Source: Planobispora longispora
Lineage (GTDB): Bacteria > Actinomycetota > Actinomycetes > Streptosporangiales > Streptosporangiaceae
Assembly: GCF_016863135.1 (NCBI RefSeq)
Contig: NZ_BOOH01000044.1
Location: 62,001-126,000, forward strand
Direction of reading: 5' to 3'
Length of the DNA: 64,000 nucleotides
The position numbers and the translations under genes are program-made. The notes beneath the pieces were generated by a model that searched no databases, was not told the origin of the DNA, and saw only the letters and a program-made list of their open reading frames with translations. Positions 1 to 64,000 of this stretch are shown piece after piece; position 1 is the first letter of the stretch; the number at the start of each line of letters is the position of its first letter.

Positions 1-1
1 C

Positions 2-1042
2 TTGAACCTCGGTCTGAACCTCGGCTACTGGCAGCGGAACGCCGTCGACGCCACCGAGCTCGTCCAGGCCGCCGAACGCCTGGGATACGGGTCCGTCTGG
101 ACCGCGGAGGCCTACGGCAGCGACGCCTTCACCCCCCTGGCCTGGTACGGCGCGCGGACCTCGCGCATCAAGCTGGGCACCTCGGTGGTGCAGCTGTCGG
201 CCAGGACCCCGGCGGCGACCGCGATGACCGCGATGACGCTGGACCACCTGACCGGCGGACGGCTGCTGCTCGGCGTCGGCGCGTCCGGGCCGCAGGTGGT
301 CGAGGGCTGGTACGGCATGCCGTTCGGCAGACCGCTGGCTCGCACCCGCGAGTACGTCGAGATCATGCGCAAGGTGTGGCGCCGCGAGGAGCCGGTGACC
401 AGCGACGGCGAGCACTACCCGCTCCCGCTGCCCGCGGAGGGCGCGGGGTCGGGCCCCGGGCGCGGGCGCGCCACCGGTCTCGGCAAGCCGCTGAAGCTCA
501 TCACCCATCCCCTGCGCCCGGAGATCCCCCTCTACCTGGGCGCCGAGGGGCCGAAGAACGTCGCCCTCGCCGCCGAGATCGCCGACGGCTGGCTCCCGCT
601 CTTCGTCTTCCCCGAGAAGGTCGAGCAGATGTACGGGCCGTCCCTGGCCGGGGCCGGCCCGGACTTCGACATCGCGGCGATGGTCATGACCGTGATCACC
701 GACGACGTGCGGGCCGCCCTGGACGGGGTGAAGATGATGCTCACCCTCTACATCGGCGGCATGGGGGCCAAGAGCCGCAACTTCCACGCCGACATCATCG
801 GCAGGATGGGCTACGCCGAGGCCGCCGAGGAGATCCAGGCGCTCTACCTGGCCGGGCGCAGAGACGAGGCGTTCGCCGCGATCCCCGACGAGCTGGCCGA
901 CGGCATCTCCCTGGTCGGCCCGCCCGGCCGCATCCGCGAGCGCCTGGAGCCGTGGCGCAAGAGCCCGGTGAGCACCCTGCTCGTCATGGGCCCCCACGAC
1001 GAGCCCTCCCTGAAGATCATCCGGGATCTCGTCCTGGGCTAG
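2..1042 (+). CDS. LLM-class F420-dependent oxidoreductase
   Basis: A 346-aa luciferase-like (TIM-barrel) oxidoreductase of the F420-dependent type. The N-terminus LGLNLGYW, the block ELVQAAERLGYGSVWTAEAY and the later LLLGVGASGPQVVEGWYG followed by TREYVEIMRKV are characteristic of this family, which transfers hydride from reduced coenzyme F420 to small substrates in the cytoplasm; the substrate is unknown. The TTG at position 2 fits the family N-terminus, but the upstream ribosome-binding region lies outside the window, so a slightly earlier start is possible. Its 3' end overlaps the convergent PaaX-type gene by 26 bp. Confidence 0.9.
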   Translation: MNLGLNLGYWQRNAVDATELVQAAERLGYGSVWTAEAYGSDAFTPLAWYGARTSRIKLGTSVVQLSARTPAATAMTAMTLDHLTGGRLLLGVGASGPQVVEGWYGMPFGRPLARTREYVEIMRKVWRREEPVTSDGEHYPLPLPAEGAGSGPGRGRATGLGKPLKLITHPLRPEIPLYLGAEGPKNVALAAEIADGWLPLFVFPEKVEQMYGPSLAGAGPDFDIAAMVMTVITDDVRAALDGVKMMLTLYIGGMGAKSRNFHADIIGRMGYAEAAEEIQALYLAGRRDEAFAAIPDELADGISLVGPPGRIRERLEPWRKSPVSTLLVMGPHDEPSLKIIRDLVLG

Positions 1043-1970
1043 CGTCGCCCGGCCACGACTCCTCCCCCGCACCTTCGACGATCTCTCGCACGACGTCGCC
1101 GTAGACGCGGAACAGACTCGGCGCGCCGGCGGGATCGGCCCGCCGCAGTTCCTCCCAGCACCGGGCGACCAGGGCCCGTGCCCGCACACCCGGCCAGGGG
1201 CGGGGGAGCAGCTCGGGAGGCAGGAGCGGATCGGGCTCGACCGCGCGGGTGAACTCCGCGGCGAGCTCGATCGCGATGGTGAGCACCTCCTCCCGCGGCA
1301 GGGGCTCAGGACCGCGCAGCCGGGCCAGGCGGGACTCGGCGACCTCGCGGAGCCGTTCGTGGGCCCGGGCGATCCGGTCCAGGGGCCAGAGGCGGGCGGC
1401 CAGCGCGCGCGGGTCGCGCTCGCCGCCGACACTCAGGTCGCCGCTGGTGAGGAGGGTGACGTACCCGGCGACGCCGAGCCGGCCGGCCTCGGCCTCGACG
1501 AGTTCCCCCCAGTCGTTCGGCGAGACGTACAGGCCGCCGTGCACGGGCGCGCCGCCGAGGCCGACGATGACCTCCCGCAACGCGTCCCGGGCTGACCTGG
1601 CCGCCTCCGGCACCGCGAACCCCGCCAGGTGCCACACTCCGTCCCAGGGGGCCCGCCCGCGGTCCTGGCGGTACATGTGCCGCATGAACTCGGCGTTGGG
1701 GGCGATCGACCGCCGGACGTCGTCGGCCGCCCGCAGCAGCGCCCTGCGACCCCGCCCCTCCTGGGTGAGCCGTCCTTCGGCGACGAGCCGCTTGACGCAC
1801 AGCCGCACCTGCTGGTCGGTCATCCCCAGGGCGCCCGCCACGGCGTAGAGCTCTCCGGCGTCGACGGTCCCGTCCTCGCGGACCATCCCCTCCACCAGGA
1901 TCCGGGTCGGGACCTCCACGCCACCGTCGCCGCGCCCGTCCTCCCGCTCTTCCTCACGCCTGCCGGACAT
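1017..1970 (-). CDS. PaaX family transcriptional regulator
   Basis: A 317-aa PaaX-type repressor. An N-terminal winged helix (VPTRILVEGMVREDGTVDAG, then MTDQQVRLCVKRLVAEGRL) is followed by the PaaX central block (DGVWHLAGFAVPE) and a C-terminal domain with WPLDRIARAHERL. PaaX proteins usually sense an acyl-CoA (phenylacetyl-CoA in the type member); no paa genes are present here, so the ligand is unknown. The ATG at 1970 removes a low-quality 5' extension. It is divergent from the alpha/beta hydrolase at 2050 with an inverted repeat between them, so autoregulation plus control of that gene is the simplest inference. Confidence 0.88.
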   Translation of the reverse strand: MSGRREEEREDGRGDGGVEVPTRILVEGMVREDGTVDAGELYAVAGALGMTDQQVRLCVKRLVAEGRLTQEGRGRRALLRAADDVRRSIAPNAEFMRHMYRQDRGRAPWDGVWHLAGFAVPEAARSARDALREVIVGLGGAPVHGGLYVSPNDWGELVEAEAGRLGVAGYVTLLTSGDLSVGGERDPRALAARLWPLDRIARAHERLREVAESRLARLRGPEPLPREEVLTIAIELAAEFTRAVEPDPLLPPELLPRPWPGVRARALVARCWEELRRADPAGAPSLFRVYGDVVREIVEGAGEESWPGDASPGRDPG

Positions 1971-1998
1971 CTCCCCGCCTCTCGTATCTATCAAATAT

Positions 1999-2018
1999 GT
2001 TACGGTCGTTTTCGTAAC
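1999..2018. promoter_or_regulatory. Inverted repeat, candidate PaaX-type operator
   Basis: GTTACG-N8-CGTAAC lies in the AT-rich 79-bp gap between the divergent PaaX-type gene and the hydrolase. The arms are perfect over 6 bp. Position between two divergent starts suggests the binding site of the adjacent regulator; this is inference. Confidence 0.55.
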
Positions 2019-2049
2019 GATAGTTTTTCTTTTGAACGATGGAGACGCA

Positions 2050-3120
2050 ATGAGTCCCGGACCATCCTCATCCACTCCGGCGGCCGGACGGCGCCGCCGG
2101 TGGCCGCGTCGGCTGCTGTCCTCCCTGGTGGCCGTCGCGACGCTGCTCCTGGCGGGCGGAGGGTGGGTGGCGTACCAGAACACCTACGACATCCGGGAGG
2201 AGCAGGTGACCGTCACCGGCGGCGCGCAGCCGCTGAAGGGGGTGCTCGCCCGGCCGACCGGGGGGCGGGGGCCGTACGGGCTGGTGGTCTTCGTCCACGG
2301 GGACGGTCCGATCGACGCCACGCACGAGACCTTCTACCGCCCGGCGTGGGAGGCGCTCGCACGGGCGGGCTACGCGTCGCTGTCGTGGAACAAGCCGGGA
2401 CTGGGCGGCGCTCCGGGCAACTGGCTGCACCAGAGCATGGAGGACCGGGCGGAGGAGACCATGGCCGCCATCGCCTGGGCGAAGAAGCTGCCGGACATCG
2501 ACCCGGCGCGGATCGGGCTGTGGGGCGCCAGCCAGGCCGGCTGGGTGCTGCCCAAGGTCGCCGCGCGCATGCCCGAGCTGAAGTTCGTCATCGCCGTCTC
2601 CCCGGCGATCAACTGGCTCCGGCAGGGACGCTACAACCTGCTGGCCGAGCTGAAGGAGCGCGGCGCCTCGCCGGAGGAGACCAGGGCCGCGGTGGCCCGC
2701 AGCGACGAGACGCTGGAGCACCTGCGCGAGGGCTCCACCTTCGAGCGGTACCGGGCCGCCGTCGGCGACGTGGACGGCATGACGGCCGACCGCTGGCGGT
2801 TCATCACGGCCAACCACACCTCCGACGCCTCCGACGACCTGGCCGAGATGCGGACCCCGGTCCTGCTGATGCTGGGCGGGCATGACGTCAACGTCGACAC
2901 CGGCGAGACCGAGGACACCTACCGCAGGCTCCTGACCCGGCCCGGCCAGCTCCAGGTCAGGCGTTATCCGGACGCCACCCACTCCATGGTGCCCAAGGAC
3001 GTCGAGGACTCGGAGCTCCGGGCGCTCGTCCTCGCCCTCGCGGCCCCCCGCTCCCTGGCCGTCGAGGGGTACCTGGACGACATGCGCCGCTACGTGGAGG
3101 GCCTGGAGACGCGGCGGTGA
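2050..3120 (+). CDS. Membrane-anchored alpha/beta hydrolase
   Basis: A 356-aa serine hydrolase. Residues about 1-20 are basic, 22-41 form one membrane segment (signal anchor), and the rest is an alpha/beta-hydrolase domain expected outside the membrane. Visible features are the oxyanion-side FVHGDGP, the nucleophile elbow LWGASQAGW (Ser about 161; Ala rather than Gly at the last elbow position, as in many members of this branch), the acidic motif LMLGGHDVNVD and the histidine motif DATHSM. The ATG at 2050 follows GGAG by 5 nt and is preferred over the TTG at 2032. Substrate unknown; probably controlled by the divergent PaaX-type regulator. Confidence 0.85.
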   Translation: MSPGPSSSTPAAGRRRRWPRRLLSSLVAVATLLLAGGGWVAYQNTYDIREEQVTVTGGAQPLKGVLARPTGGRGPYGLVVFVHGDGPIDATHETFYRPAWEALARAGYASLSWNKPGLGGAPGNWLHQSMEDRAEETMAAIAWAKKLPDIDPARIGLWGASQAGWVLPKVAARMPELKFVIAVSPAINWLRQGRYNLLAELKERGASPEETRAAVARSDETLEHLREGSTFERYRAAVGDVDGMTADRWRFITANHTSDASDDLAEMRTPVLLMLGGHDVNVDTGETEDTYRRLLTRPGQLQVRRYPDATHSMVPKDVEDSELRALVLALAAPRSLAVEGYLDDMRRYVEGLETRR

Positions 3121-3144
3121 GCGCCCCCGGCCTGCGGACGCGGG

Positions 3145-4320
3145 TCACTCCGTCCCGGGGCGGACGCCGGGGGCGGCGACCCAGCCGGAGGACTCGTAGG
3201 CGACCGTGAGCCCCCTGCGGAAGGGGATGCGCACGGCACGGTCGCCGCGGGCCTTCTCGCCCGCGCCGTCCTCCCCGTCCCCGTCCGGCCTCCCCCGCGG
3301 GTCCTCGTCCGGCCTCCCCCGCGGGTCCTCGTCCGGACCGCGGTACTCGAAGGCCAGCAGGCGCGCCCCGGACTCGTCGACGACCAGCCGGACGTCGCCG
3401 CCGGCCGTGGTGATCGCCGCGCCGGGGCGGCCGAGCGGGTCGGTGACGTCCCGCTCCAGGGCGAGGCCCGGCTGGTCGGCGAGGATCCGCAGCACCGCGG
3501 CGCGGGTGGCCGGGGACGCGGGTGAGGACAGCAGGTAGCGCGCCGCCGTGAACGCGAAGGACGTGAAGGATCCGCTCCCGCCGTCCCGGTGCGCCGAGCG
3601 CAGCCACCCTTCGAGCTCCCCGGCCTCGCCGGGCAGCCGCCGGACCTCGTCCATGGTCAGGGTCCGGCCGCCGACCTGCCACCGCAGCGAGATCCGGGAG
3701 AAGTCCCGCCGCCGCGGCCCCGGCCACAGGGACGGGGAGCCCTTCTCCTTCCAGGCGGCCTCGTCGGCCCGGTCGGCGAAGGCGACCTCGACGTCCTGGT
3801 TGAGCAGCCCCCGGCCGTCGCGCCCGTCGTACCAGAACTCGTCGGATCGCGCGACCACCGCGCCGGACTCCACCGGCTCGAAGGTCCGGGTCCGCTCGAA
3901 CCAGTAGCGGCCCCGCGCCGCGCCCTCGTCCGCCACCCGCTCCGCCCCCGCCAGCAGGAGCGAGCGGGCGTCGAGCGTCACGGTGGGCACGGCGGTGGGC
4001 GCGGTGGAGGGTTCGGGGAGGCGGGGCTGGGCCGCCGTGACCTGCCCGGCGGGCTCGGCGGGCCGGCCCCCGCCCGGCCCGCCGGAGGCCGCCGTGCCGC
4101 TCACGGCCGCCGGGACGGCCACGGCCGCGACCAGTCCCGCGACGGCCGTGCCCGCCAGCGTCAGGCGCGTCACCCGCGGCAGCGGACGGACGCGGAGGAA
4201 GGCGCGACGCCGGGGCTCGGCCAGGGCGCGGGCGAGGTCGGCCTCGCGGCGGCGCCGGTAGGTCTCGTCCAGGACGTCGTCGGGACGCAGGGCCACGATC
4301 AGGTCGTCGTCGGTCGTCAT
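3145..4320 (-). CDS. CU044_5270 family membrane protein (ECF sigma partner)
   Basis: A 391-aa protein with a cytoplasmic N-terminus (about 1-60), one membrane segment (RLTLAGTAVAGLVAAVAVPA) and a large extracytoplasmic domain with the GRYWFERTRTFEP and EFWYDGRDGRG motifs of the CU044_5270 family. These proteins are regularly encoded next to ECF sigma factors and are thought to act as membrane-bound anti-sigma or sensory partners. Its ATG overlaps the sigma-factor stop by 4 bp (ATGA), so the two are co-translated. Near the C-terminus a 24-bp direct duplication gives DEDPRGRP twice. The open frame upstream of 4320 is ignored because it runs through the sigma gene. Confidence 0.85.
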   Translation of the reverse strand: MTTDDDLIVALRPDDVLDETYRRRREADLARALAEPRRRAFLRVRPLPRVTRLTLAGTAVAGLVAAVAVPAAVSGTAASGGPGGGRPAEPAGQVTAAQPRLPEPSTAPTAVPTVTLDARSLLLAGAERVADEGAARGRYWFERTRTFEPVESGAVVARSDEFWYDGRDGRGLLNQDVEVAFADRADEAAWKEKGSPSLWPGPRRRDFSRISLRWQVGGRTLTMDEVRRLPGEAGELEGWLRSAHRDGGSGSFTSFAFTAARYLLSSPASPATRAAVLRILADQPGLALERDVTDPLGRPGAAITTAGGDVRLVVDESGARLLAFEYRGPDEDPRGRPDEDPRGRPDGDGEDGAGEKARGDRAVRIPFRRGLTVAYESSGWVAAPGVRPGTE

Positions 4321-4820
4321 CTCTGCTCCTGAAGGGTCGTGCGGGCGAGGTTCATCGCGTCGGCCAGGCGGCGGCGGGCGCGGTGCAGACGGACCGAGAA
4401 CGCGCGGGCCGAGCAGCCCGCGACCTTGGCGGCCTCGGCCGGGCCCAGGCCGTGCCAGCTGGCCAGGATCACCGCCTCGACCTCGTGCTCGGGGAGTACG
4501 GCGAGCGCCTCCAGCGCCATCCGCCGTTCGGAGACCTCGTCCGCCACATCGTTCTCCTGGGTCAGCGCGGCGAGCCGCTCGGCGGGGGTCACCCACCGCC
4601 GTCCGCGCTCGTGGTGCTTGCGCAGCAGGTTGCGGGCCACGCCCAGCAGCCAGGGCAGCGGCTGGTCCGGCACGCCGTCCAGCCGCCGCCAGGCGATCAG
4701 GAAGGTCTCGCTGGCGACGTCCTCGGCCGCCTGCCGCTCGGCCCGCAGCAGCGCGTAGCCGAGCACGCTCCGGTAATGCCGGTCGTACAGCGCGGTGAAC
4801 CGCGCTTCGGGATCGTCCAC
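4317..4820 (-). CDS. ECF RNA polymerase sigma factor
   Basis: A 167-aa sigma-70 family factor of ECF type. Region 2 is seen as ARFTALYDRHYRSVLGYALL followed by AAEDVASETFLIAWRRL, then the PWLLGVARNLLRKH block. Region 4 carries the helix-turn-helix LGPAEAAKVAGCSARAFSVR followed by LHRARRRL. It directs RNA polymerase to a small regulon, probably released by a signal through the co-translated CU044_5270 protein. First gene of a two-gene operon. Confidence 0.93.
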   Translation of the reverse strand: MDDPEARFTALYDRHYRSVLGYALLRAERQAAEDVASETFLIAWRRLDGVPDQPLPWLLGVARNLLRKHHERGRRWVTPAERLAALTQENDVADEVSERRMALEALAVLPEHEVEAVILASWHGLGPAEAAKVAGCSARAFSVRLHRARRRLADAMNLARTTLQEQR

Positions 4821-4923
4821 ATCCAGTAGTCCCTCCCCGGCGCCCTCGATTACCGGTCCGGGCGAGAAATCCTCCCGGACCGGTCCCCCGCTCCGGACAC
4901 GGGCCGGGTCCTCCGCTCCGGGC

Positions 4924-4975
4924 GCGGGGCGAAGTCCTCAGTCCCGGACGCGGGGCGAAGTCCTCAGTCCGGGCG
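4924..4975. repeat. 26-bp tandem direct repeat
   Basis: Two near-identical 26-bp copies beginning GCGGGGCGAAGTCCTCAGTC lie between the sigma gene and the FtsX-type gene, and the second copy runs into the last codons of the permease (stop at 4964). It looks like a local slippage duplication. Confidence 0.8.
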
Positions 4976-7054
4976 CGGGGCGGGGTCGGCGGTGACCGAG
5001 CGGAGCAGCGGGGCGCTCGCCGCGCCCGCGCCGATCACCCCGGCGAAGCCGAGGGTCACGCAGATCAGCAGGATGGTCATCCCGCCGACGTTCACCGAGG
5101 AGATCGAGAACGGCACGGCGCAGAACATCCCGATCACGATGGAGCCGCCGCCCATGACCGCCAGCGGGACGAGCGTCTCGGCGCGGCGCGCCCGGTTGAG
5201 GACCTCCAGCGGAGTGCCCGCCAGCCGGAGCAGGGCGTAGGTCTGCCTGCGGTCGAGGATCGAGGAGGCCGCGGTGATCCCGGCGCTGACGACGGCGACC
5301 AGGAAGGAGACGGTGAGCACGACGACGGTGCCGGTGCCGACGTCCTTCAGCAGCAGGACGCCGAAGCGCTCCTCGTCGGCGGCGGAGGTGGCCGTGCGGC
5401 CGGGCACCAGCCCGTCGAGCGCCGTCCTGGCCCGGTCGATCACCGCCTCGTCCGCCCGCCCCGTCCCCGGACCGGCGCTCTTCTCAGCGACGGTCTCCTC
5501 ACCGGTGGGTTTCCCGGTGGCGGCTTTCTCGGCGGCGGGTTTCCCGGTGGCGGAGCCGCCTCCGCTCTCCGTCCCGCCGTCCCCCGCCGTCCTCCCGACC
5601 TCGACGGTGAGCAGTTTGTCCTCGCCCTTGCCGGTGACCTCCACCCGCGCCGGAACGCCCGCCGCCGTCAGGCGCTCGCGCGCCTCGGCGGTGAACCGGG
5701 ACGCCTGGGCGGCGGGGACCGTGACGCGCAGGGTGGCGGGGTCCGCGTCCCCCAGAAGGTCGCTCGCGGGGCTCAGGAACCCGATGAAGCCCGCCACGAA
5801 CCCCGTCATGGCCACACCGCTCACGGTCCGCCAGGCCGCCTTCGGGTCGTCGACCAGGCGGCGCCCGGCCAGCAGGCGGGCGGGTCCGCGCGCCGTCCCG
5901 GCCGTGATCCTGCCGATCACACCGACCACCCAGGGCCCGGCCAGGTTGATGGCGAGGAAGGCCAGGCCGAGCACGACGGCGACCACCCCGGCCGCGGAGC
6001 CGGCGCCGAGCGTGGGCACCACCGCCAGGACGGCCAGCAGCGCGACGATCCGGACGAACCGCATGGCCGGCGGGGTCTCCCGCCGGGCCACGCCCAGCGG
6101 GCTGACCACCACCCGGCGCAGCCCGACGACGGCGGACAGGCCGACGAGCAGCGGCACGGCCCCCAGGACGGCGAGCGTGTACGGCACGCCCGGCCACAGG
6201 TCCGCGGCGAACCAGGCGCCGCCCCCGATCTCGATCCCGGCCAGCAACGGGGTGAGCAGGCCGTACAGGACCGTGCCCGCGACCGCGCCGGCGGCCGCGG
6301 TGATCATCGCCTCGGCGACGGTCATCGTCACCACCTGCCCGGGGGTGGCGCCGACCAGCCGGAGCGCGGCCAGCCGCTGGTCGCGTCGGGCCACGGTGAG
6401 CCGGGCCGCCGCGCCCCCGAACACCAGCAGCGGCACGGCCATGAGCACGGTCGCGATCAGCGCGAGCGCCTGGTACGCCTGCGCGTCGGGCGAGGGCGCG
6501 CCGGTGAAGTCCGCCACCCGCGTCGGCGGGAACCCGTCGCGCGGGTCTCCGGCGACCGCGGCGGTCATGATCGGAGAGTCCGGCGCCTGGCCGCGGACCG
6601 CGACCAGCTCGCCGGGGTGGACCAGCGCCTCGTCCCCGACGGTCCCGGCGACCTTCTCCGGGAACCGGCCGGCGAGCTCGCCGGCCGGGAGCTCGCGGGC
6701 GAGTTCCGCCAGCGCCGGGGAGAACCAGACCTCCCCCGGGGCGGGAAGCCGGTCCAGGCCGGGCGGCGGGGCCGCCCCGGGCTTCAGCACGGCCAGATCC
6801 ACGACCGTGACGGTCCGGTCGCGCACGTAGTCCTTGTGCACCGCCTGCACGGCCACGGCCGCCGTGCCCACGGCGACCGGATTGCGCCACGCCTCCCGCT
6901 CGGCCCTGCCCTGGAAAGCCACGTTGGCGGAGACGGAGAAGATCAGAAGCGCGGTGCTGACCGCCACCGCCACCGCGGTCAGTCCCGCGCCCAGCAGCCC
7001 CCGGCGGCCGCCGCCGCGCAGCAGCCGCCAGCTCAGTCCCAGCGGCCCGCTCAT
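4964..7054 (-). CDS. FtsX-like ABC transporter permease
   Basis: A 696-aa MacB/FtsX-type permease. It has an N-terminal membrane segment (LLGAGLTAVAVAVSTALLIF), an extracytoplasmic region, a first FtsX core (roughly 195-310, with the conserved LAALRLVGATPGQV loop), further membrane segments, a second extracytoplasmic region containing a repetitive low-complexity stretch (ATGKPAAEKAATGKPTGEE), and a second FtsX core (about 560-690, with YALLRLAGTPLEVL). Such permeases usually act as mechanotransmission or lipoprotein/antibiotic export pumps. Its start overlaps the ATPase stop by 4 bp. Confidence 0.9.
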   Translation of the reverse strand: MSGPLGLSWRLLRGGGRRGLLGAGLTAVAVAVSTALLIFSVSANVAFQGRAEREAWRNPVAVGTAAVAVQAVHKDYVRDRTVTVVDLAVLKPGAAPPPGLDRLPAPGEVWFSPALAELARELPAGELAGRFPEKVAGTVGDEALVHPGELVAVRGQAPDSPIMTAAVAGDPRDGFPPTRVADFTGAPSPDAQAYQALALIATVLMAVPLLVFGGAAARLTVARRDQRLAALRLVGATPGQVVTMTVAEAMITAAAGAVAGTVLYGLLTPLLAGIEIGGGAWFAADLWPGVPYTLAVLGAVPLLVGLSAVVGLRRVVVSPLGVARRETPPAMRFVRIVALLAVLAVVPTLGAGSAAGVVAVVLGLAFLAINLAGPWVVGVIGRITAGTARGPARLLAGRRLVDDPKAAWRTVSGVAMTGFVAGFIGFLSPASDLLGDADPATLRVTVPAAQASRFTAEARERLTAAGVPARVEVTGKGEDKLLTVEVGRTAGDGGTESGGGSATGKPAAEKAATGKPTGEETVAEKSAGPGTGRADEAVIDRARTALDGLVPGRTATSAADEERFGVLLLKDVGTGTVVVLTVSFLVAVVSAGITAASSILDRRQTYALLRLAGTPLEVLNRARRAETLVPLAVMGGGSIVIGMFCAVPFSISSVNVGGMTILLICVTLGFAGVIGAGAASAPLLRSVTADPAPRPD

Positions 7055-7851
7055 CCGTTCCCCCCGGGGAGGATCCGGGTCAGGGACCCCGGTCCGTCAT
7101 GGCCGGGGCGCCCCTGCACGTCATGCCCGGAGTGCCCCTGCACGTCGTGCCCGGAGTACGGCCCGGCGGCCATGCCCCTGCCCGTGCCCGGGAGGACGCG
7201 GCCGTCGCGGACCTCCACCGTGCGGTCGCACCAGCGCGCCACCTGCGGATCGTGGGTCACCACCACCAGCGAGGCGTCGTTGCCCCGGGTCGCCTCCACC
7301 AGCAGGCGCATCGTGTCGTGGCCGGTGGTCTGGTCGAGCGCGCCGGTCGGCTCGTCGGCGAAGACCACCGCGGGCCGGGTGACCAGCGCGCGGGCGATCG
7401 CCACCCGCTGGGCCTGCCCGCCGGACAGCTCGCCGGGCCGCCGCCCCTCCATGCCGCCCAGGCCGAGCGGGCCGAACCAGCCCCGCGCCCGCCGCACGGC
7501 CTCGCCCCGGGACACCCCGCCGAGCATGAGGGGCAGCGCGACGTTCTCCTCGGCCGGAAGCTCGGGCAGGAGCTGGCCGAACTGGAACACGAACCCGAAG
7601 CGGGTCCGGCGCAGGGCGCTGCGCTGCCGCTCCCCCATCGCGTCCACCCGCTGCCCGAGCAGCCGCACCTCGCCCGTGTCCGGCCGGGTGATCCCCGCCA
7701 GGCAGTGCAGCAGGGTGGACTTCCCCGACCCGCTCGGCCCCATGATCGCCACGGCCTCGCCGCGCCCGACCGCCAGCCCGACGCCGTCCAGCGCCACGGT
7801 CGAGCCGAACCGTTTCACCAGATCGAACCCCTCAAGAACAACGTTCGTCAT
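7051..7851 (-). CDS. ABC transporter ATP-binding protein (MacB/LolD type)
   Basis: A 266-aa ATPase with Walker A GPSGSGKST, signature LSGGQAQRVAIARAL, Walker B VVFADEP and the LolD/MacB hallmark TGALDQTTG. It energises the FtsX-type permease with which it overlaps by ATGA. The last 30 residues carry a degenerate repeat (GHDVQGHSGHDVQGRPGHDG). It is divergent from the response regulator at 7974, a common arrangement for stress- or peptide-responsive exporters. Confidence 0.93.
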   Translation of the reverse strand: MTNVVLEGFDLVKRFGSTVALDGVGLAVGRGEAVAIMGPSGSGKSTLLHCLAGITRPDTGEVRLLGQRVDAMGERQRSALRRTRFGFVFQFGQLLPELPAEENVALPLMLGGVSRGEAVRRARGWFGPLGLGGMEGRRPGELSGGQAQRVAIARALVTRPAVVFADEPTGALDQTTGHDTMRLLVEATRGNDASLVVVTHDPQVARWCDRTVEVRDGRVLPGTGRGMAAGPYSGHDVQGHSGHDVQGRPGHDGPGSLTRILPGGNG

Positions 7852-7973
7852 GGTGACGACTCTCCCGTCCGGAGGCGCCGTCGCGGATCGGCCGGGCGTC
7901 CGATCCCCCGGCGGCGGCCTCGTCCGAACGGCCGATGGTCCCGTGCCACCCCGCGGCTGGCAGAATCGATCAC

Positions 7974-8627
7974 GTGACGATTCGGGTTCTCATCGCCGAC
8001 GACCAGGAGCTCGTGCGGACCGGCTTCCGCATGATCCTGGACGCCCAGCCGGACATGGAGGTCGTGGCGACCGCAGCGGACGGCGCCGAGGCGATCGAGC
8101 AGGCGCGGCGGCTCCGACCCGACGTGTGCCTGCTCGACATCCGGATGCCGAGGCTGGACGGGCTGGAGGCCACCCGGATCCTCGCCGGGCCCGGGGTCCC
8201 CGATCCGCTGCGGGTGGTCATCGTCACCACCTTCGACCTCGACGAGTACGTCTACGGGGCGCTGCGCTCGGGGGCGACCGGGTTCCTGCTCAAGGACAGC
8301 GGCCCGGCGCTGCTGGTCGAGGCGATCCGGGCGGCGGCGGCCGGGGACGCGCTGGTCTCGCCGTCGGTGACCGTACGGCTGCTGGAGCACCTGGCCCGTC
8401 CCCCGGCCGGCCGGGCCGTCCGGCCGCTCCCCGACCCGCTGACGGAGCGGGAGCTCGACGTGGTCCGGCTGGTGGCCCGGGGGCGGACCAACCAGGAGGT
8501 CGCCGCGGAGCTGTTCGTCTCGCTGTCGACGGTCAAGACGCACCTGGGCAGTGTCCAGGCCAAGCTGGGGTTAAGGAACCGCGTGGAGGTCGCCGCCTGG
8601 GCGTGGGAGTCCGGCGTGGTGAGTTGA
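7974..8627 (+). CDS. NarL/FixJ-type response regulator
   Basis: A 217-aa response regulator. The receiver domain shows the acidic pair (ADDQE), the phospho-acceptor Asp in DVCLLDIRMPRLDG, and Lys in FLLKDSGP. The C-terminal LuxR-type helix-turn-helix is LTERELDVVRLVARGRTNQE with ELFVSLSTVKTHLGSV. The GTG at 7974 gives the normal family length; the upstream ATG at 7935 would add an unlikely tail. No histidine kinase is encoded nearby, so it is an orphan here. The divergent ABC exporter is its likely target. Confidence 0.92.
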   Translation: MTIRVLIADDQELVRTGFRMILDAQPDMEVVATAADGAEAIEQARRLRPDVCLLDIRMPRLDGLEATRILAGPGVPDPLRVVIVTTFDLDEYVYGALRSGATGFLLKDSGPALLVEAIRAAAAGDALVSPSVTVRLLEHLARPPAGRAVRPLPDPLTERELDVVRLVARGRTNQEVAAELFVSLSTVKTHLGSVQAKLGLRNRVEVAAWAWESGVVS

Positions 8628-8694
8628 TTGGAAAAGCTCCCGGAGGGATAGAAGAAGGGCAGGTCCTTCAGCGCATGCCGGGGGGAGATTCACC

Positions 8695-9381
8695 ATGCGC
8701 CCTGTCTCGCCCTCACGCCGGAGATCCGCTTCGGCGGTCTACGCGGCTCTGGCCGCCCAAGTACTCTCCGTCGCCGCCCTCGTCGTGTTCGAACAGGTCC
8801 GGGGTGTACGGCTGGCGTTGGAGATATCGGCGTTCGGCTCCGACGCCCAGGCATCCGGGGCCCGGGCCGTCGCCGGGGCCGCGACCGTCTTCGCTCTCCT
8901 GATCCTGTTCGCCGCGGTGACCACGATCTTCGTGATCACCACCTACCTGCTCTGGCTCGTCCGGATCAGACCGGGCTCCGGCTCCGCCGCCCCGTCGATG
9001 AGGTCGCTGCTGGCGGGCTGGTTCGTGCCGGTGCTCAACCTGGCCGCCCCGCCGGTGCTGCTGGACCGCCTCTGGCAGGGCTGCCGCCCGGCCGAGGGCC
9101 GTCGCAGTCACTGGCTGGTCCTGCTCGCCGCCTGGTGGACGAGCTGGCTGACCGCGGCCGCCCTGATCGTGCGGTTGCCGTTCAGCCCGCGGGCGGAGGC
9201 GGGCCTGACCGGTCTCGGCCCGGCCGAGCTGGCGGCGGTGGCCCTGGCGGCGGTGTTGTGCGCGGCGACCGTCCAGCAGATCACCGCGGCTCAGACGTCC
9301 GGCGCCCGGCACCGGCGCCGGATCAAGGAGTCGCACGCCATCGCGCAGGCCGTCCCGGATCTCAGCGCTCCCACGCCTTGA
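8695..9381 (+). CDS. DUF4328 domain membrane protein
   Basis: A 228-aa integral membrane protein with about five hydrophobic segments. The family signature is the segment ending TTYLLWLVRIR followed by LAGWFVPVLNLAAPPVLLDRLWQ and WWTSW, typical of DUF4328. The function of the family is unknown. The last codons (SAPTP-stop) lie inside a sequence duplicated from the 3' end of the convergent DUF6504 gene. Confidence 0.8.
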   Translation: MRPVSPSRRRSASAVYAALAAQVLSVAALVVFEQVRGVRLALEISAFGSDAQASGARAVAGAATVFALLILFAAVTTIFVITTYLLWLVRIRPGSGSAAPSMRSLLAGWFVPVLNLAAPPVLLDRLWQGCRPAEGRRSHWLVLLAAWWTSWLTAAALIVRLPFSPRAEAGLTGLGPAELAAVALAAVLCAATVQQITAAQTSGARHRRRIKESHAIAQAVPDLSAPTP

Positions 9382-9460
9382 CCTGCGAACCGTCCGTGAG
9401 CCGTCGCCCGCGCCTCGGCCCGCGGGCGGCGCCGCGCTTCAGCGCTCCCACGCCCTGACC
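9362..9460. repeat. Duplicated 3' end of the DUF6504 gene
   Basis: Positions 9362-9383 and 9439-9460 are identical at 21 of 22 bases. A further match (AGCCGTCGCCCGCG) follows each copy, at about 9399 and 9468. Read on the minus strand the right copy ends the real DUF6504 gene (LLVRAWER-stop) and the left copy reads QVKAWER-stop, so the left copy is a remnant of a duplicated gene tail. The DUF4328 stop codon is embedded in it. Confidence 0.75.
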
Positions 9461-9708
9461 AGCAGCCAGCCGTCGCCCGCGGTGTCGAAGCGGAGCTCGT
9501 AGGTGCCCAGGCGGCGGCCGGGGCTGGCCTCGACCCGCCAGAAGCGGCGCTCTCCCGGGTCGTCCTCGGAGATCTTCCACCACTCACGGGCGACCACCCA
9601 GTGGTCGACCACCCGGCGGACGGCGTAGAGCCGGTCCTGCCAGACGAACTGGATCGGCTCCCCCTCACGGGTCCAGACCTCGATCGGGTCGCCGTAGAGT
9701 CTGCTCAA
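9439..9708 (-). CDS. DUF6504 family protein
   Basis: An 89-aa soluble protein beginning MSRLYGDPIEVWTREGEPIQ and containing FVWQDRLYAVRRVVDHWV and REWW, the family core. Members are often found near dnaE2/imuB mutasome genes, but none is present here. The start is TTG at 9708, chosen because it gives the conserved N-terminus and follows a purine-rich GGGGGAAG 7-8 nt upstream. Confidence 0.85.
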   Translation of the reverse strand: MSRLYGDPIEVWTREGEPIQFVWQDRLYAVRRVVDHWVVAREWWKISEDDPGERRFWRVEASPGRRLGTYELRFDTAGDGWLLVRAWER

Positions 9709-9840
9709 GGTGGATCTTCCCCCTGCTGTTCCGAGACGATCGCCCGGGGGAAGACGGGCCTTCGCCTATCGAACATACGTTCACACGGGGTGCCGGCGCA
9801 AGTCCCGGCCGATCGCCGGGCGGACGGCCCTCCCCTCGCC

Positions 9841-10596
9841 TCACGGGGACGGGCGCAGCTCCCCCACCTGCCGGACGAGGGGGTTGACGTCCACCGAGTT
9901 GCGGATGCCGAAGGCCACGCTGCCCGCCCGGTAGCGGTCGTCGGACCACTCGACCGGCCGGCCCTCGGGGGTGGTGGTGACCCGCCGCTGCCGCAGCAGC
10001 GGGCCGCCCCGCCGTACGGCCAGCAGCCGGGAGTCCTCGCTCCCCGCCGCGACGGCGTCCAGGAGATGCTCCCCGTAGGCGAAGACCAGCCCCACGCTCT
10101 CGTGGAGGGCCTGGGTGACGGACGCGCAGTCGGCGTCGAGGCGCTCGACGGCCGGGGCGATCCACCCCGCGTAGACCGTGCGCTCCAGCATCACCGGCTC
10201 GCCCTCCAGCGAGCGGAGCCGGAGCACCGCCAGGACCGGCTCGCCGGGCCGCAGGGCCAGCCGGGCGGCCTCGGCGGCGCTCGCGGCCCGGCGGCGCTGC
10301 CGGAGCACCCGGCCGCCGACCTCGTAGCCCATCGACCACGCCCACTGGGCGAAACTGTGCAGCTCGGCGAAGCTCTGGCTGCGCTCGCGTCCGAGCACGA
10401 TGCGCCTGGCCCCCTGCCGGGAGCCGACCAGCCCCTCGGCGCCGAGCACGGCCACCGCCTGGCGGATGGTGCCGCGCGAGACCGCGAACCGGACGGCGAG
10501 CTCGGCCTCGGAGGGCAGCTGGGCGCCCACGGCGTACTCGCCGCGCGTGATCGCGTCACGCAGCTCTCCGGCGATCTGCGCGTACCGGGCGACCAT
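9841..10596 (-). CDS. GntR family regulator with UTRA domain
   Basis: A 251-aa HutC/PhnF-type regulator. The N-terminal winged helix (YAQIAGELRDAITRGEYAVG, QLPSEAELAVRFAVSRGTIR) is followed by a UTRA effector domain (about 90-245; LERTVYAG). The ATG at 10596 follows GGGAGG. It is divergent from the importer operon at 10807, and the only strong inverted repeat in the gap (10744-10757) is a plausible operator. UTRA domains bind small ligands related to the regulated pathway, so it probably senses the imported solute or a metabolite of it. Confidence 0.9.
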   Translation of the reverse strand: MVARYAQIAGELRDAITRGEYAVGAQLPSEAELAVRFAVSRGTIRQAVAVLGAEGLVGSRQGARRIVLGRERSQSFAELHSFAQWAWSMGYEVGGRVLRQRRRAASAAEAARLALRPGEPVLAVLRLRSLEGEPVMLERTVYAGWIAPAVERLDADCASVTQALHESVGLVFAYGEHLLDAVAAGSEDSRLLAVRRGGPLLRQRRVTTTPEGRPVEWSDDRYRAGSVAFGIRNSVDVNPLVRQVGELRPSP

Positions 10597-10743
10597 GGCT
10601 CCCTCCCTGTGCGCACCGACCCGTCGACTCCGCCTCCACAGTAAGCAAGGATCGATCATCGACAAAGGGACGGTTCTCGCATTCCACGCATGTACCTCGG
10701 CTGTTCATCCGCCGGAAACCGAGGGCCGAGGTGCTGGGCCTAG

Positions 10744-10757
10744 CTTGTTCAGACAAG
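10744..10757. promoter_or_regulatory. Candidate GntR/UTRA operator
   Basis: CTTGT-TCAG-ACAAG, 5-bp perfect arms around a 4-bp centre, about 50 bp upstream of the solute-binding-protein start. Size and symmetry are in the range of HutC-subfamily operators. No footprint evidence; inference from position. Confidence 0.5.
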
Positions 10758-10806
10758 TTCGCTTAGTTTCGTGACATATCGCGCGACACCCCCTCTGGGA
10801 GACATC

Positions 10807-11973
10807 GTGATCGCTTCCCGAATCCGTACGACCGGCCTGGCCGCGCTCCTCCTGGCGGGGGTCGCGGCGTGCGGGGCCGCCCCGCAGACCGACACTCCCG
10901 AAGGCGCCGCCGGCAGCGGGTCCGCCCCCGGGGTGAACGCCAGGACCGCCGCCTCCGCCGCCGACTTCGGCGGGCTGGACAAGCTCGTCGAGGCCGCCAA
11001 GAAGGAGGGCAAGCTCCACGTCATCGCCCTGCCGCACGACTGGGCCAACTACGGAAAGATCATCGAGGCCTTCAAGGCGAAGTACGGCATCGAGATCGAG
11101 GAGGAGACCCCCGACGCCTCCAGCGCCGACGAGATCAACGCGGTGAAGACCCGCAAGGGCCAGGACCGCGCCCCCGACGTGCTGGACATCGGCCAGTCCT
11201 TCGCCATCAGCGGCGCGGCCGAGGGCCTGTTCGCCCCCTACAAGGTGCAGACCTGGGACAAGATTCCCGCCAACCAGAAGGACCCGAACGGCCTCTGGAC
11301 CAACGACTACGGCGGTTACATCTCGATCGGCTGCGACGCCAAGAAGATCGCCAAGTGCCCGGAGACCTTCGCCGACCTGCTCAAGCCGGAGTACAAGGGC
11401 AAGGTCGCGCTGAACGGCAACCCGACGCAGTCGGGCTCGGCCTTCGGCGGCGTCTTCGCCGCGGCCCTGGCCAACGAGGGCTCCTTCGACGACATCCAGC
11501 CCGGCCTGGACTTCTTCAAGAAGCTGAAGGAGGCGGGCAACTTCAACCCGGTGGAGACCACCCCGGCCACCATCGAGAAGGGCGAGACCCAGATCAGCAT
11601 CGACTGGGACTACAACAACGCCGCCTACGCCCCCGTGATGGCCGACAAGGGCATCGAGTGGAAGACCGTCGTCCCCACCGACGGCAAGTACTTCCAGCTC
11701 TACGCCCAGGCGATCAACAAGGACGCCCCGCACCCGGCCGCCGCCCGCCTGTGGCAGGAGTTCCTCTACAGCCCCGAGGGCCAGAACCTCTACCTCGGCG
11801 GCTTCGCCCGCCCGGTGCTGCTGCCCGCGATGCAGGCCGACGGCTCGGTGGACAAGACCGCCGAGGCCAATCTGCCCCCGGTCGAGGGCGAGCCGTCCTT
11901 CCCCACCGAGGCCCAGATCAACAAGGCCAAGGAAGTCCTGGCCACCGGCTGGGGCGCCGCGGTCGCCGGATGA
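10807..11973 (+). CDS. ABC importer solute-binding lipoprotein
   Basis: A 388-aa periplasmic-binding-protein-type lipoprotein. The signal peptide ends in the lipobox GVAAC (Cys about 22). The mature part (LDKLVEAAKKEGKLHVIALP, later FADLLKPEYKGKVAL and ISIDWDY) resembles the group that carries iron-, phosphonate- and polyamine-type binding proteins. The start is GTG at 10807 with GGGAG 5 nt upstream; the earlier ATG has no site. First gene of a five-gene importer operon; the substrate is not determined. Confidence 0.9.
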   Translation: MIASRIRTTGLAALLLAGVAACGAAPQTDTPEGAAGSGSAPGVNARTAASAADFGGLDKLVEAAKKEGKLHVIALPHDWANYGKIIEAFKAKYGIEIEEETPDASSADEINAVKTRKGQDRAPDVLDIGQSFAISGAAEGLFAPYKVQTWDKIPANQKDPNGLWTNDYGGYISIGCDAKKIAKCPETFADLLKPEYKGKVALNGNPTQSGSAFGGVFAAALANEGSFDDIQPGLDFFKKLKEAGNFNPVETTPATIEKGETQISIDWDYNNAAYAPVMADKGIEWKTVVPTDGKYFQLYAQAINKDAPHPAAARLWQEFLYSPEGQNLYLGGFARPVLLPAMQADGSVDKTAEANLPPVEGEPSFPTEAQINKAKEVLATGWGAAVAG

Positions 11974-12959
11974 TGGTCACGCTCGCCGGGAACACCGGGG
12001 GCGCCGGGAACACCGGGGGTTCCGGAAACGCCGGGGGTTCCGGAAACGCCGGAGACCCCGGTGAGCCCGGGCACGCGGCCGCCGCGGACGGCGGCCGCCC
12101 CCGGGCCCGCGGCCGCCGCGCCCGCTCCGGGAGCTGGCCGGCGGCCGTCCCCCTGCTCGCCTTCACCGCGCTGGCGTTCGGGATCCCCGCGGTCGCGCTG
12201 GTGCTGGGCGCCTTCACCGTCCGCGACCCGCAGACCCGCCTCTCGTCCTTCAGCGCCGCCAACCTGACCGAGAGCCTCCAGGGCGCCTACCTGAGCACCC
12301 TGCTCAGCAGCGTGCAGCTGTCCGCCGTGGTCGCGCTGCTCGGCGCGCTCCTGGGCACCTTCCTCGCCCAGGCGGTGGTCACCGCCCGGTTCCGGGCGCT
12401 GCGCGAGACGGTGCTGACCGCCTCGGGCGTGCTGGCCAACTTCGGGGGCGTGCCGCTGGCGTTCACCTGGGTCGCCACGCTGGGCAACTCGGGCGTGCTC
12501 ACCCAGGCCCTCGGCCTGGACGCCTACGGCTGGAGCCTCTACACCTTCTGGGGCCTGGCCCTGGTCTACCTGTACTTCTCGATCCCGCTGATGGTGCTGG
12601 TCATGGTGCCCGCGCTGGACGGGCTGAAGGCGCAGTGGCGGGAGGCGGCCAGCAACAACGGCGCCACCGCCTGGCAGTACTGGCGGCACGTCGGCGTGCC
12701 CGTTCTGGCCCCCTCGCTGCTCGGCGGCACGGTGCTGCTGTTCGGCGGCGCCTTCGCGGCCTACGCCACCGCCAAGGCGATGGTCGGCAGCACGATCCCG
12801 CTGGTCACCCTGCAGATCGCCGACGCGCTCACCGGTGACGTGCTGATCGGCCACGAGAACATCGCGCTCGCGCTCAGCCTCGACATGATCGTCGTGGCGG
12901 TGCTCGTGATGGCGGTCTACCTGCCCCTGCAGAGGAGGAGCGGCCGATGGCTGCGGTGA
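11970..12959 (+). CDS. ABC importer permease 1
   Basis: A 329-aa membrane permease with six predicted membrane segments and the EAA-type loop REAASNNGATAWQYWRHVGVP. The start overlaps the lipoprotein stop (ATGATG, start 11970 or 11973). The cytoplasmic N-terminus is unusual: imperfect 18-bp repeats (about 11988-12056) encode GNTGG/GNAGGS units followed by an Arg-rich stretch before the first membrane helix at about residue 55. Partner of permease 2 in a heterodimeric channel. Confidence 0.9.
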   Translation: MMVTLAGNTGGAGNTGGSGNAGGSGNAGDPGEPGHAAAADGGRPRARGRRARSGSWPAAVPLLAFTALAFGIPAVALVLGAFTVRDPQTRLSSFSAANLTESLQGAYLSTLLSSVQLSAVVALLGALLGTFLAQAVVTARFRALRETVLTASGVLANFGGVPLAFTWVATLGNSGVLTQALGLDAYGWSLYTFWGLALVYLYFSIPLMVLVMVPALDGLKAQWREAASNNGATAWQYWRHVGVPVLAPSLLGGTVLLFGGAFAAYATAKAMVGSTIPLVTLQIADALTGDVLIGHENIALALSLDMIVVAVLVMAVYLPLQRRSGRWLR

Positions 12960-13834
12960 CCCCGATCCTTCCGGGAGACACCGGCGAGGCCCCCGCGACC
13001 GCGGGCCCCCCGGGCCGGGCGGGACGTCCGGCGCGCAGGCGCGCCTGGCGCGGAGTCGTCCTGATCGTCGCGGCGGTCTACTTCCTGGTCCCCATGGGCG
13101 CCTCGTTCTGGTTCACCGTCCACAACGAGCGGCAGGGATTCTCCCTGTCCACCTACGCGGAGATCCTCACCGCCCAGGGCTTCGCGACGAGCATGCTGCT
13201 CTCCCTCGCCCTGGCCGCGACCACGATCGCGGTGGTGCTGGCGCTCACCCTGCCGGCGATGCTCGCCGTACGGCTCGGCGCGCCCCGGCTCGGGCCGGTG
13301 CTGGAGGTGCTCTGCACGCTCCCTCTGGTCGTCCCGCCGATCACCTTCGTGACCGGGATCAGCACCGTGCTCCGCTGGGGCCCGGAGTACCTGGCCACCA
13401 CGCCGTTCTGGGCGACGCTGATCGCGATCCAGAACGAGACGTTCCCCGTGGTGCTCGTCATGGCCTACGTGGTGCTGGGCCTGCCGTTCGTCTACCGGTC
13501 GCTGGACGCCGGGCTGCGCGCCATCGACGTGCGCACGCTCGTGGAGGCCGCCCGCAACCTGGGCGCTTCGTGGCCGCACGTGATGTTCCGCGTGATCGTC
13601 CCCAACCTGCGCCCGGCCATCGCCTCCGCCTCGTTCCTCACCCTCGCTCTGGTGCTGGGCGAGTACACCGTCGCGGCGCTGCTGGGCTACCAGACCTTCC
13701 CGGTCTGGATCGTGACGATCTCCGGGGCGAACGGCCGGCTCTCGGTGGCCGTCTCGATCCTCAGCCTGCTCATCACCTGGTTGCTGCTGCTGGTCCTGTC
13801 CGGCGCGGGGACCAAGCGAAAGGACTCACGATGA
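12947..13834 (+). CDS. ABC importer permease 2
   Basis: A 295-aa permease with six membrane segments and the EAA loop EAARNLGASWPHVMFRVIVP. It overlaps permease 1 by 13 bp and the ATPase by 4 bp. The N-terminus is Pro/Ala/Arg-rich. With permease 1 it forms the transmembrane pore of the importer. Confidence 0.92.
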   Translation: MAAVTPILPGDTGEAPATAGPPGRAGRPARRRAWRGVVLIVAAVYFLVPMGASFWFTVHNERQGFSLSTYAEILTAQGFATSMLLSLALAATTIAVVLALTLPAMLAVRLGAPRLGPVLEVLCTLPLVVPPITFVTGISTVLRWGPEYLATTPFWATLIAIQNETFPVVLVMAYVVLGLPFVYRSLDAGLRAIDVRTLVEAARNLGASWPHVMFRVIVPNLRPAIASASFLTLALVLGEYTVAALLGYQTFPVWIVTISGANGRLSVAVSILSLLITWLLLLVLSGAGTKRKDSR

Positions 13835-15117
13835 AGACCTCCGGCGTCGAGTTCCGGGGACTGCGCCGGGTGTTCGGCTCCACGGTCGCCCTGGACGGGC
13901 TGGACCTCGCCGTCGAGCCCGGTGAGCTGATGGCGCTGCTCGGCCCCTCGGGCTGCGGCAAGACCACGGCGCTGCGCTGCGTCGCGGGCTTCGAGCACCC
14001 CGACGCGGGCGCGGTGCTGATCGACGGCAAGGACATCACCCGCCTGCCCGCCAACCGCAGGGACGCGGGCATGGTCTTCCAGTCCTACTCGCTCTTCCCC
14101 AACCTGAACGCCCGCGACAACGTGGCGTTCGGCCTGCGGGTGCGCAAGGTCCCCGCCGCCCGGCGGCACGCCCGCGCGGCCGAGCTGCTGGAGCTGGTCG
14201 GCCTGCCCGAGCACGGCGGGCGCTACCCGCACGAGCTCTCCGGCGGCCAGCAGCAGCGCGTCGCCCTGGCCCGGGCGCTGGCGCTGGAGCCGCGCGTGCT
14301 CCTGCTCGACGAGCCGCTGTCGGCGCTGGACGCCAAGGTCCGCGTCACACTGCGGGAGGAGATCCGCCGGCTCCAGCTCGACCTCGGCATCACCACGATC
14401 TTCGTGACGCACGACCAGGAGGAGGCCCTGTCGATCGCCGACCGCGTCGCGGTCCTGCGTGCCGGACGGCTGGAGCAGGTCGGGCCGCCCGCCGAGGTCT
14501 ACGACCGGCCCGCGACGCCGTTCGTGGCGGAGTTCGTCGGCGCCATGAACCACATCCCCGGCCGCCTGTCCGGCGACGAGGTCACGGTCCTGGGCGGGTT
14601 CCTGCCCGTGGACGGGCCGATCCCGCAGGGGCCCGAGGTGGACGTGCTGGTCCGGCCGGAGGCCGTGGTCGTCACGCCCCTGGCCGTCCCCGGCGCCTCC
14701 GCCGCGGAGCGGTCCCCCTCCGCGGCCGGCGACCGGGCGCTCGTCGTGGCCTCGTCGTTCCGCGGCTCCTCCGCCCGGCTCCGGATCCGGCTCGGCGACC
14801 TGGAGCTCCTCGCCGACGTCCCGGGCCACGACGCGGTACGGCTCGCCCCCGGCACCCCGGTGACGGTCGACCTCGTCCACCGCCCCGTCCTGGTCGCCCC
14901 CTCCACCCGCCCCACGGCCGTCACCACCCCCGGCACCTCCTCCCCCGACGGCGCCGATGCGGCGGGCGCCACACCGAAGACGCCCGCCGCCACCCCCGGC
15001 TCCGCCGCCCCGGAATCGGCCGCACCCGGCTCCCGGCCCGGCTCCCCCGACGGCGCCGGTACGGCGGGCGCCACGACGGAGGCGTCCGGCGCCGCCGTAC
15101 GGCGAGACGCCAGGTGA
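13831..15117 (+). CDS. ABC importer ATPase
   Basis: A 428-aa ATPase of the Fe3+/polyamine/phosphonate importer type: Walker A GPSGCGKTT, signature LSGGQQQRVALARAL, Walker B VLLLDEPLSALD, H-loop FVTHDQEEA, then a TOBE-like C-terminal domain (about 240-350). The final ~70 residues are Ala/Gly/Pro/Thr-rich and contain a near-repeat (SPDGADAAGAT and SPDGAGTAGAT, from two DNA copies about 105 bp apart). The ATG at 13831 overlaps the permease stop, and the stop overlaps the HAD start (GTGA). Confidence 0.92.
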   Translation: MKTSGVEFRGLRRVFGSTVALDGLDLAVEPGELMALLGPSGCGKTTALRCVAGFEHPDAGAVLIDGKDITRLPANRRDAGMVFQSYSLFPNLNARDNVAFGLRVRKVPAARRHARAAELLELVGLPEHGGRYPHELSGGQQQRVALARALALEPRVLLLDEPLSALDAKVRVTLREEIRRLQLDLGITTIFVTHDQEEALSIADRVAVLRAGRLEQVGPPAEVYDRPATPFVAEFVGAMNHIPGRLSGDEVTVLGGFLPVDGPIPQGPEVDVLVRPEAVVVTPLAVPGASAAERSPSAAGDRALVVASSFRGSSARLRIRLGDLELLADVPGHDAVRLAPGTPVTVDLVHRPVLVAPSTRPTAVTTPGTSSPDGADAAGATPKTPAATPGSAAPESAAPGSRPGSPDGAGTAGATTEASGAAVRRDAR

Positions 15118-15959
15118 GCCTGCGGGCCGTCCTGTTCGACATGGACGGAACGCTCGTGGACACCGAGGGATTGTGGCGGGAGGCGTGCGCGGCGGTCGCC
15201 GGGGAGATGGGCGTGGAACTGACCGGAGCGGACGACGACGCCGTACTGGGCCGCCCGGTCGAGCACACCGCCGCCCACCTGGTACGGCGTGCCGGCTCCG
15301 GTCTCGGGCGCGGGCCCTCGCCCGGCAGCGGACCCGCGCCCGCACCCGAGGCCGGACGCGGAACGGAGCGTCCGGCGGGGGCGGCGGTGACGGTGGGGGC
15401 GGTCGCCGCCCGGCTCACCGACGCCTTCGCCGAGCGGGTCTCGGGCGGGGTGACCCCCCTGCCGGGAGCGTTCCGGCTCCTGGACGGACTGAGCGCGGCG
15501 GGCGTGCCGATCGCCCTGGTCAGCGCCTCTCCCCGGCGGATCGTGGACGTCGTGCTCCGCACGGTCGGAGCCGGCAGGTTCCGCCTGGTGGTGGCCGCCG
15601 AGGACGCCGAGCGCGGCAAGCCCGCCCCCGATCCCTACCTGCGGGCGGCGGCCGGGCTGGGCGTGGACCCCGGGGACTGCGTGGCCGTGGAGGACAGCCC
15701 CACCGGCATCGCGGCGGCCCTGGCGGCCGGGTGCCGGGTGGTGGCGGTGCCCCCGGGCTGTCCCGGGACGGCGGCACCCTTCCCCGGCGGTTCCGCGGCG
15801 GCCTCGGGCGAGCCTCGGACGGCTGCGACTTCGGCTACGGCTACGGCGCCGGAGGGCGGAGCGGCGCCGTACGGCGTGGTCACGACCGTGGAAAACCTGG
15901 AGCAGGTGGACCTGTCGATGCTGCGACTCCTGGCGGCGGAGCAGACCTCGGTAGGCTGA
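15114..15959 (+). CDS. HAD-superfamily phosphatase
   Basis: A 281-aa HAD hydrolase of the beta-phosphoglucomutase-like subfamily: motif I FDMDGTLVDT (nucleophile Asp9), motif II VSAS, motif III Lys in RGKPAPDP, motif IV VAVEDSPTGI. A Gly/Pro-rich insertion lies in the cap (about 60-85) and another low-complexity stretch before the end. Translationally coupled (GTGA) to the importer ATPase, so it probably dephosphorylates the imported compound or a product. It lacks the DWAGT motif of phosphonoacetaldehyde hydrolases. Confidence 0.88.
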   Translation: MSLRAVLFDMDGTLVDTEGLWREACAAVAGEMGVELTGADDDAVLGRPVEHTAAHLVRRAGSGLGRGPSPGSGPAPAPEAGRGTERPAGAAVTVGAVAARLTDAFAERVSGGVTPLPGAFRLLDGLSAAGVPIALVSASPRRIVDVVLRTVGAGRFRLVVAAEDAERGKPAPDPYLRAAAGLGVDPGDCVAVEDSPTGIAAALAAGCRVVAVPPGCPGTAAPFPGGSAAASGEPRTAATSATATAPEGGAAPYGVVTTVENLEQVDLSMLRLLAAEQTSVG

Positions 15960-15992
15960 GCCACCACTCACGTGACGGCACAAGCGACAGGT

Positions 15993-17948
15993 ATGACGGT
16001 GAACAACCTCAGTCCGGGTGATCCCCCCCAGATCGGACAGTACCGAGTGCTCGGCCGGCTGGGCCGGGGCGGCATGGGCACCGTCTACCTCGGCCAGTCC
16101 TCCGACCAGCAGCAGGTCGCCATCAAGGTGATCAATTCGGAGTACAGCCAGCACGAGCAGTTCCGGATGCGCTTCCGCCGCGAGGCCGACGCCGCCCGGC
16201 GGGTCCGGCGGTTCTGCACCGCCGCGGTGCTGGACGCGGCGCTCGACGGCGACCAACTCTACGTCGTCACCGAGTTCGTGCCCGGCCCCAACCTGGAGGA
16301 GGCCGTCCGCTCGGGCGGCCCGCTCCGCGGTTCCAGCCTCGACGCGCTGGCGGTCGGCGTGGCCACCGCGCTGACCGCGATCCACGGCGCGGGGGTCGTG
16401 CACCGCGACCTCAAGCCGTCCAACGTGCTGCTCTCCCCGGTCGGCCCCCGGGTGATCGACTTCGGCATCGCCCGCGCCCTCGACACCCTCAGCGGGGTGA
16501 CCGGGACGGGCGAGGTCATCGGGACCCCGCGGTACATGGCTCCCGAGGTGCTCCGCGGCGAGCCGGTCTCCCCCGCCTGCGACGTGTTCTCCTGGGGCTG
16601 CCTGGTGGCCTTCGCCGCGAGCGGCCGGCCGCCGTTCGGCGGCGAGGCGCTGCACGCGGTCCTCTACCAGGTGCTCAACAGCGACCCCGTGCTGGAGGGC
16701 ATGGAGTCCGGCCTGCGCGAGCTGGTCACCTACGCCATGGCCAAGGAGCCGGCGCACCGTCCCACCGCCCAGCAGGTCCTCGACCACCTGGTCGGCCGCT
16801 CGGCCGCTCCCGAGCAGACGGCCCACTCCGTGCAGGCGGTGTGGCAGCAGAGCCCTTCCACGCCGCAGAGCCCTTCCGCGCCCCAGGGGTCCCCAGTGCC
16901 ACAGGGGTCCCCGATGCCGCAGAGTCCGTCCGCGCCGCACGGGACCCTCCCGTGGGCGGGGGCCGTACAGGCCGGACCGGCGCAGCACGGACCCGCGTCC
17001 CCGACCGGGCAGACCCACGCGGGGCAGACGCTTCACGCGGGACAGACCTTCCACGGGGGGCAGGCCCCCCATCCCGGCGGCCCCGGGCAGACCGGGCCGA
17101 CCGCCGCGTGGCCGCCCGGCGAGACGCGCGCCTCCGGCCCCGGACAGCCCGCCGCCGGTTCCCCCGCCGCGGACGCCAGGCGGAAGAAGATCGTCATCGG
17201 GTCGGCGGTCGCGGCCCTGGTCGCGGCGGCCCTGGGGGTCGGCGGCTATCTCGCGCTCACCTCCGGCGGCCCGCCGACGGATCTGACCCTGCTCTACCAG
17301 GACGACTTCACCCAGAGCAGCGACTGGCCCGGCAGCAAGTACGACGGGGAGACGATCAAGTACGGCCCCGCGCCCGAGGGCTACTACGCGATCGACGTGG
17401 TCGGCGACGACCGGGTCCGGCGCGTGACCGCGCCCGTCCCCTTCCTGACCGACCCGTCTCCCACGCCCGTCCCCACCCCCGCCCCCTCGGTCAGCCCCAC
17501 CCCCGCCATCCCGGCGCGGCTCCTCCTCGGCGTGGACGTCGCCGTCCGCGGCGGCGGCTCCGGCGCCGGTGAGTACGGGCTCTTCTGCCGGGGCGACGAC
17601 GACACCGAGGCGACCCGGTACGAGTTCCTGCTGGACACCTCCGGCAAGGCCAGGGTCCGGCGGGCCGTCAAAAGCGCCGGGGGCGACCTCAGCGCGCCCG
17701 TCCAGCTGGACCTGGAGAAGGGCAAGCCCGTCCGGCTCCAGGCCGAGTGCTCGGGCGGCCAGGACGGCGTGCGCCTCAGCATGTGGGTCAACGGTGAGCG
17801 GGTGCACTCCGTCCTGGACGAGAACCCGCTGCCCACCGGTGAGGTCGGCATGATCGTCAGGGTCGAGGAGAAGAGCGGCGCCGTGCTGAAGACGTCCTAC
17901 GACAACTTCACGATGCACGGCCCGGCCGGCGTGAAGAAACAACCCTGA
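15993..17948 (+). CDS. Transmembrane Ser/Thr protein kinase
   Basis: A 651-aa PknB-type kinase. The kinase domain (about 15-265) has GRGGMG, catalytic Lys45 (VAIK), HRDLKPSN at 127-134 and DFG at 146-148, so it should be active. A Pro/Gln/Gly-rich linker (about 270-385) contains short repeats (QSPSAPQGSP; HAGQT units). One membrane helix lies at about 389-412. The extracytoplasmic part (DDFTQSSDWPGSKYDG onward) resembles the beta-sandwich found in other actinomycete kinases. ATG 15993 is chosen; GTG 15972 is an alternative, and neither has a strong ribosome-binding site. Confidence 0.9.
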   Translation: MTVNNLSPGDPPQIGQYRVLGRLGRGGMGTVYLGQSSDQQQVAIKVINSEYSQHEQFRMRFRREADAARRVRRFCTAAVLDAALDGDQLYVVTEFVPGPNLEEAVRSGGPLRGSSLDALAVGVATALTAIHGAGVVHRDLKPSNVLLSPVGPRVIDFGIARALDTLSGVTGTGEVIGTPRYMAPEVLRGEPVSPACDVFSWGCLVAFAASGRPPFGGEALHAVLYQVLNSDPVLEGMESGLRELVTYAMAKEPAHRPTAQQVLDHLVGRSAAPEQTAHSVQAVWQQSPSTPQSPSAPQGSPVPQGSPMPQSPSAPHGTLPWAGAVQAGPAQHGPASPTGQTHAGQTLHAGQTFHGGQAPHPGGPGQTGPTAAWPPGETRASGPGQPAAGSPAADARRKKIVIGSAVAALVAAALGVGGYLALTSGGPPTDLTLLYQDDFTQSSDWPGSKYDGETIKYGPAPEGYYAIDVVGDDRVRRVTAPVPFLTDPSPTPVPTPAPSVSPTPAIPARLLLGVDVAVRGGGSGAGEYGLFCRGDDDTEATRYEFLLDTSGKARVRRAVKSAGGDLSAPVQLDLEKGKPVRLQAECSGGQDGVRLSMWVNGERVHSVLDENPLPTGEVGMIVRVEEKSGAVLKTSYDNFTMHGPAGVKKQP

Positions 17949-18057
17949 CGGCCCGGCTCCGCACGGCCGCCGGAGGCCGGTTCCCGGGGAACAACGAATG
18001 ATCGGATCTGAGTTGGGGATGACCGAACCACTCGCCCGAACGAAGGAGCCCGGCACG

Positions 18058-19017
18058 ATGCGCGCCATAGTCGTCTCCGCCACCGGCGGCCCCGAGGTCC
18101 TCACCTGCTCGGACTGCCCGGAGCCCGAGCTGAACCCCGGTGACGTCCTGATCGACGTCACCGCCAGCGGCGTGAACTTCATCGACGTCTACCACCGGAT
18201 CGGCCGCTACCCGCTCTCGCTCCCCTTCGTCCCCGGCAACGAGGGCGCGGGCACGGTCGCCGCGGTCGGCGAGGACGTGGAGGGCGTCTCCGTCGGCGAC
18301 AAGGTGGCCTGGGCGAACGTGATGGGCAGCTACGCCGAGAAGGCCGTGGTGCCGGTCTCCCACCTGCTCCTGCTGCCCGAGGGAGTGGAGCCGGAGGTCG
18401 CGGCGGCCGTCACCCTGCAGGGGCTGACCGCGCACTACCTGACCCACTCGGTGCACGAGGTGCGGCCGGGCGACGACGTGCTCGTGCACGCCGCGGCCGG
18501 GGGCATGGGCCTGCTGCTCGTCCAGATCGCCAAGCTCCGCGGGGCCCGGGTGATCGGCACGGTCTCCACCGAGGAGAAGGAGGAGCTGGCCCGGCAGGCG
18601 GGCGCCGACGAGGTCCTGCGCTACCGGGGCTTCGCCGACGCGGTGCGCGACCTGACCGGCTCGGGTGTGCACGTCGTCTACGACGGCGTGGGGGCCACCA
18701 CCTTCGACGAGAGCCTGGCCTCCCTGCGCCCGCGCGGCATGATGGCCCTGTACGGCCAGGCCAGCGGCCCGGTCCCGCCGGTCGACCCCCAGGTCCTGGC
18801 CAAGGAGGGGTCGCTGTTCCTGACCCGGCCCACGCTGGGGGCCTACATCGCCACGCGCGACGAGCTGGCCTGGCGGGCCTCCGACATCTTCGGCTGGGTG
18901 GCCTCCGGCGACCTGCGGGTGCACATCTCCCGCCGCTATCCCATGACCGAGGCGGCCCGGGCCCACGAGGACCTGGAGGCCCGCCGCACCACCGGCAAGG
19001 TCCTGCTCATCCCCTGA
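18058..19017 (+). CDS. Zinc-independent quinone oxidoreductase (QOR family)
   Basis: A 319-aa MDR-superfamily NADPH:quinone reductase. GVNFIDVYHRIGRYP, the NADPH-binding VLVHAAAGGMGLLLVQIAK and DGVGATTFD are family hallmarks, and there is no zinc-ligand cluster. The ATG at 18058 has AAGGAG 10 nt upstream; the earlier in-frame ATG at 17998 would add 20 non-conserved residues. Probably single-cistron, ending before a bidirectional terminator. A 21-bp sequence that includes its stop codon is repeated 39 bp downstream (19014-19034 and 19053-19073). Confidence 0.93.
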   Translation: MRAIVVSATGGPEVLTCSDCPEPELNPGDVLIDVTASGVNFIDVYHRIGRYPLSLPFVPGNEGAGTVAAVGEDVEGVSVGDKVAWANVMGSYAEKAVVPVSHLLLLPEGVEPEVAAAVTLQGLTAHYLTHSVHEVRPGDDVLVHAAAGGMGLLLVQIAKLRGARVIGTVSTEEKEELARQAGADEVLRYRGFADAVRDLTGSGVHVVYDGVGATTFDESLASLRPRGMMALYGQASGPVPPVDPQVLAKEGSLFLTRPTLGAYIATRDELAWRASDIFGWVASGDLRVHISRRYPMTEAARAHEDLEARRTTGKVLLIP

Positions 19018-19113
19018 GCCCGCCGTGTCACCGGCCCGGGCCCGCCGCTCCGCTGAGCCCGCCGTGTCACCGGTGAAGCCCTGTCCCGGCCCCGGCTCCC
19101 CGGCCCGCGTTCC

Positions 19114-19153
19114 CGTACGGCCGCCGCCTCGCCCGTGAGGCGGCGGCCGTACG
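19114..19153. terminator. Bidirectional terminator hairpin
   Basis: Perfect 17-bp inverted repeat CGTACGGCCGCCGCCTC / GAGGCGGCGGCCGTACG with a 6-nt loop, lying between the convergent quinone oxidoreductase and the ArsR-type gene and directly abutting the latter's stop codon. Confidence 0.85.
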
Positions 19154-19780
19154 TCATTCGGCGGGTTGCGGGGCGCCGAGGCCGACGGGGAAGGCGTCGA
19201 AGGTGACGATGACGCGCGCGGTGTCCGGGGTGTCCTCCTCCCGGTCCCTGACCTTCGCCTGATGGGCGTCGATGACGCGCGAGACCTCCCGGACGAGGTC
19301 GGCGGTCTCCTCCCGGGTGAGCCGCATGATCGCGCGCGAGTTGAGGGTGACCTCGACCCATTCGCGAGGGGCGTTCCGCGACTCCTCCAGCCAGCGGCCG
19401 AGTTCGGCGGTCCGCTGCCGGAGCAGATCGGCGAGCAGGATCTCCGCCGCCTGGGCGGTGTCGGGGTCGCGGCGGAAGCGATCCCCGTCGAACCCGAACG
19501 AACAGGCACGCCACCAGCGTTCCTTTCCCCTGCCCCGGCCGGGCGCGTCCTCGATGAGGCCGTGGCGGGCCAGTTGACGCAGGTGGTAGCTGGTCGAGCC
19601 GGTGTTCTCCCCGCTCTTCGCGGCGAGCTGGGTCGCGGTCGCGGGGCCGTCGCGCTCCAGCAGTTCCAGCAGGCGGAGCCGTACCGGATGGGCGAGTCCT
19701 TTGAGCGCCGAGGCGTCGAGCTCGCGGACGTCGCGCCCGCCGAGCGCCAGGGCGTCGGAAACGGGAGTCTTGTCATCCAT
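19154..19780 (-). CDS. ArsR-type winged-helix regulator
   Basis: A 208-aa regulator with an ArsR/HTH_20 domain (LKGLAHPVRLRLLELLERDG, TATQLAAKSGENTGSTSYHL, RQLARHGLIE) and a C-terminal alpha-helical region. ATG 19780 is preferred; GTG 19783 is adjacent. It is divergent from the MFS exporter at 19848 with repeated TTGCA elements between them, so repression of the exporter is likely. No metal-binding cysteine motif is seen, so an organic effector is more probable. Confidence 0.88.
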   Translation of the reverse strand: MDDKTPVSDALALGGRDVRELDASALKGLAHPVRLRLLELLERDGPATATQLAAKSGENTGSTSYHLRQLARHGLIEDAPGRGRGKERWWRACSFGFDGDRFRRDPDTAQAAEILLADLLRQRTAELGRWLEESRNAPREWVEVTLNSRAIMRLTREETADLVREVSRVIDAHQAKVRDREEDTPDTARVIVTFDAFPVGLGAPQPAE

Positions 19781-19783
19781 CAC

Positions 19784-19816
19784 TTGCAGCCATATCTTTG
19801 CAAAGAGAAGTTTGCA
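19784..19816. promoter_or_regulatory. Three phased TTGCA elements with a 12-bp palindrome
   Basis: TTGCA occurs at 19784, 19798 and 19812, exactly 14 bp apart. The middle copy is the core of a perfect palindrome, TCTTTGCAAAGA (19795-19806). Located between the ArsR-type gene and the divergent MFS gene in an AT-rich gap; probably the operator of this regulator. Confidence 0.6.
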
Positions 19817-19847
19817 TACTTTCCTTTACACACTACCGGAGGCCCCC

Positions 19848-21164
19848 GTGCCCGGACGACCCTTCCGCTGGTTGTGGGCTTCCGCCGCCCTCTCCAACAC
19901 CGCCGACGGCATCGTCCTCGTGGGGGTGCCGCTGATCACGGTCACGCTGACCCGCTCGCCGTTCCTGGTCTCCCTGGCCAGCATGGCGGTGACGCTTCCG
20001 TGGCTGCTGTTCTCCCTGCACGCGGGGGCGTTCACCGACCGGCGCGACCGGCGGCGGATGATGGTCACCGCCACCTGGGCCCGGGCGGGCGCGCTGGCCG
20101 TACTGGCCGTGGCGGCCTGGCTGGGGATGCTGAACCTGCCCGTGCTGCTGGCCGGGGTCCTGCTGCTCGGCGTCGGCGAGGTCTTCGCCGACAGCGCGGC
20201 GCAGGCGGTGGTGCCGATGGCCGTGCCGCGCGACCGGCTCACCGACGCCAACGGCAAGCTCGTCGCCGCGCAGACGGTGGGCAACAACTTCCTGGGCGCC
20301 CCGCTCGCCGGGGTCCTGGTCGGGGCCGGCGGCACCGCCGCGCTCGGCGCCGCGGCCACGCTCGGGGCGCCCGCCCTGCTCTACGCGGCGGCGGGGCTCG
20401 CCCTGATCGGCATGCGGGGACGTTTCCGCGTCGAGGCCCCCTCCACCGGCCCGCTCCGCACCGACATCGCCACGGGACTGCGTTACCTGTGGAACCACCG
20501 CGTGCTGCGGAGCCTGGCGGTCTTCGGAGGGATGTTCAACTTCGCCAACGACGCCTACTTCGCGGTCTTCGTCCTGTGGGTCGTCGGCGAGGAGTCCCGG
20601 GTCGGGCTCACCCCCGCCGAGTACAGCCTCCTCGGGGCGGCCCTCGCCGTCGGCGCGATCGCGGGCTCGCTGGCGGCCGAGCGGCTGGCCCGGCGCGCCG
20701 GGCAGGCGAGAGCGCTGATCGCGGTCAATGTGATCAACGGGCTCCTGCTGCTCGTGCCCGTCCTCGTCCCCACCGTCGCCGGCATCGGCGCCGCCGCCGT
20801 CCTCCTCGGCGTGACCAACGCCGTCTCCAACGTCCTGCTGGTCTCGCTGCGCCAGCGGATCATCCCGGAGGAGCTGATGGGCCGCGTCCACGCGGCCGTC
20901 CGCCTCGTCGGCATGGGGGCCAGGCCCCTGGGGGCGGCGGCCGGCGGGATCCTCGCCACGGCGGCCGGGCTGCCCGCCGTGTTCTGCGCCGCCGCGGCCC
21001 TGTGCGTCGTCACCATCCTCCTCGTCTCCCGATCGGTCACGTCCCGCTCGGTGGCCGCCGCCGAGGCCGGAGCCCTCACCCCGGACGAGCCCGGAGGCGG
21101 GGACGAGGCCGGAGGCGGGATCGCGGGAGAGGCCGCCGCCGGAATCCGGCCCACGACCGGCTGA
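19848..21164 (+). CDS. MFS transporter (drug/siderophore exporter type)
   Basis: A 438-aa major facilitator with about 12 membrane segments and the MFS loop motif DRRDRRRMM between helices 2 and 3; RHAAVRLVGMGARPLGAAAG-type sequence in the C-half matches MFS_3/EntS-like exporters. Start GTG 19848 with GGAGG 5 nt upstream; the open frame extends upstream through the regulator gene but without a start signal. The C-terminal tail is Gly/Glu/Ala-rich. Probably de-repressed when the divergent ArsR-type protein binds its effector. Confidence 0.9.
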   Translation: MPGRPFRWLWASAALSNTADGIVLVGVPLITVTLTRSPFLVSLASMAVTLPWLLFSLHAGAFTDRRDRRRMMVTATWARAGALAVLAVAAWLGMLNLPVLLAGVLLLGVGEVFADSAAQAVVPMAVPRDRLTDANGKLVAAQTVGNNFLGAPLAGVLVGAGGTAALGAAATLGAPALLYAAAGLALIGMRGRFRVEAPSTGPLRTDIATGLRYLWNHRVLRSLAVFGGMFNFANDAYFAVFVLWVVGEESRVGLTPAEYSLLGAALAVGAIAGSLAAERLARRAGQARALIAVNVINGLLLLVPVLVPTVAGIGAAAVLLGVTNAVSNVLLVSLRQRIIPEELMGRVHAAVRLVGMGARPLGAAAGGILATAAGLPAVFCAAAALCVVTILLVSRSVTSRSVAAAEAGALTPDEPGGGDEAGGGIAGEAAAGIRPTTG

Positions 21165-21170
21165 GAGGCG

Positions 21171-22295
21171 TCAGCGGCGGGGCTCCGCGGAGAGGGGCTG
21201 GGCGGGCCAGTCGAGGAGGCGGGCGCCCAGGACCGCGGTCTCCAGCGTGAAACGCTGGGTGGGATCGTCGGGCGAGAAGCCGGTGAGGCGGCGGATCCGC
21301 TCCAGGCGGTAGGTCACCGCCCGGGTGCTGACGCCCAGCTTGCGCGCGGCCGCGGTCTGGTTCCCCTGCGCGGCGAAGACGGCCTCCAGCGTGTGGAGCA
21401 GCGGCTCCGGACCGCCCCGCGCCTCCAGCAACGGGCTCAGCACGGTCGTGACCAGGTCGTCGATGGCCTCCCTGTCCCGCAGCAGCACCGGGAAGACCAG
21501 CAGGTCGGCGGCTTTGAGCACGGGGGCCCGCAACCCCAGCCGGTCGCCCAGCTCGATCGCGTTCCCCGCCTCCCGGTAGGAGGCGACGACCCCGCCGGGC
21601 CCCCGGTGCGGGCGTCCCACCCCGACCCGCCAGCCCGGCTCGAACGCCTGCCGCACATGGTGGGTGAACTCCCCGGTCGCCGCGGTGAGACTGCCCGGCG
21701 CGACGCAGACCAGCAGCCCGTCCCGGACGGCGATCAGCACGTTGTGCGACCCGAACCGGGTGATCAGCGCATCCTCGATCCGCCGGGCCAGCGGGTCGCC
21801 GTCCCGCGGCGGCGCCGTGCCGCCGGTCACCGGTCCGGGCGGGCGGGCGACCGCGACCACGTACGACTCGGCGAGCCGGAGGCCGAAGTGCTCGGCGCGC
21901 TCGGCCAGCCGGTCGGAGCGGCCCTGCAGCAGGTCGTCCACGAACTCCCTGCGGACCGCCTCCTCCTGACGGATGGCCAGCCGCTGGGCGTTCTCGTAGC
22001 CCTCCATCAGGGCGGACACCGCTCGCCTCAGCACCGGGAGCGGCGCCGTACCGGTGCCTCCGGCCCGCCCGGACCCGCCGTTCCCGATCGGCTCGGCCAT
22101 GGCCAGGGCGGTGTCGATCAGGTCTCGCAGCGGCACTCCCAGCTCGGCGGCCCGCGCCCCCACCACCCGGTAGGCGTCGAGCGCCTCCCGGCCGGGCAGC
22201 CGCCCGGTGGCGGCCGCCTCGTCCAGCACCCGGCGGTGCCCGCCGAGCAGATCAGCGGGCACCGTCGTCACCGCTGTCCCTTCGCTCGACCGCAT
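21171..22295 (-). CDS. PucR family transcriptional regulator
   Basis: A 374-aa regulator. The C-terminal PucR helix-turn-helix (LEAVFAAQGNQTAAARKLGV, TRAVTYRLERIRRLTG) is preceded by a GGDEF-like middle region, and the N-terminal part is a helical sensor. Start ATG 22295 follows AGGAG by 5 nt. The gene is convergent with the MFS exporter (6-bp gap), and the ABC-2 genes lie upstream on the same strand but are separately started. Target genes unknown. Confidence 0.88.
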   Translation of the reverse strand: MRSSEGTAVTTVPADLLGGHRRVLDEAAATGRLPGREALDAYRVVGARAAELGVPLRDLIDTALAMAEPIGNGGSGRAGGTGTAPLPVLRRAVSALMEGYENAQRLAIRQEEAVRREFVDDLLQGRSDRLAERAEHFGLRLAESYVVAVARPPGPVTGGTAPPRDGDPLARRIEDALITRFGSHNVLIAVRDGLLVCVAPGSLTAATGEFTHHVRQAFEPGWRVGVGRPHRGPGGVVASYREAGNAIELGDRLGLRAPVLKAADLLVFPVLLRDREAIDDLVTTVLSPLLEARGGPEPLLHTLEAVFAAQGNQTAAARKLGVSTRAVTYRLERIRRLTGFSPDDPTQRFTLETAVLGARLLDWPAQPLSAEPRR

Positions 22296-22376
22296 GTCGG
22301 CTCCTGCGATCTCCGTGTCCTCGTCCGACCGTGCCCTCACTCAATCGCGTGCCGCCCGCTGCCGCGATCCGGTCCA

Positions 22377-23177
22377 TCAGACTCCCACGTCACGCCGGTC
22401 GAAGGCGAGGATCGCGGTGAGCAGCAGCACGACGGCCGCCCCGGCCAGCACGAGGTAGTCCCCCACCGGGAACCCCTCGTAGACGGGCCGGCCGTCCAGG
22501 TAGTAGTGGAACGGCGACACCCAGCGCAGCCAGGAGATCCAGTCCACGCCCTTGCCCATGGTCTCCACGATGTAGCCGCCGACCGCGACCACTCCGACGA
22601 CCGCCGTCGCCACTCCCTTGCGCCCGGTGGCCGCGCCGACCGCCAGAGACAGCACGCCGAAGAGCAGCGCGAGCAGGAAGACGCCGGTGTGCGCGGCGAG
22701 GATCCGGTCGGCGGGGACGCCCATGTCGGAGGAGATCGACAGCAGCCAGACGAGCAGGAAGGTCGCCGCCGCGACGGCGAGCAGGCCGAGGGCCAGGGCC
22801 GTGAACCGCTCGAAGACCAGTCTCCTGCGGTCGATCGGGAGCGTGACGGTCAGTTCCAGCGTGCCCGCCTCCTCCGGCTGGGCGATCGCCCGGTTGCCGA
22901 GGATCATCGCGCACACCACGAACAGCATCGGCCCGAACAGCTGGTAGACCACGCCGCTCAGGTAGCCGGCCCCGGAGGTGAAGTCCTCCAGGCCGCCCAT
23001 GAAGTCGCGCAGCGCTCCCGGATACTTCGCCAGCGCCTGAGCGCCGTAGATCTCCTTGTTCTCGGAGATGTTCGGGTAGAGCGACAGGTAGAGGGTGAAG
23101 AACGCCCCGATGCCGATCGCCCAGCGGATCAGCGACCTGCGGTAGTCACGCAGGCTCTTGGACACCAGTGCGGGCAT
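22377..23177 (-). CDS. ABC-2 type transporter permease
   Basis: A 266-aa permease with six membrane segments of the ABC-2 class; begins MPALVSKSLRDYRRSLIRWA, with QPEEAGTLELTVTLPIDRRR in the first cytoplasmic loop. ATG 23177 follows AGGAGG by 5 nt and lies 32 bp inside the ATPase gene, so the two are coupled. Together they probably form an exporter; the cargo is unknown. Confidence 0.9.
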   Translation of the reverse strand: MPALVSKSLRDYRRSLIRWAIGIGAFFTLYLSLYPNISENKEIYGAQALAKYPGALRDFMGGLEDFTSGAGYLSGVVYQLFGPMLFVVCAMILGNRAIAQPEEAGTLELTVTLPIDRRRLVFERFTALALGLLAVAAATFLLVWLLSISSDMGVPADRILAAHTGVFLLALLFGVLSLAVGAATGRKGVATAVVGVVAVGGYIVETMGKGVDWISWLRWVSPFHYYLDGRPVYEGFPVGDYLVLAGAAVVLLLTAILAFDRRDVGV

Positions 23178-24075
23178 GACGCCCCTCCTGCTCTTCGTTC
23201 TCGCTGTAGTAGGTGAGGAAGATCTCTTCCAGGTCGGGCTCGGCGCTGACCAGGTGCACCACGGTGAACCGCGCCGCCGCCTTGACCAGGGCGTCCGGGC
23301 GGCCGTCGATCGTGCAGCGCACGGCCGCCCCCTCGACCCGCAGGTCCCGCACGCCGGGCAGGTCCTCGAACGCCTCACGGGGCACCGGCGCGTCGAAGTG
23401 CAGCTCGACCCGGCGCACCGCCTTCTCCCGCAGGGCCGCGACGTCCTCGACCGCGACCAGCCGGCCGCTCCGGACGATGCCGACCCGGTCGGAGACGTGC
23501 TCCACCTCGGCCAGCACGTGGGAGGACATCAGCACGGTCCGCCCACCGGCCCGCACCTCGCGGACCATGGCCAGGAACTCCTGCTGGACCAGCGGGTCCA
23601 GGCCGCCGGTCGGCTCGTCCAGGATCAGGAACTCCGGCTCGTGCATGAACGCCTGGATCAGCCCGACCTTCTGCTTGTTGCCCTTGGAGAGTTTGCCCAT
23701 GTGCACCGACAGGTCGGCGTCCAGCCGCTCGGCGAGCGCCGTGATCCTGTCCCTGGGCACGCCTCCCCGGGCCCGTCCCAGGAAGTCGAGGTAGTCGATC
23801 GCCTTCTCCCGGCCCTCCAGGGCCAGTTCCCCGGGCAGGTAGCCGATCCGGCCGCGCACGGCCGGGTCGCGGGGGTCCATGCCCAGCACGCTCATCCGGC
23901 CCCGGGTGGGGCGGATGACGTCGAGCAGGAGCCGGATGGTCGTCGTCTTGCCCGCGCCGTTCGGGCCGAGGTACCCGAACACCTCTCCGGGGCGGATCTC
24001 CAGATCGAGATCCTCGAGCCCCCGGCGCTTGCCGTAGAACTTGGTCAGTCCCTCGGTCTCAACTACCGCTGTCAT
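23146..24075 (-). CDS. ABC-2 type transporter ATPase
   Basis: A 309-aa ATPase: Walker A GPNGAGKTT, signature LSKGNKQKVGL (LSKGN replaces LSGGQ, as is normal in this DrrA/YhaQ-like subgroup), Walker B FLILDEPTGGLDP and switch His in MSSHVL. The C-terminal ~80 residues form the usual regulatory subdomain. First gene of the two-gene exporter operon. Confidence 0.92.
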   Translation of the reverse strand: MTAVVETEGLTKFYGKRRGLEDLDLEIRPGEVFGYLGPNGAGKTTTIRLLLDVIRPTRGRMSVLGMDPRDPAVRGRIGYLPGELALEGREKAIDYLDFLGRARGGVPRDRITALAERLDADLSVHMGKLSKGNKQKVGLIQAFMHEPEFLILDEPTGGLDPLVQQEFLAMVREVRAGGRTVLMSSHVLAEVEHVSDRVGIVRSGRLVAVEDVAALREKAVRRVELHFDAPVPREAFEDLPGVRDLRVEGAAVRCTIDGRPDALVKAAARFTVVHLVSAEPDLEEIFLTYYSENEEQEGRHARTGVQEPA

Positions 24076-24276
24076 GCCCCCGATGGTGCTCCCGCACCGA
24101 TCACCCGGGCCATGCCCCGATCACGACACTTGCCCGCCCGTTCGCTTCCCGCTTCCGGAAGCCACCCATCCCCGGCAGCCCGGCGTTTCCGGCACGACGA
24201 GCCGGATCTCGTCCCCTCGGGACCGAGGGGAGCCGTACGACCGACTTCCCGTCCACCTTCCGACCTAGCTGCTAAA

Positions 24277-24318
24277 TTAGCAGTTGCTAGCAGCTAATTA
24301 GCTGCTAGCAACTGCTAA
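24277..24318. promoter_or_regulatory. 42-bp perfect palindrome upstream of the Fic gene
   Basis: Each half is 21 bp (left half starts TTAGCAGTTGCTAGCAGCTA) with no mismatch and no spacer; the centre is between 24297 and 24298, and the right end is 15 bp before the Fic ATG. Weaker outer symmetry (AAATTAGC/GCTAAATTT) and a nested near-palindrome CTGCTAAATTAGCAG lie at the left side. The region is strikingly AT-rich for this genome. It can act as a cruciform or as an operator array; if transcribed it would fold over the translation start. Confidence 0.8.
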
Positions 24319-24333
24319 ATTTATAGGTGCCGC

Positions 24334-25653
24334 ATGAAGAAGCCTCGTCAGCCACCGGCCTGGACAGACCGTCTTCGTCCGGAGTCCCTGCCGCTCATCC
24401 TCGGGATGCAGAGCACACTCAGCCCGGCCGACCGATACCTCCCCTGGGACGAGCTGCGCTGGCGCATCCCACCGGAGGGCCTCGGCCACGAAGACTGGTG
24501 GGCTGCGGTCAAACTGGCACGCGCCGGCATGCGCCGCGACCTTCCCCTGACGGACGTCACGGGCCGATCCTTCGGCTACGCACTTCCCGATGAGGTCCTC
24601 CGGGGCGTCGAGACGGTGAACAGGCATCTGAGCGGGCAGATCGGAGCCTCAGCGCTGGTGACCAACGAAAACACCAGAGACCGCTACATCGTGAGCTCGC
24701 TCATCGAGGAGGCGATCACCTCCAGCCAACTCGAAGGCGCGGCCACCACCCGTCAGGTGGCCAAAGAAATGCTGCGCACCGGCCGGAAACCGCGGACGCA
24801 CGACGAGCGCATGATCGTCAACAACTTCCATGCCATGCGCCGGATCGGCGAGCTGCGCCACACCCCCCTCAGTCCCGGACTCGTCTGCGAAATCCACCGG
24901 ACCGTCACCGCGGATACCCTGGCGAACCCGGCCTCGGCCGGACGCTTCCAACTCCCTGGCGAGCAACGCGTGCTCGTCTCGGACAACTACGGTGACGTCC
25001 TCCACACCCCGCCTCCCGCAGAGGAGCTCCCAGAACGACTGGCGCGGCTCTGCGACTTCGCGAACGCGGTCTCGGAGACCACGTACGTCCCACCGGTCAT
25101 CCGCGCGATCATCGTGCACTTCATGCTGGCCTACGACCACCCCTTCGAGGACGGCAACGGCCGTACGGCACGCGCTCTCTTCTACTGGTCGATGCTCAAC
25201 CAGGGCTACTGGCTCACCGAGTTCCTCTCGATCTCCCGCCTGCTCAAACCCGCGCCCGCCCGCCACGGCCGGAGCTTCCTGCACAGCGAGTACGACGAAG
25301 GCGACCTCACCTACTTCATCATCTTCCAGCTGGAGATCCTGCAGCGGGCCATCGAGGACCTTCACACCTACCTTGACCGCAAAGCCGCCGAAACGCAGGA
25401 GATGTATCAGGCACTCTCCGGGAAGGCGAGCGAGCTCAACCACCGGCAGGTGGCCGTACTCCAGCACGCCATCAAACACCCCGGCGCTCTCTACACCGTG
25501 ACCTCCCACGCCACCAGTCACAATGTGACCCCGCAGACCGCCCGCACCGACCTGCGCGGCCTGGAGGATCGCGGTCTGCTCATCCGGTCGCCGCATGGCC
25601 GTGGTCACGCGTGGAGCCCCGCCCCGGACCTGTGCAGACGCCTGAGCGACTGA
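24334..25653 (+). CDS. Class II Fic domain protein with C-terminal winged helix
   Basis: A 439-aa Fic protein. The inhibitory helix motif SSQLEG (residues 130-135, consensus [S/T]xxxE[G/N]) precedes the Fic core, whose catalytic loop is HPFEDGNGRTAR (about 269-280), giving an intact autoinhibited AMP-transferase of class II. The C-terminus (about 365-439; LNHRQVAVLQHAIKHPG, VTPQTARTDLRGLEDRGLL) is a winged helix, so it may bind DNA. No antitoxin gene is nearby, in keeping with internal inhibition. The palindrome immediately upstream is a candidate target of its own winged helix (inference). Confidence 0.9.
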   Translation: MKKPRQPPAWTDRLRPESLPLILGMQSTLSPADRYLPWDELRWRIPPEGLGHEDWWAAVKLARAGMRRDLPLTDVTGRSFGYALPDEVLRGVETVNRHLSGQIGASALVTNENTRDRYIVSSLIEEAITSSQLEGAATTRQVAKEMLRTGRKPRTHDERMIVNNFHAMRRIGELRHTPLSPGLVCEIHRTVTADTLANPASAGRFQLPGEQRVLVSDNYGDVLHTPPPAEELPERLARLCDFANAVSETTYVPPVIRAIIVHFMLAYDHPFEDGNGRTARALFYWSMLNQGYWLTEFLSISRLLKPAPARHGRSFLHSEYDEGDLTYFIIFQLEILQRAIEDLHTYLDRKAAETQEMYQALSGKASELNHRQVAVLQHAIKHPGALYTVTSHATSHNVTPQTARTDLRGLEDRGLLIRSPHGRGHAWSPAPDLCRRLSD

Positions 25654-25746
25654 GCGCCACGCCTCTGGACGAGCAGGTCTCCGACCCGGGAAACCGTGTC
25701 CCGCCCGGAGCGGCACAGCTTCCCGGATCGCGGAGGTCTCCGGGGC

Positions 25747-25959
25747 CTACCAGTCCTGGGAGAGGCCGGACATGCGGCGGAGGTATTCGTCCTCGTCGAT
25801 CTCACCGGCCGCGTAGCGGCGCTTGAGGATCTCGCGGGGGTCGTCGGGGTCCGGGAGCTGTCCGCGCTTGCGGGAGGTGTGGACCACGAGTGCGACACCG
25901 AGGATCACCGCGGCGAGCACGGCGATGACGAGGAGGACCAGGAGCATCCGGGTGATCAT
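25747..25959 (-). CDS. SHOCT domain small membrane protein
   Basis: A 70-aa protein with one N-terminal membrane helix ([20 protein letters not shown]) and a C-terminal SHOCT motif ([20 protein letters not shown]). SHOCT segments are short helical oligomerisation modules of unknown role. Its ATG overlaps the cobQ stop by 4 bp, so it is the last gene of the cobD-cobQ operon; no link to cobalamin is known. Confidence 0.85.
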
Positions 25960-27485
25960 CGTTCACCGTCCATACCCCCATTCTGCGAAAAATCGGGAGC
26001 CCCGTGCAGGGGTCCGCCCGGCGGCAGAACCGGAAGGTCTCGCGGGGCGCCGCTCTCCAGGAGGCGGAGCAGGGCGGCGGTGTCGACGTTCCGTTCGATC
26101 AGGTCGCCCAGGGCGTCCAGGCGCTCCTCGCGCAGCGCGGCGAAGCAGGTGTCCGGCGCGGGGGTGAAGTCGCGGCCGGAGGCGGCGGCCACCTCGCGCA
26201 GGAACGCGCGGCGGAAGTCGTCGTTCTCCAGGGCCCCGTGCCAGGTGGTCCCCCAGACGGTCCCGACCTGGCAGCCGTCCAGGAAGGGGGTGCCGCCCTC
26301 GGCGGTCACCACCCCGTGGTGGATCTCGTAGGCGGCGACGCGGCAGCCGTACGCGACGCCGACCGGGCGGCCCAGCGTCTTGTCCGGGGCGAAGCGCACC
26401 GTGGCGGGCAGCAGCCCGAGCCCCTCGACCCGCCCGGCCCCCGACTCGACGTCGTCGTCGATGGTGCGGGCGAGCATCTGGTAGCCGCCGCAGACGCCCA
26501 GCACGACCCGGCCGGGCAGGGCCTCGGCCAGGCCGGTGGCGCGCAGCCAGGCCAGGTCGGCGACCGTGGCGCGCGAGCCGGGCAGGACCACCAGGTCGGC
26601 GTCGTCCAGCTCGGCCGGGGAGGTCACGAACCGCACGACCACGCCGGGCTCGGAGGCGAGGGCGTCGACGTCGGTGAAGTTGGAGATGCGCGGCAGCCTG
26701 ACCACCGCCACGCGCAGGGTCTGCCGGCCGTACGGCGTGCGCGCCGGGGCGGCGGGCCGGTTGTCCAGGGCGAGGGAGTCCTCGACGTCGAGCCAGAGGC
26801 CGTCCAGCCAGGGCAGCACGCCGTACACCTCGCGGCCGGTCAGGTTCCTGATCATGTCGAGGCCCGGTTCGAGGAGCTCCCGGGCGCCGCGGAACTTGTT
26901 GATCACGAACCCGGCGATCAGCGCCTGGTCGGCGGGCTCCAGCAGGGCCACCGTCCCGTACAGCGAGGCGAAGACCCCGCCCCGGTCGATGTCGCCGACC
27001 ACGACGACGGGCAGGTCCGCGGCGCGCGCCAGGCCCATGTTGGCGATGTCGCCCCGGCGCAGGTTGATCTCCGCGGGGCTGCCCGCGCCCTCGCAGACCA
27101 CCACGTCGTAGCGGTCCCGCAGCCGCTCCAGCGCGCCGGCGGCGATCTCGCGCAGGTGCTCCTTGACCTGCCAGTACTCCATCGCGTCGACGTCGGCCAG
27201 CGGCCTGCCCATGACCACGACCTGGCTGCGCCGGTCGCTGCCCGGCTTGAGCAGGATCGGGTTCATGTCGGCGCTCGGCTCCAGCCCGCAGGCGGCGGCC
27301 TGCATCGCCTGGGCCCGGCCGATCTCGGCGCCGTCGGCGGTGACGAAGGAGTTGAGCGACATGTTCTGCGCCTTGTACGGCGCGACCTTCACCCCCCGCC
27401 GGGCCAGCCAGCGGCAGATCCCCGCGGTGACGACGCTCTTGCCCGCGTCGGAGGTGGTCCCGGCGACCAGCAGCGATCCCCTCAT
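25956..27485 (-). CDS. cobQ: Cobyric acid synthase
   Basis: A 509-aa glutamine-dependent amidotransferase that amidates four carboxylates of adenosyl-cobyrinic acid a,c-diamide to give cobyric acid. The N-terminal dethiobiotin-synthase-like domain has GTTSDAGKS (9-17), [15 protein letters not shown] and NPILLKP. The C-terminal triad amidotransferase has the nucleophile in [10 protein letters not shown] (Cys332) and the later His in EIHHG. Length and start (ATG 27485) agree with the family. It overlaps cobD by 4 bp. Confidence 0.96.
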
Positions 27486-28477
27486 GCCCGGCCCCTGCCC
27501 ACGCGGAGGGCGGTGAGGACGGCGAGACCCGCGGCGGCGAGACCCACCGCGCGGGCCAGCCGTACCGAGCGGCGGATGTCCCGCACCTCCGGTTTGCGCC
27601 CGTCGCCCATCTCCGGCCGGTGCTCGACCCGGCCGCCGTAGACGTTCGTCCCGCCGAGCGTGACGTCCAGCGCCCCGGCGAACGCCGCCTCGCACCGGCC
27701 CGCGTTGGGGCTGGGGTGCCGGTGACCGTCCCGGCGCAGCACGGCCGCCGCCCGCCCGGCCGAGCCGCCCGCGAGCGGGGCGGCCAGGACCGTGAGCAGC
27801 CCGGTGATCCGGGCCGGTACGGCGTTGGCCACGTCGTCGAGCCGGGCGGCGGCCCAGCCGAAGCGCCCGTAGCGGGCGTTCCGGTGGCCGATCATCGCGT
27901 CCAGCGTGTTGACCGCCCGGTAGGCCAGCAGCCCCGGCACCCCGGCCACCGCCCCCCACACCAGCGGGGCCACCACGGCGTCGGAGGTGTTCTCCGCGAT
28001 CGACTCGACGGTGGCCCTGGCCAGTTCGGCCTCCTGCAGCTCGGACGGGTCCCGCCCGCACAGGTGGGACAGCCGCCCGCGCGCCCCGGCCAGGTCCCCG
28101 GCCTCCAGGAAGGCCGCCATGGCGGCGCCCTCGCGCCCGAGGGTCGTCCCGCCGAGCACCGACCAGGTCGCCGCGGCGCTCACCGCGCCCCGGGCCAGCG
28201 GGTTGCGCCCCCGGGTGGCCGCGACGCCGAGCAGGGCCGCGGAGCCGACGCAGATCGCGACGTGGGCGGCGCCGTTGGCGCGGGCGTCGCCGTACAGCCG
28301 CTTCTCCAGCGCGGCGGCGGCCCGGCCGAACAGCGCGACGGGATGTCCCCGGCGCGGGTCGGCGAAGATCGCGTCGAGGGCGACCCCGGCGAGCATTCCG
28401 AGCGCGTCGGCGGCACCCGGGGAGACCCCCGGAGAGATCGCGGGGGACACCCCGGGAGAGATCGCGGGAGAGATCAC
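27482..28477 (-). CDS. cobD: Adenosylcobinamide-phosphate synthase CobD/CbiB
   Basis: A 331-aa membrane protein that attaches the aminopropanol arm to cobyric acid. Conserved blocks are [52 protein letters not shown] and [20 protein letters not shown]. The start is uncertain: the conserved part begins near GMLAGVALD, and GTG 28477 is a reasonable start with a distant GGAGG. The frame stays open to ATG 28567, but that extension is made of repeats (KAWSR units; then [11 protein letters not shown] twice) and overlaps the phosphotransferase stop. Confidence 0.88.
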
Positions 28478-28505
28478 CGTTGAGGGCGTTCCTCCGTGGG
28501 GGACT

Positions 28506-28548
28506 CTCCTCGACCAGGCTTTCCGCGACCAAGCTTTCCTAGACCAAA
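28506..28548. repeat. 15-bp tandem repeat upstream of cobD
   Basis: Three adjacent imperfect 15-bp units (minus strand: TTGGTCTAGGAAAGC, TTGGTCGCGGAAAGC, CTGGTCGAGGAGAG-). The first contains the TAG stop of the phosphotransferase gene. A second repetitive tract (AGAGATCGCGGG units, about 28430-28475) follows inside the start of cobD. Confidence 0.75.
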
Positions 28549-29336
28549 TGGGCATGAAGTTCATCATGGTGGGTGTCGAGCCACGCTCCGGCCCGGCGGA
28601 TGCGCGTGCCCGCCCCCTCGGCCCACATGCGGGCCCAGCCGCCCCCGGTGGCCGCCCTGGCGCGCATGGCGACGTAGGAGCGGCTGAAGCGCAGGCGGGC
28701 CAGATCGAGCAGGCGGCGCCGGTCGCGGGGGCGCAGGCCGTACGCGTCGCAGAACAGGCGCAGGCGCGGGCCGGGCTCCAGCTCGCGCTGGACCGGGTCC
28801 AGGTCCACCGGGTCGGCGAGCGGGGCCCAGTGGCGCAACGTGGTCACCACGTCGAAGAGCCGGGTCGTCGGCCGGGCCAGGTCGAAGTCGATCAGCGCGT
28901 ACGGCAGGCCGTCCCGGAAGACCACGTTGTCGAGGTTGACGTCGCAGTGGCCGACCAGCTCGGGCGCCAGGTCGTCGTTGGAGCCGTTCTCCCAGACCGC
29001 GTGGCGGGGCGGGCGGAAGGTCGCGGCGGCGTCGTGGAAGCGCCGCAGCAGCCCCGCGAGGGCGGCCAGGGCCTCGTCGGTCACCGCGTACGGCGGCAGC
29101 GGGCGCAGGCCCGACTCCCCCTCCAGATAGGTCAGGATCTCCCGGCCCCGCTCGTCGATGCCCACTACTCGGGGGGCGCCCTCGAAGCCCGCCGCCTCCA
29201 GGTGGCGGAGCAGCGCGTGGACGGACGGCGTGGACGGACGGGTCGGCCTGCGCACGGTGTCGCCCACGCGCACCACCCCGTCCGTCACGTCACCGCCCAG
29301 CAAGGGGATCTCCTCGTGGAGCGTGGTGACGAACAT
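28539..29336 (-). CDS. APH-family phosphotransferase
   Basis: A 265-aa aminoglycoside-phosphotransferase-fold protein. The catalytic loop is GHCDVNLDNVVF (HxDxxxxN) and the metal-binding motif is LIDFDLARP. The family also phosphorylates macrolides, sugars and amino alcohols, so a housekeeping kinase role is as likely as resistance. ATG 29336 opens the only convincing frame. It reads into the cobD repeats, and may be transcribed with cobD-cobQ. Confidence 0.85.
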   Translation of the reverse strand: MFVTTLHEEIPLLGGDVTDGVVRVGDTVRRPTRPSTPSVHALLRHLEAAGFEGAPRVVGIDERGREILTYLEGESGLRPLPPYAVTDEALAALAGLLRRFHDAAATFRPPRHAVWENGSNDDLAPELVGHCDVNLDNVVFRDGLPYALIDFDLARPTTRLFDVVTTLRHWAPLADPVDLDPVQRELEPGPRLRLFCDAYGLRPRDRRRLLDLARLRFSRSYVAMRARAATGGGWARMWAEGAGTRIRRAGAWLDTHHDELHAHLV

Positions 29337-29449
29337 GCCACGTGAGCCTAAACCGATCCGCCCGGTGGTCGGGACCGTTTCGGGCGGACCGGTTCACCCT
29401 TTATGAGATCTATTACATGAATTACACGGATTTCTGGTACACGCTGACG

Positions 29450-29513
29450 GCCCAGACGCCCAGACGCCCAGACGCCCAGACGCCCAGACGCCCAGACGCC
29501 CAGACGCTCAGTC
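29450..29513. repeat. 8-bp tandem repeat (7 perfect units)
   Basis: GCCCAGAC is repeated seven times without change from 29450 to 29505, followed by a degenerate unit GCTCAGTC that contains the PadR-type gene's stop codon (29508-29510, minus strand). The array therefore sits in the immediate 3' region of that gene. The unit length is not a multiple of three. Confidence 0.9.
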
Positions 29514-30170
29514 GCGCGGCCCCGGGCCGGCCGGATCGCGGACCGGCTCTCCCGGGAGGAGCGGATCGAGACCGGCGGCGCACCGCTCGTGCCAGACCCG
29601 CCAGTGGTCCAGGCCGTCGAACGTGCCCTCGCGGAGCTCGCCGATCAGCGCGTTCACCCAGTCGCGTTCGGCCCGCCGGAGCATCATCGTGTACTCCCAC
29701 TCGACGAGGACCAGCCGGGGCAGCCCCTGCTTGGCCGTGAACTCCTCCAGCGCCCCCTCCATGTGGAGGTTCTCCTCCAGCCGGAGCACACGCTCCTCCA
29801 GCAGCCGGATCGCCTCCTCGGGCGGAAGCACGGCGAGCAGGGACAGCCCCGCCTCGAAGGAGGTGTACTCCCTCGTCGGCGTGCTGATCAGCTCGCTGAG
29901 CCAGTCGAACAGCTCCAGCCTGCCCGGCTCGGTGATCGCGTACACCGTCCGCTCGGGCCGCCTGCCCTCGCGGATGACCTCCGCCACCTCGATCAGGCCG
30001 CGCTTCACCAGGCTCTCCACGACCGAGTACAGCGAGCCGTAGTTGAGCTTGATGCTCTCCTGCTTGCGCCGGGCGCGCATGGTGGAGGCCATCTCGTACG
30101 GATGCATCGGCCGCTCGAACAGGAGCGCCAGCACCGCCAGCGCCAAGGGGTTGCCGCGCCCGCGCGTCAT
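29508..30170 (-). CDS. PadR family transcriptional regulator
   Basis: A 220-aa PadR-type regulator. The winged helix is LALAVLALLFERPMHPYEMA followed by KLNYGSLYSVVESLVKRGLI and the wing RRPERTVYAITEPGR. The C-terminal Vir_act_alpha_C-like helices are LLEERVLRLEENLHMEGALE and EWEYTMMLRRAERDWV. ATG 30170 follows GGCGGCTC. Ends exactly at the 8-bp repeat array. Target unknown; PadR proteins commonly control adjacent transporters, but none is directly adjacent here. Confidence 0.92.
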   Translation of the reverse strand: MTRGRGNPLALAVLALLFERPMHPYEMASTMRARRKQESIKLNYGSLYSVVESLVKRGLIEVAEVIREGRRPERTVYAITEPGRLELFDWLSELISTPTREYTSFEAGLSLLAVLPPEEAIRLLEERVLRLEENLHMEGALEEFTAKQGLPRLVLVEWEYTMMLRRAERDWVNALIGELREGTFDGLDHWRVWHERCAAGLDPLLPGEPVRDPAGPGPRD

Positions 30171-30364
30171 GAGCCGCCTCCTGTCGGATATCCGAATCCG
30201 AGTGTTCGGCTAAATGAGATGCATCGCAAGGCCCGGCCGGGAAACCCTCGCGGAGAAGCGGAGGGCGGCGGGGCGGCGAGGTGGCGGAACGGTCGGGTCG
30301 CAGGGCGAGGCGGCGGAACGGTCGGCCACGGGGCGGGATGTGTCGCTGGGCGGGAGAACGATGA

Positions 30365-30991
30365 TCAGGTGGCTTCCAGGGTGATGCTGGTACCCCCGGC
30401 ACCGGTGCGCATGGTGAAGCGCCTGACGCCGCGCCGGGCGAGCCAGAGCCCGCGGCCGTTGGCGCTCTCCACCGGCGCGGCCCGGTTGCCGGCCGAGACG
30501 GACAGGCCGGGTCCCCGATCGGTGACCTCGCAGTAGATCCGGTCACCGGCGCGCCAGAGCCTCAGCCGTCCGGTCCCGCCGCCGTGCCGCACCGCGTTGG
30601 TGGTGATCTCGTTGATCGCGACGACGAAGCGGTACAGCGTCAGGCCGGTCAGACCGTGCTGCTCGGCGCAGTGTTCCACCTCGTGCCGGACGGCGACCAG
30701 CGTGTCCAGGTCGAAGTCGCGGACCAGCAGGTCCACGTGGTCGTCGGCGGGCGGATCCTGGCAGTCGTCGTCAAGGTCGGAGCCGGGACCGGTCCCGTCG
30801 ACCGGGGCGTGACCGGGACCGGGCCCCCGCTCGGCCTCGTCCTCGGGCCCGGAATCAGACCCGGCCTCGGTCACGGGATCAGCCTCGACCCCGGAATCAG
30901 ACCCGGCCTCGGTCACGGGATCAGCCCCGGACCCGGACCCGGACCCGAGCTCGGTCTCGGCCTTGGGGGCGGGATCGGAAGATTCAGCCAT
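30365..30991 (-). CDS. ATP-binding anti-sigma regulatory (HATPase) protein
   Basis: A 208-aa protein whose C-terminal half is a GHKL ATPase of the SpoIIAB/RsbW type (N-box FVVAINEITTNAVRHG; G1 VTDRGPGL; GRGLWLARRGV). The N-terminal ~80 residues are acidic and repetitive (DPVTEAGSDSG twice). Start ATG 30991 has GGGAGG upstream and overlaps the phosphatase stop by 8 bp. Expected to phosphorylate or bind the STAS partner (33032) and control a sigma factor or other target. Confidence 0.88.
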   Translation of the reverse strand: MAESSDPAPKAETELGSGSGSGADPVTEAGSDSGVEADPVTEAGSDSGPEDEAERGPGPGHAPVDGTGPGSDLDDDCQDPPADDHVDLLVRDFDLDTLVAVRHEVEHCAEQHGLTGLTLYRFVVAINEITTNAVRHGGGTGRLRLWRAGDRIYCEVTDRGPGLSVSAGNRAAPVESANGRGLWLARRGVRRFTMRTGAGGTSITLEAT

Positions 30992-32915
30992 CGTCGCCTC
31001 CCGGGTCGGACGCGACGGGCAACGGGCGGACGGCGAGAATACAGGCGTCGTCGTCGGGGTTCGCATGGCGCAGCTGCGCCAGGAGCTCGGCGAGGGGTTG
31101 CTGGTTCCGCTCGCCGGAGAGACGGTTGAGCGTCACCAGGACCGGGGCCAGCCCCTCCTCCAAGGTGCGGTCGCGGTGCTCGATGAGCCCGTCGGTGTAG
31201 AACAGCAGCAGGTCGCCGGGGACGACGGTGGCGGCGGCGGTGCCGTAGCGGACTTCGGGGAACGCGCCCAGCAGCGCCCCCTCCGGCCGGTCCAGCTCGG
31301 TGGTGACGCCGGCGCGGGCGCGCAGCGGGGCCGGATGCCCCGCCTGGGCCCACACCAGCGTGCCGGTGGGCGGGTCGTAACGGGCCACCACCGCGGTCGC
31401 GGTCAGGGGCATCAGATCGGCCGCCGAGCGGCCGGCGTAGAGCAGCTGGTTGAGATGCGTCAGAAGCGCGGCGGGGTCGCTGGTGGTGGTCACGGACAGC
31501 GCGGCCAGGGCGTGGCGCAGCTGGGCCATGACCGCGGCGGCCTGCAGCCCGTGCCCGGCGACGTCGCCGACGGCGAGCACCACGCTGCCGTCGTCGGCGG
31601 CCGCCGCGTGGTACCAGTCCCCGCCGACCCGGCTGGCCGTCTCGGCGGGCAGGTAGCGCACCGCGGCCCGCAGCCCCGGAAGATCGAACGGGGCCGCCGG
31701 GATGGGCAGCACGATCTGCTGCAGTTGCACGGTGAGCCGGTGCTCGGCGGCCAGGCTCCGCTGATGCTCGCGCAGTTGCTGCTCGACCTCGGCGAGCCTG
31801 ACGCGGCTGGTCTCGCGGGCGGTGACGTCCTGGACGATCCCGTAGACCTTGACCGGCCTGCCGTCCGTGTCGCGCACGGCGTCCACGATGGTGCGGATGT
31901 GCTTGATCCGGTCGCCGACGCGGATCCGGTAGCTCACGTCGACGGTCTCCCCGCGACCGAAGATCTCGACCGCCTGCTGCCGCAGGGGGATGTCCTCGGG
32001 CACCGTGAGCGCGTCGCTCTCCTCGCTGGGCAGCGGCCCCTCAGCCGGGTCGCGTTCGTAGATGCGGTACAGCCCCTCGGACCAGACGATCTTCCCGGTG
32101 AGCAGGTCCCATTCGCCCCAGCCGAGGTTGCCCAGCTGCTCGGTCTGGGCGATGCGCTCGGCGAGGCGGTCCTCCTCGTCGTGGCGGACCCAGCTGTTGA
32201 GCAGCCCCAGGCCGACCGGCCGTACCCGGACGGTGAGGGTCACGTCCACCGGCGCGCGTTCGGCGGGGCTGGCGTAGGGGACCGGCCCGACCTCCCGTGA
32301 CAGACCGTCGGCGATCGACTCCCCCCACGCCTCCCATATCGGTCCGTTCACGAGGGTGGGGTAGGTCTCGCTCACCCTCCGCCCCACGATCTGCGTGCCG
32401 CGGCGCCCGGACAGGTCCACCACCGACGGGCTCGCGGCCGCGAATGTGTAGTCCTCGATCCGCCCGTTCCGGTCCCGCACCGGCATCAGCACGATGTGCC
32501 TGCCCGGTACGGCGTCGAGCACCTGCTGCACGATGTCCGCCCACCCGCTCACCACGGACGGCACACCGGACGGAGCAGCCGGTCCGGAGGAGGGGAAGGA
32601 GCCGGGGGACGACCGGCGGCCGGCGGGGGGCGGGGGGCGCAGGGCCGTCTCCGTCAGGGAGCCCAGCCGATCCGGTTTCTGCGGCGTACAGTCCTCCAGG
32701 GCCTCCAGCACGTCGGCGGCGGTCTCCCCCGGGTCGTCTCCCCGCTCGGCCGCCAGCCGCAGCAGGTGGGCATGGGCCTCGTCCACCCGGCACCCGGTCC
32801 GCCCGGCGAGCAGCCCGGCGGCCCGCCCGAGCACGACCTCGGGATCGACGCGGGCCCGCTCGACCTTGGCGTCGATGTCAGCCAGGCGGCTCAGATAGTC
32901 CCGATGTGGCTCCAT
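30984..32915 (-). CDS. ANTAR-PAS-SpoIIE (PP2C) phosphatase
   Basis: A 643-aa regulator. An N-terminal ANTAR-like helical domain (about 5-70; VVLGRAAGLLAGRTGCRVDE, AHAHLLRLA) is followed by PAS-type sensory domains (about 125-245 and 255-380; IWEAWGES, WSEGLYRIYERDP) and a C-terminal SpoIIE/PP2C phosphatase (about 420-640) with metal-binding GGDWYH, VGDVAGHG, QAGHPAPL and LLLFYTDGLIEHRD. It should dephosphorylate the STAS protein encoded upstream. ANTAR domains normally bind RNA hairpins, so its presence on a phosphatase may also respond to RNA. Confidence 0.9.
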   Translation of the reverse strand: MEPHRDYLSRLADIDAKVERARVDPEVVLGRAAGLLAGRTGCRVDEAHAHLLRLAAERGDDPGETAADVLEALEDCTPQKPDRLGSLTETALRPPPPAGRRSSPGSFPSSGPAAPSGVPSVVSGWADIVQQVLDAVPGRHIVLMPVRDRNGRIEDYTFAAASPSVVDLSGRRGTQIVGRRVSETYPTLVNGPIWEAWGESIADGLSREVGPVPYASPAERAPVDVTLTVRVRPVGLGLLNSWVRHDEEDRLAERIAQTEQLGNLGWGEWDLLTGKIVWSEGLYRIYERDPAEGPLPSEESDALTVPEDIPLRQQAVEIFGRGETVDVSYRIRVGDRIKHIRTIVDAVRDTDGRPVKVYGIVQDVTARETSRVRLAEVEQQLREHQRSLAAEHRLTVQLQQIVLPIPAAPFDLPGLRAAVRYLPAETASRVGGDWYHAAAADDGSVVLAVGDVAGHGLQAAAVMAQLRHALAALSVTTTSDPAALLTHLNQLLYAGRSAADLMPLTATAVVARYDPPTGTLVWAQAGHPAPLRARAGVTTELDRPEGALLGAFPEVRYGTAAATVVPGDLLLFYTDGLIEHRDRTLEEGLAPVLVTLNRLSGERNQQPLAELLAQLRHANPDDDACILAVRPLPVASDPGGDDG

Positions 32916-32958
32916 CAGCCGCTCCAGTCATCTCCCTTGACCACTGTCAACGTCCTGC

Positions 32959-32990
32959 GCCCGCCCGCCCGCCCGCCCGCCCGCCTGCCC
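32959..32990. repeat. 4-bp GCCC tandem repeat
   Basis: Six perfect GCCC units followed by GCCT and GCCC in the gap between the phosphatase start and the STAS stop. A slippage-prone tract in the leader of the phosphatase gene. Confidence 0.8.
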
Positions 32991-33031
32991 GCCGTGACGG
33001 GCACGGCCCACGTCCGCCCCGCCGGCGCGGC

Positions 33032-33343
33032 TCAGGTGAGCCCGAACGCCGCCAGCAGCCCGGCCGTGCGCAGCTGGTCGTAAACCCTCGCGGTGGGACG
33101 CTCCACCTGGAAGGCCGCGTTCACCTCCCAAGCCGCTCTCATCACCTCGACGAGCACCCCGATGCCGGAGGAGTCCAGGAAGGCCACCTCGGCCATCTCC
33201 ACCCGCACCGCCGACGGACGCTGCTCGATCACCGCGTCGCAGATCACCTTCCTCACCCACGCCGACTTGGTGAAATCGATCTCACCGCGCAGCACCACGT
33301 GCAGCGTGCCGTCGGACACCGGGTTGACCGACACCGCGTCCAT
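33032..33343 (-). CDS. STAS-domain anti-sigma factor antagonist
   Basis: A 103-aa SpoIIAA/RsbV-type protein. The fold-specific LRGEIDFTKSAWVRKVI and the phosphorylatable site VAFLDSSGIGVL are present. It completes a partner-switching set with the HATPase and SpoIIE-type phosphatase encoded downstream on the same strand; no sigma-B-type sigma factor is in the window. Upstream at 33403-33414 is a 12-bp palindrome (GCTCGATCGAGC) that could be regulatory. Confidence 0.93.
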   Translation of the reverse strand: MDAVSVNPVSDGTLHVVLRGEIDFTKSAWVRKVICDAVIEQRPSAVRVEMAEVAFLDSSGIGVLVEVMRAAWEVNAAFQVERPTARVYDQLRTAGLLAAFGLT

Positions 33344-33489
33344 GGGAGTTCCCTTCCCTGCCGATCGAGACGGGGCCCGGTGTCACCCCGTTCTACGGGT
33401 TCGCTCGATCGAGCACAGTCGGCACAATGTTCCAGGCGAAGAAGCTCCCTCATTGTCCCGAAGGAACCGTCCGTTGTCAGGCGGCGGGC

Positions 33490-34463
33490 TCACAACCCGT
33501 CGGCGGAATGCCGTACCGCCGCCTTCATCTCCCCCGCGCCCGCTCGTCGGCGCGCTCCGGTGCGGCGGCGCGCCGTCTCCACGCTCTTCCAGCCGACGAC
33601 CCGCATCAGGCTCAGCGGATCGCCGCCCGCCTCCAGGAGTCGTCCGCCATGGTGCGGCGGAACCGGTGCGGATGCAGCCGCCCCGCGATCCCGGCCTCCC
33701 GGCCGCGCCGTTCCAGCATCTGCTGGATGCCGGTGACGGTCAGCCGCCGCTCTCCCCCCTCAGCGGTGATGCCGCGCACCGGCAGCCACAACCAGGGCGA
33801 GGCGGCGTGCGGGTGCCGGACGCGCGAGCGCAGATAACGGTCGATCGCCGCGGCGGTCCCGCTGCCGATCGGCGCCAGGTGCACGTCCCCGTCCCTGAGG
33901 GTGGTCCTCAGCGTCCGGCGGGCCAGCCACACATCGTTGACCTGCTCGTCGTCGGGGCTGTAGCGGAGCCCGGCCAGGCCGGACACACGCATGCCGTTGT
34001 CCATGAGGATGCGGATGATCGCGGTGTCCCGGCGGTCCACCCACGTGCTGCCGGAGCAGGTCTCCAGCAGTGCCCCGAGTTCCCGTTCGGTCAGCGGATC
34101 GGCCGGGCGGGAGACGGCCCTGGGCGGATCGACGCCGCCCATCGGGGTCGCGGCGGCCCGTTCCCCCTCCGCGATCAGCCAGTTGAAGAACACCCGCAGG
34201 TTGCGGAAGTGCTTGTGCGCGTTGCCCGCGCTGGTCGCCTCCAGGCTGGCGGCGAGGAACGCCTGGACGTTCCGGGAGTCGACCGTCTCGACGTCGGCCG
34301 CCGACTCATGCTCGGCGAGAAACGAGATCAGGGCGCGTACGCTGTCGAGGTAGCTGCGGACCGTTCCCGGCGACTTGCCCGCCGCCTGGAGGGACAGCTC
34401 CCAAGAGACGATCATGTCGACGAGGAGGGGCGAGGCCGGGACCTGTCTTCGGGATCGCGCCAT
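33490..34463 (-). pseudogene. Degenerate tyrosine integrase
   Basis: A phage-type integrase remnant. The intact frame (ATG 34463, GGAGGGGG upstream) has a SAM-like N-terminal domain (SPGTVRSYLDSVRALISFLA), a catalytic domain with Arg in DNGMRVSGL, and the HPHRFRRTMADD box, then stops at 33612. The expected continuation is found in another frame down to 33490 (LEAGGDPLSLMRVVGWKSVE, TARRRTGA), so one base has been lost near 33625. At the position of the catalytic Tyr this continuation has Arg (RRRT instead of RRYT). Two independent lesions indicate an inactive gene. It lies next to a tRNA-Arg gene, a usual integration site. Confidence 0.8.
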
Positions 34464-34556
34464 GACCCCCTCCAAATCCGATACTGTTCGACCGGTGTGC
34501 TGTTATGCTACCGTCTCACATAGCCAGTTAAAATGCTGGTCAGGCAGTAAATTCAA

Positions 34557-34630
34557 GCGCCCTTAGCTCAGCTGGATAGAGCACCGGACTTCTAATCCGA
34601 CGGTCGCAGGTTCGAATCCTGCAGGGCGCG
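34557..34630 (+). tRNA. tRNA-Arg (anticodon TCT)
   Basis: The 7-bp acceptor GCGCCCT pairs with AGGGCGC; D-arm GCTC-AGCTGGATA-GAGC; anticodon loop CTTCTAA (TCT) on a stem with one C-A mismatch at the base; T-arm GCAGG-TTCGAAT-CCTGC; discriminator G; no encoded CCA. A terminator follows. Reads AGA codons, which are rare in this genome. Flanked by integrase remnants on one side. Confidence 0.95.
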
Positions 34631-34636
34631 CCTCTC

Positions 34637-34670
34637 AGACCAGGCCATTCATGCTGTGACCTGGTCTTTT
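34637..34670 (+). terminator. Rho-independent terminator of the tRNA gene
   Basis: AGACCAGG and CCTGGTCT form an 8-bp stem with a 15-nt loop, followed by a short T run, 7 bp after the tRNA-Arg. Confidence 0.8.
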
Positions 34671-34816
34671 CATGCCACCGCTCCCCTCCCCTGCAGCCGG
34701 ATGCAGCCGCATGTCACTGTTGGCGGAACATACGCGGAATGCTCTTGGCCACATTCGCCCAGGTGAATCGGGGAGTTTCAGAGGTTCGCTCGGTGATTGG
34801 GGCCGGGAGCGCCGGA

Positions 34817-34841
34817 GGGCCCCGGCTGCGAACCGGGGCCC
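34817..34841. terminator. Hairpin, probable terminator
   Basis: GGGCCCCGG-CTGCGAA-CCGGGGCCC, a perfect 9-bp stem with a 7-nt loop, 26 bp beyond the 3' end of the minus-strand pseudogene at 34867. Confidence 0.7.
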
Positions 34842-34866
34842 TTCGTGCCCAACCCGGATTACCGTG

Positions 34867-35383
34867 CTACGCCTCACCACCGGCCCTCATACGGAGGTGC
34901 CTGTTCGCCGCCTTAACGATCTTCGCGGCTTGTTCACGAAGCTCGTCGTCGGTCGGCGGCTCTTTACGACGCCATGTCTGCCAATCCTCTATGAGGATCA
35001 TGAACTCCGTGATCTCACTCGGATGCCCGCATTCACCCATCGACTCCCAGATCAGAAAGCTCGCGCCCTGCGAGATGGGCAGCGAACCTTCCACGATGCC
35101 CTGCGCCACCTCGCGGGCGACGACCAGGGATCGCCCTGAACATCGATGGGCGGGAAACCAGCGTCAGCCAGCACTTGGCGAACCAGCGCCTCCACCTCGG
35201 ACATCGGTCCGATGGAAAGCGTCTGCTCGATCGGAGCCTGAACCGCAGGAGTATCGAGACCCGCCTCCAGCAGATCGCAAGCCACCCAACCGGCCTCCGG
35301 CACGGTCCCCTGCAAGCGTCGTTCCCAGAGGAGATCACCCTTAGCGCGGCCAGACGCCCCCTCAGCTCAGCTGAGAATTCCAC
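34867..35383 (-). pseudogene. Frameshifted hypothetical gene
   Basis: Three consecutive minus-strand frames join into one plausible protein. The start VEFSAELRGRLAALR is at about 35383-35340; then ERRLQGTVPEAGWVACDLLE and IGPMSEVEALVRQVLADAGF (about 35335-35130); then VAQGIVEGSLPISQGASFLI and DELREQAAKIVKAANRHLRM to the stop at 34867. This requires one shift near 35335 and another near 35120. The pieces have the feel of a conserved actinomycete hypothetical protein that usually neighbours a second one (see 35649). Function unknown; inactive as it stands. Confidence 0.6.
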
Positions 35384-35443
35384 TCCATCAGTATCCCTGG
35401 CCTGGCCATTTATGCTACGAGCGCTCCTTCTATCCCCTACCAC

Positions 35444-35665
35444 CGCATGGCGCAGGTCGTACGGCCGGGCCGCCAGTGGCGAGGTGACCTGTTCGGGTGT
35501 GAAGGAATAGGTTCGAACCTCCTTCCAAGCCTTGGCGTAGGCGGATCCGGAGATCAGCCCGCCCGTACGGGTTCGGAACGACCTGCCGTCCGGACCGACA
35601 TCGAACATGGCCGCCAGCATCGGTCCGCGCGAGCGTCCCACGTACGTCTCAATCCCTGAACAGTT
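35444..35665 (-). pseudogene. Fragment of a second tyrosine integrase
   Basis: A short minus-strand stretch (IETYVGRSRGPMLAAMFDVG, then RTRTGGLISGSAYAKAWKEV and LAARPYDLRHA) matches the region just before and including the DLRHA box of actinomycete phage/AICE integrases, and it ends abruptly after the catalytic Arg-His. N-terminus and the Tyr-containing C-terminus are missing. The frame continues open but with unrelated sequence. Distinct from the pseudogene at 33490. Confidence 0.65.
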
Positions 35666-35816
35666 GCCACACGCCCGGGTCAGCCGGATCTACCAGCAGC
35701 ACCCGCCGGTCCTCGACAGTTGTCCCCTCCACAACCACGTCAGGCAACGCCCCGTTGACCTCAGAGTCGAAAAGGACCTTCACGTCATCCCATAGCAGGT
35801 CAGACACAGCACTCAT
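35649..35816 (-). CDS. Short hypothetical protein, probably truncated
   Basis: A 55-aa frame starting MSAVSDLLWDDVKVLFDSEV after AGGGG and ending in WQLFRD. The first ~35 residues (SEVNGALPDVVVEGTTVED) look like the N-terminus of a longer actinomycete hypothetical protein, while the last ~20 look like a different part, as if the middle were deleted. It directly precedes the integrase fragment and the frameshifted gene at 34867, all on the same strand. Possibly expressed, but probably a relic. Confidence 0.45.
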   Translation of the reverse strand: MSAVSDLLWDDVKVLFDSEVNGALPDVVVEGTTVEDRRVLLVDPADPGVWQLFRD

Positions 35817-35907
35817 CACCCCTGAAGAACGGATCTCCGGCGGGGACTCCGGAATGATCGCCGCGCGGTGGGCGGGACCGTAGGTGACTGGGGTGAAGTC
35901 CGCACAC

Positions 35908-35948
35908 TTCCCATGCCGAGAGCGCGGATTCGATTCCCGTCACCCGCT
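35908..35948 (+). pseudogene. tRNA-Gly(CCC) 3' half remnant
   Basis: From the anticodon loop TTCCCA through AGAGCGCGGATTCGATTCCC and GTCACCCGCT the sequence matches the 3' half of an actinomycete tRNA-Gly(CCC), including T-loop TTCGATT and the acceptor strand CACCCGC. The bases upstream (from GCGGG at 35872) do not form a proper D-arm or anticodon stem, so no functional tRNA is predicted. A 3' tRNA fragment is the typical scar (att site) left by an element integrated at a tRNA gene. Confidence 0.65.
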
Positions 35949-36034
35949 TCACACATCGAGGCCCAGGTCGGAGATGGATTCCCGGCCTGTGTCCTAGTCA
36001 TTTCCAGGACTTTTCGCAGTCCTAACCGGAACGC

Positions 36035-36628
36035 TTACGTGGTGGTCGGCGGCGTGGAGATGACTCCGGACAGGTAAGCGGACCCCTCCAGGATCTGGGG
36101 GGTCAGCTTGATTCCGGTGAGGCGCTCGATCAGGACAAGCCCCGGCCCTCGGTAGAGCTCATACTTGTCCTCCCCATAGTCGTGATCGATCTGCTGCATG
36201 GTCTCCACGAGCTCGTCGGGAACCTCCTCGGAATAGCCTTCCTGGGCCCAGAAACCGAACCGGACCTCCCCGTCCTCCACCCAGCGGAAGTCCTCCAGCC
36301 CCTTGATGTCGAGGCGGTAGAGGAAAACCAGGCGGGTGCCCGCCGACAACGGCACGATGAACTTGTCATCGGCGCCGAGCCAACTGTTGTACTGCGCGAC
36401 GAACGCCCAGTCGCCGACGGCCGTGACCCCGACGAACTGAGTCTTGTAGTCGTAGGAGGCACCGGCATTGATCGAGTCATCGAGCGTCATCCGGGAGAAG
36501 TCTTCTGCCCGGCCCCCCATCCGGGCTACGAGCTGCTCTGGTGTGAGCCCGCGGACGAAGATGAAGCTGTAAGCCTCCGCGAGGCCCGAGCCGGTGAACC
36601 AGGCGTAGTCGTCAGGAGGTGTGATCAT
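36035..36628 (-). CDS. DUF6461 family protein
   Basis: A 197-aa soluble protein (DDYAWFTGSGLAEAYSFIFV, RGLTPEQLVARMGG, VGDWAFVAQYNSWLG) typical of DUF6461, a family of unknown function found in many copies in actinomycetes, often in accessory regions. The ATG at 36628 is chosen because the conserved YAWF motif follows at once; the upstream extension to 36763 has no family resemblance. No good ribosome-binding site is seen. Lies inside the decayed island. Confidence 0.75.
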   Translation of the reverse strand: MITPPDDYAWFTGSGLAEAYSFIFVRGLTPEQLVARMGGRAEDFSRMTLDDSINAGASYDYKTQFVGVTAVGDWAFVAQYNSWLGADDKFIVPLSAGTRLVFLYRLDIKGLEDFRWVEDGEVRFGFWAQEGYSEEVPDELVETMQQIDHDYGEDKYELYRGPGLVLIERLTGIKLTPQILEGSAYLSGVISTPPTTT

Positions 36629-36958
36629 GCAGCGATCATGGCAGAACTCAGCGACACAGCCTGCCGGAGAAGCTGTCCCTCTTGCCCGATCGTGGATCGG
36701 GGGCAGGTGCTGATGAGGAAAAGGCCATGTCCATGATCGTGTGCCAGATCCGTGCCAGGACAAGCGGGGGGAATACGGTCACTCATAGGGGGCCACGGGA
36801 ACTCACCCCATCCTGACCTGCCCCCGCGTGCTCCCGGCTCGGAGCAGCGAGGTCAGTCGATGATTCCCAGGCTGACAGGCGAGCATTCCACCGGTTGAGC
36901 CTGTCCCAACAGTGGTCGATCTTGACGCTGCGCCGTAGCAATGCCAGCATCCAGCGCT
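36629..36958. other. Intergenic stretch in the island
   Basis: No convincing gene. It holds the divergent 5' regions of the DUF6461 gene (minus) and the small membrane protein (plus). The direct element GTGCCAGATCCGTGCCAG (about 36741-36758) is repetitive. A short inverted repeat (GATCGTGGATCGGG region, about 36690) is also visible. Confidence 0.5.
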
Positions 36959-37279
36959 ATGACCGCCGACTCCTCCGATCCGGACCGGCACAGTTACAGA
37001 CCCGTGGCAGCCCTCCTCCTTCTCTTGAGTATGACCCTCATGGTCATGCCGGTACGCCGCCTTGTGATTGAGGTGAACGAGCACGGCCTGCGGCAGCTTC
37101 TCGTTCCGGCCCTGACCCTGATCGGTCTTCCTGCGCTCGGGGCGCTCCTCGGAGCCTTCCTGAGAGTCCGCGGACCGGGCGGCGGATTCTTCGGAATCGC
37201 ATTGGGGATCTTCATCGCCAGCGTGGGCCTGATGGCGCTCCTCGCTTACTGGTTCTACTACTCGGTCACCCACATCTGA
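36959..37279 (+). CDS. Small three-helix membrane protein
   Basis: A 106-aa protein (ATG 36959; ATG 36941 also possible) with three hydrophobic segments: AALLLLLSMTLMVMPV, LLVPALTLIGLPALGALLGA and FFGIALGIFIASVGLMALLA. Family not recognised. The base usage is less GC-biased than that of the flanking core genes. Single gene, no obvious partner. Confidence 0.55.
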   Translation: MTADSSDPDRHSYRPVAALLLLLSMTLMVMPVRRLVIEVNEHGLRQLLVPALTLIGLPALGALLGAFLRVRGPGGGFFGIALGIFIASVGLMALLAYWFYYSVTHI

Positions 37280-37592
37280 GCCCGCCCTCAACAGACGATC
37301 CACTCACCTCGTGGAAGCCATCCGAACGGACGATCATGAACTGAGTCGGACGGATCCGCACGGTCGGATGTCGCCTGGTGTGAATGACGGCGCAGCGAGG
37401 CCCGTAACGGTGCTTTCCCAGTCGGACTTCACTTGCTGTCTGCCGGGGAAGCCATTCCCCGGTGCTGACGTAGTTCTGGATCGGCCGGCCGTTCTCGGTT
37501 CTGCGCGGGGTCGGAGTTCCCGGACGATCGGGGCTCACGGTCGGGGCGGTTTCCCGGTGCTGACTTTATCTATTTTCGGTTTGTCCGGTCTC
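37280..37592. other. Intergenic stretch without a recognisable gene
   Basis: No supported gene. The 12-bp element CCCGGTGCTGAC occurs twice (37458 and 37553). Coding-like frames here are short and lack start signals. Confidence 0.5.
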
Positions 37593-37706
37593 TCATGTCA
37601 GCCCGAACTGTAAGGACAGGTCAAAACACATGACGGAGGGGCGCTTAAACACAGGAACGGCCTCCGTCAGGCGTTTGAGGTTCTCTGTCTGATTAGGCGG
37701 CTCCAT
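37593..37706 (-). CDS. 37-aa peptide ORF with a strong ribosome-binding site
   Basis: ATG 37706 is preceded by AGGAGGAG at 3 nt. The 37-aa product starts MEPPNQTENLKRLTEAVPVF and ends with CFDLSLQFGLT. The N-terminal half is charged and helical-looking, the C-terminal half hydrophobic with one Cys. It is unlike any family I recognise; no modification enzyme is adjacent, so a peptide-natural-product role cannot be argued. It may be a small regulator or a relic. Confidence 0.35.
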   Translation of the reverse strand: MEPPNQTENLKRLTEAVPVFKRPSVMCFDLSLQFGLT

Positions 37707-37835
37707 CGTCTCCTCCTCATGCCGCCACGCCGTGGCCCACGAGACGCCGAAGCCGGTGACGGCCGACAGCACGCGACATGAATATGCAGTCCTCGATATA
37801 TTTTGCTCTGCGGCGAATACACCGAGGAGCGCTAA

Positions 37836-38003
37836 GGCTTCATCCACATCCGTGCCGCACCCGAACAGGTGGCCGCCCGTCTCGGCGGCGACGGATACAT
37901 AATTGATACACCGGAAGGGCTCCTGAACGCGGCGGCGGGGATCGACGGGGCGAATGAAAATGGCTCAGTGTTTCTTTATCGAGACATACGGCGGCAGACA
38001 TGA
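37836..38003 (+). pseudogene. Possible gene fragment
   Basis: A 55-codon open stretch between stop codons (FIHIRAAPEQVAARLGGDGY, GLLNAAAGIDGANENGSVFL) with protein-like composition but no start codon or ribosome-binding site. Probably the C-terminal remnant of a lost gene. It ends 27 bp before the ABC ATPase start. Confidence 0.3.
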
Positions 38004-38030
38004 TCCGGCGTTTTTGCGATAGTCGGAGTC

Positions 38031-38951
38031 ATGGCTGAAACGGTGACAATAGATGCGGCAGTGAGCCTGAGAGGCTTACGTAAGACCTTCGGGGAAGTGC
38101 GGGCGGTCGACGATCTGAACCTGCGCATCGCACCGGGCGAAGTCGTCGCCCTGCTGGGGCCGAACGCGGCGGGCAAGACCACCACGATGGAGATGCTGCT
38201 CGGTCTGACCACTCCGGACAGCGGGGAGATCGAGCTGTTCGGCAGGCCCGCCCGCCGGGCCGCGGCCGACGGGCTGGTCGGTGCGATGCTCCAGTCGGGC
38301 GGTTTCCTGGGTGAGATGACCAGCCGGGAGATCGTCCAGGTGATGGCCGCGCAATACCCGAAGGCGATGAAGGTGGACGATGCCATCGCCCGGGCGGGGG
38401 TGACGAAGTACGCCAGGCTCAAATACAGCGGGCTGTCCGGCGGCCAGAAGCAGCGGACGCGGTTCGCCGCGGCCCTGGTGTGCGACCCCGACCTGCTGGT
38501 GCTGGACGAGCCGACCGTGGCGATGGACGTGCAGAGCCGCCAGGAGTTCTGGGCGGCGATGCGTGACTACACGACCGGCGGGCGCACTGTCGTGTTCGCC
38601 ACCCACTACCTGGCCGAGGCTCAGGACTTCGCCGACCGCGTGGTGCTGATGCGGCACGGAAAGATCGTCGCCGACGGCTCGGTGGACGCGATCGTCGCCA
38701 AGGTCGACGGGCGCACCATCAGGGCGACGGTCGAGGGGGCCGGCGTCGAAGCGCTGGCCGCCCTGCCGGGAGTGGGCACCGCCCAGCTCCGCGGCGAGCA
38801 CGTCGAGTTGCACTGCTCCGACTCCGACGCCGCGCTGCGCGCGCTGCTGGCGGAGCATCCCCACGCGCGTGACATCTCGGTGACGGCGATGTCGCTGGAG
38901 GACGCGTTCGTGGCGCTGACCGCCGACGAGCCGGCCATGGAAGAGGTGTGA
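38031..38951 (+). CDS. ABC-2 type exporter ATPase
   Basis: A 306-aa ATPase: Walker A GPNAAGKTT (Ala replaces the usual Gly after Asn), signature LSGGQKQRTRFAAAL, Walker B LLVLDEPTVAMDV and H-loop FATHYLAEAQ. The C-terminal regulatory subdomain runs from about 215. ATG 38031 has GGAG close upstream. The stop overlaps the permease GTG by 4 bp. Exporter of unknown cargo; no two-component system is adjacent, unlike many relatives. Confidence 0.92.
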   Translation: MAETVTIDAAVSLRGLRKTFGEVRAVDDLNLRIAPGEVVALLGPNAAGKTTTMEMLLGLTTPDSGEIELFGRPARRAAADGLVGAMLQSGGFLGEMTSREIVQVMAAQYPKAMKVDDAIARAGVTKYARLKYSGLSGGQKQRTRFAAALVCDPDLLVLDEPTVAMDVQSRQEFWAAMRDYTTGGRTVVFATHYLAEAQDFADRVVLMRHGKIVADGSVDAIVAKVDGRTIRATVEGAGVEALAALPGVGTAQLRGEHVELHCSDSDAALRALLAEHPHARDISVTAMSLEDAFVALTADEPAMEEV

Positions 38952-39682
38952 CCGTGGGCGCGTTGATCTGGACCGAGCTCAAGGTCCTTTCCCGGTCGGT
39001 CGAGTTCCTCGTCGTCACCATCGCGTTCCCGATGGTGTTCTTCCTCGTCATGTCGGAGGTCTTCGGCTCGGATCGAGCCGGCGGACTGGACATGAACACC
39101 TACATGATGATCAGCATGGCGGCGTTCGGCGCCATGTCGGTGGCGTTCGCCGTGGGACCCCGGGTCGGCCTGGAGCGACAGGCCGGGTGGAACAGGCAAC
39201 TGCGGCTCACCCCCCTGCCGGGCTGGGGCTACGTCGCCGTCAAGATCACAGTGGCGATGATCCTGGCGCTTCCGGCCGTGCTGCTCGTCTTCCTGGCCGG
39301 GCTGCTGGTCAAGGGCATCGAACTCACCGCCGGGCAGTGGCTGGCGATCGTCCTCTCCTGCTGGATCAGTTCGCTGCCGTTCGCCGTGCTCGGCCTGCTC
39401 ATCGGGATGGCCGTCAAGCCGGAGTCGGCGCAGCCGCTCGGCCTGGCGGTCTATCTGCCGATGGCCATGCTCGGCGGGCTGTGGATGCCGGTGGACATCC
39501 TGCCGGGCTTCATGGCCTCGCTGGCCAAGGCGCTGCCGAGCTACTGGCTCGCGGAGATCACCCGCGACCGGCTCACCGGGACGGCGCTCGACCTGCTGGG
39601 CGTCGGGGTGATGGCGGCGTGGTTCCTGGTCGCCCTGACCTTGGTGATCGGCCTCTACCGTCGCGACGCGGCCAGGGTGTGA
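38948..39682 (+). CDS. ABC-2 type exporter permease
   Basis: A 244-aa permease with six membrane segments and the ABC-2 arrangement (VGPRVGLERQAGWNRQLRLT in the first cytoplasmic loop; LYLPMAMLGGLWMPVDILP-type segment near the end). Start GTG 38948 overlaps the ATPase stop (GTGA). Convergent with the MOSC gene with only 4 bp between them. Confidence 0.92.
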   Translation: MTVGALIWTELKVLSRSVEFLVVTIAFPMVFFLVMSEVFGSDRAGGLDMNTYMMISMAAFGAMSVAFAVGPRVGLERQAGWNRQLRLTPLPGWGYVAVKITVAMILALPAVLLVFLAGLLVKGIELTAGQWLAIVLSCWISSLPFAVLGLLIGMAVKPESAQPLGLAVYLPMAMLGGLWMPVDILPGFMASLAKALPSYWLAEITRDRLTGTALDLLGVGVMAAWFLVALTLVIGLYRRDAARV

Positions 39683-39686
39683 GCGG

Positions 39687-40481
39687 TCAGCCCGGCCGGA
39701 CTTCGTCGCCGACTCTCAGCTCGCCGAGGTTCTCGGGCGCCAGGCGGAGGCCGAACCAGGTCTTCCCGTCCCAGCGGCGGTGTCCGGCCAGAGTTCTCAG
39801 GGGTTCCTTGCCGCGGTCCTGGGTGGACGGGTCCCAGACGGTGGCGGCGCAGCGGTCGCACAGCTCCGAGACGCGGAAGTCGATCCCGCCGATTCGGACC
39901 GACGTCCAGGCGTCCTCCGCGAAGGGTTCCGCGCCGTCGATGACGGCGTTGGGCCGGAAGCGGGCGATGTCGAGGGGGGCCGGGGGGCGCTCCCGGCGTT
40001 CCATGGCGCCTTCGGCGATCCAGTCGTCCAGGCGCCGGAGCGAACTCCTGGAGACGAGCAGGAGGGGGCCGTCCCAGAGGCCGCGGCTCTCCTCGGTGAC
40101 GGTCCGGCCTGCGGGGTCGTCCCGCCGGATGAGGCGGGCGGGCCTGCCGAGCAGGCGGGTGAACCATTCGTGGGCGTCGGCGTGGGCGAGCACGGCCCGG
40201 TCGAGGCCGGAGGGGCCCGACGGGATCGTGTCACCGGTGGCCGGGGGGACTTTGAGCTCGCCCATGCCCTTGGCCGACAGGTGGAGGCCGCCTTCGGGGG
40301 TTTCGGCGGCCGAGACCGAGAGGAGCCGGGGGTGTTCGCCCACCCAGAACACTTCACCCAGCGGATCCACCACGGCCCAGCGGCGGTCGCCTTCCAGCCC
40401 CCAGGGCAGGACCTGGGCGGACGGGCGGGAGATGCCTTTGGTGGACTTGAGGGGGTAGGTGCGGATCTCCGCTAGCTCCAT
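39687..40481 (-). CDS. MOSC domain protein
   Basis: A 264-aa protein with an N-terminal MOSC beta-barrel (LAEIRTYPLKSTKGISRPSA, GDRRWAVVD) and a C-terminal MOSC domain (IARFRPNAVIDGAEPFAEDA; Cys-containing SELCDRCAATVWD). MOSC proteins carry sulfur/molybdopterin chemistry (mARC/YcbX-like reductases); the conserved Cys is the probable molybdenum or sulfur ligand. Complete and single-cistron, with a terminator hairpin of the upstream gene just before it. Confidence 0.9.
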   Translation of the reverse strand: MELAEIRTYPLKSTKGISRPSAQVLPWGLEGDRRWAVVDPLGEVFWVGEHPRLLSVSAAETPEGGLHLSAKGMGELKVPPATGDTIPSGPSGLDRAVLAHADAHEWFTRLLGRPARLIRRDDPAGRTVTEESRGLWDGPLLLVSRSSLRRLDDWIAEGAMERRERPPAPLDIARFRPNAVIDGAEPFAEDAWTSVRIGGIDFRVSELCDRCAATVWDPSTQDRGKEPLRTLAGHRRWDGKTWFGLRLAPENLGELRVGDEVRPG

Positions 40482-40562
40482 TGGGCAAGGATAGGAGGAA
40501 GCGCTCTCTCGGGATATGGGAGCGTGCCCACGAAGTAGCCGGAGGGGGTATCGGCCCCGTAT

Positions 40563-40589
40563 CCGGAGGGGAGTATCGGCCCCCTCCGG
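40563..40589. terminator. Terminator hairpin between monooxygenase and MOSC genes
   Basis: CCGGAGGGG-AGTATCGGC-CCCCTCCGG, a perfect 9-bp stem with a 9-nt loop. A near copy of the same element (CCGGAGGGGGTATCGGCCCC) lies directly to the left at about 40539, so the unit is duplicated. Follows the 3' end of the monooxygenase gene (minus strand). Confidence 0.65.
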
Positions 40590-40634
40590 GACACGGGTGA
40601 TGCGGAATCGCTCGGACCGGGCGGGATCACCCGC

Positions 40635-41963
40635 CTATGAGGCGACCCTTTCCCGGGTGTTCGCGGCGGGAGTCACGGCGGCGCCGCGGCCGGAGCCGCG
40701 GAACACGCGGAACAGGCAGGCCGGTCGCAGGAGGGCGGAGGGCGGATCGATGAGATTGGCCACGCGCAGGAAACGGCGGCCGAGTTCGGCGTCGTGCTCC
40801 GCGGCGCGGTGGAAGCGCTCCAGATAGGCGTTGATCAACTTGATCTTGGGCGTCCGCCGCCCGCGGACCCCGGGCAGCCGGAGGTCACCGCTGACCACGA
40901 TGTCCCACGGCCCGTCGACGACCCGGGCGATCGACCGGAACAGCTCACCGGCCGGCCTCCCGCGGCCGGCCCACTCGCCCAGCCGCAACGCCTCGACCGC
41001 GGCCACGCTCATGCCCTGGCCGTAGATCGGGTTGAAGGCGCACACCGCGTCGCCGACGACCGCCAGACCACGGGGGAAGCGGGACAGCCGCTCGTAACGC
41101 CGCCGCACGCTGGCCGGCGTGCGGTGGTGGCGCCCCTCCTCCACCGGCTCGGCGGAGGAGACCAGTTCGTGGATGTCCGGCGCGGGCAGAGTCTTCGTGT
41201 AAGAGACGAAGCCCTCGTAGTCGGACGGCGGGCTGTCGCCGTATCCGCCGACGGTGACGATCCACCGGTCGCCCTCCATCGCCAGCGCCACCCCGGCGCG
41301 GGGGATCGCCCGGGTGGCGGCCATGATGACCACCGGGTCCCCCGCGAGGTCGTCGGCACGCCGGCGAAGGACCCAGGTGGTGTAGGTCAGGTCGATTTCG
41401 ACCCGCTCCTCCTCGGGCGCGGGGAAACCGATCTCGCCGAGCCAGGCGGGAGTGCGCGACCCCCTGCCCGACGCGTCGACGACCAGGTCAGCAGTGATCG
41501 TCTCGTCGGAGACGAGCCGGACGCCGGTGACCCGGTCGCCGCTGTGGGTGAGACCGGAGACCTGGCTCCCGCCGATCACGGTCACTCCGGGGAGCGCGGC
41601 CACCCGTCGCCGGACCTGGCCCTCCAGGAGAAGACGGCTGACCAGGAGTCCGGGCATGTCACCCGGCGCCGGCGCCAGGCGGCGCCCCTCGTTGATCCAC
41701 CGGCAGTCCGCCTGGAGATCCCCGCCGAACGCCCCGCGGGCCGTCAGGTCGGCGGTGAGCCCGGGCAGCAGCAGTTCCATGACCTCCAGGCCCCGGGCCA
41801 GAAGGCCGTGGGCGTGCTTGCTCTGCGCCGTGCCGCGACGGTGGACGTCCTCCTCGGGCAGCTCGTCCCGGTCCAGTACGGTGACCCGCTCCGCGATCCT
41901 GCTGAGCGCGGCGGCGGCCAGCAGCCCGGACATGCTGGCCCCGATGACGACGGCATGCCTCAT
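40635..41963 (-). CDS. FAD-dependent monooxygenase
   Basis: A 442-aa flavoprotein of the PHBH-like/2-polyprenylphenol hydroxylase group: N-terminal Rossmann motif VVIGASMSGLLAAAAL, the DG-like motif DLVVDASGRGSRTPAWL, and the second FAD motif GLAVVGDAVCAFNPIYGQGM. It should hydroxylate or epoxidise a small hydrophobic substrate with NAD(P)H. Start ATG 41963 has GGAGAGG upstream. Divergent from the pseudokinase gene; no other catabolic gene adjacent. Confidence 0.9.
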   Translation of the reverse strand: MRHAVVIGASMSGLLAAAALSRIAERVTVLDRDELPEEDVHRRGTAQSKHAHGLLARGLEVMELLLPGLTADLTARGAFGGDLQADCRWINEGRRLAPAPGDMPGLLVSRLLLEGQVRRRVAALPGVTVIGGSQVSGLTHSGDRVTGVRLVSDETITADLVVDASGRGSRTPAWLGEIGFPAPEEERVEIDLTYTTWVLRRRADDLAGDPVVIMAATRAIPRAGVALAMEGDRWIVTVGGYGDSPPSDYEGFVSYTKTLPAPDIHELVSSAEPVEEGRHHRTPASVRRRYERLSRFPRGLAVVGDAVCAFNPIYGQGMSVAAVEALRLGEWAGRGRPAGELFRSIARVVDGPWDIVVSGDLRLPGVRGRRTPKIKLINAYLERFHRAAEHDAELGRRFLRVANLIDPPSALLRPACLFRVFRGSGRGAAVTPAANTRERVAS

Positions 41964-42179
41964 GGCCTCTCCGAGGAAGTGGGGGATCTCCGCCTCAGGA
42001 TGTCCCGGCTCGCGGCGCCGTCTCACCTTCGAGCGTGCTGTCTCGTCCCTGGACCTCCCTCGGGCATTCGGACGGCTGGCCGGCTGGTGATTTCGGTCAT
42101 ATTGGCCGGAAGACTGCTCTCTGTCAGCCTTGATCCCCATAATTGGTGATCCGCAATGACCGCCGCAGGGGGAGCCATC

Positions 42180-44117
42180 ATGCCGGATGTCAGACCGATC
42201 GGCCCGGGGGATCCCGGACGCGTGGACGGGTACGAGATCGTCGGCCGGATGGGGGACGCGGTCTATCTGGGACGCTCGCCCGCCGGGGCCCGGGTCGTCG
42301 TCAGGCTGCTCCCGGCCGATCTCGATCCGGAGCGCTTCCTCGCCGCGGCCGGGCCGCTGCGGGAGATCTCGGCGTTCTGCACCGCCGAGGTCCTGGACAC
42401 CGGGGTGGCGGACGGCCGGCCGTACATCGTGAGCGAGTACATCGACGGCCCCAGTCTCAAGGAGGCCGTCGCCTCCGGGGGCGTCCTGCGGGGCGCGGCG
42501 CTGCACCGGCTCGCGGTCGGCATGATGACGGCGCTGGTCGCCGTCCACCAGGCCGGGATGACGCACGGCGACATCCGTCCCGACAACGTGGTGCTGGGAC
42601 CCGACGGGCCGCGAGTGATCAACTTCGGGGTGGCCAGGGCCCTCTCCACGACCGACGCCGCCGACACCCGCAGCGTCGGCGTCCCGGCCTTCACCGCCCC
42701 GGAACTGCTCCGGGGCGAGGAGCCCGCGCCCGCGGCCGACCTGTTCGGCTGGGCCGCGACCCTGGCGTTCGCCGCGACGGGCCGCTCCCCCTTCGACGGC
42801 GGCTCGATGGCCGGGACCGTCAACCGCATCCTCAACGACGGACCGGATCTGGAGGCGGTGGAGGACGACCTGCGCGGCGTCGTCGCGGCGTGCCTGTCCA
42901 AGGACCCGCACGCCCGCCCCGCGGCGAGCGACGTCCTGCTCAAGCTGGTCGGCGAGCTGCTCACCACCGACCTCGGCCCGCCACCCGCCGCCACCCGCCC
43001 GGTACGGCGCGGCCGGCCGCTGCTGCTCGGCGCGGCAGCGGTGGCCATCGCCCTGCTCTCCGGGAGCTCCGTGTACCTGTTCACGTCCCCGTCGGCGGCC
43101 TCGGCGCCCGTCGCCGCGAGCACGCCGTCCCCGGCCGGGGAGCTCCTGCCCTCCGCCGCCCCCGCCGCCACCGGGCCGGAGGTCGTGCTCTCCCCGCTGG
43201 AGGAGGTGGAGAAGGCGTCCGAGGACGTCGCCCTGCCCGACATCGGCATCACCCTGCACGAGCATCCGGAGGACCCGGTCAGGCTCAGCGGCTACACGTG
43301 GGTGAAGAAGCCCTTCAACACCTTCGTCCGGGAGAAGGGCAAGGACGCCTACCGCCAGGTGGACGCCCTGATGTCCCCGGCGCTGTCGCCGGACGAGGGG
43401 CGGGTGGCCCTCAGCCCCACTCTGAAGTTCACCCAGTCGGACATGGACTACCTGAAGATCACTGAGGTCGCGACCGGCGAGGCCTTCACGGTGCCGACCG
43501 TGAAGAAGCCGTTCGAGACCGCCTTCCCGGTGTGGTCGAAGGACGGTACCAAGGTGCTGCTCACGGTCATCCAGAAGGACAAGGCGGTGAGCGGCGGCTT
43601 CGTGGTCGTGGACGTGACCGCCAGGAAGTCCACCCTCGTGGTGACCGAGGTCGTCGGCTCCTCCACCGACCCCTTCACCTTCGCCCCCGACGGATCGGTC
43701 GCCCGGCGCTACTTCGACGGCAAGACCTCCGGCGCCGACTTCTACAACCTCCAGGGGCAGGTCGTCCGGACCATGCACTGGGTCGGCTCCCCCCGCAGCG
43801 TGAACTGGTTCTCCCCGTCCGGGAAGCTCTTCACCACCGTCTGCCCCAGGGAGAAGGGCATCTGCGTGTGGGACACGGCGACCGGCAACCGCCGCCACAC
43901 CGTCCCCATCACCGACGTGGACGAGCTCCTCGGCTGGTTCAACGAGAACCACCTGCTGGTGGTGAAGAACGTCGGGAAGAACCGCCAGGCCCAGGTGATC
44001 GACTTCGTCGGGGGGACGCAGCGGGTGCTCGCCGACATCAAGGGCAGGGTCGACGCCGAGGCCGAGGGCAAGGACATCGCCGCGATCCTGAGCTTCACCC
44101 GAAGGTCGGCCCCCTGA
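42180..44117 (+). CDS. Transmembrane pseudokinase of the Ser/Thr kinase family
   Basis: A 645-aa protein with the PknB-like layout: kinase fold (about 15-265), one membrane helix (about 280-302) and an extracytoplasmic beta-propeller-like domain (about 345-645; LSPDEGRVALSP, FPVWSKDGTKVLLT, FAPDGSVA, WFSPSGKLF, ICVWDTATGN). Key catalytic positions are changed: the Gly-rich loop is degenerate (GRMGDAV), the VAIK Lys is Arg42 (VVVRLL), HRDLKPEN is HGDIRPDN (129-136), and DFG is NFG (148-150). It should lack normal catalysis. Start ATG 42180 follows GGGGGAG. Coupled to the next kinase by TGATG. Confidence 0.88.
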   Translation: MPDVRPIGPGDPGRVDGYEIVGRMGDAVYLGRSPAGARVVVRLLPADLDPERFLAAAGPLREISAFCTAEVLDTGVADGRPYIVSEYIDGPSLKEAVASGGVLRGAALHRLAVGMMTALVAVHQAGMTHGDIRPDNVVLGPDGPRVINFGVARALSTTDAADTRSVGVPAFTAPELLRGEEPAPAADLFGWAATLAFAATGRSPFDGGSMAGTVNRILNDGPDLEAVEDDLRGVVAACLSKDPHARPAASDVLLKLVGELLTTDLGPPPAATRPVRRGRPLLLGAAAVAIALLSGSSVYLFTSPSAASAPVAASTPSPAGELLPSAAPAATGPEVVLSPLEEVEKASEDVALPDIGITLHEHPEDPVRLSGYTWVKKPFNTFVREKGKDAYRQVDALMSPALSPDEGRVALSPTLKFTQSDMDYLKITEVATGEAFTVPTVKKPFETAFPVWSKDGTKVLLTVIQKDKAVSGGFVVVDVTARKSTLVVTEVVGSSTDPFTFAPDGSVARRYFDGKTSGADFYNLQGQVVRTMHWVGSPRSVNWFSPSGKLFTTVCPREKGICVWDTATGNRRHTVPITDVDELLGWFNENHLLVVKNVGKNRQAQVIDFVGGTQRVLADIKGRVDAEAEGKDIAAILSFTRRSAP

Positions 44118-46309
44118 TGCCGGTCGATCCTCTGCGCGCCGCCGATCCCGTGCGGATCGGCGGCCACCGCATCGTCGGCAGGCTGGGCGCGGGCGGGCAG
44201 GGCGTGGTCTACCTGGCCGAGTCGCCTTCGGGTGAGCGGGTCGCGGTCAAGCTGCTGCGCGCCGACGCCGTCGACTCCGCCGCAGCCGGATCCCGCGCGC
44301 TCGCGGAGCCGGCGAAGCGCGCGGAGCTCGCGGAGCTCGCGGAGCTCGACCGGGAGATCGAGCTGGCGCTGCGGGTGAAGGCCTTCTGCACGGCGCAGGT
44401 GCTGGAGCACGGCGAGTTCGGCGGCGCGCCGTACATCGTGAGCGAGTACGTCGACGGCCCCAGCCTCGCGCAAGTGATCTCCGAGCGCGGGGCCCTGCGC
44501 GGCACCGAACTGCGCAGGCTGGCGATCGGGACGCTCACCGCGCTGTCGGCGATCCACCAGGCGGGCGTGGTCCACCGGGACCTGAAGCCCGCCAACGTGC
44601 TGCTGGCCAGGGACGGGCCCCGCGTCATCGACTTCGGGATCGCCCGGGCGGCGGACTCCGAGGCGACCACCGAGCACCTCGTCGGCACTCCGCCCTACAT
44701 GGCGCCCGAGCAGTTCAACGGGGCGCCGGCCGGACCGGCCTCCGACATGTTCGCCTGGGCCGCCACGGTGACCTGCGCGGCGACCGGGACACCCCCGTTC
44801 GGCACGGGGCCGATGCCGGCGACCATCCACCGGATCCTGTCCGGCGAGCCGAAGCTGGGCGATCTGGAGGGAGAGCTGCGGGAGCTGGTCCTGCAGTGCC
44901 TGGCCAAGGATCCGGCGGCGCGGCCGAGCGCCACGACCGCGCTGCTGCGGCTGCTGGGCCATTCCGTGCCGCCGCCGCGCCTGCTGGCCGAGGGGCGCGC
45001 CCGGGCGGGAGGGCATGAGACCGGCGGGCCGGACGACGGCAGACCGGATCGCGCCGGACCGGATCGCGCCGGACCGGATCGCGCCGGGCCGGAGACCGGC
45101 GTGCGGGGGAACCCCTCCGGGCTCCAGGACACGCTTCCCGCGCCGGGCTCCGGCCCGCCGGCGCGGACCCGCCGCGCGGCCGTGGCGGGCCTCGCCGCGG
45201 TGGCTCTCGCGCTCTCCGCCGGGGTGGGGATCCATCTGGCGCGGACCTCGGGCGAACGGCCGGAGGGCGCGGGCAGCGGCACGGGCGACAGCGCGGCGGG
45301 TCGCGGTACGGCGGATGGCGGTACGGCGACCCCCCTCGCGCGGCGCAGGACCGGCGGGACCATGGCCCCCGAGTCGACCACGTCGGTGCGGATCCCGGGA
45401 ACGGGGATCACCTTGCGGGAGAACCCCGCGGATTCCTGGCGGGTCACCTCCTATGAGGACAACCGGAACGTCATGGCGTCGGGCCCCTCGTCCGTCAGGG
45501 CCGCCGACGGGGACGCCTTCGAGGAGTTCGAGGGCCGGCACGACCTCGTCGTGTCCCCGGGAGGCTCGTTCTTCGTGGCCAGCCCTCAGTTCAAGACCGA
45601 TTTCTTCGACTTCGACCAGGTCCGCGTCGTCGATCGGGCCACCGGGCGGCAGTCCGTCGTGCGGACCGTCGGGCGACCGGCGCAGAGCCGCTACCCGCGC
45701 TGGTCGCCCGACGGCTCCCGGGTGCTGCTGACCGTCTTCGAGTCGGTCGGGGCGGAGCAGCTGATCGGGCGGAGCACGGGCTTCACGATCGTGGACGCGG
45801 CGGAGCGCAGGGGGCGGTTCGTCGCCGTCGCCGACGACAACGACGGACCGCACGTATACGCCTGGGGCCCCGACGGGACCACCGTGATCCAGCAGGCTCC
45901 CGGCGGCGCGGTCCGGGTCAGGAACCTGGACGGCACACTCGTCCGCACGCTGTCCTCGGTCGGCACGATGACATGGGACGACGTCGCGGTCAGCCCGCTG
46001 GGCACGGTCGTCACCACAGTCTGTCCCGATAAATCAGGAAACATCTGCCTATGGGACTACGTCACCGGCGTGAAGAAGGCCACGGTGCCCATGCCCGGGG
46101 GAACGGCCTTCGCCGGCTGGCTGGGCGAGCGCAACCTGCTCGCGGTCAGGTCCGGGGGGAAGGAGAAGGAATCCGGGAAGAGGAAGGAATCCGGGGGGAA
46201 GGAGAAGGAAGTGGTCATGCTCGACCTCCGGGGCCGTGCCGTACGCGTCCTCGCCGAGGGCCCCGCAGCCGAGATGGACAAGATCGCCCTCGAGTACACC
46301 GCGCGGTGA
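44117..46309 (+). CDS. Transmembrane Ser/Thr protein kinase
   Basis: A 730-aa kinase with all catalytic residues: GAGGQG, Lys45 (VAVK), HRDLKPAN (153-160), DFG (172-174), and GTPPYMAPEQF. The N-lobe has an AELAELAEL insertion from 9-bp repeats (about 44322-44348). The linker carries DRAGP three times from 15-bp tandem repeats (about 45044-45090). A membrane helix at about 353-374 is followed by an extracytoplasmic beta-propeller-like domain homologous to that of the upstream pseudokinase (PRWSPDGSRVLLT, VSPLGTVVTTVCPDKSGNIC). A Lys/Glu-rich GKEKESGKRKESGGKEKE stretch interrupts the last blade. TGATG coupling implies the two proteins are made together. Confidence 0.92.
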   Translation: MPVDPLRAADPVRIGGHRIVGRLGAGGQGVVYLAESPSGERVAVKLLRADAVDSAAAGSRALAEPAKRAELAELAELDREIELALRVKAFCTAQVLEHGEFGGAPYIVSEYVDGPSLAQVISERGALRGTELRRLAIGTLTALSAIHQAGVVHRDLKPANVLLARDGPRVIDFGIARAADSEATTEHLVGTPPYMAPEQFNGAPAGPASDMFAWAATVTCAATGTPPFGTGPMPATIHRILSGEPKLGDLEGELRELVLQCLAKDPAARPSATTALLRLLGHSVPPPRLLAEGRARAGGHETGGPDDGRPDRAGPDRAGPDRAGPETGVRGNPSGLQDTLPAPGSGPPARTRRAAVAGLAAVALALSAGVGIHLARTSGERPEGAGSGTGDSAAGRGTADGGTATPLARRRTGGTMAPESTTSVRIPGTGITLRENPADSWRVTSYEDNRNVMASGPSSVRAADGDAFEEFEGRHDLVVSPGGSFFVASPQFKTDFFDFDQVRVVDRATGRQSVVRTVGRPAQSRYPRWSPDGSRVLLTVFESVGAEQLIGRSTGFTIVDAAERRGRFVAVADDNDGPHVYAWGPDGTTVIQQAPGGAVRVRNLDGTLVRTLSSVGTMTWDDVAVSPLGTVVTTVCPDKSGNICLWDYVTGVKKATVPMPGGTAFAGWLGERNLLAVRSGGKEKESGKRKESGGKEKEVVMLDLRGRAVRVLAEGPAAEMDKIALEYTAR

Positions 46310-46414
46310 CCTCCGCGATGACCGTGACGTCGTCCCGGGCGCACACGGGTCTCACGTGTTCCCGGCACCGGCACCGGCTCCGGCGGCGTCGCGGGTGCGG
46401 GAGCCGGGCCGCGA

Positions 46415-47641
46415 TCAGTGCTCCGGGTTGTTGGTCAGCGGGATCTCGATGCTGATCCGCCGCGCTTCGGACAGGTAGACCAGGACCACCTTGCGCAGGA
46501 GCTCGTCGAAGAGCCAGTAGGTGTTGCCCGCCCCCGGGAACCTCTCGAGCACGCCTTCGCGGACGGCGATGAAGGGCTCCCAGAACGTGTCGAGGATCCC
46601 GTCCCAGAACGGGTACCTGGAGATCTTCAGCCACTCGGCGATCTGGTCGCCGAGCAGGAAGCGCGTGAACGCGCCGAGCACGCGCTTGCTGAGGATGCCG
46701 GCGTCGATCGCGGCGCCGAGGTTGAGGAGGATGTCGGCCAGTTTGACGCCCTCGGGCGTCGGGGCCAGCACCGGGTCCAGGACCTGCCGGGCCTGGGAGT
46801 CGGCCTCCTCCCACGACGCGGGGATGTACTCGTCCTTGATGCCGAGCAGGTGCGCGGCCAGCTGCCAGGAGTGCAGGAAGGCCGCGGACTCTCCGGCGGG
46901 GATCGGCACCTTCCACGCGGTCAGGTTCTTCATGACGGTCGTGGGCAGGCTGTGCCAGGTGACCATCATGTCCGCCTGGCTGATCGGGATCTCCTCGTCG
47001 GCGGACTTCTGCCAGTACGGGGACTTCGGCAGCAGGTGGCGCACGGCCGCGTGCACCAGCCGGGTCTTGACGCACGTCACGATCATTTCGCCGTCGGCGT
47101 CGTAGGCCTTCCGGGACCCGATGTCGTACCCGAGTTTGGCGGTCTTGGAGATGCGGTCCTTCATGTCCGCACCGCCCTGGGAGTAGTAGACCGCGCGCGC
47201 CTCCTTGGGGATGACCGTGCTCATCATGCCGCTGGCGAAGCCGTACAGCACGCCGAGGTAGAGTCCCCGCTTGTCGTTGAACGCGACCGCGGTGGCGAGC
47301 TTCCCCCGGTCGGCCCACGGCGGCAGCCGGCGGGCCCGCTCCATGAAGTCCCGCAGGTCCGCCGGGAGCCCGTCGGGCAGCGGCTGGCCGTTCTTGGTCC
47401 AGGTGCGCAACAGCGCGTTGACCCTGGGCACGTCCCCCCGGTCGATCAGCGAGGCGACCAGCGGGTCTGCCTCCTCGTCCCACACCCACCGGGGATCGAG
47501 GCCGGCCCCCGCGCCGGCCACCGAGCCGCTCGGCGACCACGTCCACACGCGCGCCTGCGCGGGCGCCGCGATGCCCAGCGCGCCCAGGGTGCCCAGGGCC
47601 CCGCCCGCCTTCAGCATGTCGCGCCTGCTGAGTTCGCCCAT
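46415..47641 (-). CDS. lcp: Latex-clearing-protein-like haem oxygenase, Tat-exported
   Basis: A 408-aa DUF2236/MpaB-type oxygenase. The Tat signal is SRRDMLKAGGALGTLGALGI ending APAQA. Blocks matching rubber oxygenase Lcp are FNDKRGLYLGVLYGFASGMM, VTCVKTRLVHAAVRHLLPKS (with the candidate haem-ligand His), and MMVTWHSLPTTVMKNLTAWK, LAAHLLGIKDEYIPASW. Lcp cleaves poly(cis-1,4-isoprene) outside the cell. Start ATG 47641 puts the Tat motif at the N-terminus. Divergent from a TetR regulator, as known for Lcp in Gordonia. Activity on rubber is inferred, not shown. Confidence 0.82.
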   Translation of the reverse strand: MGELSRRDMLKAGGALGTLGALGIAAPAQARVWTWSPSGSVAGAGAGLDPRWVWDEEADPLVASLIDRGDVPRVNALLRTWTKNGQPLPDGLPADLRDFMERARRLPPWADRGKLATAVAFNDKRGLYLGVLYGFASGMMSTVIPKEARAVYYSQGGADMKDRISKTAKLGYDIGSRKAYDADGEMIVTCVKTRLVHAAVRHLLPKSPYWQKSADEEIPISQADMMVTWHSLPTTVMKNLTAWKVPIPAGESAAFLHSWQLAAHLLGIKDEYIPASWEEADSQARQVLDPVLAPTPEGVKLADILLNLGAAIDAGILSKRVLGAFTRFLLGDQIAEWLKISRYPFWDGILDTFWEPFIAVREGVLERFPGAGNTYWLFDELLRKVVLVYLSEARRISIEIPLTNNPEH

Positions 47642-47799
47642 GCCTTCGTCCCTTCTCCTCGTGAGGTCGAGAGCAGTGCTGGTACGGTGAAACAAATAAC
47701 GAATCTGCGTATCATCAATACAGCACACCGTGTCGGGCATCACAAGACCGCGACAGCGACTGTTGGCGATTGAGGCAGAATCAAGAACAGGAGGTGATC

Positions 47800-48480
47800 G
47801 TGGAAGCTGCGCTGTCCGCGCTCATGGGCCCGCCGGACTCGGAGTCGCTGCTGGAGCGCGCGTACACCGATGCCGTCGAACGGGTCGACGACACCGACGG
47901 CACCCGCGCCCGCATCCTCGACGCGGCCTATGAGCAGTTCTGCCGCATGGGCATCCGGCGATCCACCATGGAGGACGTGGCCCGCCGGTCCGGGGTCTCG
48001 CGGATCACGGTCTACCGGCGGTTCGCCACGAAGGACGCGCTGGTCGAACACGTGGTGCGCCGAGAGTTCCGCAGATATTTCGACCGGTTCCTCATCGACA
48101 TCGAGCAGGCCCGCACCGCCGCCGACCGGGTGGTCCTGGGCTTCGTGAGCTCGCTGCGCGCCATCCGGCGCAACCCGCTGATCGGCGGCCTGATCGCCGC
48201 GGAACCGGACCTGATCGTGCCTTCCATGATCAACGATGAGGGCCGGACCCTCGCCACCGTACGGCAGTTCGTCGCGGGCCAGCTCCGCCACGAGCAGCGC
48301 GCGGGCACCGTCTCCGGCGACCTGGACACCGACCTCGTGGCCGAGCTGATGGTCCGGATCTCCGCCTCCTTCCTGGCGATCCCCAGCCACATCGTCGACC
48401 TCGACGACGACGAGCAACTGGCCGCGGTGGCCCGGCGGTTCCTCGTGCCCATGCTGGAACCGGCCGGCCCTCCGGATTGA
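47800..48480 (+). CDS. TetR family regulator (candidate regulator of lcp)
   Basis: A 226-aa TetR-type repressor. The helix-turn-helix is ARILDAAYEQFCRMGIRRST followed by VARRSGVSRITVYRRFATKD. The start GTG 47800 has a near-perfect AGGAGGTGATC directly upstream, which decides it against ATG 47770. Divergent from the latex-clearing-type oxygenase with a 158-bp gap containing only weak symmetry (GTAT-N5-ATAC at 47709-47721). It probably represses the oxygenase gene. Confidence 0.88.
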   Translation: MEAALSALMGPPDSESLLERAYTDAVERVDDTDGTRARILDAAYEQFCRMGIRRSTMEDVARRSGVSRITVYRRFATKDALVEHVVRREFRRYFDRFLIDIEQARTAADRVVLGFVSSLRAIRRNPLIGGLIAAEPDLIVPSMINDEGRTLATVRQFVAGQLRHEQRAGTVSGDLDTDLVAELMVRISASFLAIPSHIVDLDDDEQLAAVARRFLVPMLEPAGPPD

Positions 48481-48511
48481 GCACCGGCAGGAGCGGACCG
48501 GCCCCCGCCGA

Positions 48512-49366
48512 TCACCCGGAGGCGGCGGGCAGCCGTTCGCAGGCGTCGAGCAGGCGCCGCCGCTGCAGCCGCGCGCGCTCGGCGAAACCGCGCTGCTCGG
48601 CGGCGTACTCGGCCCGCCCCTCGGGTGTCTCGATCCGGATCGGCCGGTAGCCGAGCGGGCTCAGGTCGTACGGGCTGGCCCGCATGTCCACGGCGCGGAT
48701 GTCGCGGGCCAGCGCGAAGCAGTCGGCGACCAGCTCGCCGCTGACCAGCGGCGACAACTTGTACGCCCACTTGTACAGGTCCATGTTGGCGTGCAGGCAG
48801 CCCGGCTGCTCCAGCTCCCGCTGCCGCTCCCGCGTCGGCTGCAGCACGTTGAGCGGGCGCGCCTCGGGGGTGAAGAAGCGGAAGGCGTCGAAGTGGCTGC
48901 ACCGCACGCCGCGCTCCTCCACGACCCGGGCGATCTCCTCGCCGCCGAGCCGCAGCGGCCAGGCGCCGTGCCGTACCTCGGCGGCCCGGTAGACCATCGC
49001 CCACTCGTGGAGGCCGAAGCAGCCGAAGTGGGCCGGACGCGCCGCGGTGGCGGACAGCAGGCGGGCGATCCACTCGACGGTGGCCCCGCGCCGGTCCAGC
49101 AGCGCCGCGGTGTCGAGCGTGGCCCCCTCGGGGGTGTCGACGTAGCCGCGGCCGAAGTCGCGCGCCCCCGCCAGCACCACCCCGGCGCCCGGGTGCCACT
49201 GCCGGAGCCGCGCCGGGCGGTGCCCGTAGTAGCTGAACAAGAAGTCCTCGACGGGATGGGTCTCGCCGCGCAGCCTGCGCTCCAGGTGCGGCGCCGTCCA
49301 CGCCTCGACTCGTCGGCGGTGGGCCTCCGCCCGCGCCCGCCACACCTCCGGCTCCAGAACTTCCAC
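48512..49366 (-). CDS. Conserved actinomycete protein (annotated as 3-methyladenine DNA glycosylase family)
   Basis: A 284-aa protein starting VEVLEPEVWRARAEAHRRRV with HPVEDFLFSYYGHRPARLRQ, HFGCFGLHEWAMVYRA, CSHFDAFRFF and CLHANMDLYKWAYKLSP. As I recall, relatives in actinomycetes carry a 3-methyladenine DNA glycosylase label; I see no helix-hairpin-helix glycosylase motif, so the activity is doubtful. Its many His/Cys/Asp residues suggest a metal site. GTG 49366 is the best start for the conserved N-terminus; no clear ribosome-binding site. Confidence 0.7.
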   Translation of the reverse strand: MEVLEPEVWRARAEAHRRRVEAWTAPHLERRLRGETHPVEDFLFSYYGHRPARLRQWHPGAGVVLAGARDFGRGYVDTPEGATLDTAALLDRRGATVEWIARLLSATAARPAHFGCFGLHEWAMVYRAAEVRHGAWPLRLGGEEIARVVEERGVRCSHFDAFRFFTPEARPLNVLQPTRERQRELEQPGCLHANMDLYKWAYKLSPLVSGELVADCFALARDIRAVDMRASPYDLSPLGYRPIRIETPEGRAEYAAEQRGFAERARLQRRRLLDACERLPAASG

Positions 49367-49568
49367 CGCTGCATGGTAGGGGCGCGCCGGCGATGTCCGG
49401 AAAACGGCCCGCACGCCGGCGGGCGCCCGGCCCGCCGATGACCTTGACACGCGAACGGAACGACTCTAGCTTCGCTTCAAACAGACGATATTCGTCCAAA
49501 AAGCGTGGCCTCCGCCCGGCAGCCGGCCCGGCGCCGAGCGCTCCATCCCAGATCGGAGGCTGACAGCC

Positions 49569-50645
49569 ATGAGAGTCCGAGCCGCGATCCTGCGCGACCC
49601 CGGCAAGCCCTTCACCGTCGAGGACGTCTCGCTCAGCGACCCCGGGCCCGGTGAGGCGCTCGTCCGCGTGGTCGGCGTGGGCATGTGCCACACGGACGTG
49701 CTCTTCCGGATGTTCCCGGAGCTGCCGATGCCGATGATCTTCGGGCACGAGGGGTCGGGCGTCGTCGAGGCGGTCGGTCCCGGCGTGACCCGCGTCGCGC
49801 CCGGCGACCACGTCGTGATGAGCTTCGACTCCTGCGGCTGGTGCCGCCAGTGTCAGGCCGGCGCCCCCTCCTACTGCGACGAGTTCCTGATGCGCAACGC
49901 CTCGGGCCTGCGGACGGACGGGACGAGCGGCGCCACCGACCCGACCGGAGCGCCGGTCGCGGCCCGCTGGTTCGGCCAGTCCGCGTTCGCCACCCACGCC
50001 GTCGCCACCGAGCGCAACCTGGTCCGCGTCGATCCGTCGCTGCCGCTGGAGCTGCTCGGCCCGCTGGGGTGCGGCCTGCAGACCGGGGCGGGCTCGGTGC
50101 TGAACGTCCTGAACGTGCGCCCCGCCTCCTCCATCGCGGTGTTCGGCGCCGGCGCGGTCGGCCTCGCCGCGGTCATGGCGGCCAAGGTCGCGGGCGCCGG
50201 GGAGATCGTCGCGGTCGACCTGCACCCCGGCCGGCGCGAGCTGGCCCTGGAGCTCGGCGCCACCCGGGCGGTCGACGGCGCGGATCCCGAGCTGGCCGCC
50301 GCCGTCGGCCAGGTGGACTGCTCCTTCGACACCACCGGCGTGCCCTCCGTGGTGACCACGGCCGTCGGCGTGGTGCGCCCGCTCGGGACGTGCGGCCTGG
50401 TCGGCGCGGGCGGCGGCGAGATCACGCTGCAGCCGGAGTCGTTCGCCGGGCGCAGCATCCGCTACATCTTCGAGGGGGACGCCGTGCCCCAGCAGTTCAT
50501 CCCGGAGCTGATCCGGCTGTGGCAGCAGGGCCGCTTCCCCTTCGACCGGCTCATCCGCACCTACTCGCTGGACGAGATCAACGAGGCCGAACGCGACTCC
50601 GCGAACGGAACGACGATCAAGCCGGTCCTGCTGCCGGGCCCATGA
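49569..50645 (+). CDS. Zinc-dependent alcohol dehydrogenase (MDR, aryl-alcohol type)
   Basis: A 358-aa class III-like NAD(P)-dependent alcohol dehydrogenase: catalytic zinc ligands in GMCHTDV and FGHEGSGVV, structural zinc cluster CGWCRQCQAGAPSYC, and the NAD-binding FGAGAVGLAAVMAAK. It oxidises or reduces primary (often aryl or allyl) alcohols/aldehydes. ATG 49569 follows GGAGG by 9 nt. Its neighbour on the left is unrelated; a role in processing the aldehyde products of the nearby oxygenase is possible but speculative. Confidence 0.92.
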   Translation: MRVRAAILRDPGKPFTVEDVSLSDPGPGEALVRVVGVGMCHTDVLFRMFPELPMPMIFGHEGSGVVEAVGPGVTRVAPGDHVVMSFDSCGWCRQCQAGAPSYCDEFLMRNASGLRTDGTSGATDPTGAPVAARWFGQSAFATHAVATERNLVRVDPSLPLELLGPLGCGLQTGAGSVLNVLNVRPASSIAVFGAGAVGLAAVMAAKVAGAGEIVAVDLHPGRRELALELGATRAVDGADPELAAAVGQVDCSFDTTGVPSVVTTAVGVVRPLGTCGLVGAGGGEITLQPESFAGRSIRYIFEGDAVPQQFIPELIRLWQQGRFPFDRLIRTYSLDEINEAERDSANGTTIKPVLLPGP

Positions 50646-50713
50646 CTCACGAGGGCGGCGGGCCGCGGGACGGCGGGCTGTAGGACGGCGGACAGTAGGA
50701 CAGCGGGCCGCAC

Positions 50714-51340
50714 TCACAAGGACAGCAGACCGTCCCGGCCCTGAGCGCGGTAGCCGACCGCCGACAGCACGAAGTCCACGGTCTGCTCGACGTACTCGTC
50801 CCGCCGCCCGAGCAGGGCCCGTCTCTGGCTGGCCGGAGTCGACAGGACGTGGTTGCTCAGGATGCCGCTCACGGAGTCCAGGACGAGCGCGGGGGACGTC
50901 CCCTCCGGCAGTTCGCCGCGCTCGACGGCGCGGAGCACGATGGCGCGCCCGAGCCTGATGCGCTCGCGCTGGAGCCGCTCCAGCGCCTGCCCGAACAGGT
51001 CGGGATAGATCATGGCCTCCAGCTGGGCGCGGAGGTACACCAGGCCCACCGGGTCGAAGTAGCTGTCGAAGATGGCGGTGGCCAGCCGGATCAGCTCCTC
51101 CCGCAGCGGCCCCGGCCCTCCCCCGGACGGCCGCGGCGGGATCCACGCCGCCAGGGCGTCGACGATCAGCCTCTCCTTGCTGCCCCACCTGCTGTAGAGG
51201 CCCGCCTTGCCGACCCGGGCGCGGCGGGCCACGGCGTCGAGACTGAAGCCCGCCCAGCCGGCCTCGCCGTACAGGGTGAGCGCCGCCTCGTACACCCGTG
51301 CCTCGAGGTTCGGATCCGGCGGGCGGCCTCGTCCAGTCAT
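50714..51340 (-). CDS. TetR family transcriptional regulator
   Basis: A 208-aa TetR-type regulator (TGRGRPPDPNLEARVYEAAL, SLDAVARRARVGKAGLYSRW, GSKERLIVDAL) with a TetR_C domain. ATG 51340. Convergent with the alcohol dehydrogenase across a 69-bp repetitive gap (GGACGGCGGGCTGTAGGACGG) and divergent from the epimerase at 51461, its likely target. Confidence 0.9.
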   Translation of the reverse strand: MTGRGRPPDPNLEARVYEAALTLYGEAGWAGFSLDAVARRARVGKAGLYSRWGSKERLIVDALAAWIPPRPSGGGPGPLREELIRLATAIFDSYFDPVGLVYLRAQLEAMIYPDLFGQALERLQRERIRLGRAIVLRAVERGELPEGTSPALVLDSVSGILSNHVLSTPASQRRALLGRRDEYVEQTVDFVLSAVGYRAQGRDGLLSL

Positions 51341-51460
51341 GGGCCCAAGTTTGCCAGAGCGGACCTCGCGAACCCGCGATCCGTCCCAGCTCGTCCCGGT
51401 TCCTCCCGCACGGCCCATCCCCCCGTCCGCCTTCCAGCGGCGTTGGGGATACTCGGCACC

Positions 51461-52345
51461 ATGAAGATTGTTCTGGCCGGCGGCACCGGAGCGCTCGGCC
51501 GCAGCCTCTGCGCCGACCTGGCCGCCCGGGGCCACGAGCCCGTCGTGCTCACCCGGCGGCCCACCGCCGCCGGCCCCTACCGGCAGATCGGCTGGGACGG
51601 CGACCTGGCCGGTGAGCTGGCCGGGGCCGTCCTCATCAACCTGGCGGGCGAGATCGTCGACCGGCCGCCCACCCCGGCCAACATCGACCTCCTCACCCGC
51701 TCCCGGGTCGGGCCCACCCGCGCTCTGGCCGAGGCCGCCGAAAACGGCGCGCCCGCCCTGTGGATCCAGCTCAGCACCCTGGCCGTCTACGGCGAGGGCG
51801 GCGAGGCCGTCCTCACCGAGACCTCCCCGCCCGCCGACGGCCCGCCCCAGATGGCCGGCGTGGCCCGCGCCTGGGAGGCCGCCGCCGCGGGCGCGCCCTG
51901 CGGCCGGCAGGTGATCCTGCGCACCGCCGTCGTCTTCGACCGCGACACCCCCGCGCTGAACCGGCTGACCGGCCTGGTCCGCTGGGGCCTGGGCGGACGG
52001 GTGGGCAGCGGCCGCCAGTGGGTGAGCTGGCTGCACATCGACGACTTCCTCGCCGTCGTCCGCCTCGTCATCGACGATCCCGCCTGGAGCGGGGTGCTCC
52101 ACGTCACCAGCCCCGCGCCGGTGCGCAACGCCGAGCTGATGCGCGCCTTCCGCCAGGTCCTGCGCCGCCCGCCCGCGCCGCCGACACCGGCGTTCCTGGT
52201 ACGGCTGGGCGCCCGCGTCCTGCGCACGGACCCGGCCCTCGCGCTCACCGGGCGCCGCTGCCTCCCGGCCCGGCTCACCGAGGCCGGATTCGAGTTCCGC
52301 CACCCGGAGCTGACCGGCGCCCTCACCCACCTGCTCCGGGGCTGA
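51461..52345 (+). CDS. NAD-dependent epimerase/SDR, DUF1731 type
   Basis: A 294-aa extended SDR-like protein (TIGR01777/YfcH group): N-terminal GGTGALGRSLCADLAARGHE, NLAGEIVDRPPT, QLSTLAVYGEG, WLHIDDFLAVVRLVID, and a C-terminal DUF1731 segment (LTEAGFEFRHPELTGALTHL). Start ATG 51461. Members are often linked to cell-division or nucleotide-sugar work but their reaction is unknown. Divergent from the TetR gene. Confidence 0.9.
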   Translation: MKIVLAGGTGALGRSLCADLAARGHEPVVLTRRPTAAGPYRQIGWDGDLAGELAGAVLINLAGEIVDRPPTPANIDLLTRSRVGPTRALAEAAENGAPALWIQLSTLAVYGEGGEAVLTETSPPADGPPQMAGVARAWEAAAAGAPCGRQVILRTAVVFDRDTPALNRLTGLVRWGLGGRVGSGRQWVSWLHIDDFLAVVRLVIDDPAWSGVLHVTSPAPVRNAELMRAFRQVLRRPPAPPTPAFLVRLGARVLRTDPALALTGRRCLPARLTEAGFEFRHPELTGALTHLLRG

Positions 52346-52419
52346 CGTCCGCCACCGGGAGCTGCGCCGGCGTCGGTGGAATAAGCGGTACGGAATCGGG
52401 GGTCGCCTAGGGTGAGAGC

Positions 52420-53259
52420 GTGCCGGGCTGCGAGATGCTTGAAGGGTGGGGGAACACCCGCCTTCATATCGCGCTGCCCCAAGTCCGTGACTCGTCCGAC
52501 CAGGCGCGACGGTGTCTGGATTTTCGGCGTCGCCCCAGGGTCGACACGGACGCATGTTCTCTGGCCGAGTGGAAGCCGCCCCCCTTTCCGGAGAAGTCGT
52601 CGTTCTTTTTCCGTCCCATCGGCGAGGGCGAGATCGAAGCCGCCGTACTGCTCGCCGCGATATGGCTCGCGATCGACCGACGGCGGAACAGCCTTCCCCG
52701 GCGATGCGGACGCCTGCGGCGTCACGGGCGGAAGACGACGGGTCCCGCCCTGCGGATGGAGGCCCCGCTTCCGGAAACCCCACTGTGTGATCGCTGCATC
52801 GGGAGCAAGGATCTCGAAGCCTCCCTCACCTGCTTCCGACGCCGTCACGATCTCCGTCCGCGCCGGATCGGATCGCTGACCACGCGGCGGGATCTCATAC
52901 GCGAACCGGAGCCGGTCTCCCCGTTCGACGCCGCCGGCACGGCGGACGATCGTTTCGAGATCGGGCTTCCCCCGGTCCCGTCCGCTGTCGAGCTCCCCTG
53001 CGGGACACCGCGGCTCCGGATCGTCCGAGAGGTTCACCCCGATCATCAGGAGATGCTCGTCCGGCTCCTGAACCGCGTCCTGCGGATCATTCGGCTCATG
53101 CTGCGGCTCGTGGCCACGCGTCTGAAGCGGCTCACGCACGTACCGGCATTCGGACTGGCGGTGATGGCCGCGATGCTGCGGTACGGCCACCGCCACGACT
53201 CTGACGAGGACTTCCGCCTTCCGCTTCGCCGTGCTTCGTCCCGGCGGGGAGGGCGCTGA
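52420..53259 (+). CDS. Unrecognised ORF of doubtful coding status
   Basis: A 279-aa frame (GTG 52420 after a purine-rich AGGGTGAGAGC) that I cannot place in a family. It begins MPGCEMLEGWGNTRLHIALP, has a hydrophobic helix (IEAAVLLAAIWLAI), Cys-rich bits (LCDRCIGSK) and an Arg-rich hydrophobic end (LLNRVLRIIRLMLRLVATRL). Third-position GC is only moderately biased, and a long open frame also runs on the opposite strand, so the region may be an acquired gene, a pseudogene, or non-coding. Without it, about 970 bp between the epimerase and 53314 would have no gene. Confidence 0.35.
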   Translation: MPGCEMLEGWGNTRLHIALPQVRDSSDQARRCLDFRRRPRVDTDACSLAEWKPPPFPEKSSFFFRPIGEGEIEAAVLLAAIWLAIDRRRNSLPRRCGRLRRHGRKTTGPALRMEAPLPETPLCDRCIGSKDLEASLTCFRRRHDLRPRRIGSLTTRRDLIREPEPVSPFDAAGTADDRFEIGLPPVPSAVELPCGTPRLRIVREVHPDHQEMLVRLLNRVLRIIRLMLRLVATRLKRLTHVPAFGLAVMAAMLRYGHRHDSDEDFRLPLRRASSRRGGR

Positions 53260-53313
53260 CCGGTTGACCGGGCGTACTCCCCGCTTCCTGCGGAAGACTG
53301 GGAGTGAGTCCGG

Positions 53314-53520
53314 ATGGAGATCCTGCTCCGCGTCCTGGCGGAGATGGCTCCGGTAGCGGGCTGGGCCGCTACATTCCTTGCGGCGGTGATCGCCGCCTTC
53401 GTGCTGTACGTGGGAATCGCCATGATCGCCACGTTGCTGACCCGGGATCAGAAGCGGGTCCAGATCCGGTATCGGGTCTTCCGCGAGCTGCTGCAGCTGT
53501 TCCGCAGGAGCCGCAGATGA
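53314..53520 (+). CDS. Small single-helix membrane protein
   Basis: A 68-aa protein with one membrane helix (GWAATFLAAVIAAFVLYVGI AMIATL region, about 16-43) and a basic C-terminus (FRELLQLFRRSRR). ATG 53314 follows GGGAG. Its stop overlaps the next gene's start by ATGA, so they are co-translated. Family not recognised. Confidence 0.7.
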   Translation: MEILLRVLAEMAPVAGWAATFLAAVIAAFVLYVGIAMIATLLTRDQKRVQIRYRVFRELLQLFRRSRR

Positions 53521-53765
53521 ACACGACGCCCACAGCACCGGCGCGGCGGCGGGGGCGGCCGCCGTGCTGCCCGCCCGAGGTGGTGCGACGGATCATCGCG
53601 TTGCGCTCGCAGGGGTCGAGCCTGGCGGCGATCAGCAGAATCCTCAACGAGGAGGGGGTGAGGACCCCGGCGGGCGGGCGCGTCTGGCAGAAGTCCTACG
53701 TGGACCGACTGCTGCACACCCGTTACGCCCGGGAGCTTCTCGACGCCCCCGGCACAACCGCCTGA
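53517..53765 (+). CDS. Small recombinase-type HTH protein
   Basis: An 82-aa basic protein: RRRGRPPCCPPEVVRRIIAL, RSQGSSLAAISRILNEEGVR, TPAGGRVWQKSYVDRLL. This matches the DNA-binding Recombinase domain that normally follows the catalytic domain of large serine recombinases, but no serine-recombinase catalytic domain is encoded. Probably a stand-alone DNA-binding protein. It overlaps the membrane protein gene by 4 bp. Confidence 0.75.
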   Translation: MNTTPTAPARRRGRPPCCPPEVVRRIIALRSQGSSLAAISRILNEEGVRTPAGGRVWQKSYVDRLLHTRYARELLDAPGTTA

Positions 53766-53854
53766 GCCCGCCGGCCCCCGTCGGGCAGTCGGCGAGACCA
53801 GTCCGCCGACGACCGCGGGAACCGTCCCGCGCACGGTGCGACCGGCGGGTCACT

Positions 53855-53889
53855 CCGGAGAGGATGCCCCGACCGGGCATCCTCTCCGG
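53855..53889. terminator. Bidirectional terminator at the NRPS border
   Basis: Perfect 15-bp stem CCGGAGAGGATGCCC / GGGCATCCTCTCCGG with 5-nt loop CGACC, 8 bp from the NRPS stop codon and between convergent genes. Confidence 0.88.
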
Positions 53890-53897
53890 TGGAAGCG

Positions 53898-59773
<5,876 letters not shown>

Positions 59774-59777
<4 letters not shown>

Positions 59778-62700
59778 GGAGTCTCCGTCTCAAGCAGCCG
59801 GGCGGCCTCCTCGTCGGTGAGCTCGGACAGCTCCTCGATGAGGAGCTGCTCCACCGCCACCGCGAGGTCGGCCACCGTACGGTTGACGAAAAGCGTGCGG
59901 ATGGGGACGTCGATCCCGATGGAGGCCCGGAGCCGCGCGCCGACCCGCACGATCAGCAGCGAGTGGCCGCCGAGGGCGAAGAAGTCGTCGAACGCGCCGA
60001 CCCGCCCGACCCCCAGCGCCTCCTGCCAGACCTTCGCCACCAGTTCCTCGGCGTCGGTCCGGGGCGCCGTGAAGGGCCGGTCGCCGTCGAAGTCCGGCGC
60101 GGGCAGCGCCCTGCGGTCGATCTTCCCGCCGGAGGTCACCGGGAGTGCGGGAAGCGTCACCCAGACCTCGGGCACCATGTACGGCGCCAGCCCCTCCGCC
60201 AGGCGCCGCCGCAGCTCCTCCGGCTCGGCGGAACCCGCGACGTAGGCGACGAGCCGGTCGTCCCGGGCGGTGACGGCCGCCTGCCGCACGCCGGGGCAGG
60301 CGAGCAGGCGCTCCTCGATCTCCCCGGGCTCGATCCGGTAGCCGCGCACCTTCATCTGGTCGTCGAGGCGGCCGAGGAACTCCAGCTGCCCGTCCGGCCG
60401 CCAGCGGACCCGGTCGCCGGTCCGGTAGAGCCGGTCCTCGCCGTGTCGGACGGCGTCGCCCGCCGGGTGGAGGTCTCCGCCGTAGTGAACGGCGTCGCCC
60501 GCCGGGTGGAGGTCTCCGCCGTGCCGGGCGGTCACGAACCGTTCGGCGGTGAGGTCGGGCCGGTTCAGGTAGCCGCGGGCGAGCCCGGCGCCGCCGAGGA
60601 GCAGCTCTCCCGGCGCGCCGGGCGGCACGCGGTGGCCGCGGGCGTCGGCGACGACCGCCAGGGTCCCCGCGATCGGCCGCCCGATCGGCGGGCGCTCCCC
60701 GGTCCCGGCCGGGCCGAGGTCCGCCGCGGTCGCGATGATCGTGGCCTCGGTGGGCCCGTAGGTGTTCACCAGGCGGACCCGGTCGCCGAACCGTTCCCGC
60801 CAGCGGGCCACGGCGGAGGCGTGGACCTGCTCGCCGCCGAGGATGACCAGCCGCAGCCGGGCGGGCCAGGCCACCTCGTCTATCTGGTCGACCAGCCGGT
60901 GCCAGTACGCGGTGGGGAGGTCCAGCACCGTCACCCCGTCGCCGCGCGGCCCGGCCAGGACCTCGGGCAGCGTGACCGCGCCCCCGGGCAGGAGCTCCAG
61001 CGTCGCGCCGGAGGCGAGGGCGGGATAGACCTCCTCGGCGTGCGCGTCGAAGCTGAGCGAGGCGAACTGGACCACCCGGTCCCCCGGCCCCAGCCCGTAG
61101 TCCTCGCGCATCCAGGCCACCCGGGCGGCCAGGGCCCGGTGCTCCACCACCACGCCCTTGGGGACGCCGGTGGAGCCCGAGGTGTAGATCACGTACGCGG
61201 CGTCGTCCCCCCGGACGTGCTCCGGGCCTCCGGGGCCTTCCGCCCCGGGGAGCGTCCCCGGCGGCGTCCCGTCCGCGGAGGGGGGTCCTTCCAGCGGCGG
61301 CGTCCCCTCCGCCGAGGGCGGCTCGTCGAGCAGCAGCACGGGCACGTCCGACGGCGGCGGGGCGCCGACTGTCGCGGACGTCACCAGCAGGACGGCGCCG
61401 CTGTCGGCCAGCAGCAGCCCGGTCCGCTCCTCGGGGAGCTCGGGGTCGACGGGCAGGTAGGCGGCGCCGGACCTCCACACGGCGAGCAGCGCCGCCATGG
61501 CGTCGATCGACCGCTCCAGCCGGACTGCGACGACCGCCTCCCGCCCGGCCCCGCGCTCGCGCAGCAGGGCGGCGAGCGCGGCGACCCGGCGCTCCAGGGC
61601 GGCGTAGGTCACCGTCTCCGAGCCGCAGCTCACCGCGGCGGCGTCGGGGTGGGCGGCGGTCGCCTCGCCGATGAGGGCGGGCACGAGGGGACTCGCCGGG
61701 CAGGGCTCCGTCTCCTCCAGCTCCCGCAGCCGGGCGTCGTCGCCGGCCGTACGGGACGGCAGCGCGGAGAGCGCGCGGCCGGGGTCGGCCGCGATCGCGC
61801 CGCACAGGACGGCGAACCGGCCGGCGAGGGCGGCGACGGTCTCCGCCTCGAACAGCTCGGCGTCGTAGCCGAGCGCGAGGGAGAGCCCGTCGGCGTCGCG
61901 CCGGCCCTCCAGCATGAGGTCGAACTTGGCCTGCCGGAACCCGGCGTCGAAGTACTCCAGGGACAGGTCCGCGAAGGTCGTCCGGGGTTCGCCCTCCTCG
62001 TCCTGGGTGTGCAGGATGACCATGGTCTGGAACAGCGGGGTGCGGCTCAGGTCGCGCTCCACGTCCAGCTCCGTCAGGAGCCTCTCGAACGGCACGTCCT
62101 GGTGGGCCAGCGCCTCCAGGACGGTCGTCCGGGTACGGCGGAGCAGGTCGGCGAAGGACGGGTCGCCCGACAGGTCCCCGCGCAGCACGAGGGTGTTGGC
62201 GAAGTAGCCGACGACCGGCTCGAACGCCACGTGGTCCCGGCCCGCGGCCGGGGAGCCGACGGTGACGTCGTCCTGCCCGGTGTGCCGGGCCAGCAGCACC
62301 TGGTAGGCGGCGAGCAGCACCATGAACAGCGTCGCGCCGTGCTCCTGCCCCAGCCGCTCCAGGTCCGCCGAGAGCCCGGCGGGCAGCCGGAAGGAGTGGA
62401 ACCCTCCGGCGTGCGCGGGGACGCGCGGCCGGGGGCGGTCGAGCGGCAGCTCCAGGACGGGCGGGTCGGCGAGCCGGTCGCGCCAGTAGGCGAGGGCGGC
62501 GCCGTCGTCGCGGCCCCGCTGCCAGAACGCCACGTCCCCGTACTGCAGGGGCAGCGCGGCGAGGCCGGGGGCGGTCCCGTCGCGGTGCGCCGCGTACAGG
62601 GCGGTCAGGTCGTCGCCCATGACGTTGAGCGACCATCCGTCGCCCGCGATGTGGTGGAGCACGGAGCACAGGACGTGGTCGTCCTCGGCCAGGCGGATCA

Positions 62701-64000
62701 GGGTGACGCGGAACGGGGGCGCCGCGGTGAGGTCGAAGGGGGCGTTGGTGCGCTCGGCGACCAGCCTGCGGGCCGTCTCCTCGGCCCGGAGCCCGGTGAC
62801 CGGCTCCCCGGCCCGCTCCCCCGCGAGCAGGTCGATGTACTCGATGACCGGCCCGCCGTCCGGGACGGCGACCGCGACCGGGTGACCGTCGGCGTCGGGG
62901 TAGCGCGTGCGCAGGATCTCGTGCCGCTCCGCCAGGTCGCGGAGGGCGCGGGCCAGCGCGCCGGCGTCGAGCGCGCCGCCCAGCCGCCACACGTTGTACA
63001 TGTTGTAGGAGGCGTCGGCGGGGTCGAGCCGGTGCAGGAACCAGAGCCGTTCCTGCGCGGGCGAGAGCGGCGCCGGCGTGCCGGGCGGGCGCGGGCCCGG
63101 CGCCGGGGAGGCGTCGCCCCCGGCTCCCTCTCCCATCCGCTCCTGTACGGCCGCCGCGAAGGCCGCGACGGTCGGCCGGGTGAACAGGTCCCGGATCGGG
63201 ATCTCCGTGCCGAGCAGCGCCGCCATCCGGGCGACGACCTTGACGGCGAGCAGCGAGTGGCCGCCCAGGGTGAAGAAGTCGTCGTCCACGCCCAGACCGG
63301 CCGCGCCCCGCTCCTCCGCCCCCGTCCCGGCCGCCCGGGGCCCGTCCAGGCCCAGCACCTCGGCGAAGACCTCGGCGACCTGGCGCTCCAGCGAGGTCCG
63401 CGGCGCGCGGCCCCGGCCGGTGGGCGACCGGTCGGGCGCGGGCAGCGCCTTGCGGTCGATCTTGCCGTTGGGGGTCAGCGGCATCGCGGGCAGGCGCACC
63501 ACCACCGCCGGGACCATGATCGCGGGCAGGGTGCGGGCGGCGTGCTCGCGGAGCCCCTCGGGGTCGCCGACGACGTAGGCCACGAGGGTGTCGTCGACGA
63601 CCGCGGCGACCGCGCGGGAGACGCCGGGGTGCGTCTCCAGGACGGCCTCGATCTCCCCCAGCTCGATGCGGTGGCCGCGGAGCTTCACCTGGCCGTCGGC
63701 CCGGCCGAGATATTCGATCCGACCGTCGGCCCGCCACCTGACGTGGTCGCCCGTCCGGTACATCCGCGTCCCGGGGGGACCGAACGGGTCGGTCGGGAAG
63801 CGCTCGGCGGTCAGGGCGGGACGGTTCAGGTAGCCCCTGGCCAGTCCCGTGCCGGCGATGAACAGCTCGCCCACCACCCCGACGGGCACCGGCTCGAACT
63901 CCTCGTCCAGCACGTAGACCCGGGTGTTGGCCAGCGGCCCGCCGATCGTCACCGTCCCCGGCTCCTCGGACACCGGCGCGAAGGTCGACCAGATCGTCGT
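59774..64000 (-). CDS. NRPS, partial (A-PCP-C-A-PCP), continues beyond the window
   Basis: Minus-strand NRPS cut by the window end; 1408 residues are visible. It opens in the first A domain just after its A5 motif (TTIWSTFAP), then YRTGD, RGHRIELGEIE and NGKIDRK, carrier FFTLGGHSL, condensation domain with HHIAGDGWS, a full A domain (YTSGSTGVPKG, NTYGPTE, RGYRIEPGEIE, GGKIDRR) and carrier FFALGGHSL. The C-terminus (LSELTDEEAARLLETETP) is a probable docking helix. No epimerisation domain is seen. Overlaps the C-A-PCP-TE-MFS gene by ATGA, so the two work in series. No MbtH gene in the window. Confidence 0.93.
60450..60527. repeat. 39-bp in-frame duplication in the second A domain
   Basis: Two adjacent near-identical 39-bp copies (ACGGCGTCGCCCGCCGGGTG starts at 60450 and 60489) encode GGDLHPAGDAVxx twice, inserted between the A6 and A7 motifs just before LYRTGD. 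It adds 13 residues per copy without breaking the frame. Confidence 0.85.

Follow-up and report, generated by a model that had tools for sequence, protein, structure and literature searches.

A conserved pseudokinase–kinase gene pair in Streptosporangiaceae and its candidate role as a heteromeric receptor kinase

Here we report a pair of overlapping genes in a 64,000-nucleotide stretch of Planobispora longispora DNA (the window), the first encoding a membrane Ser/Thr kinase homologue with degraded catalytic motifs and the second an intact membrane Ser/Thr kinase, together with related loci from the Streptosporangiaceae, a family of soil actinobacteria. With slightly better than even confidence, we read the two genes as encoding the subunits of a heteromeric receptor kinase, in which the upstream pseudokinase would lack ordinary catalysis and the downstream protein would be the enzyme. 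Because the same arrangement recurs across the Streptosporangiaceae, the pair is not a product of chance, and the long conservation of the overlapping genes suggests that the broken kinase controls its working partner. This genomic and evolutionary evidence is best explained by a heteromeric receptor, for which contact between the subunits, inactivity of the first and a ligand are presumed.

Results

Two overlapping genes encode a degraded and an intact membrane kinase

The upstream gene (42180..44117; all coordinates refer to the forward strand of the window) encodes a 645-aa candidate Ser/Thr pseudokinase with a membrane anchor and an extracytoplasmic propeller; an in-frame ATG at 42156 is an alternative start, the Shine-Dalgarno match being better for 42180. 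Its kinase domain (42204..42956) was delimited by hmmsearch with a family kinase profile, and Pfam PF00069 recognizes it as a protein kinase domain at 76.4 bits (cut-off, 31.7). In the alignment to the downstream protein, Arg42 (42303..42305) replaces the beta3 (VAIK) Lys, Ala occupies the position of the alphaC Glu, HGD (42564..42572) replaces HRD, and NFG (42621..42629) replaces DFG, while the degraded glycine loop GRMG-DAVYLG (42243..42272) is four residues shorter than the GRLGAGGQGVVYLA of the partner. With its Lys, DFG Asp, glycine loop and alphaC Glu thus altered, the protein is a candidate pseudokinase. The downstream gene (44117..46309) encodes a 730-aa membrane Ser/Thr kinase, whose kinase domain (44138..44965) aligns with every expected motif (GAGGQG, K45, E80, HRD153-155, N160 and DFG172-174), so that VVVR, HGD and NFG in the first protein stand against VAVK, HRD and DFG in the second. 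The two genes are joined by a TGATG stop/start overlap (44115..44119).

Both proteins consist of a kinase domain, one predicted transmembrane helix (43023..43082 upstream and 45176..45235 downstream, each the most hydrophobic stretch of its protein) and an outer domain, and they share 34% identity in the BLASTP alignment. In structural models both outer domains form beta-propellers: the upstream one (43224..44114) a TolB/WD40-like fold of about 24 strands in an AF2 model with pLDDT mostly 80-95 (TolB Z score, 17.1), and the downstream one (45386..46306) a related propeller by sequence comparison and model. In Foldseek, TolB and PknB-type chains came out on top. The pseudokinase lobe was modelled poorly, and a structural reading of its nucleotide pocket was dropped because residues 88-169 fall below pLDDT 50. 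A first-pass annotation had described the same overall span and junction, the shared layout with related outer domains, the three substituted motifs on a kinase fold and the full catalytic set of the second protein, and in all these points it agrees with our analysis; it had missed the shortened glycine loop and the alphaC Glu-to-Ala change.

A role in defence was considered and rejected. The PADLOC matches (31 and 34 models, mostly PD-T4-6 kinases plus mad6) say nothing beyond 'kinase', since those listed cover the kinase domain and sometimes the linker, and the same is true of the PHROGs matches.

The pair is conserved and its pseudokinases form one old clade

The first-pass annotation was prepared to abandon its reading if the pair proved not to be conserved; in Streptosporangiaceae it is conserved. 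An intact kinase directly follows the degraded one, and never lies upstream of it, in 36 of the 38 fetched, non-redundant, non-triad loci that have a degraded kinase and downstream sequence, the other two degraded kinases standing alone. Eighteen further loci are triads of two pseudokinases followed by a kinase, 16 of them with the complete pseudo-pseudo-active order, and pairs or triads were found in nine named genera. The genes overlap by 1 or 4 nt in 32 of 33 measured pairs, a count made without a frameshifted locus (L096), one at a contig end (L098) and the later L153 and L155. A degraded kinase lacks an intact neighbour at three loci (L082, L140 and L127), one of which, L140, has a pseudokinase-like N-lobe yet carries HRD, the Asn and DFG; no kinase was found in L139, L164 and L165. 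Of 39 fetched solo kinases that share this type of outer domain, 38 are intact (17, plus 21 of 22).

In a phylogenetic tree, all 44 pseudokinases fall into one clade (SH-aLRT 98), the mark of an old duplication and not of recent decay, and their partner kinases form parallel groups for pairs and triads. The tree was built before L119-L167 were fetched; it leaves out loci that repeat named ones, the majority of unrelated kinases of the genome that holds the window, domains shorter than 200 residues, and L063, L117 and L118. Taken together, the gene order, the overlap, the single origin and the persistence of inactivating substitutions are what a pseudokinase partner would be expected to show, and they lend partial support to the first-pass reading of a probable heteromeric receptor whose pseudokinase would sense or allosterically control its partner.

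It is extremely improbable that the upstream gene is instead a decaying copy without function that linkage keeps close to the gene it arose from, a reading that the data already largely refute. One copy is indeed frameshifted (L096, Streptosporangium subroseum), and in rough estimates from 15 comparisons dN/dS is slightly higher for the pseudokinase domain than for the partner (0.26-0.53 versus 0.21-0.47). However, the single old clade spans nine named genera, the frames are open in the other scored loci, and HG, Thr163 and many other residues are invariant. The residue constraint, the age of the clade, the purifying dN/dS and a kinase-domain identity similar to that of the partner likewise led us to reject a recent pseudogene.

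Residue conservation distinguishes the two subunits

The glycine loop, K, E, HxD, N and DFG are all kept in 24 aligned partner kinases (alignment A4), and HG and Thr163 in 24 aligned pseudokinases (alignment A3), where the Asp of HGD is conserved in at least 90%. Losses were scored in 36 pair pseudokinases, after loci repeating a contig under another identifier had been removed by hand (L162, for example, repeats L096). Of these, 33 have lost the alphaC Glu and 27 the Lys, and 34 lack the catalytic-loop Asn or the DFG Asp. Both HGD and NFG had been put forward for a conservation test, and only the former held: HGD is a lasting signature, present in 30 of 36, while the DFG Asp is lost in just 17, most of the others keeping it and having lost the catalytic-loop Asn. 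NFG thus marks only part of the pseudokinase family, is not kept across the whole clade, and was rejected as its defining signature. Two clades show opposite patterns, one without the DFG Asp but with the Asn, the other the reverse. In the triads, the pseudokinases have lost a mean of 4.7 of the five scored residues.

These patterns leave some room for residual or altered catalysis: the catalytic Asp is present in 30 of 36 pair pseudokinases, 9 of the 36 keep the Lys, and two proteins (L102 and L108) retain all metal ligands, namely the Asp, the Asn and the DFG Asp. L153 and L155, which are outside the 36, keep the Lys, Asn and DFG and thus miss just two of the five scored residues, the alphaC Glu and the Asp of HRD. 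The upstream protein could accordingly be an enzyme with unusual chemistry, a weak kinase or a catalyst of another nucleotide transfer that uses the retained Asp, and the kinase-fold proteins SelO and SidJ, described in PMC12599244 as enzymes without the canonical residues, offer a precedent. We consider this quite unlikely, given the degraded glycine loop and missing alphaC Glu of most members, the disappearance of one or the other metal ligand by different routes in the two clades, and the still deeper losses in triads.

The activation-segment Thr163 (42666..42668, followed by Arg) is invariant in alignment A3, and a Thr is kept in this segment in 35 of the 36 scored pair pseudokinases. Thr163 sits one residue beyond the canonical loop Thr, and an exact correspondence between the two was therefore rejected. 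Such constancy, along with purifying selection on the domain, would also suit a scaffold or phosphorylation target in place of an allosteric regulator: the partner would phosphorylate the upstream protein, perhaps on Thr163 or in the linker, and so recruit a downstream protein, much as MviN, once phosphorylated by PknB, recruits FhaA in the account of PMC12599244. This possibility is rather unlikely, as a comparison of 30 loci turned up no adaptor gene that accompanies the pair, although an adaptor encoded elsewhere would be compatible with it. Neighbouring genes of these loci recur only inside individual clades or in some subsets of the loci, none is common across clades, and a conserved substrate gene adjoining the pair was therefore rejected.

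In the paired kinases, only the fixed position of the loop Ser/Thr is lost. The canonical position is occupied in 13 of 50, compared with 17 of 17 solo kinases, but 40 of 50 have a Ser or Thr at a distance of four to seven residues ahead of GTP (at five or six in 36 of 50), and the idea that these kinases had lost the loop Thr altogether was rejected.

The two sensors diverged jointly between P. takensis and P. siamensis

The kinase domains of P. takensis and P. siamensis are 96 and 95% identical in amino acid sequence (dS 0.09 and 0.08), whereas their sensors share only 66 and 77% (dS 0.35 and 0.24). Divergence affects the whole first propeller and the greater part of the second but spares the kinase domain between them; over its final third, the second sensor is again 92-94% identical. 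This joint divergence is a clue that favours joint action of the two proteins; it is one clear event, and a case in Herbidospora can be explained as a single contiguous tract. Mantel correlations are 0.83-0.92. Counting against the heteromeric reading, the pairing, the parallel trees and these correlations also follow from shared inheritance. The degraded kinases that lack an intact neighbour, the catalytic residues retained by some pseudokinases and the loop Ser/Thr still found in most paired kinases speak against it as well.

Discussion

If the two proteins form a heteromeric receptor, the observed gene overlap would couple their translation and may yield equal amounts of the subunits, each of which is predicted to span the membrane once with its propeller outside. 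The propellers would act jointly on a signal or on each other, as suggested mainly by their joint divergence in P. siamensis. Inside the cell, the pseudokinase domain would touch the kinase domain and set its activity allosterically, and the partner may phosphorylate the pseudokinase on its conserved Thr in the activation segment, a candidate site. As a tentative extension, to which we give limited credence, these loci may represent bacterial receptor kinases of a class confined to this lineage, obligately heteromeric and built from a single live subunit with one or two dead ones, whose propellers jointly set signal specificity and change by exchange together; the pseudokinase would hold a fixed activation-segment Thr, and the loop sites of the live subunit would have drifted as control moved to its partner.

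The closest known logic is that of the Mycobacterium tuberculosis kinases PknD and PknB, in which, according to PMC3601408, N-lobe dimers activate the kinase and the PknD sensor is a six-bladed propeller. Both systems have the order kinase, transmembrane helix and outer sensor, and the downstream protein, by sequence and model, has the PknD-like combination of intact kinase, single helix and outer propeller; the mycobacterial dimers described there, however, are homodimers of active kinases, whereas here a dead subunit with its own overlapping gene would form one side. The AfsK equivalog NF053615 matches our proteins at 155 and 180 bits, far under its curated cut-off of 1300, and only over the kinase domain of the first and the kinase domain plus linker of the second.

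Bacterial pseudokinases are described by O'Boyle et al. 2025 (PMC12599244) as largely unexplored experimentally. Of the families characterized there with which the upstream protein was compared (DYD, ActPs1, ActPs2 and ActPs3), none matches it in full. Like the DYD pseudokinases, it is membrane-associated and actinobacterial, with the beta3 Lys replaced by Arg and the alphaC Glu missing; it differs in having NFGVARALSTTDAADTRSV in place of a DYD loop, a short glycine loop, the HGD signature and a tandem active paralogue. ActPs1/Act1 proteins are likewise actinobacterial, and many carry a C-terminal outer-type PQQ domain, but their three catalytic residues are all replaced according to that text, whereas the window protein keeps the catalytic Asp, as do most of its relatives; no Pfam match to PQQ, a domain of many but not all ActPs1, was found at E values up to 1. 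The HRD Asp-to-Asn change and DFG deletion given there for ActPs2 contrast with HGD and NFG here. MviN (ActPs3) resembles our protein as an actinobacterial membrane pseudokinase alongside an active Ser/Thr kinase, PknB, which phosphorylates it; as PMC12599244 describes it, though, its kinase motifs are completely degraded, its activation loop carries a deletion and its operon lacks a paralogous kinase, while the upstream protein has HGD, NFG and a loop of ordinary length.

Searches of an open-access library found no description of such a pseudokinase-kinase pair. The pair is a compact two-gene case, in which an active and a dead subunit descend from a common ancestor and carry matching sensors, and natural variants are at hand for tests (pairs, triads, diverged sensors and early-branching intermediates), so that one can ask by what means an inactive kinase would regulate an active one. 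Among eukaryotes, HER2 and HER3 form a receptor pair of kinase and pseudokinase. The logic would be the same in Streptosporangiaceae if the dead receptor subunit there controls its live paralogue, and the pair would let one ask whether animal-like heteromeric receptor logic arose independently in bacteria.

Organization of the tandem kinase genes

The upstream gene (42180-44117) encodes a protein of 645 residues and the downstream gene (44117-46309) a protein of 730 residues, each with a kinase domain and an extracytoplasmic outer domain on either side of a predicted transmembrane helix, with 34% identity between the two in a BLASTP alignment. The Shine-Dalgarno match of the upstream gene is better at 42180 than at the alternative in-frame ATG, 42156. 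The genes meet at TGATG and share one base, bearing out the junction and the matching layouts claimed in the first-pass annotation. Its motif reading was likewise upheld by motif alignment: in the upstream protein Arg replaces the beta3 Lys, Ala occupies the alphaC Glu column, HRD has become HGD and DFG has become NFG, and the glycine loop is shorter by four residues; the catalytic residues of the downstream protein are canonical (PF00069 scores of 76.4 and 137.7 bits, respectively). The minus-strand neighbor (46415-47743) encodes an MpaB/rubber-oxygenase catalytic domain with a TAT signal.

PF00069 has 67 matches in the same genome, where the upstream outer domain matches eight places, namely the two window genes, two further pseudokinase-kinase pairs on contigs C34 and C45, a solo kinase on C69, and a weak match on C66. 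Apparent pseudokinases of other types also adjoin active kinases in this genome at L032 (G000:C11:10000-18500; HGDVRP, no DFG), L034 (G000:C23; GFG replacing DFG), and L036 (G000:C36).

Distribution and conservation of pairs and triads

Of 149 genomes, 33 have the outer domain, the window's own genome among them, and its two matches outside Streptosporangiaceae are both weak. A pattern scan of one genome per species in 84,980 species, which depends on conserved peptides and is thus not exhaustive, returned two weak matches in other phyla and 26 Streptosporangiaceae loci (28 in all), the latter from Planobispora, Planomonospora, Streptosporangium, Spongiactinospora, Thermocatellispora, Nonomuraea, Microtetraspora, Herbidospora, and Thermoactinospora. 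A plain-protein search at 1e-60 gave matches in at least 162 of 200 Streptosporangiaceae genomes; ordinary kinases also pass this threshold, so the figure is no count of pairs. Three loci (L018, L019, and L025) encode lone propeller relatives of ~330-360 aa without a kinase domain, with hydrophobic N-termini resembling signal peptides; one in-frame stop was counted by the search in the L018 match.

Surroundings of stronger and side-by-side matches, rather than of all matches, were fetched in five rounds, and duplicate loci were removed by hand. The main scoring covered 36 pair-type loci and 17 triad-type loci (two pseudokinases and one kinase), giving 69 pseudokinases and 50 kinases, the latter keeping all five scored residues (Lys, alphaC Glu, HxD Asp, Asn, and DFG Asp). 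A further 29 places, mostly matches skipped earlier, were then checked. They yielded two pairs (L153 and L155), one triad (L154), and 22 kinases standing alone, of which L140 is degraded and 21 are intact; L162 repeated L096, and three places show no kinase.

A degraded kinase occurs in 39 non-triad loci, one of which (L098) stops at the contig end. An intact kinase comes next in 36 of the remaining 38, so that the pair described in the first-pass annotation is conserved within Streptosporangiaceae; the exceptions are L082 and L140, where the degraded kinase stands alone. Sixteen of 18 triads are complete; L129 is cut by a contig end yet has its kinase, and in L127 (G207:C21) the two pseudokinases are followed by opposite-strand genes, with no active kinase downstream. 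The intact kinase is the last gene in every pair or triad having one, and where a kinase carrying this outer domain stands alone, it is intact in 38 of 39 cases. Two strongly degraded pseudokinases precede one intact kinase in L077, L080, L114, L123, L124, L126, and other triads; the intact kinase of Herbidospora triads has HLD instead of HRD.

With start codons picked by script and L096, L153, and L155 left out, the genes overlap by one or four bases in 32 of 33 measured pairs, L083 having a 7-base gap. Triad junctions range from -8 to +7, and 63 bases separate the two intact relatives in the tandem L087.

Retained and lost catalytic residues

Among 24 aligned partners, the glycine loop, Lys45, Glu80, His153, Asp155, Asn160, and DFG are all invariant. 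An alignment of 24 pseudokinases shows invariant His and Gly in HGD and an invariant activation-segment Thr163; the HGD Asp is at least 90% conserved. The 36 pair pseudokinases have lost Lys in 27 cases, the alphaC Glu in 33 (a column assigned with uncertainty in divergent members), the HRD Asp in five, and Asn in 19. Of the two replacement motifs singled out in the upstream protein, HGD proved general (30/36) but NFG did not, since the DFG Asp is lost in just 17 of 36. Asn or the DFG Asp is lost in 34. Most members of the window's clade have lost the DFG Asp and retain Asn, and the clade of Planobispora C34, Planomonospora, and Herbidospora retains DFG and has lost Asn; we infer from this that metal binding was probably impaired by two separate routes. 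Some members speak against uniform inactivity: the Asp, Asn, and DFG Asp are all present in L102 and L108, and L153 and L155, which lack the HRD Asp and alphaC Glu, still have Lys, Asn, and DFG.

The lone gene L140 (G006:C310, 3233-5254) has a short glycine loop, Arg for Lys, and Ala for the alphaC Glu, with HRD, Asn, and DFG intact; one might speculate that it is a fusion of a pseudokinase start with a kinase. The pseudokinase of a divergent pair, L138 (G220:C38), has HHD and EPG for DFG, but its Lys is retained and the alphaC column still holds a Glu. In L096 (Streptosporangium subroseum, about 4898-6840), the pseudokinase is frameshifted past its kinase domain, by mutation or sequencing error, and the partner is intact.

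Origin and selection

A quick maximum-likelihood analysis of 105 kinase domains, with program warnings of long branches (including L033, L115, and L085), placed all 44 pseudokinases included in one clade (SH-aLRT 98) and 35 paired kinases in another (94). The L033 partner falls next to the latter, and 17 solo relatives are separate (87). The partners branch in parallel with the pseudokinases. The first branches are L082 and L083, as would be expected of intermediates: both have lost the HRD Asp but retain the glycine loop, Lys, and DFG.

Across 15 species pairs of the window's clade, Nei-Gojobori dN/dS was 0.26-0.53 in the kinase domain and 0.62-0.86 in the outer domain of the pseudokinase, against 0.21-0.47 and 0.37-0.84 in those of its partner. 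Rough as they are because of the very high GC content, these values show that the pseudokinase domain is constrained to nearly the same degree as its partner's.

Activation segment

A Ser/Thr lies five residues before the GTP motif in all 17 solo relatives examined, in 12 of 20 other own-genome kinases (fetched and fitting the pattern), and in 13 of 50 paired kinases. Of the 50 paired kinases, 36 have one five or six residues before GTP, and the count rises to 40 when positions four to seven are allowed; the fixed position is lost, and loop hydroxyls are not lost altogether. A Thr, mostly followed by Arg, occupies a fixed position one residue off the canonical column in 35 of the 36 pair pseudokinases, all but L033; 34 of these were recognized by pattern and L138 by eye. 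A report on PknB describes loop residues Thr171 and Thr173 as required for full activity (PMC6428115). Since the paired kinases have lost a fixed loop position and the pseudokinases hold one, control of the live subunit may conceivably lean on its pseudokinase partner.

Extracytoplasmic sensors

The AlphaFold2 model of the upstream outer domain (pLDDT mostly 80-95) has ~24 strands by our own count, as six four-stranded blades would give. Its top VIA-align match is TolB (Z 17.1, rmsd 3.7, 254 aligned), followed by WD40 proteins at ~15.

Between P. takensis and P. siamensis, DNA identity is 91-98% in both kinase domains. It drops to 63-85% across the first outer domain and to 52-83% over the initial two thirds of the second, recovering to 92-94% at its end; the intact kinase domain, which sits between two divergent sensor parts, is spared. 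Sensor dS values (0.35 and 0.24) exceed those of the kinase domains (0.09 and 0.08), and for neither partner did any other compared pair give a higher sensor-to-kinase ratio. Because synonymous sites jump too, the sensors were more likely replaced by divergent alleles than changed by fast selection. In Herbidospora (L116 versus L079), divergence extends over the first sensor together with the entire partner, which a single tract explains. The residual sensor distances of one partner correlate with those of the other across 31 loci (Mantel r 0.34, p 0.001; shared ancestry uncorrected).

Comparison with known kinase systems

The available portion of a survey of prokaryotic kinases from 2005 gives a count of members without the catalytic Asp and does not contain the word "tandem" (PMC1262709); that of a 2025 review of bacterial pseudokinase families contains none of "tandem", "propeller", and "WD40" (PMC12599244). 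We found no paper joining "pseudokinase" and "Streptosporangi" in the open-access literature searched, a scope outside which most subscription journals lie. As proposed in the first-pass annotation, the best available reading of these genes is a heteromeric receptor, in which the pseudokinase would contact and control its partner. The system represents a new variant among receptor Ser/Thr kinases, differing from the ordinary ones in its probably dead subunit.
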